38,337 nucleotides of DNA from IMG/VR virus record IMGVR_UViG_3300025647_000099, positions 1-38,337 of that record; one strand, given 5' to 3'. Shown here one piece after another: positions 1-38,337 of this stretch (position 1 is its first letter; each line of letters starts with the position of its first letter). This DNA is from a virus. The notes beneath the pieces were generated by a model, which saw only the letters and a program-made list of their open reading frames with translations, was not told where the DNA came from and searched no databases. Made by a program: the position numbers and the translations under genes.

Positions 1-1
1 C

Positions 2-136
2 AATAACAGACTAGAAAATGAAAGGGAGATTCTAATTGCAGAAAACAAAAGACTGCGTGAGGCTTTGGAGAAGATAGCAGAGTCTGATGAAATCGCACAA
101 CATATAGCGCAGCAAGCACTGGAAGGTGAGAAATGA
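2..136 (+). CDS. Coiled-coil protein, 3' end only
   Basis: This is an open frame that enters from the left edge and stops at 136, so only the last 44 residues are visible. They are charged and helix-prone (RLENEREILIAENKRLREAL) and look like a coiled coil. The C-terminus ALEGEK is identical to that of the next gene, as is the DNA encoding it. The stop overlaps the next start as ATGA, so the two are probably translationally coupled. The arrangement recalls early-region coiled-coil proteins of phages (Ea22-like), but that is only a resemblance. Function unknown. Confidence 0.6.
   Translation, partial: NNRLENEREILIAENKRLREALEKIAESDEIAQHIAQQALEGEK
116..136 (+). repeat. 21-bp direct repeat, copy 1 (gene-end/ribosome-site repeat)
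   Basis: The sequence GCACTGGAAGGTGAGAAATG plus A occurs here and again, identically, at 421-441. It encodes ALEGEK-stop and also carries a ribosome site (GGAAGGTGAG) and the ATGA start/stop overlap for the following gene. The repeat therefore duplicates a complete coupling junction. Confidence 0.85.
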
Positions 137-441
137 AATGTAAAAGTTGTGGCTCAGTTAGACATCATTTATACGAATGTCCACATGGTGATAACTGGAC
201 GAGCTTAAATGCCAAAGTTAAACAGATTGAAGTAGAGCGAAACTCAGCTTTTGATGCTATCGCTAAATTAACAGTAGAACGTGACCGTTATCGTGAAGCT
301 TTAGAAACTGTAAAGGATGTACTTAGTTATTTGCCTGTTGGGTTCATGGGTATTTGTGGCGACGTACAAACCGGCGAAACTTGGCCTTGTGAAGATGAGC
401 TTTTTGACACAATAAATACAGCACTGGAAGGTGAGAAATGA
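133..441 (+). CDS. Small protein with CCHC zinc-knuckle-like N-terminus and coiled coil
   Basis: 102 residues. The N-terminus has a perfect C-x2-C-x4-H-x4-C spacing (C3, C6, H11, C16), as in retroviral-type zinc knuckles, which usually bind single-stranded nucleic acid. Residues about 30-65 form a charged helix (VERDRYREALETV) similar to the end of the upstream gene (RLREALEKI). The protein ends in the same ALEGEK. The start overlaps the upstream stop (ATGA) and is preceded by GGAAGGTGAG. It looks like a diverged tandem paralogue of the truncated upstream gene with different inserts. The zinc-knuckle reading rests on spacing alone; nucleic-acid binding is an inference. Confidence 0.65.
   Translation: MKCKSCGSVRHHLYECPHGDNWTSLNAKVKQIEVERNSAFDAIAKLTVERDRYREALETVKDVLSYLPVGFMGICGDVQTGETWPCEDELFDTINTALEGEK
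421..441 (+). repeat. 21-bp direct repeat, copy 2
   Basis: Identical to 116-136. It encodes the ALEGEK terminus and provides the ribosome site and ATGA overlap for the small gene starting at 438. Confidence 0.85.
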
Positions 442-593
442 GTGATTATGATGATATTGAATATGCAGCAGATCAAGCAATGGATGCTGTTTATGATCTG
501 ACTAATTCATATGAAGGATTAGATCAAACTTGGCGGTTTCTTTGTCGTTGTTTAAATAATGAATACAAAGAAATTAGTAGTAGTAGAAGATAG
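438..593 (+). CDS. Small acidic hypothetical protein
   Basis: 51 residues, starting MSDYDDIEYAADQAMDAVYD and ending EISSSRR. The start is the ATGA overlap with the previous stop, served by the GGAAGGTGAG ribosome site of the duplicated junction. It is acidic and probably helical, with two cysteines in CRC. I do not recognise a family. An in-frame ATG of the next reading frame lies inside its 3' end (559), but that start has no ribosome site, so the JAB gene is better started at 628. Confidence 0.55.
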   Translation: MSDYDDIEYAADQAMDAVYDLTNSYEGLDQTWRFLCRCLNNEYKEISSSRR

Positions 594-627
594 AATTTTT
601 AACTATTGTGCACAACCCGGAGGCCTT

Positions 628-1425
628 ATGCCAAAGAAAGGAAAGAAACCACATTACGTGGTCAACGCAACCGGTGGCAAGTATGTACCAGCCACTACCC
701 CATCTAAACCCGCACCTAAGCCCAAGCCGTTGCAGTTCAATGCAACGTCACAGACCAAGACGATTACACCAATCGGCACGACACAAATGCCAACTGTGTA
801 CTACACACGAGATGCGTGGACGAAGATGTGGAAGATTGTTGAACTGTGCCCTGAAGAAGTTGGTTGGTTAGGCACAGTCGACAAAATCGGAGGTGATTAT
901 TTAATCACTGAAGTCTTTCTTTTAGAACAGGAGGTAAGTGGTGTTACGACTGATATTGAGTCTGACGCTGTTGCTAATCTCGCAGTTGAGTTGGAGTCAC
1001 GCGGTATCGACTCTTCGAAACTTCGATATTGGGGTCATTCGCATGTAAACATGGGTGTCAGTCCATCTGGTACTGACGAAAATCAAACCAACGAATACAT
1101 CGAGCATTGTGACTTCTTCATTCGTGGTATCTATAACAAGAAGATGGAAGCAAAGGTCGATGTATTCGACATGAACCACAAGCTTGTCTATCAAAAGGTT
1201 GACCATGCAGTCAAAGATGAACGCTATGATGCTGAATGGCTAAAAGCGTTGAAAGATGAGATTGCAGCAAAAGTTAAGAAACGTGTATATGCACAACCTT
1301 ATAGTTATGGCGGCTTGAGAAACAACCAAGCAGTACCAGCAGCTCAAATGAATCAACAGTTTAAGAATCAACGCGATCAATATTTGAATTGGCGTTGGGG
1401 AGACTATGACAAATGGGATTACTGA
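628..1425 (+). CDS. JAB/JAMM-domain metallopeptidase (deubiquitinase-like)
   Basis: 265 residues from the ATG at 628, chosen because GGAGG lies 4 nt upstream. An in-frame ATG at 559 lacks a ribosome site and overlaps the previous gene. Residues 137-150 give the full JAMM signature H-x-H-x7-S-x2-D (H137, H139, S147, D150), and E76/E77 in PEEVGWLG is the expected upstream catalytic glutamate. Zinc-dependent JAMM proteases cleave isopeptide or C-terminal bonds of ubiquitin-like proteins, and an intact site predicts activity. A Pro/Lys-rich linker (residues 20-50) precedes the domain, and an aromatic/Asn/Gln-rich tail follows. Unlike tail-associated phage JAB proteins there is no NlpC domain. The gene overlaps the E2-like gene by 13 bp and lies in one run with a Ubl gene. 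Role in Ubl processing or removal is inferred from this context. Confidence 0.9.
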   Translation: MPKKGKKPHYVVNATGGKYVPATTPSKPAPKPKPLQFNATSQTKTITPIGTTQMPTVYYTRDAWTKMWKIVELCPEEVGWLGTVDKIGGDYLITEVFLLEQEVSGVTTDIESDAVANLAVELESRGIDSSKLRYWGHSHVNMGVSPSGTDENQTNEYIEHCDFFIRGIYNKKMEAKVDVFDMNHKLVYQKVDHAVKDERYDAEWLKALKDEIAAKVKKRVYAQPYSYGGLRNNQAVPAAQMNQQFKNQRDQYLNWRWGDYDKWDY

Positions 1426-2438
1426 AAGACATTGAGTTTAAAAATCCACAAGTTCAGGATTTGGATTACAGGATCAGACGCTTTGAGGAACAAATAACTA
1501 CTTGGAATCAGCGTATTGAACGTATGAGCCGAGACTTAGAGGAATATGTTGCAGATCAGAAAGCAATTACTGAGTACAACGAGAAGGTAACTCATGCTGG
1601 TATCGCTGTTCCAGATTTTTTACAAACCAAGATTCGTGTAATACTTCACGATCTAAATCTGTCTGAACAAAGTAATAAAGCTTCTATTGAGCGTCTTGAG
1701 CGTGACATATCAAGTCACAATCGTGAGTTATCGCCGCTTAAAGAACAGCGTGCTCGTCTTACTGATAATGAAATGATTCGCATCAGTAAAGATGGTGTTA
1801 AAGCATCGCTTGAAAGTATAGGCGCTGTTAACCCTCGCACAGTATGTGTAGGTAGTGACACACATGGTCAGTTTGTTCGTTGGCGTTATGATGATATTTG
1901 GATGTCTCCTGACAAGAACACATATCCATCTATTAACAATGGTGGTCCTGTAAGGATCAAACTTGAACCTTTAACGTGTACCTTTTATGTACGTAATAAT
2001 TCCGTTGCTATCGTTCCTATTCGTGGCGGCCGTCGTGTCGAGAATTTCAGTGGTAGGGCAACAGGCCATCCTCATATTCTCGATAATAATCGTCCTTGTC
2101 TTGGTGATTATACCACCCCGGTTGCAGAGGCGATTAGCGAACAGGATTGGCCAACTCTGGCGTCGTTGATGGAAATGTTCCTATCCAATGCAACAGTTGA
2201 CGACGCAGCAGGTCGTTACTGGTGGCGTTGGCTACAGCTTGTTCCGGGTATTGATGATGTTGTTCGTACTTACGCAGCTCGCAATCCACAGAATCAGTTA
2301 GTAGAACAGATCATAATGATTGGGCATAAGTTCGCTCGTGTTCAGTTAGATGGAAACAATGCAAACGTAACTTTGTATGACACATACGAAGAGTACTTTA
2401 AACCGGAGACAGAAGAGAATGAAGAAGCAGCAGCTTGA
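1413..2438 (+). CDS. E2-like (UBC-fold) protein with N-terminal coiled coil
   Basis: 341 residues. Residues 1 to about 125 are charged and helical (coiled coil). The C-terminal half resembles prokaryotic E2-like proteins: a beta-rich segment leads to HPHILDNNRPCLGDY at 219-233, matching the HPN...G...CL active-site signature of E2 enzymes, with C229 as candidate catalytic cysteine. A helical tail (LASLMEMFL...DDAAGRYWWRWL) follows, as in the Prok-E2/PRTRC-B type proteins. E2 enzymes carry a Ubl as a thioester on this cysteine and pass it to targets. The gene starts inside the JAB 3' end (13-bp overlap). No ThiF/E1 motif occurs in the protein or its neighbours. The E2 call rests on motif and context; whether it forms thioesters is untested. 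The N-terminal coiled coil could hold substrates or mediate oligomerisation. Confidence 0.8.
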   Translation: MGLLKDIEFKNPQVQDLDYRIRRFEEQITTWNQRIERMSRDLEEYVADQKAITEYNEKVTHAGIAVPDFLQTKIRVILHDLNLSEQSNKASIERLERDISSHNRELSPLKEQRARLTDNEMIRISKDGVKASLESIGAVNPRTVCVGSDTHGQFVRWRYDDIWMSPDKNTYPSINNGGPVRIKLEPLTCTFYVRNNSVAIVPIRGGRRVENFSGRATGHPHILDNNRPCLGDYTTPVAEAISEQDWPTLASLMEMFLSNATVDDAAGRYWWRWLQLVPGIDDVVRTYAARNPQNQLVEQIIMIGHKFARVQLDGNNANVTLYDTYEEYFKPETEENEEAAA

Positions 2439-2799
2439 GTGGGAAGATTTCACAACATTCGATGAAGTGCCAATTGGTATGTGTTACGTAGCTGGTTATT
2501 ATATAACTGAACCTGAGTACGTGTTCACAACTCTGATGTATGTTGGAACAGATGCAAAAGACATTGTTTGTCTTGATCCCGATTTTGCACAGACAACTAA
2601 GTCTAGTGAAGTAGTCATTACTCATTGGAGTGACTATTTCCATCCTGCACATCCTGAAGAAGATATTGGCTTTTCTGGCGATCCTGAGAAATTATCTGAG
2701 GAGATTGAAGAGTTCACATCTGGTGTGACAAACGTAGACAACAATCCATCGCTATCAATGGCGGTTGAGTTGTTGGAAGAAACTTTGCTCTATTTATAG
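2419..2799 (+). CDS. Acidic hypothetical protein in the Ubl cassette
   Basis: 126 residues from ATG 2419, which has GGAG at 2405-2408. The longer in-frame start at 2377 would lie deeper inside the E2-like gene. The N-terminus is basic (MKKQQ) and the rest acidic, with alternating hydrophobic residues suggesting beta structure (YVAGYYITEPEYVFTTLMYV) and a helical C-terminus (MAVELLEETLLYL). No nucleotide-binding glycine motif, CxxC pair or catalytic signature is visible, so it is not an E1. It overlaps the E2-like gene by 20 bp and ends 8 bp before the next gene. Not recognised. Its place between E2-like and Ubl genes makes it a candidate substrate, adaptor or regulator. Confidence 0.7.
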   Translation: MKKQQLEWEDFTTFDEVPIGMCYVAGYYITEPEYVFTTLMYVGTDAKDIVCLDPDFAQTTKSSEVVITHWSDYFHPAHPEEDIGFSGDPEKLSEEIEEFTSGVTNVDNNPSLSMAVELLEETLLYL

Positions 2800-2807
2800 G
2801 AGGCTAC

Positions 2808-3239
2808 ATGCCAAGAGTTAGTTATGAAGACTATGAAACAGAAGTCTACGTAAACGTCTCTCCCGAATGGGATGAAGACATTGAAGATATTTATAACAAT
2901 TGCAGTAACTCTGAGATAAGGCAGTTTATCCAGTTAGCAATAGAGAATGAGTTTGAGTATAGTCCTGAGCTTACTCGTACTCGTTCTGATGACTCACAAG
3001 AGTCAGATGCGATTGAGAAAGCTGTTCACGTTATTGCTGATGCAACTGATGATCAGATTGCATCCTTACCCGATGAAGACATCGATATGCTTCGTACGAA
3101 GTTTACTGGTGTCGTACATGAATCTACGATCAGGAAGAATCCTCTTCTTGACGAGATAAAACTGATGGTTAATTCGTGTGACGCGTCACCATCACCACAA
3201 TTATGGAACGAATTTAAGTTCCTTATTTCTTCACTTTAA
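2808..3239 (+). CDS. Very acidic hypothetical protein in the Ubl cassette
   Basis: 143 residues with a strong ribosome site (TAGGAGGCTAC-ATG). It is rich in Asp/Glu throughout (EWDEDIEDIY, DEDIDML), with predicted helices at about 36-50, 69-85 and 118-143. There are no cysteine pairs, membrane segments or catalytic motifs, and I do not recognise a family. It sits 19 bp upstream of the Ubl gene, with only a ribosome site between. Strong acidity is common in DNA-mimic or inhibitor proteins, but nothing specific supports that here. A Ubl target or partner role is equally possible. Confidence 0.7.
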   Translation: MPRVSYEDYETEVYVNVSPEWDEDIEDIYNNCSNSEIRQFIQLAIENEFEYSPELTRTRSDDSQESDAIEKAVHVIADATDDQIASLPDEDIDMLRTKFTGVVHESTIRKNPLLDEIKLMVNSCDASPSPQLWNEFKFLISSL

Positions 3240-3258
3240 TATCTAAGGAGATATTCAC

Positions 3259-3480
3259 ATGGCTATTATTGCTAAAGTTATTCGCGTACCCGGTGCTGTC
3301 GTTGAAGTAGGTGTTGAAGACGGTGCTACCGTCTCTGACGCTTTGAGCGCAGCAGGCGTTACCTTGACTTCAGGAGAAACCCTGAAGCTCAACGGCTCTG
3401 ACGCCGATACTGACGCCGTTCTGTCAGACGGTGCACGCATTCTCATTGCTAAGGCAGCCAAAGGGGCTAAAGGAGCATAA
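3259..3480 (+). CDS. Ubiquitin-like beta-grasp protein (ThiS/MoaD/PRTRC-C-like)
   Basis: 73 residues with a strong ribosome site (AAGGAGATATTCAC-ATG). The order of elements fits a beta-grasp fold: strand (IIAKVIRVPG), strand (VVEVGVEDGATV), helix (SDALSAAG), strand (ETLKLNGSDA), then VLSDGARILIAK as the last strand. The second strand/turn and the D-G-x-x-I/V-L/I ending are typical of ThiS and MoaD. The C-terminus is AAKGAKGA rather than GlyGly. Removal of one Ala would leave a terminal Gly, which the nearby JAB could in principle do. Codons are mostly the preferred ones of enterobacterial-type hosts, suggesting high expression. Being last of an overlapping run with JAB and E2-like genes supports a conjugation role. 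A sulphur-carrier role is the main alternative. Confidence 0.8.
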   Translation: MAIIAKVIRVPGAVVEVGVEDGATVSDALSAAGVTLTSGETLKLNGSDADTDAVLSDGARILIAKAAKGAKGA

Positions 3481-3574
3481 AAAAGGTTTGTCAGCGTAGG
3501 GTGCATAATTTTGGTTCGTTTAAATCTACATTACGGCGTAAAGGATATAAACATACGCGCACTATGCTCGAATG

Positions 3575-3580
3575 TATAAT
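3575..3580 (+). promoter_or_regulatory. Possible -10 element (TATAAT)
   Basis: A perfect TATAAT lies in the non-coding gap after the Ubl gene. The hexamer at the right distance upstream (CATACG, 17-bp spacer) is a poor -35, so this is weak as a stand-alone sigma70 promoter. It would start transcription near 3587, just before three small hairpins and a terminator. Confidence 0.3.
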
Positions 3581-3586
3581 ACATGA

Positions 3587-3705
3587 TGCGTAAGTTCCAC
3601 CCGAAGCTCTGGAAAGCTGAATAGTCATACTCAGGTCGAGTCACTCACTACCAGCGGAGAAGCCCTACTCTCCATCCGTGTAGGGCAGCTTCACCAATTC
3701 TTTTT
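3587..3705 (+). ncRNA. Candidate structured non-coding RNA in the 3481-3723 gap
   Basis: The gap between the Ubl and HTH genes (243 bp) has no credible ORF. After the TATAAT at 3575-3580 come a TTCCA/TGGAA hairpin (3595-3599 with 3610-3614), an ACTC/GAGT hairpin (3629-3632 with 3638-3641), and a strong terminator stem with a T-run (3659-3705). This could be a roughly 120-nt small RNA or the structured 3' leader of the upstream mRNA. I tested for a tRNA cloverleaf near GGTTCG (about 3513) and found none. I see nothing clear in 3481-3570. Confidence 0.35.
3659..3705 (+). terminator. Rho-independent terminator after the Ubl cassette
   Basis: GCCCTAC at 3662-3668 pairs with GTAGGGC at 3680-3686. 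The outer GAAG (3659-3662) can pair with CTTC (3689-3692) around a short bulge. T-rich sequence (TTCTTTTTCT, 3698-3707) follows. It would end transcripts from the Ubl cassette before the HTH gene at 3724. Confidence 0.7.
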
Positions 3706-3723
3706 CTAATAATGGAGGTAGGC

Positions 3724-3984
3724 ATGAAAGCCGCAACCGCAGAAGTTATTCGTTTACCGTATAATGTTTCACGTCAAGACAAACAGTTTCGTGAAGCTTT
3801 CAATTATCTTGTTGCTCAGTTACAAGAGTACAATATTCAATCCGTAGCAGAAGCCGCTGGCGTGAAAGATCAGACACTGTACAACTGGATCAACCGTACA
3901 GTAAAATTCCCTTCTACCCGTACTTTTTTCCGAGTAGCCACAGCTATGGGCTACGTCATTACTCTGGAGAAACTAAATGGCTAA
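3724..3984 (+). CDS. Small helix-turn-helix DNA-binding protein
   Basis: 86 residues. ATG 3724 is chosen over 3712 because GGAGG (3714-3718) lies just upstream of it. Residues 38-58 (SVAEAAGVKDQTLYNWINR) fit a helix-turn-helix with the A-x3-G turn and a recognition helix, as in Cro/CI-like or transposase-like HTH proteins. Preceding helices (FREAFNYLVAQLQEY) and a following helix complete a small all-alpha domain. It is the first gene after the terminator and probably a phage transcriptional regulator. Its target is unknown; the structured gap just upstream would be a natural place for autoregulation. Confidence 0.75.
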   Translation: MKAATAEVIRLPYNVSRQDKQFREAFNYLVAQLQEYNIQSVAEAAGVKDQTLYNWINRTVKFPSTRTFFRVATAMGYVITLEKLNG

Positions 3985-4117
3985 AACCAAAGAGCAGAAA
4001 CAGCGTGAAGCTCTTGAACGTGCACGCGCTGCAAAATGGGAAAACTCCCGTGCTAAGCGTCTTGGCACGAAAACCCGCGAACAGTGGGAAGAAATGAATA
4101 AAGCGTTATGCCAGTAA
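3977..4117 (+). CDS. Small basic helical hypothetical protein
   Basis: 46 residues (MAKTKEQKQREALERARAAK, ending EEMNKALCQ). The start lies in the last codons of the HTH gene (8-bp overlap), and CTGGAG (3963-3968) upstream serves as ribosome site. The end overlaps the next gene by 10 bp. The protein is highly basic and helical, with good host-like codons, which supports real coding. No family recognised. Coupling to the HTH gene suggests a shared regulatory role, but that is a guess. Confidence 0.6.
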   Translation: MAKTKEQKQREALERARAAKWENSRAKRLGTKTREQWEEMNKALCQ

Positions 4118-4422
4118 AGCGCGCTTATTTAAAGAATCAAGTGGTGGGCAATATGCGAATCGTAAGTTTCGCTGAGCCCTCATTAACGGTTAAAGGGTTG
4201 CTACCTAACTACATCTGCGAATGCTGTAACTGTGGCAAAGTTAAGAGAATGTCACAAGACGCGTTACGTAAGCGCTCGAACACAGGTGCAATCAAATGCG
4301 GTACGTGTTCTCAATACAAAATAGAAGGGCGCAGTAAAAAGTCAGGTAAGCGTACGAACTACCAAGAACATGATGGTTTTAACGCCGAGCTACATAACAA
4401 ATTTATTTCGATGAGGTTGTAA
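4108..4422 (+). CDS. Zinc-module protein resembling the N-terminus of phage AP2/HNH endonucleases
   Basis: 104 residues. The order VGNMRIVSF ... YICECCNCGKVKRM ... DALRKRS ... IKCGTCSQ matches the N-terminal zinc-binding module seen in many phage HNH/AP2-type endonucleases (general pattern: G-x-R-(F)-G-R-L-x-V, then C-x-C-x-C-G, then S-C-G-C). At least five cysteines could bind zinc. The frame stops at LHNKFISMRL, about where the catalytic part of such endonucleases normally begins. That catalytic part is seen as a separate ORF at 4900-5397. It may be a truncated or split endonuclease, or an independent zinc protein. Start by overlap (10 bp) with the previous gene. Confidence 0.6.
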   Translation: MPVKRAYLKNQVVGNMRIVSFAEPSLTVKGLLPNYICECCNCGKVKRMSQDALRKRSNTGAIKCGTCSQYKIEGRSKKSGKRTNYQEHDGFNAELHNKFISMRL

Positions 4423-4647
4423 ATGAACCATGTTTTCGAAGACTTTGATACTCGCCCCTATGATCCTGAGTTTTGTGATCATTGTTCTTATCAGTATGTC
4501 GGAGTCGATTGGGACGAAGGAGGCCCCGAAGTGGTGGGAGGCATGGCTCCTCGTCGCGTTATTGTGCACATTTGTAATTACCGTAGTACCCAATCCTTAG
4601 CCAAATGCCCAATCGTGGCATACGAACGTTTACAGGAACAAACATGA
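4423..4647 (+). CDS. Small cysteine-containing hypothetical protein
   Basis: 74 residues. The ATG directly follows the previous stop (TAAATG), with GAGG at 4413-4416 as ribosome site. It contains FCDHC (a CxxC pair) and two more cysteines (ICNYRS ... AKCP) in the C-terminal half, so a four-cysteine zinc site is possible. The rest is acidic with a Gly-rich turn (GGPEVVGGM). Not recognised. It ends with an ATGA overlap into the DUF3310-like gene. Confidence 0.6.
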   Translation: MNHVFEDFDTRPYDPEFCDHCSYQYVGVDWDEGGPEVVGGMAPRRVIVHICNYRSTQSLAKCPIVAYERLQEQT

Positions 4648-4922
4648 GTGAAGATGTACGCAGCTATAATGTCGGTGCTTCTGATTATTCCAAGCACAGG
4701 ATTCAGCCGTGGCAAATTTGGACTGAATATGAACTCGATCCTTTCCGCGCAGACATTATTAAACGGATTCTTAGAACTAAAAAAGAACCAAATATGTCTT
4801 TACGAGACGCCAAAATCCAAGATTTAAAAAAGATCGAACACATCATAAAATACATGATAGAATTATATGATTCTGACAACTTTCCTTGGGATAAAAAAGA
4901 TGCCGAGAGGACGCCCGAGTAA
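4644..4922 (+). CDS. DUF3310-like protein (T7 gp1.7 nucleotide-kinase-type family)
   Basis: 92 residues from ATG 4644, chosen for the ATGA overlap with the previous stop and AGGAAC upstream. The in-frame ATG at 4605 lies inside the previous gene. The core (YSKHRIQPWQIWTEYELD, then IIKRILRTK, then IQDLKKIEHIIKYMIELYD) follows the DUF3310 pattern of H-Y..-I-x-P-hydrophobic, an I-K-Y-I/L-x-R helix, and a D-L-x-K-A helix. T7 gp1.7 of this family phosphorylates dTMP/dGMP. The match is moderate, so nucleotide metabolism is probable rather than shown. The 3' end overlaps the following endonuclease ORF by 23 bp. Confidence 0.6.
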   Translation: MSEDVRSYNVGASDYSKHRIQPWQIWTEYELDPFRADIIKRILRTKKEPNMSLRDAKIQDLKKIEHIIKYMIELYDSDNFPWDKKDAERTPE

Positions 4923-5397
4923 ACTCAACCCCGGTGTATACGGGTCAAAATTATATAAAACTTGGTCGCGTATAAAAAGACGCTGTTATAATCCGAACCA
5001 CGACACATTTAAATATTATGGCGGTAGAGGCATCACTTTATGTGATGATTGGGTTAATAGCCCACAAACGTTTATTGATTGGGCTGAAAACTCTGGTTAT
5101 AAAGAAGGCCTTACGATAGATCGCATTGATAATTCAAAAGAATACTCCCCAAGTAACTGTAGATGGGTGTCAATGTCCGTACAAAACCATAATACGCGAC
5201 AAACTAAATTAGATGATGAGAAAGTTCGTTTTATTAGAATCGCACTACAAAATAAAACACATACCGGAAAAGAACTAGCAAAGATGTTTAATGTATCACC
5301 GACGTTAATTAGCGCGGTTAAACATCGTTTAGTTTGGTTCGAACTGGAGGAAGCACATGGCAAGAGCAACGAGGGCAATTGTACAAGCGAAGATTAA
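4900..5397 (+). CDS. HNH/AP2-type homing endonuclease-like protein with C-terminal HTH
   Basis: 165 residues from ATG 4900; an in-frame ATG at 4867 exists, and neither has a good ribosome site. The body follows the phage/mobile HNH-like pattern: W-x-x-I-K-R-R-C-Y-N-P, then YYGGRGITLCDDW, then TIDRIDNSKEYSPSNCRWV. Its D-R-I-D ... N-C-R-W block is the conserved part. A C-terminal segment (GKELAKMFNVSPTLISAVKH) looks like a helix-turn-helix for DNA targeting. Both ends overlap neighbours (23 bp with the DUF3310-like gene, 41 bp with the helicase), as expected for an inserted selfish gene. The cognate N-terminal zinc module is absent here and found at 4108-4422. Cleavage activity is inferred. Confidence 0.75.
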   Translation: MPRGRPSKLNPGVYGSKLYKTWSRIKRRCYNPNHDTFKYYGGRGITLCDDWVNSPQTFIDWAENSGYKEGLTIDRIDNSKEYSPSNCRWVSMSVQNHNTRQTKLDDEKVRFIRIALQNKTHTGKELAKMFNVSPTLISAVKHRLVWFELEEAHGKSNEGNCTSED

Positions 5398-6799
5398 TCC
5401 TAAAGCTGAGCTTTATTACAAGCCCAAGCCAGTAGGATTTACGCAACTAAGGCCGTACAAACATCAGCGTAAAGTAACCAGTCTACAAAATCAATCTTCC
5501 AACATTGTGTTTGATACAAGTGATGCAGGGACGGGCAAGACATACGCACACCTCATTGCTTGGCATAAACGGAGACAGGAAGGTGGTGGCAAGGCCTTAA
5601 TACTGTGTCCTAAATCAATTATGTTTGCCGCATGGGCAAACGACGTTCTTAAATTCTTTCCGGGCGACTATACAGTAAGCATAGCAGGTGCTAAGCAGAA
5701 GTTCGATGCTTTTGTCCCTGAAGCACAGATCGTTGTAATGAACCACGATGGAGTAAAATGGCTTGTTAAAGACAAAAGGTGGAGTACCTTTCTGGAAGAC
5801 TTTGACACCCTTATTATTGACGAGTCAGAAGCCTTCAAAAATCATACGTCTCAACGCTCCAAGGCAGCGAGTATTTTGGCCAACCAATTTGAATACCGAG
5901 CAGTGCTCTCTGCCACGCCGTTCAATAAGTCTGTCACGGAGCTTTGGCATCAAATCTATTTGCTTGATCGGGGAGCTTTACTCGGTAAGTCGTTCTTTCA
6001 GTTTCGAAACGCAGTCTGCACTCCCATCCAGAAAGGCCCAAGGCCGGAGATGCGTGAGTGGCAAGACAAGCCCGGGATAGATCAAGAGATAGCTTTAATT
6101 TTGCAATCCATAACAGTGCGCAACAAGTTTGAGGAGTGTTTGGACATCCCTGATAACGTGGTGCGTACCATTCCGTTCCATCTTACACCAAAGCATATGT
6201 CGGTATATGAGACTATGAAGGAGGATGCGGTTCTTGAACTCAACGAAGGTGATGTTACCGCAGTTAATGCCGCTGTCTTGGCAAATAAGCTACTACAGGT
6301 TGCTTCTGGGTCTGTGTACACAGAGGATTCAACTGCGGTGGTTGTCGATACGGAGCGATATGAACTTATCACGGAACTCGTGACCGAACGTGAACACTCA
6401 CTTGTGTTTTTTCAGTGGACACACCAAAGAGATGCACTGATGCAATATTTCGATAAAGGAGGTATTACCTATGAAATTATCGATGGAACTGTTTCTGACA
6501 GACGACGAAAAGAGATTGTGGAGGGCTACCAAGCGGGGGATTTCAAAACTCTTTTGCTTCACCCCAAATCAGCAGGACATGGACTTACACTTACGAAGGG
6601 AACGGCCACTATCTGGGCATCCCCTGTCTATTCGCCCGCGCTATTTGAACAAGCAAACCACAGGATCTATCGTGCAGGTCAAACAAAAAAGACCGAGACT
6701 ATACTAATTGAAGCTGTCGGAACAGTAGAGCAACGTATCAACGACATTTTGTCCCAACGTTTGGGTAAAATGGAAAATCTACTGGAGCTTTTATCGTGA
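5357..6799 (+). CDS. SNF2-type superfamily 2 helicase/ATPase
   Basis: 480 residues, ATG 5357 with a strong ribosome site (CTGGAGGAAGCAC). SF2 motifs appear in order: LRPYKHQ (31-37), Walker A DAGTGKT (56-62), DEXX box IIDESE (153-158), SATP (185-188), a second RecA lobe with HPKSAGHGLTL, and motif VI HRIYRAGQ (435-442). The Q-x-x-x-R-x-x-R-x-G-Q ending and compact size are typical of phage SNF2-like helicases. It hydrolyses ATP to move on or remodel duplex DNA, probably in replication or recombination. Its closeness to the polymerase supports this. It is followed by a GTGA overlap with a small gene. A replicative DnaB-type helicase is not present in the window. Confidence 0.93.
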   Translation: MARATRAIVQAKINPKAELYYKPKPVGFTQLRPYKHQRKVTSLQNQSSNIVFDTSDAGTGKTYAHLIAWHKRRQEGGGKALILCPKSIMFAAWANDVLKFFPGDYTVSIAGAKQKFDAFVPEAQIVVMNHDGVKWLVKDKRWSTFLEDFDTLIIDESEAFKNHTSQRSKAASILANQFEYRAVLSATPFNKSVTELWHQIYLLDRGALLGKSFFQFRNAVCTPIQKGPRPEMREWQDKPGIDQEIALILQSITVRNKFEECLDIPDNVVRTIPFHLTPKHMSVYETMKEDAVLELNEGDVTAVNAAVLANKLLQVASGSVYTEDSTAVVVDTERYELITELVTEREHSLVFFQWTHQRDALMQYFDKGGITYEIIDGTVSDRRRKEIVEGYQAGDFKTLLLHPKSAGHGLTLTKGTATIWASPVYSPALFEQANHRIYRAGQTKKTETILIEAVGTVEQRINDILSQRLGKMENLLELLS

Positions 6800-7026
6800 G
6801 AAGAATATATACTGCTATTGCAATCTTAACACTGGCATCTCGTTTAATGACCTTTTCATCAAACATCAGCCGGGAACTCTATATAAGAAAAAGAAGGAAG
6901 CAATATGAGCTGGACCAGCTTAATCAGACCAACCGATTTAATAGACCCCGTACGTATCATACCATTCGAGACGAAGATGACGAATTCGGCGAGTCGCCCT
7001 TCGACGATCGTTGGGATAGATTTTGA
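6796..7026 (+). CDS. Small membrane-anchored protein overlapping the polymerase gene
   Basis: 76 residues, GTG start overlapping the helicase stop (GTGA), with GGAG at 6783-6786. Residues 4-20 (IYTAIAILTLASRLMTF) form a possible membrane helix or signal anchor. They are followed by a basic patch (RKRRK) and a polar, acidic C-terminus (DEDDEFGESPFDDRW). The last 122 bp overlap the polymerase ORF in another frame. The ribosome site and coupled start favour a real gene; the long overlap is unusual. Not recognised. Confidence 0.5.
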   Translation: MRRIYTAIAILTLASRLMTFSSNISRELYIRKRRKQYELDQLNQTNRFNRPRTYHTIRDEDDEFGESPFDDRWDRF

Positions 7027-8878
7027 GACGTACTATGGAAAAAACTATACGCTCCGAAAACTCACAACCACCAATTATGTACGGGGACTATCCCGGGCAG
7101 AGATACACGGCGCATCTATTAGCATTAATGGAGAAGAAGCGCACTGGCACAGAGCAGAAGACCTCGAAATGGTATTCAATAGCATCGACTGGTCACGATC
7201 CGCTATGTTGGCTCACAACTGTGCTTTCGATGGTTTTATTCTTAGTCAGCACTATGGCCATATTGCAAATTACTATTATGATACAATGAGCATGGCGCGT
7301 GGATTACTTAGCCACGACATTCCCGCCGGACTCGATTCAGTTGCCCGTCATTACGGTCTCGGAAGTAAAATCGCTGGAGCACTCGAAGGAGTCATCAACA
7401 AGCGATGGCATGAGTTCTCTGAAGAGCAAAAGCTCGATATGGAGTTGTACTGTAACAACGACGTGCAAATCATGTGGAAGATCTTTGAAAAAATGCTTCC
7501 TCATTATCCACACGACGAGTTGGATCTGATCGACACAAGTATTAAAGCTTTTGCACGCCCGCTTTTAGAAGTAAATGCCACACTTGTGGCAGAAGAGCGG
7601 TTCAGGGAAGAGCAGGAAAAGACAGCGCTCATTAAGCGTGTCGCCGATAGATACGAACTTCCGACTGAATCAATACGTAAACAACTTTCATCCAACCCTC
7701 AGTTTGCTGAATTACTGGTTGCTGAGGGCATTGAGCCGCCGATGAAACCAAGCCCTTCCAACCCGGAAGAGATGACTTATGCGTTTGCCAAGAATGACAT
7801 TGCGTTTCAGAATCTAGGTACACACCCGGATGAGCACATTCGTGATCTGATTGAAGCTAGGCTTGCGGTAAAGTCCACTATCGGTGAGTCCAGAGCAGGC
7901 CGTGTACTGGAGCATTCTGACCTTGGTAAGAAGCCAATTCCGATTATGCTCAACTACTGTAAAGCGCATACCATGCGGTGGACAGGCGGTGACAAGATCA
8001 ATCCTCAGAATTTTCCCTCAAATCGGACGAACTCAAAACTCAGACATACCTTGATTGCGCCCAAAGGAATGGCTATGGTTGTGATTGACTCGTCACAAAT
8101 TGAGGATCGAATGAATGCTTACACAGCCGGACAATCCGATGTACTCGAAGCGTATCGCGCTGGCATCGACAACTACAAACTCATGGCGAGTAGGATTTAC
8201 GATGTCTCGGTTGATGAAGTTACCAAGCAACAGCGTTTCGTTGGAAAAGTTGCAAGGCTCGGTCTTGGTTACCAATGCGGAGTTGCTAAGTTTACTCACA
8301 TGCTCCGCGCAGGAACTATGGGACCGCCTATCTATGATAGCGAGTTATCGGACGAAGAGATTGCATCAGCCCACACGAAATACCGACGTGCTTCCGACCG
8401 AGTAGTTTCCCAGTGGTACAACATGCAGGACCAGATCGTAAATATGCGGTATGGCAACGAGAATATTTTGTACTCAGGATACAATAATTCACCGCTTGCC
8501 AAAGTGGTTAAAGACGGTATTCTTATGCCAAATGGGTTAAAACTACATTATCCCGGTATAACAACTGACCCGGACGGTCAGACCACGTATCAAGCCAGTT
8601 ACAATATGCGCTCCAAATTGTACGGCGGGCTACTCACAGAAAACTATGTGCAGTGCCTTGCTCGTATTGTAGTAGGAGAGCAGATGTTGAAAATTGCGTC
8701 AGAGTTTCCCGTAGTAATGATGACGCACGACGAGGTAGTTTATTTAACCCCAGTAAATGACGCACAAGCGGCTTATGACTATGGCCTTGAGTGCATGAAA
8801 TGGGTTCCGGATTGGTGTCCGGGGCTACCCGTCGATGCCGATGGTGATTTCGGCGACAACTACGGAGAGATCAAATGA
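6905..8878 (+). CDS. Family A DNA polymerase with 3'-5' exonuclease
   Basis: 657 residues from ATG 6905, which has a GAAGGAAG ribosome site. The proofreading domain carries DEDDy motifs: IDFE (D39, E41), AHNCAFDG (D109) and YCNND (Y182, D186). The polymerase domain shows motif A IDSSQIEDR (D395), motif B QRFVGKVARLGLGYQCG (K448), and motif C THDEVVY (H608, D609, E610). All catalytic residues are present, so it should be an active replicative polymerase. There is no 5' nuclease domain. Motif A reads QIEDR rather than QIELR. The first 36 residues before the exonuclease look unstructured, and a shorter start (ATG 6977) cannot be excluded. The 3' end overlaps the next gene by ATGA. Confidence 0.95.
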   Translation: MSWTSLIRPTDLIDPVRIIPFETKMTNSASRPSTIVGIDFETYYGKNYTLRKLTTTNYVRGLSRAEIHGASISINGEEAHWHRAEDLEMVFNSIDWSRSAMLAHNCAFDGFILSQHYGHIANYYYDTMSMARGLLSHDIPAGLDSVARHYGLGSKIAGALEGVINKRWHEFSEEQKLDMELYCNNDVQIMWKIFEKMLPHYPHDELDLIDTSIKAFARPLLEVNATLVAEERFREEQEKTALIKRVADRYELPTESIRKQLSSNPQFAELLVAEGIEPPMKPSPSNPEEMTYAFAKNDIAFQNLGTHPDEHIRDLIEARLAVKSTIGESRAGRVLEHSDLGKKPIPIMLNYCKAHTMRWTGGDKINPQNFPSNRTNSKLRHTLIAPKGMAMVVIDSSQIEDRMNAYTAGQSDVLEAYRAGIDNYKLMASRIYDVSVDEVTKQQRFVGKVARLGLGYQCGVAKFTHMLRAGTMGPPIYDSELSDEEIASAHTKYRRASDRVVSQWYNMQDQIVNMRYGNENILYSGYNNSPLAKVVKDGILMPNGLKLHYPGITTDPDGQTTYQASYNMRSKLYGGLLTENYVQCLARIVVGEQMLKIASEFPVVMMTHDEVVYLTPVNDAQAAYDYGLECMKWVPDWCPGLPVDADGDFGDNYGEIK

Positions 8879-9156
8879 GGCCGATTGAGATCAACCAAAT
8901 CGAAGAAGCCAAAACCAAATGGTTCGAGCTGATGCAAGAGATGATGTACGACATCCAGAATGTACGTATATGCGAATTCATGGTTAATGGTATAGAAACC
9001 CCCGTAATCGGATTAATCCGCACCAGTGGCTCCACTGGGTTCGTTTTTGAACCATATTTCACGATGGTCACAGACGATGTGTACGAAGATATGCTCCCCT
9101 TGGATGACACCCGACCCATAATGATTGGGTTCAGGGAACCTAAATCCAAAAATTAA
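8875..9156 (+). CDS. Hypothetical protein downstream of polymerase
   Basis: 93 residues, coupled to the polymerase stop by ATGA, with GGAGA upstream (8864-8868). An N-terminal amphipathic helix (IEEAKTKWFELMQEMMYDI) is followed by alternating strand-like segments (ETPVIGLIRTSGSTGFVFE), suggesting a small alpha/beta domain. No cysteine pairs or catalytic motifs. Not recognised. Its position suggests a replication accessory role, which is inference only. Confidence 0.6.
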   Translation: MRPIEINQIEEAKTKWFELMQEMMYDIQNVRICEFMVNGIETPVIGLIRTSGSTGFVFEPYFTMVTDDVYEDMLPLDDTRPIMIGFREPKSKN

Positions 9157-9165
9157 ACAAAACGT

Positions 9166-9193
9166 TTGACTTTTAAAACAGAGGTATTAATAT
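9166..9193 (+). promoter_or_regulatory. Promoter-like hexamer pair before the 9194 gene
   Basis: TTGACT (9166-9171) and TAATAT (9188-9193) are separated by 16 bp. However, the -10 abuts the ATG at 9194, so a transcript would begin inside the coding sequence. GAGG (9181-9184) upstream of the same ATG indicates translation from a longer transcript. Probably coincidental in AT-rich sequence, or a promoter serving the gene at 9592. Confidence 0.25.
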
Positions 9194-9592
9194 ATGCAAC
9201 ACGACGTTGTAGAAAACGACACGCCTTTAGGAACGTTGATCGATGAGTTACAGGCTTATCGACTCCAGAAAGACGCAATAAATGCCCAGTTAAAGGGTGT
9301 TGAAGCTGAAATCGAAAGCCTAAAGCTACGTATTCGCCAAACAATGGACGTACTGGGGCTTGAATCTGCCTCTGGCCACGACTTATCTGTTAAGGCCACT
9401 GATACAAACTTGGGACAAATTGAAGATATTGACTCGTTCTACGACTTTATCAGGGAGACTGACTCCCTCTATTTTCTGGAACGACGGGTATCACAAGCGG
9501 CCTTCCGTGAGTATCTGGACATGAACGGCGGTGAGTTACCGCCGGGATTGAATCTTTTCGTTAAACAAGACATTTCTGTAAGGAAAAAATAA
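9194..9592 (+). CDS. Coiled-coil hypothetical protein (Gp157-like shape)
   Basis: 132 residues, ATG 9194 with GAGG 9 nt upstream. Residues about 10-55 are a charged helix (LQAYRLQKDAINAQLKGVEA continuing to LRIRQTMDVLG), likely a coiled coil. A beta-like segment follows (DLSVKATDTN), then a mixed C-terminus. The helix-then-beta layout resembles siphovirus Gp157-type proteins, but sequence similarity cannot be judged here. It overlaps the next gene as TAATG, linking it to the replication group. Confidence 0.6.
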   Translation: MQHDVVENDTPLGTLIDELQAYRLQKDAINAQLKGVEAEIESLKLRIRQTMDVLGLESASGHDLSVKATDTNLGQIEDIDSFYDFIRETDSLYFLERRVSQAAFREYLDMNGGELPPGLNLFVKQDISVRKK

Positions 9593-10290
9593 TGACCGAA
9601 AGCACTGAAATAGCAACAGCATCATCAACCGCCATCGCCATCCCTTCACGTTCTGAACGTGCAGCAGCACTGGCACAACGCGTCCGCGCCACATCTAACA
9701 TCATTAAGATCTCTACCGACGGTAAGCATCTGGTTATTCCGGGGCTTGGTGAAGCCCCAGCACCGGCCGATCTGGTTGTGTTGGAATTCATGGCCAAGAA
9801 CGTGTATTACGACGCAAGCAAGCCATTTGACCCAAACAACATTACTCCGCCCCTGTGTGCTGCAATGGGTTTCGACCTGAACGACAACCTGAAACCCTTT
9901 GATAACGCCGCTGACAAACAGGCAGACTCCTGCAAAGAGTGCCCGATGAATCAGTTTGGCTCAAAAGGCGCAGGTAAGGCTTGTCAGAACCGTCGTCTGG
10001 TAGCTGTCTTGCCACCTGATGCTTCTGCTGACACTGACATCTACGTACTAGATGTCTCTGCAACAGGTATCAAAGGCTTTGACACCATCATCGCGCAGAT
10101 GGCCACAGTGGCGGGTAAAGAACCGCACTACTTCAAAGTAGAAGTGTTCCCGAAGCAGGCCGCTAATTCTCGTGCGCAGACTTGGGGTTTTAGTAACCCA
10201 CGTCCACTCAGTGAAGAAGCGATTGCTATCATGGAGTCCAAACTCGATGCGGCTGCTGCTCAGCTTGCACAACCAGTAAGTTTTGAGTGA
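9592..10290 (+). CDS. Four-cysteine acidic protein, possible ssDNA-binding/replication protein
   Basis: 232 residues; TAATG overlap and AGGA ribosome site. The N-terminus (1-35) is Ala/Ser-rich and low complexity. A central domain has cysteines C89, C114, C117 and C131 (SCKECP ... KACQNRR), a probable zinc site. A beta-rich part follows (LVAVLPPDASADTDIYVLDV, then a GFDTII helix and FKVEVFP). It ends in an Ala/Gln-rich acidic tail (SFE). The layout (zinc site, OB-like strands, disordered acidic tail) and position beside the polymerase suggest an ssDNA-binding protein, but I cannot confirm the fold. Codons are host-preferred, suggesting high expression, which also fits an SSB. Confidence 0.7.
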   Translation: MTESTEIATASSTAIAIPSRSERAAALAQRVRATSNIIKISTDGKHLVIPGLGEAPAPADLVVLEFMAKNVYYDASKPFDPNNITPPLCAAMGFDLNDNLKPFDNAADKQADSCKECPMNQFGSKGAGKACQNRRLVAVLPPDASADTDIYVLDVSATGIKGFDTIIAQMATVAGKEPHYFKVEVFPKQAANSRAQTWGFSNPRPLSEEAIAIMESKLDAAAAQLAQPVSFE

Positions 10291-10559
10291 TGAGTATCCG
10301 CGACTACATGGTCGCGGAGTCTTTGAAGTCATTCCGACAACTGGATGACATTGCTGAACAGTTGACGTATGACGAGGTGACGCGGGCTTTGCAACTAGAA
10401 GCCCGCACACAGAGACGCCCGACTGTTTTACGTAAATTAATTTCTATCGCAAGTAGAAAACACAAAGTCCACCTACAGGAGAAATACCTTGGCTACCAAA
10501 AAGAAAGTCGCAACCTCGCGCAAACCATCGAAAGTAATGACAGCAGCACAGATTGCTAA
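10290..10559 (+). CDS. Small basic helical hypothetical protein
   Basis: 89 residues from the ATG in the TGATG junction (1-bp overlap); GTG 10287 is an alternative. Helical, with a run of charged residues (ESLKSFRQLDDIAEQLTYDE, then LQLEARTQRRPTVLRKL). The last 71 bp overlap the following gene in another frame, and the tail there (SNDSSTDC) is low complexity, as expected where one frame is constrained by another. Not recognised. Confidence 0.55.
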   Translation: MSIRDYMVAESLKSFRQLDDIAEQLTYDEVTRALQLEARTQRRPTVLRKLISIASRKHKVHLQEKYLGYQKESRNLAQTIESNDSSTDC

Positions 10560-10761
10560 GAAACAGGATGCAATCGTTGCTGATAAGGAGGAAGTAAAAA
10601 AGTTGAAAGCCGACCTGAAGTCAGCGAAAGCCGATCTCAGGGAGGCAATGAAAGCAGTAACACCGCGCCTGAAAGAGATCACCAAGCTGGAAAAGGCGGT
10701 TGGAGTTCGCTTATCAAGGATTGAACGCGTACAGGCTGAGATCAATGGCGCAAAAGCCTGA
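10489..10761 (+). CDS. Basic coiled-coil protein (TTG start)
   Basis: 90 residues. The start is TTG at 10489, preceded by CAGGAGAAATACC, a good ribosome site with no nearby in-frame ATG. The sequence is Lys/Ala/Glu-rich and helical throughout (EEVKKLKADLKSAKADLREA), with a basic N-terminus (ATKKKVATSRKPSK) like small nucleoid or DNA-binding proteins. It overlaps the VRR-NUC-like gene by 17 bp. Not recognised; nucleic-acid binding is inferred from charge. Confidence 0.65.
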   Translation: MATKKKVATSRKPSKVMTAAQIAKKQDAIVADKEEVKKLKADLKSAKADLREAMKAVTPRLKEITKLEKAVGVRLSRIERVQAEINGAKA

Positions 10762-11134
10762 AGCAAGGTTCATAGATAAGGTACACAGAGCGCTGCCTAG
10801 ATCTGTGTATCATCAAGGCATGGGGATTACTGCCACCAATGGTACTCCCGATGTCTACTATGAAGGGAGACGCGGCCAGCTATGGGTTGAGTATAAATGG
10901 TATGACTCCATACCGTTTAAATTTAATCTCGTAGCGAGCCGCAAGCTCTCCAAGCTACAACTAAGATGGCTGAACCGTTGTTTTGACAATAACCGACCTT
11001 GTGCGGTTATTATCGGCAGCCCAGACACCTATGTGATTCTTGACGAGCCTGTATGGGATCAGGAAATAGATATAGAAGTATGGGATGAACCGTTTGAGAA
11101 CGTGATTCGGTACATTAAGGAGACAGTCTTATAA
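10745..11134 (+). CDS. VRR-NUC-like nuclease
   Basis: 129 residues from ATG 10745; the longer in-frame start at 10700 would lie inside the upstream gene. It has the PD-(D/E)xK layout: NGTPDVYYEG then QLWVEYKW, giving D36, E49 and K51, with E6 in the first helix. This matches stand-alone phage VRR-NUC domains, which cut branched or flapped DNA (Holliday-junction-type resolvases). Hydrophobic strand AVIIGS follows. It sits between replication genes and just before a DEDDh exonuclease (1-bp TAATG overlap), consistent with recombination or DNA processing. Confidence 0.85.
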   Translation: MAQKPEARFIDKVHRALPRSVYHQGMGITATNGTPDVYYEGRRGQLWVEYKWYDSIPFKFNLVASRKLSKLQLRWLNRCFDNNRPCAVIIGSPDTYVILDEPVWDQEIDIEVWDEPFENVIRYIKETVL

Positions 11135-11670
11135 TGCACGTAATGATTGATATTGAAACGCTGGGGCTTGACCACGACTGCCATATCTTGTCTATCGGGG
11201 CTTCCCAAATATGGGGTGGAGGCGAGTTCTACCGACTAATTAAGCCCGGTACTCAAGACCGACACATTGATGATGGCACGGTTCGCTGGTGGATGAATCA
11301 AAACGAAGACGCCCAACGCGAGGTTTTTGGTAAAGAAGGAGACGCTGATTTAAAACAAGCCCTCATTGACTTTAAAGCGTGGGTATTGTCAGAAATATGT
11401 GACAGCGTACCTGAAAAACTGCGCGAGGTTAAATACTGGTCACATGGGGCAACTTTTGACCTTATGATCTTGGAAAATGCGTTCAAACAATACAATATTG
11501 CTGCGCCTTGGCAATACTGGAATATGCGTGACACTCGCACCTTATTTGATTTAGTTGATAAATCTGAACTTCCAAAGCGAATGGGAACACATCACAACGC
11601 GCTCGATGACGCGCTACATCAAGCAACTTGTGTACGTTATATTTATGATAAGCTGAGGGCAGGCCTTTGA
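11134..11670 (+). CDS. DEDDh 3'-5' exonuclease (Rv2179c/RNase T-like)
   Basis: 178 residues, ATG in the TAATG overlap with AAGGAGA upstream. Catalytic residues are D6 and E8 (MIDIETLG), D109 (WSHGATFDLMILE), and H154 with D159 (HNALDDA), which is the DEDDh set. WWMNQ near 52-56 and the spacing match the phage 3'-5' exoribonuclease-like family (PF16473 type). These enzymes trim single-stranded 3' ends of RNA or DNA. It is distinct from the polymerase's own DEDDy domain. It ends in an overlap with a TTG-started gene. Confidence 0.9.
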   Translation: MHVMIDIETLGLDHDCHILSIGASQIWGGGEFYRLIKPGTQDRHIDDGTVRWWMNQNEDAQREVFGKEGDADLKQALIDFKAWVLSEICDSVPEKLREVKYWSHGATFDLMILENAFKQYNIAAPWQYWNMRDTRTLFDLVDKSELPKRMGTHHNALDDALHQATCVRYIYDKLRAGL

Positions 11671-11903
11671 CGCTCGACGACCTAACGACCTACCAAAACA
11701 ACTTCAAACTGTTCCAGAAGCTCATGTCCCAAGGGGCCGAAGTTGTTATCCTACCTGTGAAAACTGTACCTGATGACGAAGAACGCGCTGCGATCTGTAC
11801 CAAACAAGGTGAACAGATCATACCTCACGCAATTCTCGCATGGGACAACCCCTTTGAATTATTTAAACCACTATTGATTGACACACCAAAAGAAGTTGAA
11901 TAA
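11667..11903 (+). CDS. Small hypothetical protein, last gene of the + operon
   Basis: 78 residues. TTG start overlapping the previous stop (TTGA), with GAGGGCAGG upstream. Predicted helix (TYQNNFKLFQKLMSQ), strand (EVVILPV), acidic loop and helix. Not recognised. It directly precedes the two hairpins that end the rightward block. Confidence 0.6.
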   Translation: MTLDDLTTYQNNFKLFQKLMSQGAEVVILPVKTVPDDEERAAICTKQGEQIIPHAILAWDNPFELFKPLLIDTPKEVE

Positions 11904-11907
11904 ACTA

Positions 11908-11929
11908 CTATCATCCTCGCGGATGATAG
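11908..11929. terminator. Perfect 9-bp hairpin at operon convergence
   Basis: CTATCATCC and GGATGATAG form a perfect 9-bp stem around a TCGC tetraloop, 4 bp after the last + stop. On the - strand it is followed by TAGTTTATTC, a modest U-rich stretch. It could therefore act as the terminator of the leftward genes, and as an mRNA-stabilising stem for the rightward ones. Confidence 0.5.
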
Positions 11930-11949
11930 ATGTGTGATAAGTTGCTTTG

Positions 11950-11979
11950 AACCCGGACCAAAAGTCCGGGTTTTTTTTT
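11950..11979 (+). terminator. Strong rho-independent terminator of the + block
   Basis: AACCCGGAC and GTCCGGGTT form a perfect 9-bp GC-rich stem with a CAAAA loop, followed by seven further Ts. It lies between the last + gene (stop 11903) and the end of the leftward block (11983), so it ends rightward transcription. Confidence 0.92.
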
Positions 11980-11982
11980 GTT

Positions 11983-12291
11983 TTAAAGATTATCGTACAC
12001 TTTGAATTTAGAAATATCGCTTGACCAAGTACCTGTAGGCAGAGTTACTTTGCCTTGAATCCTCCACGACCCAATCTGATCAAGATCACCCGAGATAACT
12101 ACGTACCTTATCTTCCCGTCCGTTCCATCTGTTGTAAAAGAAGCCGTTTGTACTGTGGTTGTCTTGTCCGGTTTTTCAAAGATAATCTCTTTAGTAATCG
12201 CTGTACTTACATCGACGACTACAGTGTCATCCATCAGAGTCAGTTCAAAAATAGTACCTATGTCATTTAGGTGAATTTCGTTAGCAGCCAT
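11983..12291 (-). CDS. Beta-rich tail/baseplate-type protein (BppU N-terminus-like)
   Basis: 102 residues. It begins MAANEIHLNDIGTIFELTL, has KEIIFEKPDKTT, then a GDLDQIGSWRIQGKVTLPTG segment. This order resembles the small beta-sandwich found in phage baseplate upper (BppU-like) and tail proteins. It is the last gene of the leftward block, stop 4 bp from the + terminator T-run. Start overlaps the previous gene by 1 bp (TAATG). Probably a tail-associated structural or adhesion component; family match is moderate. Confidence 0.6.
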   Translation of the reverse strand: MAANEIHLNDIGTIFELTLMDDTVVVDVSTAITKEIIFEKPDKTTTVQTASFTTDGTDGKIRYVVISGDLDQIGSWRIQGKVTLPTGTWSSDISKFKVYDNL

Positions 12292-12587
12292 TACAGTTCT
12301 ACCTCGTCAGCATATTGTTTTGATATATAGCTATTTATTAGCTCATTTCCATAGATTCTAGCATCTAAGTTGCTTGCGAACATAAGGCTACTTTCAAATT
12401 CCATCAATTCATCAATAAAGACATCAAAATTCTCACTGAAACACAGGTTAATGCCCTTCTCTTCTTTTTTGTTTACGTAGCTACTTATCCTGATTATTTC
12501 CTGCCATACGCCATTCTCGTCGATGAATTCGACTTTATAAGCCCTCGATAACGCAAGATGACCAAATCCGAATACAGGAAAATACAT
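12291..12587 (-). CDS. Hypothetical protein in tail-fibre region
   Basis: 98 residues, starting MYFPVFGFGHLALSRAYKVE. Mixed alpha/beta, with a helical acidic middle (FDVFIDELMEFESSLMF). No catalytic motif or membrane segment is evident. The position, between the tail-chaperone-like gene (1 bp apart) and the baseplate-like gene, suggests a tail role. Not recognised. Confidence 0.55.
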   Translation of the reverse strand: MYFPVFGFGHLALSRAYKVEFIDENGVWQEIIRISSYVNKKEEKGINLCFSENFDVFIDELMEFESSLMFASNLDARIYGNELINSYISKQYADEVEL

Positions 12588-12588
12588 T

Positions 12589-13029
12589 TTAGATCTCGTC
12601 TTGACCTACTATGTTTACAGTTGGGAGGGTAGCATTCCAAGGGTCTGGATCAGATGGAATGCTGTTATAAAAATCTCTCAGTTCTTGCCTGTATGTAACC
12701 CAATGTGCGTCTAGTGCCACACCCGTTTCATAGGCTTTAATAACTCTGTAATCAGTTTGATTCAGTTTATCTAACGATAAGTCTCTTAACTGCTGTATTT
12801 TCATAAGCGTTTCACTGGTGTTTGGCGGTCTTACATTCCAAGTACCATTGACCCACTCCAACACATTTGGGTAAGATGCTGAGGGTGGGTTTGCAACTTC
12901 TATCCACCCAGCATCCAGTATTTCTTCTGCCGTAAACGCTGCCTTATCAGTTCTTGTTGTGCCGTCACTCAATGTAATCTTATTAGGTAACTGAGTTGGG
13001 TAAGCACCGTTAAATGAATATAATGCCAT
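12589..13029 (-). CDS. Tail fibre assembly/chaperone-like protein
   Basis: 146 residues, with a GAGGAATAAAA ribosome site. The N-terminal part (MALYSFNGAYPTQLPNKITL) looks like a beta domain and is followed by a WIEVANPPSASYPNVLEW linker. The C-terminal helix pair RDLSLDKLNQTDYRVIK ... DAHWVTYRQELRDFYNSI matches the phage tail assembly chaperone pattern (PF16778 type, R-x-x-L-x-x-D/Y-W ... Y-R-x-x-L-R-D). Such proteins help fold or attach fibres, which fits a location just after the adhesin genes. Confidence 0.7.
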   Translation of the reverse strand: MALYSFNGAYPTQLPNKITLSDGTTRTDKAAFTAEEILDAGWIEVANPPSASYPNVLEWVNGTWNVRPPNTSETLMKIQQLRDLSLDKLNQTDYRVIKAYETGVALDAHWVTYRQELRDFYNSIPSDPDPWNATLPTVNIVGQDEI

Positions 13030-13039
13030 TTTTATTCCT

Positions 13040-13774
13040 CTATGCTATAACATCCAGATATACATCTAGTTGTCCTATATTCGGACCTAATCTTGCTTCA
13101 TAAAACGATAATGTTGGAGCACCAGATAATATTATTTGCGGACTTCTTAACCAGAAATACGATCCAAACGTTGCGGGCGCGGAGGTCTCTGTATACACAT
13201 AATATGTTCCATCAGCCGCATCTGTTCTACCTGTACCTGTGGAGCCTGTACCGCCAGTATCCACCTGCCAAGCAAACGAGTTCGATGCGGTATTTACAAT
13301 TACGTTGCTCCATGTCACTGAGGCATAGGTTGTCTCACCCGCACTGCTTGTTTGAAATGATTCACCAGTATTTTCAAATGAGTACAGATTTCCATCTAGA
13401 TTTATAGCATCTAACTGTAAGTCACCCTGCCAAGAGCTAGCACCCGCAGTACCGTTTTGGTAAGCAAAAACCAAGTATACAGTAGCACCAGCATATCCAG
13501 ATATATCAACGACTCTTTGTGTCCAAGCATCAAGTTCACCTGATATTGTGAACAAAGAGGGTGTAAGTCCAAGCTCATATTGCGGGCCAACAAGGTTAGG
13601 AAACTGATGTGTCGATGTTAAATCATAAATTCCTTGAGCGTCAGAATAATTGAAATCAAGAATTGTACTTGGTGCTGTATTTACAGACGATGATGGTGAT
13701 TTAATTCTAAGCCAATCACCTTGGATTAAATATCGACCTCTAAAATAACTGCCAAATCTACTTTTAACTGACAT
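13040..13774 (-). CDS. MAM/jelly-roll-like tail adhesin
   Basis: 244 residues, beta-rich throughout. The central part (TQRVVDISGYAGATVYLVFA and SWQGDLQLDAINL) and the C-terminal part (GTGRTDAADGTYYVYTE, then FWLRSPQIILSGAPTLSFYE) have the sequence feel of MAM-type or carbohydrate-binding jelly-roll domains. Such domains include a G-R-T-x-x-A-x-x-G-x-Y-x-Y motif and an L-x-F-x-Y/E strand. It overlaps the glycine-rich adhesin by 1 bp. Probably a receptor-binding or fibre-tip component. The MAM label is tentative. Confidence 0.6.
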   Translation of the reverse strand: MSVKSRFGSYFRGRYLIQGDWLRIKSPSSSVNTAPSTILDFNYSDAQGIYDLTSTHQFPNLVGPQYELGLTPSLFTISGELDAWTQRVVDISGYAGATVYLVFAYQNGTAGASSWQGDLQLDAINLDGNLYSFENTGESFQTSSAGETTYASVTWSNVIVNTASNSFAWQVDTGGTGSTGTGRTDAADGTYYVYTETSAPATFGSYFWLRSPQIILSGAPTLSFYEARLGPNIGQLDVYLDVIA

Positions 13775-15375
13775 TACACATCCGCCGTTCCGGTTGATGG
13801 GTAGAACCTACCAGTTCCCCATATTATTCTTATAGCACCATCTCCACCATTACCCCCACCAAGTGCTGTATCATCTTCAGGAGAACCACCACCAGCACCA
13901 AATACACCGCCGTTAGCACTACCTGTGGTTCCTCCAGAACCACCCGTTCCCGGACTATCTACATTTCCACCTGTTCCACTTGTACCTTCACCGTAAATAC
14001 CTGTACCGCCGCCGCCGTTGTTGTACGCGCCACCTGTCGATTGACCGCCGCCGCCACCACCTGCGCCACCAATCCCATTTGATCCTGTCCCAGAGTTAGT
14101 TGTGCCGCCATTACCGCCATCCCCCGTGTAACCACCGGCTCCGCCGCCACCGCCACCGCCTTGGTTAGTGTTTGATGCTCCACCGCTTCCGCCGCTTCCA
14201 CCACCATCACCAGTGAAAGAACCGCCCGCAAAAGTTGTTGCTCCATCACCCAATGACTGACCACCAGTACCACCAAGACCCGAAACCAATACAGTAGCAC
14301 CTCTTGATAAAGTTGAGTCGCCGCCATTAGTTCCCGATGCTGTTCCAGAAGCACCACCAGCACCGCCAGCACCAACAACATAGTCTAAGTCTTCACCGGC
14401 TGTTACTGCTAATGTTGCGTAGCCTAATCCACCACCACCGCCGCCTGCGCCGGATTCATTAGAAGTACCCGGAGAAGCAGAACCACCGCCGCCGCCGCCG
14501 ATACATACGACAGATATTTCAGATACACCAGATGGTACAGTCCATGTACCAGAACCGGCTGTTGTAAACTCAACTTGTCCGGGAAGTGTCACATTGTTTT
14601 GTAAAGTCTCTGAGTCATTAAAGGCAACAATATCCCAAACACCAGAGTTCTTTTTATTTCCATCAACCCAAGCACCTGTTGTTTCAGCAGGGTTCAGAGC
14701 AATACTGTAAGCGCCCCAAGCATCGTTACCTGTACCACCAAAAGCTGATGGGTTATCTGTACCATTAAAGTCTGCTCTATAAGCAACCATTAATGAGCCA
14801 AATGTTTGACCAGTTCCAATCTGCTTAATCATTGTATAATTTGTTGGTGCTGTAACACTATCTTCAGCTAATTCATCATCATCAAGACAGCCAATAGCAA
14901 CAATCACACTAGGATTTGCGGTAACAGTAGTAACTGATGGTGGGTCAGGCATATTACTATTTACGTTAATACCATCAGTTGAATAAGCAAATGGTGTGAT
15001 TAAATCAACATCTCTCCATGCTGTAACAATCCAGTTTACACCTGTACCAATAGCAGCAGTCGTATCTGGTGTAGCACCCATGACTTTATACATCGCCATT
15101 TCTCGTGAACTTGTCCTAGTGTGCTGTAGAGTAAACTCTGTCCAACCTGTAGGAACAGTAGATAGTGTGTTATCTGATCCAGTAGCAATAATTACAAAGT
15201 CATTCTGTTGTAACCCAGATGGTAATGTGGCATCACTATTAGCGCCGAAAGTAAAACCAACAAGCGATATAGTAGCAATACCGGCTTGAGTCTCATCAAA
15301 CCACTGATAATAATCTGTAGTTAATTGATTCAATGTAGAACCAATCATTGACCCATTTCTAGTCTTTTTTAACAT
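13774..15375 (-). CDS. Glycine-rich tail adhesin
   Basis: 533 residues. An N-terminal beta-rich domain (about 20-230) is followed by EFTTAGSGTWTVPSGVSEIS, the usual entry into the glycine-rich domain of phage/bacterial adhesins. Residues about 289-515 are dominated by Gly runs (GGGGGG, GGSGGSGGAS, GGAGGGGGG) with Ser, Thr and Asn. The C-terminal AIRIIWGTGRFYPSTGT is also typical. In phage S16 gp38 such runs pack as a polyglycine-II sandwich that binds receptors. Receptor binding is inferred. The DNA is GC-rich here because of the Gly codons. Confidence 0.8.
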   Translation of the reverse strand: MLKKTRNGSMIGSTLNQLTTDYYQWFDETQAGIATISLVGFTFGANSDATLPSGLQQNDFVIIATGSDNTLSTVPTGWTEFTLQHTRTSSREMAMYKVMGATPDTTAAIGTGVNWIVTAWRDVDLITPFAYSTDGINVNSNMPDPPSVTTVTANPSVIVAIGCLDDDELAEDSVTAPTNYTMIKQIGTGQTFGSLMVAYRADFNGTDNPSAFGGTGNDAWGAYSIALNPAETTGAWVDGNKKNSGVWDIVAFNDSETLQNNVTLPGQVEFTTAGSGTWTVPSGVSEISVVCIGGGGGGSASPGTSNESGAGGGGGGLGYATLAVTAGEDLDYVVGAGGAGGASGTASGTNGGDSTLSRGATVLVSGLGGTGGQSLGDGATTFAGGSFTGDGGGSGGSGGASNTNQGGGGGGGAGGYTGDGGNGGTTNSGTGSNGIGGAGGGGGGQSTGGAYNNGGGGTGIYGEGTSGTGGNVDSPGTGGSGGTTGSANGGVFGAGGGSPEDDTALGGGNGGDGAIRIIWGTGRFYPSTGTADV

Positions 15376-15378
15376 GGA

Positions 15379-15738
15379 CTAAGCTATAATCTCGTAAGAA
15401 CAAATTGCCTGTAAATCACCATTGGCAGAAGCTGTGCAACGCAGAGCATCGCCTTCTTCAAGATAAACTGCACTATCTTTTGACAAAACAACCAATGTTG
15501 CTGCCGCTGGTACTGTAATTGTGCTAGCCAATCTATATGCTGTAGCACCTCTATATAAGTCTACAGTTATATCTGCATCATTAGTGCCATCAATGTTTGA
15601 TATTGTAAGTGAGTTTACTTTATAAACTTGACCAGATGCCGCAGAGTTAGTTGTTATTGCTGTCGCTGTTGTTGTAACTGACTGTACATCAGTTTTACCT
15701 GTAATTGTTGTTACGTCTACTATATTTGGAGCCGCCAT
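15379..15738 (-). CDS. Small beta-sandwich virion protein
   Basis: 119 residues with AAGGGGATTTTTAA before the ATG. Ser/Thr/Ala-rich with strand-like segments (YKVNSLTISNIDGTNDADIT, STITVPAAATLVVL, AVYLEEGDALRC). This pattern is seen in small phage tail or capsid-decoration proteins that modify fibres. Position between the two adhesins suggests a fibre/tail component. No specific family claimed. Confidence 0.6.
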   Translation of the reverse strand: MAAPNIVDVTTITGKTDVQSVTTTATAITTNSAASGQVYKVNSLTISNIDGTNDADITVDLYRGATAYRLASTITVPAAATLVVLSKDSAVYLEEGDALRCTASANGDLQAICSYEIIA

Positions 15739-15750
15739 TTAAAAATCCCC

Positions 15751-18306
15751 TTAACCAAAAACTATTGCCATTGCGATTGCTTTGCCAGTAGTTATACCGC
15801 CGCCAGCACCACTTTCATCAGTGCCATTGACCCAATTACTTCCGTTATATTTTAGTACCTGACCATTTGTTGGCGTACTTATAACAACATTACTTAGTGA
15901 GTCTATGTTTTCACCGGTTATGTCCTGAAGGTATGTTTCGTTCAAGAAAGACCAAGCACTTCCATTCCAAGTAGCATATCCAGTAGATTTTGTAATAGAG
16001 GGTTCTTTAGCATCAAGTGTTGTTTGTAAATTAGTAATAGCACTAATCGGATGTTGGTTTGCGTCTGATCTACCTGATAAGGAATCGTGACTTGTTGCTG
16101 TAAACGCGCCAGAAGAAGTTGAGGCACGATCTGTAATGATTCTAACATCAGCAATAACAACCTTTGCTGTACTGTTTGTGTACGAAGCACTTGTTTGTAA
16201 GATGATTTGATACATCGGAACAATCTCAGAAACAGGAACACCGAAAGAATCCCAACTTTCACCATAAGCATCTTCATTAGAAGCGTATGTACTATTACCT
16301 AGAATTAATTTTATTGGATAGTAAATATCGTTAGTCGCAACCATCCAATATGAAATGTAATCACCTTCTGACGCATCTGTAAGTGAACCAGACCCACCAC
16401 CATCAATAGCGTTATAACTAGCAAGTGAAGTACCGGCAACCCAAGGATCAGTTGATGGAGTTATTTGCGACCATTCAGTGCCGTTTCTGTATAAAACAGG
16501 AAGATTTGCCGCACCACTTAATATTTGTTCATAATTAGCAGTTGGTGTCGCTGAATGGTTAATTTCGTGGTCTAAATCTTCATCAGAGATTATTAGGTTT
16601 TCAACACCAATAGAAGTAGCAGTATCGTCATTCAATGTGTAAGTTAAACCACCACCACTTCTCCATTGTGCGCCTTCTGTTTCGTGTTCATAATGATGCC
16701 ATTCTGTATCTCGTTCAGATGAGTGTCGTTCATCACCAAAAATAAAAGCATTACCATCTGTAGCGTTCCAAACAACGTACATACAAAGCAGGTTATGTCT
16801 AATTCCGGGAACAGCACCCGCCGCATATAAATTACCGTTTTGATCTATATTAATGTAGTTCTGAGCAGTTACATCGTCTATCTGAAATGTCTTTGGTGTG
16901 GAAAACGTAAACTCAGTACCCCTATACCAGTATGATGCTGACGCACCAGTTGGTGCGATTGTAGCTGTTCTAGTAGTTGGGTTAAATGAAATAGTAGTAT
17001 CTGTGCGGTTTGGAAACCCTGTCATATCGGCAGTAACATTCGCAACTGCTAATATCGCATCAGCAGTAGTAATATCATTTAATGTTGAAGCATCCCAACG
17101 ACTATTCGCATTATCATATCGCAATACTTGTGTATCTGTTGGAGTCATACCTGAATTAACATCAGATAAATCTTTAATAGATTCGCCGGTTATATCAGTT
17201 AGATACCCCTGAGTAGAGTGATCACCCCAACCGTAAGCAGTGTTCCAGTTTGTTATATCTCCAACGAGAATACCGCTTGCGGCAGACACAGAAAACACAG
17301 GGTCGGTCTCAGCGGTTAGATACCCCTGAGTTGAGTGATCCCCCCAACCGTAAGCAGTGTTCCAGTTTGTTATATCTCCAACGAGAATACCGCTTGCGGC
17401 AGAAGCATTGAAAACTGGGTCTGTTTCTTGTGCGTTAATAAACTCAGAGTTCTCATTATCCCAAACTAAAATATCTCCAGTTGAAATATTTGTTAGCCGT
17501 ACATCATGTGCGTGTCTTAGATAACTACCTTGTGTCGAACGGACAAAAAGTACACCTTGCGTAGTATTACCGCCACCATTATAGATTACAAAGGCAGTAG
17601 GTAGTTTTAAAACCCCATCACTGGGTTCGGTTGCTATAAACCCACCGGGAGTCGCTGGATCAACAAATAAAACATCACCATCTGAAAACGATGTTAAATT
17701 AAGTCCACGAACTTTACCAAAATGAGTTACGTACCCGTCTTCACCATCAGCAATATCGTGAGTGGTGACACCAATGAAATATTTTGCTTCTACTGTTCCA
17801 TCAGCAACCATTGGAGCAATAGTCAATCTACCACTAGCACCTAAAGTACCAGTAACCATTACAGCAGTGCCATTTGGTATCAAAGAACCTGTCTGGTTCT
17901 TTACAATATAACTGACTTCTTGACCAAGCTGATTTACTGAACCATTTAGTAAACCAACATCAAGCGTTCCTTCGTCCGGGTTCCAAGCTACTTCACCTGT
18001 ACCAACTGTAACCCCGGCTGTTGTTTCGAACTGGGCACTGTTCTGTAAAACAAACCCATTAACAGTTAGATCGCCAGTAATTTCTACGTCATTATTAACA
18101 TCAATAATGATTGCCTCACCGGTAGCAGTAGTTGTTATGCCGGGAGTACCAGTTCCTGAGCCAGTAACCAAGATACCACCGGCAGTTGATCCATCACCAA
18201 TGTAGACTTTCTTTTCATCTGTTGTGTATAAAAGCTCACCCTCAGCGGGGGTTACCCCGCTGCGGTTTGCTTCTAACCCACGTTTTATGCGGATCTGATT
18301 CGCCAT
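15751..18306 (-). CDS. Long tail fibre with Mtd-like N-terminus and 39-residue repeats
   Basis: 851 residues. The N-terminus (MANQIRIKRGLEANRSG ... GELLYTTDEKKVYIGDGSTA) fits the major-tropism-determinant N-terminal domain that attaches fibres to the virion. The middle has two 39-residue repeats (TDPVF..SAASGILVGDITN, then GWGDHSTQGYLT) encoded by near-identical DNA. Further on are GESIKDLSDV and GENIDSLSNV repeats with following VL-Y/N-W segments, common in fibre shafts. The C-terminus is Gly-rich (ESGAGGGITTGKAIAMAIVF). It adjoins the upstream fibre with no gap. Host-recognition fibre; receptor unknown. Confidence 0.85.
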   Translation of the reverse strand: MANQIRIKRGLEANRSGVTPAEGELLYTTDEKKVYIGDGSTAGGILVTGSGTGTPGITTTATGEAIIIDVNNDVEITGDLTVNGFVLQNSAQFETTAGVTVGTGEVAWNPDEGTLDVGLLNGSVNQLGQEVSYIVKNQTGSLIPNGTAVMVTGTLGASGRLTIAPMVADGTVEAKYFIGVTTHDIADGEDGYVTHFGKVRGLNLTSFSDGDVLFVDPATPGGFIATEPSDGVLKLPTAFVIYNGGGNTTQGVLFVRSTQGSYLRHAHDVRLTNISTGDILVWDNENSEFINAQETDPVFNASAASGILVGDITNWNTAYGWGDHSTQGYLTAETDPVFSVSAASGILVGDITNWNTAYGWGDHSTQGYLTDITGESIKDLSDVNSGMTPTDTQVLRYDNANSRWDASTLNDITTADAILAVANVTADMTGFPNRTDTTISFNPTTRTATIAPTGASASYWYRGTEFTFSTPKTFQIDDVTAQNYINIDQNGNLYAAGAVPGIRHNLLCMYVVWNATDGNAFIFGDERHSSERDTEWHHYEHETEGAQWRSGGGLTYTLNDDTATSIGVENLIISDEDLDHEINHSATPTANYEQILSGAANLPVLYRNGTEWSQITPSTDPWVAGTSLASYNAIDGGGSGSLTDASEGDYISYWMVATNDIYYPIKLILGNSTYASNEDAYGESWDSFGVPVSEIVPMYQIILQTSASYTNSTAKVVIADVRIITDRASTSSGAFTATSHDSLSGRSDANQHPISAITNLQTTLDAKEPSITKSTGYATWNGSAWSFLNETYLQDITGENIDSLSNVVISTPTNGQVLKYNGSNWVNGTDESGAGGGITTGKAIAMAIVFG
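17198..17286 (-). repeat. 89-bp direct repeat, copy 1
   Basis: Matches 17315-17403 at 87 of 89 positions by eye, with a period of 117 bp (39 codons), so the reading frame is kept. Encodes GILVGDITNWNTAYGWGDHS and flanks in the fibre. Confidence 0.9.
17315..17403 (-). repeat. 89-bp direct repeat, copy 2
   Basis: Second copy; the 28 bp between the copies differ more, although they still encode a similar TDPVF segment. Confidence 0.9.
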
Positions 18307-19416
18307 TTAGAATGTGCCACCATCAAGGAAGTTAGCTACTGTCATTTTACGGAAAGCACCGCCACCAGTTAGTTGAACTGCAATCTCATTAGTGCCGAGG
18401 CCGTCTGTTTGAGCAGTCAACTCGTTGAAGTCAAGATCGAATGTGCGGTTAGCAGAAAGATCGCCACCACCTGCAAGGCCGACTCCTGCTGTCAGGGTAG
18501 TGCCCGCTGAGGCTACTGAGTCAAGATTCTTATTTACAATCGTCCAGTGAGCTTCAGTTGTTGGGTCAGTTTGTTCTGCGATAAGGACATCACCTGCCTC
18601 TACAGCAGTAGCGAAGAACGTACCCGCAACAGTAACAGTGAACATATCACCAACACTAATGCCAGATGGAGCAGTATCCAGATCAGGGGTGTTAGTGGAA
18701 GCGTCATAGCCTCCACGATAAGTCATCTCAGAAGCAGCAACAGCATCAACATAGGCTTTAACAGACTGTTGAGTTGGTACTTTCGTTGCCGAGTTGGAAA
18801 GCATATCGTCTTCATCAACGACAAAACTAAAACCAGAGGCATCAGCATTTGATGTACGGATAATGGTGGCGTCTACCGGCTCATACACGCCAGTATGAAG
18901 GTGGTTGCCCTGCGCTACCTGTGCAGAGCCGGTACCTACGTCGCCGTTAGCGCTCAGTGTTTCGTAGGTAATATCAGTTGTCAGCGCATTGTTTGCGTCA
19001 TAACCCTGAACAGAAGTACCGATGTCATTGTCAGTGAGGATAGTGCCACTTGATGGCAGGGTTGCACCATTCAATGTACCGACACCCGACATATTGTTTA
19101 AGTCGTCAACAACAACGCCAGAACCCTGAATTAGTTTGCCAGTAGTGCCATCATAGCGTGGTAGGGTGTTATCAGTAGAAGAAGCCGGTCCGACTACATC
19201 ACCCGCGCCTGCTGGGGCTGCCCAAGTGCCATCACCACGCAAGAATTCTGTTGTGCTTCCGTTTGTTTCTTTACCGATTTGAACAGCAGTGTTGCTAGAA
19301 TCTGCTACGTAGAAATTACCATCTACTTCTGTATATACAAGTTCACCAAACTCAAGAGCGCCTGCACTGGCCACTGTGTTCGTTTGAGAACGCCTAATTT
19401 TCAATTTGTTAGCCAT
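18307..19416 (-). CDS. Tail fibre protein
   Basis: 369 residues with a GGAGG ribosome site. MANKLKIRRSQTNTVA ... FGELVYTEVDGNFYVADSS parallels the N-terminus of the 851-residue fibre, so the two share an attachment module. Asn/Gly/Thr-rich beta segments follow, with typical fibre motifs: TTEFLRGDGTWAAP, LPRYDGTTGKLIQGSG, KVPTQQSVKAYVDA, GVGLAGGGDLSANRTFDLD. It ends ANFLDGGTF, sharing the DGGTF terminus of the gene before it. Structural; no enzymatic motif. Confidence 0.85.
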   Translation of the reverse strand: MANKLKIRRSQTNTVASAGALEFGELVYTEVDGNFYVADSSNTAVQIGKETNGSTTEFLRGDGTWAAPAGAGDVVGPASSTDNTLPRYDGTTGKLIQGSGVVVDDLNNMSGVGTLNGATLPSSGTILTDNDIGTSVQGYDANNALTTDITYETLSANGDVGTGSAQVAQGNHLHTGVYEPVDATIIRTSNADASGFSFVVDEDDMLSNSATKVPTQQSVKAYVDAVAASEMTYRGGYDASTNTPDLDTAPSGISVGDMFTVTVAGTFFATAVEAGDVLIAEQTDPTTEAHWTIVNKNLDSVASAGTTLTAGVGLAGGGDLSANRTFDLDFNELTAQTDGLGTNEIAVQLTGGGAFRKMTVANFLDGGTF

Positions 19417-19432
19417 TGGCTACCTCCAAAGA

Positions 19433-19966
19433 TTAAAATGTACCACCGTCTACAATATCGCGTATGCGAACCTTTACTGTATCATCGAGTATGCCTGTAT
19501 ACATAGGGATGTAGTTTGAATCACTATCACTTACTATACTTGCAACAAGCTCTTCAATAGACAAAGAAATGTTTAAATCTCCGCCGAGAGAAACTGGTGT
19601 CTCAGCCCCCGTTAACCCTTTACCGGTGGTTAATGTCCCGTACTGAAGAGCCTCAACTAGCGCACTGGCTGTTATGTTCTGAATTACAGCATTTCCTATG
19701 GACCAAACTAGCGGAGTCGTACCTTCTTCACCCCTAGTAATACCATCTAATGTGTACGGACCAACGCCTGAACGAGATGTATAGGAAATAATCTCGAACT
19801 TAGTTGGGGCGGCTATATCATCCAATAAAGTTAGGTACGCAATATCACCTGCCGGGTCCGGTACGTCTGTCCATCCAGCGGGCGCAACGGACACAATTGC
19901 CGATGTAGCATCCACCGACATATTGGACAGTAAACTACACTGAACGAAATTACTCCATTTAGACAT
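19433..19966 (-). CDS. Fibre/tail connector protein
   Basis: 177 residues. The N-terminal half contains the conserved phage fibre-connector pattern: EIISYTSRSG, then LDGITRGEEGTTPLVWSIGN, then TASALVEAL (compare R-G-Q-E-G-T-x-A-x-x-W-x-x-G-D). The C-terminal half has GLTGAETPVSLGGDLNISLS, a fibre-shaft motif, and ends in IVDGGTF like the next gene. The start overlaps the endolysin stop (TGATG). Confidence 0.75.
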   Translation of the reverse strand: MSKWSNFVQCSLLSNMSVDATSAIVSVAPAGWTDVPDPAGDIAYLTLLDDIAAPTKFEIISYTSRSGVGPYTLDGITRGEEGTTPLVWSIGNAVIQNITASALVEALQYGTLTTGKGLTGAETPVSLGGDLNISLSIEELVASIVSDSDSNYIPMYTGILDDTVKVRIRDIVDGGTF

Positions 19967-20376
19967 CAGCCCACCCGCATGATTTCAGCCAATTCTTCAG
20001 CCCGTTTTCCGACTTGTTTCGCCCACTTGGAGTCGAGCATTTCTAGGGAAGCAGAAGCGTAGTCATGGCGGTCGATAGCCGCCCACATGCGCTGGAAACC
20101 GGCCAGTCGGTGTATGCCGATATTAAAACACATATTAACAAGGACGTAATAACGAGCGCCAGATAGATCACGCACAACAGGGAAGCGATCTGCAAGCTCC
20201 CGCGCATGAATCTCAATATCGTTTCGGAGAAGGTACATCGCCTCTTCCTCCGAGATTCCTCTATCATCTAGGTTTCGTCCTACGCCAATTGTCAGCTTTC
20301 CAACAGTGTCTTTATAAGGTTTTAGCTCCATCCCCTCGTGGCGGATGAGCATCATTTCAAATTCTGCTGGGGTCAT
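19966..20376 (-). CDS. Endolysin, T4-lysozyme-type (GH24) muramidase
   Basis: 136 residues. The catalytic triad spacing E-x8-D-x5-T is exact: E14, D23 and T29 (RHEGMELKPYKDTVGKLTIG). It cleaves the beta-1,4 bond between MurNAc and GlcNAc in peptidoglycan. The N-terminus has no signal peptide or anchor, so export would need a holin. It is shorter than T4 lysozyme (164) but retains the core helices (LVNMCFNIGIHRLAGFQRMW). Coupled to the upstream membrane protein (1-bp overlap) in the lysis cluster. Confidence 0.93.
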   Translation of the reverse strand: MTPAEFEMMLIRHEGMELKPYKDTVGKLTIGVGRNLDDRGISEEEAMYLLRNDIEIHARELADRFPVVRDLSGARYYVLVNMCFNIGIHRLAGFQRMWAAIDRHDYASASLEMLDSKWAKQVGKRAEELAEIMRVG

Positions 20377-20717
20377 TACCCAAGTCCTATTTTAAGCCCT
20401 AACACGGCGGCGATAGCGGCGACTGCGAACAGTATAATTTTAGTAATTATATCGGCTTTTACCGAACTTTTAATGTTTTCTTCGGCAAAAGATTCTCTTA
20501 TTAGCTTTTGGTGATATAGGCGGTGTCCGTGGATGTCGGCATCTGGGAATGCTTTAGCTACCTCATCCATCTCTTTCCGGAGGGTTTCAAGCTCGCGCAT
20601 TATCCGAATAATGCGCTGATCCATGTCGTGTACTACAGAGAACGTGTGCCTAGCAACGTCATCGAGTCCCTTGTCCTTCAGAGAAGCCACTAAATTCACC
20701 TGATCCAACTGACTCAT
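20376..20717 (-). CDS. Coiled-coil protein with C-terminal membrane helix
   Basis: 113 residues. Charged helix at 25-58 (DMDQRIIRIMRELETLRKEM), then a FPDADIHGHRLYHQ segment recurring in phage lysis-region proteins, then a C-terminal hydrophobic helix at about 91-112. This tail-anchored layout suits a lysis-associated protein (holin regulator or spanin partner), but none is certain. Start overlaps the upstream small TM ORF by ATGA; stop overlaps the endolysin start. Confidence 0.7.
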   Translation of the reverse strand: MSQLDQVNLVASLKDKGLDDVARHTFSVVHDMDQRIIRIMRELETLRKEMDEVAKAFPDADIHGHRLYHQKLIRESFAEENIKSSVKADIITKIILFAVAAIAAVLGLKIGLG

Positions 20718-20857
20718 CTAAAGCTCCCGCGATCCCTCATCGGCCTCAATCGATTTATGGCAGTGTCGATCGTCCACTTTATCGAGCCAATAGCAAAGAA
20801 TAAAGCAGATGCGACAAGTATCAACACGCTTACCCATACGGCTGCTAATAGTTTCAT
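20714..20857 (-). CDS. Nested small single-TM peptide
   Basis: 47 residues, MKLLAAVWVSVLILVASALF then a basic tail ending RDRGSFR. It lies entirely inside the 20718-20939 gene apart from its last bases, in another frame. A GGTGATC upstream of the ATG matches the 16S tail, and the stop overlaps the next start as ATGA. Nested small membrane ORFs are known in phage lysis regions (Rz1, pinholins). No lipobox cysteine is present, so it is not an Rz1 lipoprotein. Confidence 0.45.
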   Translation of the reverse strand: MKLLAAVWVSVLILVASALFFAIGSIKWTIDTAINRLRPMRDRGSFR

Positions 20858-20939
20858 CGGGATCACCGCCAATGAGCGTATTCGCCATCTGGTCGATGGA
20901 GATGAGAACATTCCAGAAATACTTACTGATCTTCTGCAC
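20718..20939 (-). CDS. Conserved-looking small phage protein in lysis region
   Basis: 73 residues. The middle (NTLIGGDPDETISSR) and C-terminus (RHCHKSIEADEGS) match a pattern I recall in short phage proteins near lysis genes: a G-x-P-x-E-T-x-S-S-R motif, then D-x-x-H-C-x-K-S-x. The function is not known to me. It overlaps the spanin-like gene by 17 bp and contains the nested ORF. One of the two frames, or both, may be used. Confidence 0.55.
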   Translation of the reverse strand: MQKISKYFWNVLISIDQMANTLIGGDPDETISSRMGKRVDTCRICFILCYWLDKVDDRHCHKSIEADEGSREL

Positions 20940-21186
20940 TGTCGATAATCCTCGGAGTCGTTTCTACTTCATGCCTATCGGCCATTGGAGTAACGACATC
21001 AGCCCCAGATAGAAGCCTCTGGGTCTCCCGTAAGTGGTCGTTTAAAAGCTGCTGTTTCTGAATCTGTAACTGAAAAGTCTGCATGGCTTTATCTTGCTCA
21101 ACCTGCCAATTATAGGCAAACGCAATAGTGGCGAAAAACAACGCGCCAAGGCCGATTACCGCCTCTTTTACCGTAAACCCGCTCAT
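20923..21186 (-). CDS. Single-pass membrane protein, possible spanin-like
   Basis: 87 residues: an N-terminal membrane helix (about 7-26, AVIGLGALFFATIAFAYN) followed by a charged coiled coil (VEQDKAMQTFQLQIQKQQLL) and a polar tail. That is the layout of inner-membrane i-spanins (Rz) but shorter than lambda Rz (153). An outer-membrane lipoprotein partner is not visible. Coupled to the holin-like gene by ATGA. Confidence 0.6.
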   Translation of the reverse strand: MSGFTVKEAVIGLGALFFATIAFAYNWQVEQDKAMQTFQLQIQKQQLLNDHLRETQRLLSGADVVTPMADRHEVETTPRIIDSAEDQ

Positions 21187-21710
21187 CTATTTTTCATCTC
21201 CGGTAAACTGAGTGCACGTTCGCCGAACCACCATGTGGTTGCAGTCGTCGCAGAAAAAACGGTCGAGTACACAACGTACTTTATAAGACTCACAATCTCG
21301 GCAGATGTAAATATCGTCTGATCCGATGATGCTAAGGCTGAATAGGTCTGTAGCGATCCCGTGAGGACAAGGTACGTCAGCCACATTACGGCAAGCCACA
21401 AAGACAGTGTAAGGAAAGGGCGGAACAGACTTTTCATGGCTACAACCCAAGGCATGTTTGTCTGATGCTTGTCCAGTTCCACCTGTGCCTGCAAGGACGT
21501 TGTTAATCCGCTCCATGCGCCGTCTTGACTCTTCATCTGCATCTGAAGCTCGATCAGCTTCAACTCGTGGTCCCGTTCTTCCTTTTGCTCGATCGCTTTC
21601 TGTTTCCGTTCTTTCAGCTTCATCCATGCCCCAAAAGCTGAGCCAATCACACCAAACAGACCGCCAGAGGCAGCGGAAGCGCCCAAACCCAGAATATCTA
21701 ACCAATCCAC
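21183..21710 (-). CDS. Holin-like protein with three membrane segments
   Basis: 175 residues. Hydrophobic stretches at about 5-29 (Gly/Ala-rich), 97-118 (LTLSLWLAVMWLTYLVL) and 138-162 (ending TTWWFGERAL), with a long charged helix between the first two (KLKERKQKAIEQKEERDHEL). This resembles the three-TM holins of gene-transfer-agent/phage type (PF11351-like), in which a WWFG-R motif occurs near the C-terminus. It would form holes that release the endolysin. Best holin candidate in the cluster. Confidence 0.75.
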   Translation of the reverse strand: MDWLDILGLGASAASGGLFGVIGSAFGAWMKLKERKQKAIEQKEERDHELKLIELQMQMKSQDGAWSGLTTSLQAQVELDKHQTNMPWVVAMKSLFRPFLTLSLWLAVMWLTYLVLTGSLQTYSALASSDQTIFTSAEIVSLIKYVVYSTVFSATTATTWWFGERALSLPEMKNR

Positions 21711-21744
21711 CTAAAGCCCTCCCCCAAAAAGCCATCGTTTTTCC

Positions 21745-22191
21745 TCATTTCCCAGCCCCAAATATACGCTGATTACAGGTCGGACAAGTTTTATCCGACC
21801 AAGAAATTTTTGGATTCCCTATAAATGGAAAAGTGTAGCCTATCTGGGCGTACTTCATTAAGGCTAATAGGGCTAGGAATGTGGATAAGTCAAAAACCAT
21901 ATTGACTACTGACTCTGGCTTAACAGATAAGCTGAATAGTAAATTGGCGACAAAAGTAGCTATGACGGAAAAAATCAGAACCCACCCTCTAAACCGCCAA
22001 GCCAAATAAATAATGCGCAACCCAAAATATATTGTGGCAATCGTAACAAACCACGAAGTGAGCATACTCAGCCTTTCTATGCTAGTAAGGCCCTCACCAA
22101 GAAATATCCCGGCGGTCATACCGCCAACAACCCATATAGGGTCAATCGTGAACGGGGAATAACTAAAAAAGTGTCTACTAAGGTGTACCAT
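21745..22191 (-). CDS. Four-TM membrane protein with C-terminal CxxC
   Basis: 148 residues with hydrophobic segments at about 16-33, 44-64, 69-89 and 96-116. It ends in TCPTCNQRIFG, a CxxC zinc-ribbon-like half site. Overlaps its upstream neighbour by 14 bp. Position suggests a lysis or membrane-modifying function. Not recognised. Confidence 0.65.
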   Translation of the reverse strand: MVHLSRHFFSYSPFTIDPIWVVGGMTAGIFLGEGLTSIERLSMLTSWFVTIATIYFGLRIIYLAWRFRGWVLIFSVIATFVANLLFSLSVKPESVVNMVFDLSTFLALLALMKYAQIGYTFPFIGNPKISWSDKTCPTCNQRIFGAGK

Positions 22192-22546
22192 TCCTAATTT
22201 CCTTAATGTCCTCTTTTAACTCAAGTATATATTCCTTTATACGCTCCTTCAGCATCTCTATTTCTCTTTTAGTAACAAGGTTCTTAATATCTTGTTCCAT
22301 GTGCCGTAGTTTCTGATCTTGCATAGAATCACCGGCGAAATGCGCTGATTTCTCTACCTCATGCTGGTTAAGCCGATGGTCTGCATTTTTACGCCATTCC
22401 TGTAAATCATCTATAGCGTATTTCAGGGGGGCTATTTCTCGACTGATATAGAGCGTCAAAAAAGCAAAAGCTATCCCTACGAATGCTTTTATCCATTCGC
22501 CTTTAGATACACCAAATACTTTAACATTATCCTGTATATCAGACAT
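22178..22546 (-). CDS. Membrane-anchored coiled-coil protein
   Basis: 122 residues with one TM helix at about 18-36 (EWIKAFVGIAFAFLTLYIS) and then a long coiled coil (KYAIDDLQEWRKNADHRLNQ ... MLKERIKEYILELKED). The single N-terminal TM plus long coil is again spanin-like in shape; it may be the better i-spanin. No protease or enzyme motif. Confidence 0.65.
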   Translation of the reverse strand: MSDIQDNVKVFGVSKGEWIKAFVGIAFAFLTLYISREIAPLKYAIDDLQEWRKNADHRLNQHEVEKSAHFAGDSMQDQKLRHMEQDIKNLVTKREIEMLKERIKEYILELKEDIKEIRNGTP

Positions 22547-22559
22547 TCACAAGGGTCCC

Positions 22560-22793
22560 TCAGTCATCATCTCTCTCAATCTTGGCGATAATGTGCTCGA
22601 AAAGGAATTTAATTGCTCCGATCAGAACCCCCGCATAAGCAAAGACTCCGGCGACTTGAAAGTCCTCCATTTTCAAGGCGTTAGCGACATAAAACTTATG
22701 GAAATCATAGGTCATCCACAGGATAAATGCTATGACAATCAGTGGGATAATCCGGTATTTTTGCAGTCTGTGGTGCAGGTCATTCATTTCCAA
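22560..22793 (-). CDS. Two-TM small holin-like protein
   Basis: 77 residues; two hydrophobic helices (about 14-30 and 46-66) separated by a short polar stretch, with a charged C-terminus (IAKIERDDD). This is the class II holin shape. Its 5' end overlaps the giant protein gene by 14 bp. It may work with or against the three-TM holin-like protein. Confidence 0.65.
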   Translation of the reverse strand: MEMNDLHHRLQKYRIIPLIVIAFILWMTYDFHKFYVANALKMEDFQVAGVFAYAGVLIGAIKFLFEHIIAKIERDDD

Positions 22794-25700
22794 ATAACGC
22801 CTTATATTCAGGATAAATCAGTGATTGACCCGGAACAGAGCGCCATGTCTGGGTTGAAACACTGCGCTGACCCGAAGCCGCCCTAAACCAGTCCAACGCC
22901 CATTCAACTGTTGGCCCTGACAGGGACTCACCGGGGATATTTCCATACTTGAAGTCGTCTGCCAATTGGGTAGCGAATTCAAACGGTCCGATTACACCGG
23001 AGCGCTCTGTTGCTTCCCATACATGATCAAATGCTGTCCATTTATCTTTGCGTGGATCGTCCCCGAAATGCTGAGCTAAATCCCTCAGAACCTCGGACAT
23101 TAAGAACATTGGGGCAAATAACATCATCATGCCAAGCGAATTGTACTTGTCTGAATACATGATGTCGTTGAACACGCGGCGATGATAAACGTCCCAAAAC
23201 TTGTACATAAACCCCTTTAACTGGAAAAACAGGTGGTATCTAGGGTCATTGGCCCAGTTTGGTCTGGAAGGAGAATCTGGGCGGAGAATAGAGGAGTTCA
23301 CAAACCGGTTGATTGCTGACAATCTACGGTCATTATTCTCCAAAGCAATCATTAACCACACTTTGTCTTTCTCAGACGTGTTCGGGTCGTTCAACTTAAT
23401 ACGGTATTCAGTTTCTCGCTGTACAGACAGAGTTCTCAGATAATGGTCTTCCCCGACAGTGTAGAATGTCAGATCTTCTGGTTTTAGCCCCATCTCAGCC
23501 ATGTTGCGCTGTACATCTGGGTTATTGAGATCCTGAGACCATGCGTAAAACATCCGGTTAGCAAGGGTAGTTCCCATAGCACGGGTAGCTCTGGTCCAGT
23601 GCACCATACCGTTAATCGTAAAGAACCAATCCGCTACCTTGGCTGATTTCCCTGTGAATCCGGACGTATCAAACCCTTGGGCTAAAAGATCCTGTGTCAA
23701 TGCACGATCAACCGCCCCGATGTCTTCAGCGTACCGATAATCCTGAGAACTCAGACCTTTAATCATTGCGTCGGTTGCGTTACGGAATCCGCCGCGCATG
23801 TACAGGCCTCCAACATCTGCCAAGGACGCAAAAACAGCCGTACCTAGCGTCCTCATTGCCTGATAAACGCTCATAGCCTCGATAGCTTTAGCCCATTTTG
23901 GATGTTTTCTAACGAATTCGACAGAACGCAGACCCAAAATCCCATCCATAAAGTCTTCCGCTTCACGGATTTCGTTCTCAGTTGCGCCATTCTTACGGGC
24001 TTTTTCGAGCAGAGCGTAGTATTTTGCCCCGTTTTCGCCAAAGGTATTAACGTACTCAGATCTACGTACAACCTGTCTGGTGTACGTTCCGAGGACATGA
24101 AACAAATTATCCGACTGGAACTCTGCTAATTTAGCGCGAGCTTCTTTGTTGTCAGTTAACCATTTCAATGTACGCTCGTGGAACGCATCCATGTAAGGAT
24201 TCTTCATTCCATGTTCTGAAGTTGAATCGAACTCGGTAGCACCATCATTCATAATGATTGCATCCACAATCATCTGGGCCGTTTCCTGTTTGGTTTTTCC
24301 CTTCAGAATTTTCTTGTCTGGCATATATTTGGCGATCAAATCAACCAGCACTTCAGGTCTTGCCTGAATGTGGCCCACGTCGAATACCAGTGGGAAGTAT
24401 TCATGCAGGTATTTCAAATCAACGCCACGGGTTTTTGCATACCCACCAATCGAATCCAGCCATTTACGTACACGACGCATGCCCTCATCTACATACATAT
24501 CGGTAGATTTAGTGCCTTTCTGCATGTGGCGAAGAAGCTGAAGCATACGGCCTTCGTCTTCTACTAACGGACCCAATGCCTTTTCTAACCCCATTGTTAA
24601 ACGGGCCAGAGCTATATCTTTATTTTCATGGAACGTAGATTGTTGATATGCACGGGACTGATCTACATAGACGAGACGAAGCGCCTGCTGAATATACGGG
24701 TTCTTACTAAACCGCATAGCTGTTGGAAGCGCGACTTTTCCTAAATAGCGTCCTGCTGATTCAAATACTGGGCGAGCTGCTTTGAACATTTTCTGTGACA
24801 TAGTACGATCAAGCTGCTTCGGCATGTACAACAGAACTTCTGGATCTACAGTACGTGCGTTCAGTACATCCATATTGTACCCAGACATAAAAGCAAACAG
24901 CAGATCCGCATTGTCAGACACAGTAACAATACCGAAGAAGTCAGCAACCCAACGTAAGATTCTATGGATAATGCTTCCTGCTTTACGTCCGAAATCTAAT
25001 TTACCTTGACGGTGAAGAACGAACGCATACGCGGCTGCACGGCGTGGATCGGTACGAATAATTTGTAAAATCTGTGGGTTTCTATTCTTATACGCACGCT
25101 CTAGCTGCTGACGAACATAATAGCTATCAGTCGCTTTCAGGATGATTTCACGCTCTTCTGGTTTAAGGAAATTATCAAACGCTTCCAAGAAACCGAGAGC
25201 CTGTAGCTTTTCGTTCTGACTGAGGATATTAGCCATCCAAGGGATGTCTTTAATATCATATCCAATGTCTTCAGCCGCTTGAGCCACAGTAACATCAGCC
25301 GGGGTCTTTGTTTTCTTCGGCTTACTTGAAGTCTGTTGCCCTTCATGGCTACGGTTCTGTTGAGCCAGTACCTTGCGTGCCATCTGCTGACGACGTAGAG
25401 TGCGGACTTTTTCAAGATGGGACTCAACTTTTGCTTCGAGCGCCCGCGCTGTCTCACGGTACAGTCTTTCTTTAGTACGTGCTTTCTCTTCTTCGACTTT
25501 ACGTGCTTTCTCAATCAGAGCGTTATATTGTACTAACTGTCTAGCAATCTTCTCTACAACTTTAGTGTTGCTATCCTTACTTGCCATCGCATTAACGATC
25601 TCACGGTATGGAGCGAGCTGACGAATGTATTTCAGGTCAGTAATACCGAGTTCTTCGGCAAGCATTTCTTGTGCTACGTTCTTACCGCGTTCTTTTGCTG

Positions 25701-28700
25701 TCTTGATGAGTTTAGCAATCGTTGTACGGCCAATTTTGTTGATCTTGATCTGCGCATTGCGAAGGTCTTGGACATTGCGCTTATTCTGGCTAATTTCTGT
25801 GTCCAGTTTCTCAAGCGCATCATAAGCAGCTTGATAACGTTTCTTAATCTCGTTGCGCTTACGAGTTGTCAGAGTTTCTTTTTTCAGTCGGGCATCTCGA
25901 GCATCTCTATAAGCCTTAACAGCTTCTTTAGATGCTGCGTTCTGATGCTTATCCCACAGGGTGTTCAGCCATTCATCGACGTTTTGCGTAGGCTTCTGAG
26001 CAACAGATCGCCACAGATAAGAGATAGCCGCAGCGATCTGTTTAAAGAATTTATCTACAACTGACTGCGGGCGTTTGTTAGTAAGTAACCAGTCAGCGAC
26101 CTGTTCAGCCATATACTCGTCAAAAGATAGCGCATACTCTTGGTAAATACGCATTTTTTGCTTTGACGTACCAGTGTAAACACCGTGAGCGGCATCAGCC
26201 AATTCGCGTTTAGCAATTATTTCTTCAATCAGCTCTTTAGGAGCGCCAGACATTTCTAACCAGCGTTCCCAGTCACGGATGATTGCGTTCTGGGTACTAT
26301 AGGATGCACTGTCAAAAGCTTTAGTTACGATTACGTGCGCTAACTCATGTGCGAAGAAACGATACTGTTCGGCTTTCGTCATAAATGGGTTTACGTACAG
26401 AACGGCTAACGTGTCGTCTTTGTTAAACGCTACCTTACCCTGTAATGCGCCGCTCTTGATCTTGGCCTCAGAAACAGGACTTGCGTAGATCAAACCCGCA
26501 GAATCTACAACTTTTAAGTTGATGCTAGTGATACCGAGATTAGCCAGAATCTTGTTAGCAATAGCTTGGAAATCTGCACGCAGTTTAACTTGTTCTGGCA
26601 TTGCATCTTTCGCTGCTGCGGCTTCAAGGGTTGTACTTTTTACTTTCTTACGGTCAACAGGTTTCTCGTGCGTGCGGCCGGGACGTAATTTAGTTTGAAA
26701 TGCTTTGGCATCCTGTTCGACTTTACGATAATGCTCCGCAGCCTTTTCTTCCTGCTGAATTTTAATCTCCATAAGTCGGGAAGCAAGGTCATTGTAGAGC
26801 TGATAGTAATTATCCGTGTTAACAAAAGCTAAAGGGCCATACTTAATCCCACGCTGATACTGCTCATCAATCCACGCCTGAGTTTCAGAAGGCGAGCTAC
26901 TCTTTAGCACATCATCGAACTGTTTAGTTTCAACCGCCTCTGGTGCGGCCATAATTTTGTCATTAACCTGCTGAGCCACGTTTACATTGGACTTATTTTC
27001 TTCTCCAAATTGATACTCAATAGCCGCCAAAGCATGTTGATACATATTTTCAGCGTATTGCTTCTGCTTACCTTTTTTCTTTACAGCAAGTAACTGGTCC
27101 AACTTTTCCTGAGCATCCGCTATGTCCCTGCGTTCTCTATAGTAAGTAAGCTCGTTTAAAGACGCGCCTAACGGTTCGCTAGTACGGGCGAGTAACGACT
27201 GCATAGATTGAAAATATCCTAGCTTGGCTCTACGCTGCTGCTTGCGTCTAACTTTTGGAGCCGCTCCAAGATACCTCCAGCGTCTATCTATCATCGCTTC
27301 GTGGCCTATCTGTGCTGACATATTCAGCAACAACATGGCCTTTTTAATTGCATGTTCTGAATGTTTTTGAGCGTTACTCATCTTGCGATTCATAATCGCA
27401 AGCTCTTCCTTCATGTGTTTATCAAGAAGGTTTGCGTGTTTACGCTCAGCTCGATTCGCGTTTACAGCGTGGTCTTCTTTGACTTTCTGAAGCTTTGCTT
27501 GCGCGTTTTCAATTAGCTTATCGAAGTTTTTAACCATCTGATCACGGTAATACTTCGCTGACTCAATGGCTTTTTTCTTATTGGTGTAGTTATTAATATA
27601 TTGCGTGTCATCAGGGGTAATGAGAATCTTAGTGCCGTCTGTATTAGTTAAGTTATATCCATAACGGTCTCTATACAGCGGAGTATTCTTTTCATCATCA
27701 TTACGGTTTACATGCTCAATACCTTCGCCCTGCAATACTTCGCGGTCACCAGCGAGGAATTCATTAGAGCGGCTACCCTGACCAATGCTTGTCCCCTTGT
27801 GAGTAGGGGTTCCTGCGGTTTCCACAGCAGCGAGCTGCTTTATCGTAACATCACGACCACCAGATTTGTGGACAATAGTATCTGGGAAATCTCTCAGAAC
27901 GGTCTCCAGATTTACTTGGATACCATAATCAGTTGCTAATGCCGCAACACCCGCGCGCATACCGTCCAGAACAGTTTTCATACGGTTCTGGGAAGTAGCC
28001 CCTTGCATTTGCTGTGCTTGGAACTTGGTATCTGATAGCTGACCAACAGTAAGAAGGTTCACTTTAGCAGGTTTAAATGATCCATCTTCCTGACGAACAC
28101 GGGCTGGCACGTAGTAACGCTCGTCGATGTTCTTCTCATCTGCGCCTACAACCATTGTCTGGTGTTTACCGCCTGCGGTTTTACGAACTCCATAAACCTC
28201 ATCGGAATCTAGCTTAACCGTATCCGGAGTTATCCCCATTGCTTCTTCGGTAAAGTTGGCCTCGACCGGGAACAAGCTAAGCACACCTTCAGCGCCACCT
28301 AACTGTTCATAAGAAGGTAAGCCGGTAGCTTCTTTAGCCTTGGCCGCGTTAGCTTGTCCGCGACGGATTAGCTCGCCACGAGAGGAGAGCAGACGCCCAG
28401 CATCACTGGTGAAAGGAAGCGCCTTACTCTTGTTCTTAGCAAGGTTGTTAATCGTAGCCATGTCATTGTTGACCATCGCCTTTACATACGTCAGTTTGTC
28501 TTCTTTGGAAGCAGACTTACGTTCACGCTCTTTCTTTATCGCTCTAACGAGGTTTTGCTTCTGCTGATCAGTTAGTTCTACAGTTTCAACGTCTGGTTGA
28601 GCACCGAAAGCCGCACGAATGTTGGACAATTCGTCCGCAGATAAACCGCCAACTGAAGCCTCTGCCTGTCTGCGCGTAATCGTTCCGTTATTTAATAGCT

Positions 28701-30633
28701 GTTCAGCAACAGCAAGGTTCTTATCAATTTCAATGTTTAAAAGCGTAAGAGCTTTATTAACACTGATCTGGTTACCTTTCTTTTCTTTACCTAGCTGTTT
28801 TTCAAGTTCAGCAATCTTCTCACTGTTCTTCTTTGCCCAGTGGCTATTCGGGTCTTTAAAGGTTTTTTCTTTCAGCTTGGCTATCTGAGACTGTAACTGA
28901 CGTGTGCGAATTAACGACGCTGAGTCCTGTCCAAGATCTGCTTCTCTGAAAATCTCACGAATACGAGAGATTTCAGGTTCGAGTTGCTGTGTATTAACTT
29001 CGAGCTGACGACGATTAGCTTGAGTACGGCCCTCATAAGTATCGTCAAACATCTTCTGATACAGGGTCTCGCCCCAAGTTTTGATCTCTTCTACGGTTGC
29101 TTTAGCATTTTTCAGCGCATCTAATGCGGTGATGGCGTTTTGTTTTAGTGGAGCCTCTTTATTAAGCGTTTTCGGATAACCGCCTACAGTTACACCCTGA
29201 AGAGGGCCGCCTTCACCGAATACAGCCGGATCGATATTGAGGTTCTGCATTGCCCGTTCAGTACGGAATTTACGGTTCGCTAGATCCTGCTCGTAAGCTT
29301 GTTTCTCTTCTAAAGAGCCAAACTGATACCCTTCAGTGTTCAGCTCGATTGGGTTAGTATATTCAACCGAATCTGCATAGCTAATGTCACCAGTCTCAGG
29401 GTCGATCACATACCCCAAATCTTCCATTGCTGACTGTGGCACGTCTTCACCGGTATACATGTAACCGGCTTCATCCATATAGTCACTTTCGGACGTGAAT
29501 TCTTTACCGCCGTAACCATCATCGAGAATACCGGGACCTTTACCCGCTTTAGCAAAAGCGTTCTGCGCATCAATAAGTTGTTGCTGCTCACGAGAAACGA
29601 TGTCCTGCATACCACGAACACCGCCGCCGATACCGCCACCAATGAAACCAAGTGGGAAGGCGAGGGCTGCTGCGGTAAGCAACTCTTCTTCGTTTTGGTC
29701 GGAGATCAAATCACGATTAGTATTGATATAATGAGCTACTGACTGTTCAATAGCGGTCTGAGCTACTTCTGTCACAGACTCGCCGACTGCGGTGTTAGTT
29801 GCCCTACGCAAGATGTCATTAAAGAGCTGTTGGCCGTTTTTAGTAGGTAGCTTGCGGATAGCACCCGCTAAAGGCATAAAGTTAAGTGCACCAGAGGCAT
29901 GGGCCGCTACCATGTTAGCACCGAGCTGCTCGCTCAATGTCATGGCAATCCCTTCTGCGTTCGTGGCGACATCACCATCGACGCTCATACCCATCTGCTG
30001 TTCCCAAGCGTTACGTTCAGGTGACCCTTTAAGCGTCAGGTTAGCAAAGTATTCGCTGCCTTCACCTAGCATTGATCCTTCAATAGCACCTAGACCTTGT
30101 AACCCTTTCTTAACCATACCCTTCTTGGCCATTGAGCCGAGCAGGTTCTGTGCAGCCGCGCCAAAAGCACCGCCGCCACTAATGGCTGAGACGAGAGTAG
30201 GGAGCATACGACCGGCTTGTTCAGCCAATGCGTTGGAGAAATCGCCGATACTATTCATGTCAGAGATACTCTGACCACGTAGGCGACCGCGCGAACGTTG
30301 GAAATATTCAGATGCACGGTTCATCGACTCGATAGCTGAATCAGTAAAACCCATATTAAGTTGGGCGTTACCGAGAAGTACGTTAGCTGTACCCGCAATG
30401 TCCTCACCACCGGCAGTAACGCCTGCGGCAAAGCCGGTAGGTTGCTGAGGATCGTATTCCTGAGCAATGGGGGTATAACCCCCATCTCGCAGGTTCATTG
30501 GAGGGGCCTCTCGCATAGGGAGAGGCGCGGCTGGCCGGAATTCTGGAACTGGCGTGTATTGAGACTGTACGCTCTGAGCCTCGTCCTTTATATCTGCTAT
30601 CTGAGGGTTTAGCAGATCACGTAATCCGGCCAT
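22780..30633 (-). CDS. Giant (2617-residue) virion protein with zincin-type peptidase motif
   Basis: 2617 residues, ribosome site GAAGGAAAAATAA before the ATG. The N-terminus is Pro-rich, and residues about 110-350 include Gly/Ala-rich, membrane-compatible stretches (GGGAFGAAAQNLLGS, FPLGFIGGGIGGGV). Long charged coiled coils fill much of 400-1300 and 1600-1750. HELAH at 1429-1433 (RFFAHELAHVIV) is a zinc-peptidase HExxH motif. The C-terminal about 700 residues are helical with hydrophobic parts (MMMLFAPMFLMSEVLRDL), recalling the C-terminal domains of phage large polyvalent proteins. Size, position and motif suggest an injected internal virion protein. No lytic transglycosylase motif was recognised. 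It makes up about 20% of the window. Confidence 0.85.
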   Translation of the reverse strand: MAGLRDLLNPQIADIKDEAQSVQSQYTPVPEFRPAAPLPMREAPPMNLRDGGYTPIAQEYDPQQPTGFAAGVTAGGEDIAGTANVLLGNAQLNMGFTDSAIESMNRASEYFQRSRGRLRGQSISDMNSIGDFSNALAEQAGRMLPTLVSAISGGGAFGAAAQNLLGSMAKKGMVKKGLQGLGAIEGSMLGEGSEYFANLTLKGSPERNAWEQQMGMSVDGDVATNAEGIAMTLSEQLGANMVAAHASGALNFMPLAGAIRKLPTKNGQQLFNDILRRATNTAVGESVTEVAQTAIEQSVAHYINTNRDLISDQNEEELLTAAALAFPLGFIGGGIGGGVRGMQDIVSREQQQLIDAQNAFAKAGKGPGILDDGYGGKEFTSESDYMDEAGYMYTGEDVPQSAMEDLGYVIDPETGDISYADSVEYTNPIELNTEGYQFGSLEEKQAYEQDLANRKFRTERAMQNLNIDPAVFGEGGPLQGVTVGGYPKTLNKEAPLKQNAITALDALKNAKATVEEIKTWGETLYQKMFDDTYEGRTQANRRQLEVNTQQLEPEISRIREIFREADLGQDSASLIRTRQLQSQIAKLKEKTFKDPNSHWAKKNSEKIAELEKQLGKEKKGNQISVNKALTLLNIEIDKNLAVAEQLLNNGTITRRQAEASVGGLSADELSNIRAAFGAQPDVETVELTDQQKQNLVRAIKKERERKSASKEDKLTYVKAMVNNDMATINNLAKNKSKALPFTSDAGRLLSSRGELIRRGQANAAKAKEATGLPSYEQLGGAEGVLSLFPVEANFTEEAMGITPDTVKLDSDEVYGVRKTAGGKHQTMVVGADEKNIDERYYVPARVRQEDGSFKPAKVNLLTVGQLSDTKFQAQQMQGATSQNRMKTVLDGMRAGVAALATDYGIQVNLETVLRDFPDTIVHKSGGRDVTIKQLAAVETAGTPTHKGTSIGQGSRSNEFLAGDREVLQGEGIEHVNRNDDEKNTPLYRDRYGYNLTNTDGTKILITPDDTQYINNYTNKKKAIESAKYYRDQMVKNFDKLIENAQAKLQKVKEDHAVNANRAERKHANLLDKHMKEELAIMNRKMSNAQKHSEHAIKKAMLLLNMSAQIGHEAMIDRRWRYLGAAPKVRRKQQRRAKLGYFQSMQSLLARTSEPLGASLNELTYYRERRDIADAQEKLDQLLAVKKKGKQKQYAENMYQHALAAIEYQFGEENKSNVNVAQQVNDKIMAAPEAVETKQFDDVLKSSSPSETQAWIDEQYQRGIKYGPLAFVNTDNYYQLYNDLASRLMEIKIQQEEKAAEHYRKVEQDAKAFQTKLRPGRTHEKPVDRKKVKSTTLEAAAAKDAMPEQVKLRADFQAIANKILANLGITSINLKVVDSAGLIYASPVSEAKIKSGALQGKVAFNKDDTLAVLYVNPFMTKAEQYRFFAHELAHVIVTKAFDSASYSTQNAIIRDWERWLEMSGAPKELIEEIIAKRELADAAHGVYTGTSKQKMRIYQEYALSFDEYMAEQVADWLLTNKRPQSVVDKFFKQIAAAISYLWRSVAQKPTQNVDEWLNTLWDKHQNAASKEAVKAYRDARDARLKKETLTTRKRNEIKKRYQAAYDALEKLDTEISQNKRNVQDLRNAQIKINKIGRTTIAKLIKTAKERGKNVAQEMLAEELGITDLKYIRQLAPYREIVNAMASKDSNTKVVEKIARQLVQYNALIEKARKVEEEKARTKERLYRETARALEAKVESHLEKVRTLRRQQMARKVLAQQNRSHEGQQTSSKPKKTKTPADVTVAQAAEDIGYDIKDIPWMANILSQNEKLQALGFLEAFDNFLKPEEREIILKATDSYYVRQQLERAYKNRNPQILQIIRTDPRRAAAYAFVLHRQGKLDFGRKAGSIIHRILRWVADFFGIVTVSDNADLLFAFMSGYNMDVLNARTVDPEVLLYMPKQLDRTMSQKMFKAARPVFESAGRYLGKVALPTAMRFSKNPYIQQALRLVYVDQSRAYQQSTFHENKDIALARLTMGLEKALGPLVEDEGRMLQLLRHMQKGTKSTDMYVDEGMRRVRKWLDSIGGYAKTRGVDLKYLHEYFPLVFDVGHIQARPEVLVDLIAKYMPDKKILKGKTKQETAQMIVDAIIMNDGATEFDSTSEHGMKNPYMDAFHERTLKWLTDNKEARAKLAEFQSDNLFHVLGTYTRQVVRRSEYVNTFGENGAKYYALLEKARKNGATENEIREAEDFMDGILGLRSVEFVRKHPKWAKAIEAMSVYQAMRTLGTAVFASLADVGGLYMRGGFRNATDAMIKGLSSQDYRYAEDIGAVDRALTQDLLAQGFDTSGFTGKSAKVADWFFTINGMVHWTRATRAMGTTLANRMFYAWSQDLNNPDVQRNMAEMGLKPEDLTFYTVGEDHYLRTLSVQRETEYRIKLNDPNTSEKDKVWLMIALENNDRRLSAINRFVNSSILRPDSPSRPNWANDPRYHLFFQLKGFMYKFWDVYHRRVFNDIMYSDKYNSLGMMMLFAPMFLMSEVLRDLAQHFGDDPRKDKWTAFDHVWEATERSGVIGPFEFATQLADDFKYGNIPGESLSGPTVEWALDWFRAASGQRSVSTQTWRSVPGQSLIYPEYKALFGNE

Positions 30634-32574
30634 TTATTTTTCCTTCAATGATTCATTTTTACCTGCCATCGCCATAAGAAGATTACGAACCGATGGAATA
30701 TTCATTCCCTGAATAATAGCAGAAAGTGCTTCGCGCGAGGCATCATCACCTTCAATATCGCTCATAGTTAGCGTACGGCCACCAACGGAAAGCTTTCCTT
30801 TAATCTTACCGTCTTTATCCTGAGTAAAGGCATTAAAGATGTCCAGAATAGCGCTAGCTTCTGCTTCGGGCGAGACAAATTGCCCAAATTTACCAGTTGG
30901 ATCGTTAGTGAAGACCTCACCCATGTATTCCCACACAGTTGGGGATGCCTTAAACGCATCAAGTGCTTTAGACATGCCGTCAGCGGTAGTCGCTGCTGTG
31001 ATGTACATCGGGTCAGGCTCTTTCATCTTAGCCAAAATAGGGGCGTACTTCTGGGCTATACGCTCGCCGCCTACGGATTTCAACATACTAAATGCCTTAT
31101 CAAATTGACCGAATACCTTACCAGAGCGAGCTTCTTCGAGATCCATAAGCTGTTTAGCCAGATTAATCTGATCCAGTTGAGCTTCGACGAGGTTCTTCTG
31201 ATACTGCTGAGCCTCAGATGGGGTCATACGGGCCAGTGCACGAGCTTTCATACCAGCGCTCATTTCAGACTGACCCTGAGCATCCAGCTTAGCCACATCA
31301 TCAGCGGTCATCTTAATACCCAAGCCACGCTGAAGCGCAGTGCCCGGTGCATCAGTATACTCAGTACCATTTGGACCCTGTATCTTATAAGCACCACGGA
31401 TACCGGCGGCGTTTTCATCAACCGTCATACCCCGTTTACCGAGGCCATAGTCGTCATTTACGGTAATCGTTCCAGTAATTGGGTCTTTAGAAAACCTCGG
31501 GTTCTGAGACAATCCGCTAACACCCATAGGGTTTTCCATACCCTGCACTGGGGAATACTGGCCATAATACCCCGGTTTTCCGGGAGCAGCCGTGGCTGTC
31601 ATCGGCTTCGTGTTTACAAATTGATTAGTACCATCACCCATAGCTCTATAGGAGTTACCGAACTCATCTGTAAATAGCCCAGTATTCTGGTCATACGCAT
31701 CCTGTGTCGGCAACGTCATATTCGGATCAGTATAGTTGCTCCAGTTCTGTTTCATCTGATCTACCGTTTGATCGCCGAAGATACCACGACCAATCGCGCC
31801 GATGAAATTACCTGCCTGATCTACGCCTTGAGCAACTTTACGGTTAAATATATACCGCTTAGCCGCCGCTACATCACCCCTTTCAGCAATATGTTTTGGA
31901 ATACCGTAACTCTGAGTCCATGTAGATGGATCACCAAGATCACGGTCAGTATTGCCAACCATATCCTGAACGCCATAACCGAGCCAGTTGCCTTCTCTGG
32001 ATTTAAGCCCTTCCGCTACTTTGGTCATTCCCGGTACAAATTGTTGGCCCGTTGCAGTAAGGAACGTATTAGCCGTATCCGCGACTCTATTTTTCAATCC
32101 ACCAAAACCAATAATATCCGCTGCCTGATCAAAGTAATTACCTTTGACCTGAGACTGTGGGGTCAATCCTTTTTGGCGAACAAGCTCTTCACGAGCGGCA
32201 GTATCGGCTGTAGCCACAGGGTAAGCTTCTTTAGTAGGCTCTTTAAATGCTGTATACCCCAACGCTACACCACCAGCAGCATTAGCCGCTGCGCCGGGTA
32301 GAGCGAGTGCGCCCCTTAATGTGTTCTTTGTAACCTCAGTTACTGCACCCTGTACGCCCTTTACATACGGGCGAGAAGCTTGCCATGCTTTCTCTACGAC
32401 GGGTTTGGCTTTCGCTGCGGCCTCTCTGGCTTTCTGTTCAGCGGCAAATCTAGCCTTATCGTACGTAGGTTTTACACGAGAGCGGAGATCATTTGGCTTG
32501 TTAGGATCAGGCGGATTTTTTGCGTCCTGCCATTCATTAAACGTTCTTTGTACATCATCAGGAGTAAGTGCCAT
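30634..32574 (-). CDS. Probable internal virion protein
   Basis: 646 residues from ATG 32574, in a TAATG junction with the preceding gene. An in-frame start at 32613 lies inside that gene. N-terminal Ala/Lys-rich helix (KAREAAAKAKPVVEKAWQA), then a Gly/Ala-rich hydrophobic stretch (LRGALALPGAAANAAGGVAL), then Asn/Gly/Thr-rich sequence, then helical segments. Flanked by the giant protein and coiled-coil proteins, it is probably part of the ejection or tail complex. No family recognised. Confidence 0.7.
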   Translation of the reverse strand: MALTPDDVQRTFNEWQDAKNPPDPNKPNDLRSRVKPTYDKARFAAEQKAREAAAKAKPVVEKAWQASRPYVKGVQGAVTEVTKNTLRGALALPGAAANAAGGVALGYTAFKEPTKEAYPVATADTAAREELVRQKGLTPQSQVKGNYFDQAADIIGFGGLKNRVADTANTFLTATGQQFVPGMTKVAEGLKSREGNWLGYGVQDMVGNTDRDLGDPSTWTQSYGIPKHIAERGDVAAAKRYIFNRKVAQGVDQAGNFIGAIGRGIFGDQTVDQMKQNWSNYTDPNMTLPTQDAYDQNTGLFTDEFGNSYRAMGDGTNQFVNTKPMTATAAPGKPGYYGQYSPVQGMENPMGVSGLSQNPRFSKDPITGTITVNDDYGLGKRGMTVDENAAGIRGAYKIQGPNGTEYTDAPGTALQRGLGIKMTADDVAKLDAQGQSEMSAGMKARALARMTPSEAQQYQKNLVEAQLDQINLAKQLMDLEEARSGKVFGQFDKAFSMLKSVGGERIAQKYAPILAKMKEPDPMYITAATTADGMSKALDAFKASPTVWEYMGEVFTNDPTGKFGQFVSPEAEASAILDIFNAFTQDKDGKIKGKLSVGGRTLTMSDIEGDDASREALSAIIQGMNIPSVRNLLMAMAGKNESLKEK

Positions 32575-33200
32575 TATTTCGTACCAAATGTGTTTCCATA
32601 TTGTTTCATCCAATCGTTGATCATATCCATTTGAGATGTATCAACTTGGATGTCGCTGGAAGTAATTTCTGGAATATCAGATGCGTTTACACCTGCGCGA
32701 CGATTTGCTGTATTCTGGTCAATCAACGCTTGGCGCTGTCGTAAGCTCTGTTGATTAGAAGTCTGACCTTTCATCGTAGATTCATACGCGCCGCCAATAC
32801 CGTTACGCAGGGCTTGACGGCCCACTGCCATTTGACCCAAATTACTCAAATTGCCTGCCATGCGGGAGGCGTCCATAAAATTTTTCTGGACGACCTGCTC
32901 AGGCGTCAACTTCCGCACCGCAGCATAATTAGCTTGGGTCTGCATATTAGATTGAGCGCGTAAACCCTGCATTGCCGCAAAGTTGTCGCCAACATTATTA
33001 TTTCCCAGTGCGTATCCGCCTTCTGTTCTAGTAAACCCAGTAGGGCCAGCAGGAGGAGCAAATGACCCGTCCATTCTTCGGCCTCGGACTGTTTCAGGGC
33101 CGAGCTTCATAGGGCTAGATGAATTATCCCCAACAACACTCATTGTACCGGAGGGAGATGACCCAGATTTTGGGGGCCAATTTGAAGAGTTATATTCCAT
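32574..33200 (-). CDS. Low-complexity virion-type hypothetical protein
   Basis: 208 residues. The N-terminal half is rich in Ser, Gly, Pro and Asn and probably disordered; the C-terminal half is Gln/Asn/Ala-rich and helical (RQRQALIDQNTANRRAG). No motif. It sits in an unbroken series of structural-type genes with a TAATG junction downstream and a 2-bp gap upstream. The sequence type fits an internal virion or scaffolding protein; not recognised. Confidence 0.6.
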   Translation of the reverse strand: MEYNSSNWPPKSGSSPSGTMSVVGDNSSSPMKLGPETVRGRRMDGSFAPPAGPTGFTRTEGGYALGNNNVGDNFAAMQGLRAQSNMQTQANYAAVRKLTPEQVVQKNFMDASRMAGNLSNLGQMAVGRQALRNGIGGAYESTMKGQTSNQQSLRQRQALIDQNTANRRAGVNASDIPEITSSDIQVDTSQMDMINDWMKQYGNTFGTK

Positions 33201-33202
33201 AA

Positions 33203-35095
33203 TTACAATACCGCCTGTACCATAGAGTTGTTCGAATTTAATGCCGCAGAGGCGATATTACTCGCAATACTGGAACTTTCAGTTGCTGTCGTGGCCATCA
33301 GTCTTACCCTCTCTTGGAACATTTCGGATTTCAGTGTTATATCCTTAACCATTACGTCTTTCTTAGCCATTAACGCTTTCAAATTAAGTTCATCTTCAGC
33401 CAGTTTCGACCGAAGCACATCGAGTTCAGCAGACAGCTCCGTTTTATACGCCTCAAGCCCGGTTTTATACGCTTCAGCGGAAGCAGCAAACCGTGTCTTT
33501 TCCGCATCGATTTCAGAAGTATACCCCAAAAGTTCGGCTTTAAACTGCTCCGTCAGGTTACGGTTATGAGCAGAAATAGACTCGGCATAAGCAACATCGC
33601 CACTTAAACGAGCCTTAGCTGCATCGACTTCTGTACGATAAGCATTAACCTGCGAAATATAAGCGTCAATTTTAGCGGAATCTCCAGAAATTGCCGACTT
33701 ATAGGCGTCAAATTCTGCCGTTTTAGCTTTAACTTCGCCTAAATAAGCGTTTATTTGCTCACCAAAAATCTCTGCTTTTACCTTTTCTAGCTGTGCTTGC
33801 GTAGTCACACCCTGCAACTCTGCCAAAAATAGCTCAATTTTTGCTTTTTCCGCGTTAATCTCCGTGGCGTACATATCGACTTGCAACTTCTGCAAATCGC
33901 CCTGTAGCTTTTTCCCCTCAACTTCAATCTTATAAGCCTCTAATTCTGCAAGGGAGGACTTGATTCTGATTTCGTACACACTGGCGTGAGTTTTATAAAT
34001 CTCCATTGCGGCTGAATACCGCTTCAATTCCGCTTCATATACCCCAAGAATAAGCTGAGCAATTTCGTTAGCGTAATTCATGGCTTGCTGATTTACTTGC
34101 CCAATCTGCTGAGCACGCTGCATCGCCAGATTCTGCATGAACTGACGTAGATAATTGGCCTGCTGCATCACAAACTGGACATGCTGGATCTCCATTTTAG
34201 CCCGTTCAATGGCCGTTTCGGTGGCTGACATTGCATTATTGCGGGCAGAATCAGCCGCTATCTGCTGCAACCCCCCCGCGACCGCACCGGGAGGTAGGTC
34301 AAAACCGCGTTTTGCCATGCTATTTAGAAGTTGTGCTTCTGAATTGATACGTTCAGCCTGTACTCTGGCACGGGCTTTGTCATAAATTGACTGTTCTACC
34401 TCATCAGAGAGCGCTTGTCCGCCGGGCATACCTGAGGCAAGTTTCTCTTCTAACTGCGCTAACCCGTTTCGATATTCTGGCGAAAACCGATCTACCCACT
34501 CATCGACCATTGAGTCGATAAAATCACGCATTTCCGGTAGAACTGTACCGTATTCTGCTTTATATCTCGCAGCCAAATCTTCTATCTGGTCTGGATCGCT
34601 CAGTAAAAAGTCTTCATCAAATGTCGGGATAGTGACAGTTGGTGCATCATCTACCGTAATTTGCGTGAGTTCAGGTTTCTGAGGATCACCTATAGACGGA
34701 GTAGGCGGAATAGTAAAATTAGGGTCGATCTCAGGCGCAGTACCCGAAAACGGTAAAATGTCATATACAGGTACAGGTTGTTTAAATAGATCGCTCGTAT
34801 CTAATGAGTCTGGTGGTGTACCCCAATCTGAAGGGATCGTGGGTACAAAAAGAGGCTCGAAATCAGGAACTTCAGTATCGTTAGTTGGCGCGTTATACCG
34901 GTCACTAAAATCTCCGATTGGGTCCGCCGCAATCGTGCCTTTAACTGTCGGAGAAAAATCAAGCGATCCTATTCCATAAACGACCTTATCGTCCGCAGCC
35001 TTGGCTGCGTCATCTAAGAGGTCAATCGCTAAATTGTACGTGCTGTCAGCATAATCTCTACTGGTCTGAATTATATCTTCTATACTAATCGCCAT
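33203..35095 (-). CDS. Coiled-coil virion protein
   Basis: 630 residues, ribosome site AGGAAGGTCTAAAA. Residues about 50-170 are Pro/Asp-rich (PTIPSDWGTPPDSLDT), and from about 175 on the sequence is almost wholly helical. Near residues 380-600 there are degenerate repeats of the type A-Y-K/R-T-x-V/L-x-A-x-K (AYKTGLEAYKTELSAELD, QVNAYRTEVDAAKARLSGD). Such a long helical rod suits an internal core, tail-tape-like or ejection protein. No hydrophobic tape or peptidase domain is seen. Function inferred from context. Confidence 0.7.
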   Translation of the reverse strand: MAISIEDIIQTSRDYADSTYNLAIDLLDDAAKAADDKVVYGIGSLDFSPTVKGTIAADPIGDFSDRYNAPTNDTEVPDFEPLFVPTIPSDWGTPPDSLDTSDLFKQPVPVYDILPFSGTAPEIDPNFTIPPTPSIGDPQKPELTQITVDDAPTVTIPTFDEDFLLSDPDQIEDLAARYKAEYGTVLPEMRDFIDSMVDEWVDRFSPEYRNGLAQLEEKLASGMPGGQALSDEVEQSIYDKARARVQAERINSEAQLLNSMAKRGFDLPPGAVAGGLQQIAADSARNNAMSATETAIERAKMEIQHVQFVMQQANYLRQFMQNLAMQRAQQIGQVNQQAMNYANEIAQLILGVYEAELKRYSAAMEIYKTHASVYEIRIKSSLAELEAYKIEVEGKKLQGDLQKLQVDMYATEINAEKAKIELFLAELQGVTTQAQLEKVKAEIFGEQINAYLGEVKAKTAEFDAYKSAISGDSAKIDAYISQVNAYRTEVDAAKARLSGDVAYAESISAHNRNLTEQFKAELLGYTSEIDAEKTRFAASAEAYKTGLEAYKTELSAELDVLRSKLAEDELNLKALMAKKDVMVKDITLKSEMFQERVRLMATTATESSSIASNIASAALNSNNSMVQAVL

Positions 35096-35097
35096 TT

Positions 35098-38000
35098 TTA
35101 GACCTTCCTACGCAACTCATTAATAATAACCTCCACATTATCGAGGGCGAGTTTATTACCGTCTATATTCTGAAAACCGAATTGCCAATATCTACCGGTT
35201 GCCCCTTGCGGCAAATAAACCCGCTCGTTTCCTTTTGTAGAAGTATAGGACCCAAAACTAGCATCATCTACGATCGGGGAAACAGTAAAATCGGTTTCAC
35301 TTCCCGCATATAAATAAGGTAGACGCTTCTTATTTGAACGGTCGAAATCAAAATGTTGCGTTAACAGATTAACATCGATATTCGTACCGTTGTCAGAAGT
35401 TCCCTCCAATAAATACATCCCGTCCGACCTCACGCCGTAATACTTGTCCATAAAGTATACAATACAATCGAATTCGTACCCTGTATATTCGGTCATTTCC
35501 GCGTCGGCGCTCAAATGCGTCACATAGGTGGTGGTTGGGCGGACAACAACTTCGCCGCCCTCGATACGCATCGTAAACTGCGGTGCGACCGCATACATAA
35601 TGCCCGACAGAGGAACAAACTCAGGAACGACGATTGCGGCCCGACCATAGTTCTCGGCAGTGACCTCGGCGTCCATACTGAATCCGAAATCAACAATTAC
35701 CTCTGCGATTCCGCCAGTAATAACTTCGGATGCCACGCTAAATGCGAACTCAAGCGCCGCACCATTCCCGGAATAAGCTGTTAGGCGTGGCGTTACGTGC
35801 ATCGTCAATTCAGCAGTAGCGATCCCGCCAGATGCTACAGAAGCTATCGTTTCAAACCCAAACGACGCATCTACACGGGCGATGCCGGGGACCGTAGCAG
35901 AAGCTGTGAGGTCCATCTGGAACTCAATATCTGCACTACCCCCAAACTGACCATCAAACTCAAAGCTGATATGCGTATTTAACCCGTTAGTAGGCTGTTC
36001 TAAAACGAAGGCAGTAACTTCAAACGCAGGATGCTCAGCATCCACAATACCGTCAAACGGGTACGCAGCCCCTGAGAATACAGTTAATGCGGGGAGAGAA
36101 GATACGCCCTCGCTATACACAAAGTTAGAACTGAGCGAGTCTAAAGCTGGTAATTTAGAGGTATAAGAGTCAATGTCTATACCGCCAGTAAGCATTGTAG
36201 AGACACCTAAGAGCGGAGACATCCATACCTCGGAACCCACTAAAGCAGGATTAGAAAACCCGGCTCTACTGTCTCCAGTGAGGGCAAGTAATAGGGTATC
36301 TGCATGACCAAAGGCGTGGTTATAGCTATAACCTTCGAGCGCCGGTAGCGTAGTAACAAAAGTAGCGCTTTCTGCGGCGCGTAAAGATGCCTGAGTAGAC
36401 ATTGACGCTGCACCAAGAACCCGTGCACCGACTACGTAAGTAACACTGAGATCTGACCCCGTGTTATGTTGTGTACCAACTCTAAGTGATGAGTTAGCGT
36501 TTAACTCGACGTGATGCTCTAACTGAGAGACAACGTTAAACGTACTCTGAGCATTTGCTGAAACAAGCTCCTCGTAAATAGGTACTACTGCAATTGCAGA
36601 AAAGAACCCGCCGTCAGCGATAGTCGCACTGGATTCGGTTGATGTAGGGGCTAACCCGCTGTCATATACTGAGGGGCATCTAAGCCGGTCATTAACGCCA
36701 TAAAAACATACGTCTAAAAACATCGTCTGCGTAACCGATGTCGTCGTCTGGTATATAACCGTTGGAACCCCAAACAAGTCTTCCATCACATAGAAGATGT
36801 CGTTGCCCGAACGGGCAATTGCGGCCTGTTTACCGGGGGTGTAGAACCCCTGCGACTTAACAACCCCCGCTTCCCATATCTTGTATCGGTTAACGATAAA
36901 CTCAAACCCGAATAACAGCGTCTCAGGTCTCTGGTTACGGTCGATTACACTCAGTCCGACAGCAACACCTTTAGGGTTTATTGGCATCTCAAACTGAATA
37001 GCGCCGACTGCCCCTATACCTTCATTAGTTATCGCTCCGGCGTCATAAGTATTCGTAGTAATCGGCGCGTAGACTGTTCTCACAGGGGGGACATAAGTGG
37101 AAGAGAAAGTACAGTCTCGATACGTAATCCTGCGTGTAACTTCCGTTGCACTTCCTTGCGTGTAATAACCCGTATTGTCGTAGCGTACGCCGGATACGTT
37201 CGGAGGCATTACTGGGATATAAAAAGTATTCGTCTCCCCTGTAAGGGGGTCTGTCTGCGTTACGCGTTCAACTGGTAAGTACGTACGATCGCCGGGGACA
37301 TAATCCCTGACGTACACTGTTTTATCGACACAATGATAAGAGGACGTAAGCTTCCCGGGACTACCGGGTATAACTACTCTGTTTAACTCAGGTTTGTAGA
37401 TATATCCGGATGTCCCATAAGAGCGAATAACATCTTCCCCAAACGTCTTTGTAGACCCTATAAAGAAAAACTCAGCAGCCCAATAACGAAAAAGCGGATC
37501 TCCGTTACCATATTCAGTTTCGACGTTTAACTTCCGTACTGAGTAGATGTCGGAGGTATCGACAATGCCAAGGACGTTATCGTTAATAGCATCAAAAAAG
37601 ATCGGCGGGTTTATATGCGGCGTTTTAATAATCGCATGATAAACATTAGGCGTAAAATCAGGGTTATATAGCGGGTAAAAATACGTAAACCCACGTCCTA
37701 ATTTTAATGATGCAAAAGCTGAGTTGAAGTCATCTGACCCACTCTCGACACAGCATGGGTAGAAGTTGTCAATATGATTAGGGTCAAGCCCCCCCGGAGG
37801 AGTTGCGTTCCCGTTTAAATCCGTTATATAAAAGTTATTTACGTCAAAAGAAGTAAACAAATCTGACGTTTCGCACGCCAGAAAAAAATCATAAGTATCA
37901 TCTGAGACCCATGCATGCATACACAATCGGCCATCATTAAACGAATGGGATAGTATAAAGAAACTAAACCATCCCTCGTCGGTAAGGAAATCGGGGCCAT

Positions 38001-38337
38001 ACCCCCATTTATCCGTTAGCGCCTGATTAATGAGGGGTAACAAGTTTACGCGCTGTAAAATACCTTCATCATTACCGTCGTACAAAAACACTGCTTCGCT
38101 AGCGTCGGGACTCTCATTATGGGAAAAAAAGGCCCACAAGCTAGGAGCTATCTTGATAACAACGGGGTCGCGTAAACCTACTTTATAGTTAATTATGCTC
38201 CCAACATCTTTAGTCGGATCATAAAGGTAAATCCAATGAAGTCCGTCTTTACTTACCGCACATTGCGCTTTAGCTGTCCCTGTGGGACCGGCTTCAACAT
38301 ACCCCCAATTACATGAATGGACGAATAACCCATCTAC
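35098..38337 (-). CDS. Large beta-rich virion protein, 5' end outside window
   Basis: 1079 residues visible; the frame stays open to the right edge, so the N-terminus is missing. The TTG at 38139 is not a real start. The first visible part (AVSKDGLHWIYLYD, VGLRDPVVIK, LWAFFSHNESPD) resembles blades of sialidase/GH43-type beta-propellers. The middle (600-850) is Ser/Ala/Thr-rich and repetitive (ADIEFQMDLTASATVPGIAR). The end (LLTQHFDFDRSNKKRLPYLY) is a segment typical of phage tail or stabilisation proteins, where it reports on surface sets. Probably a tail or adhesion component; enzymatic activity cannot be judged without the N-terminus. Confidence 0.7.
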   Translation of the reverse strand, partial: VDGLFVHSCNWGYVEAGPTGTAKAQCAVSKDGLHWIYLYDPTKDVGSIINYKVGLRDPVVIKIAPSLWAFFSHNESPDASEAVFLYDGNDEGILQRVNLLPLINQALTDKWGYGPDFLTDEGWFSFFILSHSFNDGRLCMHAWVSDDTYDFFLACETSDLFTSFDVNNFYITDLNGNATPPGGLDPNHIDNFYPCCVESGSDDFNSAFASLKLGRGFTYFYPLYNPDFTPNVYHAIIKTPHINPPIFFDAINDNVLGIVDTSDIYSVRKLNVETEYGNGDPLFRYWAAEFFFIGSTKTFGEDVIRSYGTSGYIYKPELNRVVIPGSPGKLTSSYHCVDKTVYVRDYVPGDRTYLPVERVTQTDPLTGETNTFYIPVMPPNVSGVRYDNTGYYTQGSATEVTRRITYRDCTFSSTYVPPVRTVYAPITTNTYDAGAITNEGIGAVGAIQFEMPINPKGVAVGLSVIDRNQRPETLLFGFEFIVNRYKIWEAGVVKSQGFYTPGKQAAIARSGNDIFYVMEDLFGVPTVIYQTTTSVTQTMFLDVCFYGVNDRLRCPSVYDSGLAPTSTESSATIADGGFFSAIAVVPIYEELVSANAQSTFNVVSQLEHHVELNANSSLRVGTQHNTGSDLSVTYVVGARVLGAASMSTQASLRAAESATFVTTLPALEGYSYNHAFGHADTLLLALTGDSRAGFSNPALVGSEVWMSPLLGVSTMLTGGIDIDSYTSKLPALDSLSSNFVYSEGVSSLPALTVFSGAAYPFDGIVDAEHPAFEVTAFVLEQPTNGLNTHISFEFDGQFGGSADIEFQMDLTASATVPGIARVDASFGFETIASVASGGIATAELTMHVTPRLTAYSGNGAALEFAFSVASEVITGGIAEVIVDFGFSMDAEVTAENYGRAAIVVPEFVPLSGIMYAVAPQFTMRIEGGEVVVRPTTTYVTHLSADAEMTEYTGYEFDCIVYFMDKYYGVRSDGMYLLEGTSDNGTNIDVNLLTQHFDFDRSNKKRLPYLYAGSETDFTVSPIVDDASFGSYTSTKGNERVYLPQGATGRYWQFGFQNIDGNKLALDNVEVIINELRRKV

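Follow-up and report, generated by a model that had tools for sequence, protein, structure and literature searches.

A phage gene cassette for a JAB protease, an E2-like protein and a ubiquitin-like modifier, with a ThiF-type E1 in its relatives

Genes of the cassette

The window, a 38,337-bp stretch that is the entire IMG/VR record, linear and incomplete, carries near its beginning genes for three putative parts of a ubiquitin-like (Ubl) conjugation system. The features are as follows.

2..593, + strand: three small ORFs (a 5'-open 44 aa, 102 aa and 51 aa) before the JAB gene; coiled-coil-like
628..1425, + strand: JAB/JAMM metalloprotease, 265 aa from ATG 628, with E77, H137, H139, S147 and D150
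1413..2438, + strand: E2-like protein, with an N-terminal coiled-coil hairpin and a UBC-like core at about residues 122-276
2377..2799, + strand: acidic protein, 140 aa, found only in the window and L001
2808..3239, + strand: acidic protein, 143 aa, found only in the window and L001
3259..3480, + strand: ubiquitin-like beta-grasp protein, 73 aa, ending AKGAKGA (Pfam Ub-Mut7C; AF2 model)
3600..3694, + strand: non-coding element, 95 bp, 97% identical in L001, with the hairpin GAAGCCCTAC..GTAGGGCAGCTTC
5357..8878, + strand: helicase and family-A DNA polymerase, downstream of the cassette on the same strand

The cassette belongs to the replication side of the genome, with the virion genes on the other side; in relatives it is repeatedly found next to genes for a helicase, a polymerase or a DnaB-like protein. 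An earlier note, made from the letters alone, described one overlapping run closed by a terminator. The JAB and E2 genes overlap, as do the E2 and 140-aa genes, but the next two gaps measure 8 and 19 bp, and a terminator directly after the Ubl gene was not confirmed; the sole plus-strand terminator-like match (3205-3222) falls inside the preceding gene. The non-coding element sits downstream of the Ubl gene, and an Rfam search of the window returned no match. The two acidic genes between E2 and Ubl, also seen in that note, are specific to the lineage of the window and L001, its closest relative (DNA 91% identical); an ORF 5' of the Ubl genes in the loci L018 and L169 matches the 143-aa protein, though very weakly (E = 0.016).

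The JAB gene is preceded by a ribosome-binding-like GGAGG just 5' of its ATG. Its product contains the HxHx7SxxD motif plus the upstream Glu that mark JAB/JAMM metalloproteases, with the four motif residues at the positions first assigned to them, and the motif is intact in 132 of 132 family sequences. Its profile weakly matches Rpn11/BRCC36 (E = 0.003 and above), Prok-JAB is matched by 12 of 39 family members (best E = 0.003), and one gut-type query found no relatives in a plasmid collection. The protein is predicted to be a Ubl maturation protease or deconjugase.

The E2-like ORF carries HPHILDNNRPCLGDY, with an HPH-x7-C arrangement in which an HPN-like motif stands seven residues before the candidate catalytic C229, the residue already proposed in the earlier note. 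P220, H221, C229 and D264 are invariant in an alignment of 25 sequences, and the P-H and Cys remain so in alignments of 25-38 sequences; more broadly, PH-x(3-13)-Cys occurs in 107 of 124 sequences, the other 17 lacking the simple motif. The AF2 model of the core (pLDDT mostly about 90) shows a helix, a beta meander, an active-site loop and helices at high confidence. The E2 profile matches Prok-E2_B in a region centred on the active site with a score of 24.0, whereas none of 53 control families scored above 16.4. Taken together, the active site, the order of secondary structure and the profile comparison suggest a UBC fold. The Pfam E2 models UQ_con and Prok-E2 did not match the protein, and the core profile found nothing significant among PDB sequences. 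Foldseek with the full model against PDB and BFVD gave no direct UBC match; its top matches were to coiled coil, and the search was uninformative because the coiled-coil hairpin dominated it. UQ_con was absent from 200 genomes of the same phylum, which therefore supplied no E2 comparison set.

The 73-residue protein, read from the outset as a beta-grasp, matches Pfam Ub-Mut7C above the cut-off (E = 2.3e-5), and its AF2 model is a beta-grasp of the ubiquitin-like kind with Foldseek matches to SUMO, SAMP1, Caldiarchaeum Ub and MoaD. It is predicted to be a conjugated modifier. Its end does not carry the C-terminal Gly-Gly of ubiquitin-like proteins. The clade conserves a Lys-Gly close to the end, with termini of the form [KR]G[NA]; over all the Ubls the termini are mostly [KR]-G-[NA] or D-N-A, and Gly-Gly plus a two-residue tail occurs in a few gut relatives only. 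Four relatives (L055, L106, L118 and L138) encode poly-Ubl with [KR]G[NA] at every unit boundary, and Ubl-partner fusions whose junction is KADNA also occur. The existence of such precursors suggests that the JAB matures them. Compared with L001, the cassette is under purifying selection (dN/dS 0-0.2): the ratio is 0.08 for JAB and 0.20 for E2, and the Ubl gene has 11 synonymous and no nonsynonymous changes.

The E1 and the spread of the four-gene set

The cassette had been described as lacking a visible E1, with the enzyme encoded elsewhere in the genome, borrowed from the host or not needed. The ThiF search proposed at the time gave no match across the 38,337-bp record. The record's first base, however, falls within a small ORF, among the small genes just 5' of JAB. 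These ORFs are of a kind that L001 carries in its E1-JAB interval and that follows the E1 of L008, and the 102-aa product has weak similarity to L001 1487-1666 (E = 0.005) and L008 8056-8271 (E = 0.001). In L001 a ThiF-type E1 (PF00899, E = 9e-22) lies about 490 bp upstream of JAB, and in L003 the E1 likewise adjoins JAB. Since the record starts inside the first of the small ORFs, an E1 is expected upstream of base 1, although two exact 37-38-base probes matched no viral contig extending in that direction. The missing E1 is most likely an artefact of a truncated record that was cut off at its end, and the window's own phage, judging from its relatives, probably encodes one. "Elsewhere in the genome" is accurate only in the sense that the record stops before the gene. 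A cassette truly without E1, using a host enzyme or none, would agree with the empty ThiF search but is highly improbable: the linear record begins inside genes of the type found in the E1-JAB interval of L001, and L001, like almost every other relative, has its own E1 beside the cassette. An E1 is present in 164 of the 167 viral loci, E1 having been one of two search baits. A fragmentary record can in this way produce a false "E1-less" system.

Most of the family's phage E1s have a length of about 225 aa, and the nucleotide site and Cys184 are invariant in their alignment. N-x-x-N/Q-Q is found in 157 of 159 and R-Q in one, Asn taking the place of the Arg in the usual N-x-x-R-Q; none of the 159 carries two CxxC zinc pairs. 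L001 and L003 encode E1 and E2 separately. Of 153 loci, 90 have a retron-like reverse transcriptase after E1, and these are mostly from gut-clade phages. The signal for a structured RNA between E1 and the reverse transcriptase is weak and not convincing (z averages about -0.9, with simple base shuffles as the control).

Profile searches retrieved 135 distinct viral sets and 35 loci in cellular assemblies. The 167 viral loci hold JAB in 164, E1 in 164, E2 in 147 and Ubl in 156. Because E1 or JAB served as the bait for nearly all of these loci, it is the counts for E2 and Ubl that carry information. The 35 cellular loci all have E2 and JAB, with E1 in 34 and Ubl in 30. One of them, L169, lies in a 528-kb contig of the cultured Allochromatium humboldtianum DSM 21881, and its Ubl genes match those of the IMG/VR record L018. 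By these profile matches well over a hundred further phages, most of them uncultured, have the four-gene set, which bears out the conservation in related phages on which the earlier note had staked its reading. Among GenBank phages, relatives were limited to MT835544. In an open-access literature collection of incomplete coverage, no account of an E1-E2-JAB-Ubl cassette in phages turned up.

Proposed pathway and alternatives

It is judged likely, with a probability of about 0.8, that a self-contained phage pathway of Ubl conjugation and deconjugation exists and that three of its four core proteins are encoded in the window. Weighing against this reading are the missing direct UBC match for the E2-like protein, the Asn in the E1 motif, which may affect adenylation, and the 17 E2 sequences that depart from the simple motif. 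The JAB would trim off whatever residue or residues lie beyond the Ubl's conserved Lys-Gly and, in relatives, separate poly-Ubl or Ubl-fusion precursors. A ThiF-type E1, encoded just upstream and outside the record, would adenylate the exposed C-terminus and form an E1-Ubl thioester, probably on Cys184. The thioester would then pass to Cys229 of the E2-like protein, which would attach the Ubl to target proteins, and the JAB may remove it again. The location in a replication-side module suggests a role in the early to middle phase of infection, with proteins of the host or the phage as targets.

The same parts could serve other ends. A phage-carried anti-phage defence, similar to Bil or CBASS, would tag virion or other proteins of competing phages and cause superinfection exclusion. 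The kinds of parts are shared with bacterial defence Ubl systems and the cassette also occurs in bacterial assemblies such as that of A. humboldtianum, but its neighbours in the window and in relatives are replication genes, and it does not sit in a recognised lysogeny or cargo locus. The E1 also scores far below curated defence-model cut-offs, where these exist, and matches the PADLOC CBASS E1-E2 models only moderately, which leaves this use unlikely. Counter-defence, in which the JAB strips host Ubl or cGAS conjugates, or the Ubl, E2 and E1 act as decoys or hijack Bil, Bub or CBASS, would fit the JAMM site kept intact in all members and the reliance of several known host defences on Ubl-like conjugation. 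It is nevertheless rather improbable, given that the E1 and E2 catalytic cysteines, needless for a pure decoy or deconjugase, are kept family-wide and every Ubl co-occurs with its own enzymes. A sulphur-carrier pathway like ThiS/MoaD, for a modified base, tRNA or cofactor, would also use a beta-grasp Ubl and a ThiF-type E1, and a ThiF model gives the E1s of L001 and L004 their best NCBIfam score, though at 64-67 bits this is far under the cut-off. The sulphur-transfer system raised in the earlier note is disfavoured, and very improbable, because the E2 with its Cys is conserved, the E1s have no paired CxxC and the Ubl mostly ends without Gly-Gly; nor was a rhodanese or cysteine desulphurase recognised among the neighbour families examined.

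Bacteria use ubiquitin-like conjugation against phages. On the preferred reading of a self-contained conjugation pathway, phages of many hosts carry the complete pathway themselves, under purifying selection where this is measurable. More tentatively, the cassette may represent a widespread, previously undescribed class of virus-encoded Ubl conjugation that has an E1, E2, modifier and protease of its own. Its JAMM enzyme would mature the modifier from a single, polyprotein or fusion precursor, attachment would be through Lys-Gly or Asn-Ala rather than Gly-Gly, and in many gut phages the system would be coupled to a reverse transcriptase. The small, defined four-protein system is open to testing, supplies non-eukaryotic examples of poly-ubiquitin-like and fusion precursors, and raises the question of what a phage tags, and why.

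Comparison with known systems

Bil and Bub systems consist of a Ubl, an E1, an E2 and a deconjugating enzyme, the same kinds of parts as the phage cassette, and the E1 profile matches Citrobacter BubCD (E = 1e-9). The phage cassette differs in lying beside replication genes and in its Ubl termini, [KR]G[NA] or DNA, and its E2 and JAB match no curated model above cut-off. Type II CBASS Cap2/Cap3 and the Prok-E2_B E2-E1 fusions likewise combine E1, E2 and JAMM, and in their E2 active site a Cys stands 7 or 8 residues after P-H, an arrangement close to the phage motif. CBASS also provides a precedent for a modifier that is conjugated via a Gly or Ala at its C-terminus and needs no Gly-Gly (PMC10097602). 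Type II CBASS, however, is built on a Cap2 E2-E1 fusion with a CD-NTase, whereas in the phages E1 and E2 are unfused, a beta-grasp Ubl is present and no CD-NTase was recognised. The lambda/T1 tail assembly proteins I (Ubl) and K (JAB plus NlpC/P60) are phage-encoded as well (PMC1779556), but they belong to a tail module without E1 or E2, and the window's JAB, E2 and Ubl are in a replication-side module. The ThiF/MoeB E1 of ThiS/MoaD systems, with paired CxxC and N-x-x-R-Q, has no counterpart among the 159 phage E1s.

The nearest relative is the PRTRC plasmid cassette (operon type 6d in Iyer et al. 2006, PMC1779556), yet several differences place the phage cassette outside it, as outside CBASS and ThiS/MoaD, by the criteria tested. 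An E2 with a conserved His on the C-terminal side of the Cys and none upstream characterises the PRTRC type, as does a JAB whose N-terminal alpha+beta domain carries a conserved Arg and Trp. The PRTRC E2 sequences show His-Pro-Asn (THPN/SHPN) after the Cys, whereas the phage E2 has HPH before it; a profile comparison of the two E2s, with three distinct PRTRC sequences only, gave no alignment through the active site. The PRTRC JAB, E2 and Ubl that were fetched are unmatched by the phage profiles, and the curated-model matches include no PRTRC models for these three proteins. The L001 E1 scores 42.0 bits against the PRTRC_ThiF model (TIGR03736), whose cut-off is 144.75; at the position of the phage Asn, the PRTRC E1s read here retain Arg, and PRTRC partner genes were unrecognised at the phage loci examined. 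The likeness consists in a separate E1, E2, JAB and small single-domain Ubl lying together, the phage E1 being seen in relatives, outside the window. The E2s share C-x-G after G-K-x, and the Ubl of the PRTRC locus L222 ends TKG, compared with ...KG in the phages. In an unrooted tree, PRTRC E1s join the phage E1s against the E2-E1 fusions (100/100). The original proposal, that the phage has a Ubl-conjugation cassette with PRTRC-type systems as its relatives, is well supported.

Gene layout and the left edge of the record

The window spans an entire IMG/VR virus record of 38,337 bp, for which no completeness estimate is shown. Its ORFs were re-read, giving the same coordinates and active-site residues for JAB, the E2-like protein and the Ubl as the earlier note. 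The relevant genes are:

Left end, before JAB, + strand: three small ORFs
From 628 (ATG, preceded by GGAGG), + strand: JAB, 265 aa
1413-2438, + strand: E2-like protein
Between E2-like protein and Ubl, + strand: acidic proteins of 140 aa, then 143 aa
3259-3480, + strand: Ubl, 73 aa
Elsewhere in the window: family-A DNA polymerase (phage type) and helicase; tail-fibre genes
Right end: virion structural gene, open at the window's edge

No ThiF match was found across the record. The closest relative, L001 (IMGVR_UViG_3300025647_000126; L numbers denote loci with cassette relatives), aligns to window 612-3465 with 91% DNA identity and the same gene order, and encodes a 230 aa ThiF-family E1 (PF00899, E=9e-22) ending ~490 bp upstream of JAB. 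Two small coiled-coil-like ORFs lie between them, the first with the C-terminus ALEGEK; window base 1 falls within an ORF of this kind, likewise ending ALEGEK. The E1-to-JAB distance varies, since in L008 an E1 93% identical in amino acids is followed by >2 kb of small genes. The absence of a visible E1 is most likely a feature of the record, truncated at its left end, and not of the cassette. Two exact probes from the window's first 600 bp retrieved no longer contig, and an E1 upstream of base 1 is therefore something we infer rather than see.

Past the Ubl lies a 95-bp non-coding element (3600-3694) with a hairpin, GAAGCCCTAC..GTAGGGCAGCTTC. It is 97% identical in L001, vs 91% for cassette DNA, and among viral contigs L001's is the sole other match to the hairpin pattern. 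A small cysteine-rich protein (4108-4422; CECCNCGKVK...CGTCS) shares 85% identity with its L001 counterpart and has a relative directly after the L008 E1 (6689-6991).

Active sites, folds and Ubl ends

The E1 nucleotide-site residues and Cys184 are invariant among 37 aligned sequences, and the E1 profile matches UBA5, ThiF, MoeB, MccB, Cap2 and BubCD. In the N-x-x-R-Q motif Asn replaces Arg in nearly all sequences; paired CxxC was found in 0/159 E1s. The JAB Glu is invariant (39 sequences) and HxHx7SxxD occurs in 132/132; the JAB profile weakly matches Rpn11 and BRCC36, and 12 of the 39 family members weakly match Prok-JAB.

In the E2-like protein P-H, C229 and D264 are invariant (25-sequence alignment), and the phage HPH-x7-C has the same spacing as the eukaryotic E2 motif HPN-x7-C. 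The AF2 model of the core is confident, in the order helix, beta meander, active-site loop, helices; Foldseek results for the full-length model were swamped by a coiled-coil hairpin. As an independent check, the E2-core profile aligned with Prok-E2_B sequences exactly at PH..C, scoring 24.0 (53 unrelated families, <=16.4). A UBC fold is likely, though not proven.

The Ubl matches Pfam Ub-Mut7C above cut-off. Its AF2 model (mean pLDDT 83; last five residues low-confidence) is a predicted beta-grasp, in line with the earlier note, and Foldseek gave probability 1.00 for its matches to SUMO, SAMP1, Caldiarchaeum ubiquitin and MoaD. Ubls of the window clade end in conserved Lys-Gly, then Asn or Ala, then 0 to 24 more residues: KGN is terminal in 26 and followed by one residue in 13, L003 and L089 carry an extra tail beyond AKGN, and the window ends AKGAKGA where L001 ends AKGA. 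Gut-clade Ubls mostly end DNA (Asp-Asn-Ala), a few with Gly-Gly plus two residues. Head-to-tail genes of two or three units (L055:1863-2495, L106:7465-7896, L118:7529-7942, L138:1347-1775) have KGN or RGA at every internal boundary. In some gut-clade loci a ~130-aa domain is fused right after KADNA (L037:2893-3513, L049:2480-3100, L044:2939-3631, L075:3034-3711); these fusions resemble ubiquitin fusion precursors. Other loci encode this domain as a gene of its own, ahead of the Ubl (e.g. L034:2667-3071). The simplest reading is that JAB matures the Ubl to a small C-terminal residue, the exact cut being inferred. CBASS conjugates cGAS through Gly or Ala, without Gly-Gly (PMC10097602).

L018 carries a tandem pair of separate Ubl genes (3470-3688, 3771-3986) ending AKSAS and AKSAA, the usual Gly being absent; the pair is sequence-identical to that of the Allochromatium humboldtianum locus (L169:6694-6912, 6995-7210).

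Extent, selection and neighbouring genes

IMG/VR was scanned using alignments of E1 and JAB together with iterated profiles. This yielded 167 loci, some contigs being counted more than once (135 distinct sets). JAB and E1 were each present in 164, Ubl in 156 and E2 in 147; the Ubl and E2 counts are the informative ones because E1 and JAB were the bait. Orders were Ubl-E2-JAB-E1 (74), Ubl-E1-JAB-E2 (18), JAB-E1-Ubl (13), E2-JAB-E1-Ubl (6) and minor ones; almost all sets keep the four genes on a single strand. GTDB genomes added 35 loci (E2 35/35, JAB 35/35, E1 34/35, Ubl 30/35) from Clostridia, Oscillospiraceae, Flavobacteriaceae, Paludibacteraceae, Allochromatium humboldtianum and others; most of these are MAG contigs, which may be phage DNA. 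Conservation in related phages, the lack of which the earlier note took as refuting, is wide. GenBank phages held a single example, MT835544, from human faeces, and one query of a plasmid collection found no relative. One TerL profile matched 12/26 sampled virus records and nothing in the window. TerL-like matches in records G516, G517, G519, G520 and G529 (loci L025, L030, L038, L043, L115) carry at least one in-frame stop, possibly recoded stops, introns or errors.

Between the window and L001 the Ubl shows 11 synonymous and 0 nonsynonymous changes, and dN/dS is 0.08 for JAB and 0.20 for E2. The two acidic genes, confined to this pair, are looser (0.36-0.43; the 140-aa gene overlaps E2). Many gut-clade cassettes have a ~170-aa acidic protein between JAB and E1 (L025:5432-5959, L035:5512-5988, ~23 other loci); one member (L063:5428-5961) had no Pfam match.

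In 90/153 non-redundant loci, mostly of gut-clade phages, E1 is followed by a co-oriented reverse transcriptase gene, most often after ~300 bp; 89 have a YxDD-like motif. The retron-like enzyme of L004 (6954-8291; a further example is L058:7089-8237) matches RVT_1 (E=2e-15) and PADLOC retron RT models (down to 5e-38). No reverse transcriptase was found in the window and nine related records, and the gap after E1 gave no convincing signal of structured RNA.

Function and relation to known systems

Four features favour an active conjugation pathway that serves the phage while it infects: the replication-side position, the strand opposite the virion genes, the intact E1/E2/JAB chemistry and the wide conservation. 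Most simply, the pathway would modify proteins of the host or of replication. A role in defence against rival phages, or in counter-defence, is less likely.

PRTRC membership fails on curated scores, E2 active-site layout and cross-profile matches, where E1 alone was recognised. TKG is the C-terminus of the PRTRC Ubl in L222; the window clade has the conserved Lys-Gly. In the unrooted E1 tree, where long branches may mislead, phage and PRTRC E1s split from E2-E1 fusions with support 100/100; the phage E1s group together in 62% of bootstrap trees, which does not firmly establish that they arose once. CBASS membership is ruled out by architecture. No Bil or Bub family model scored above cut-off against the phage cassette, which has the same kinds of parts as these two systems.
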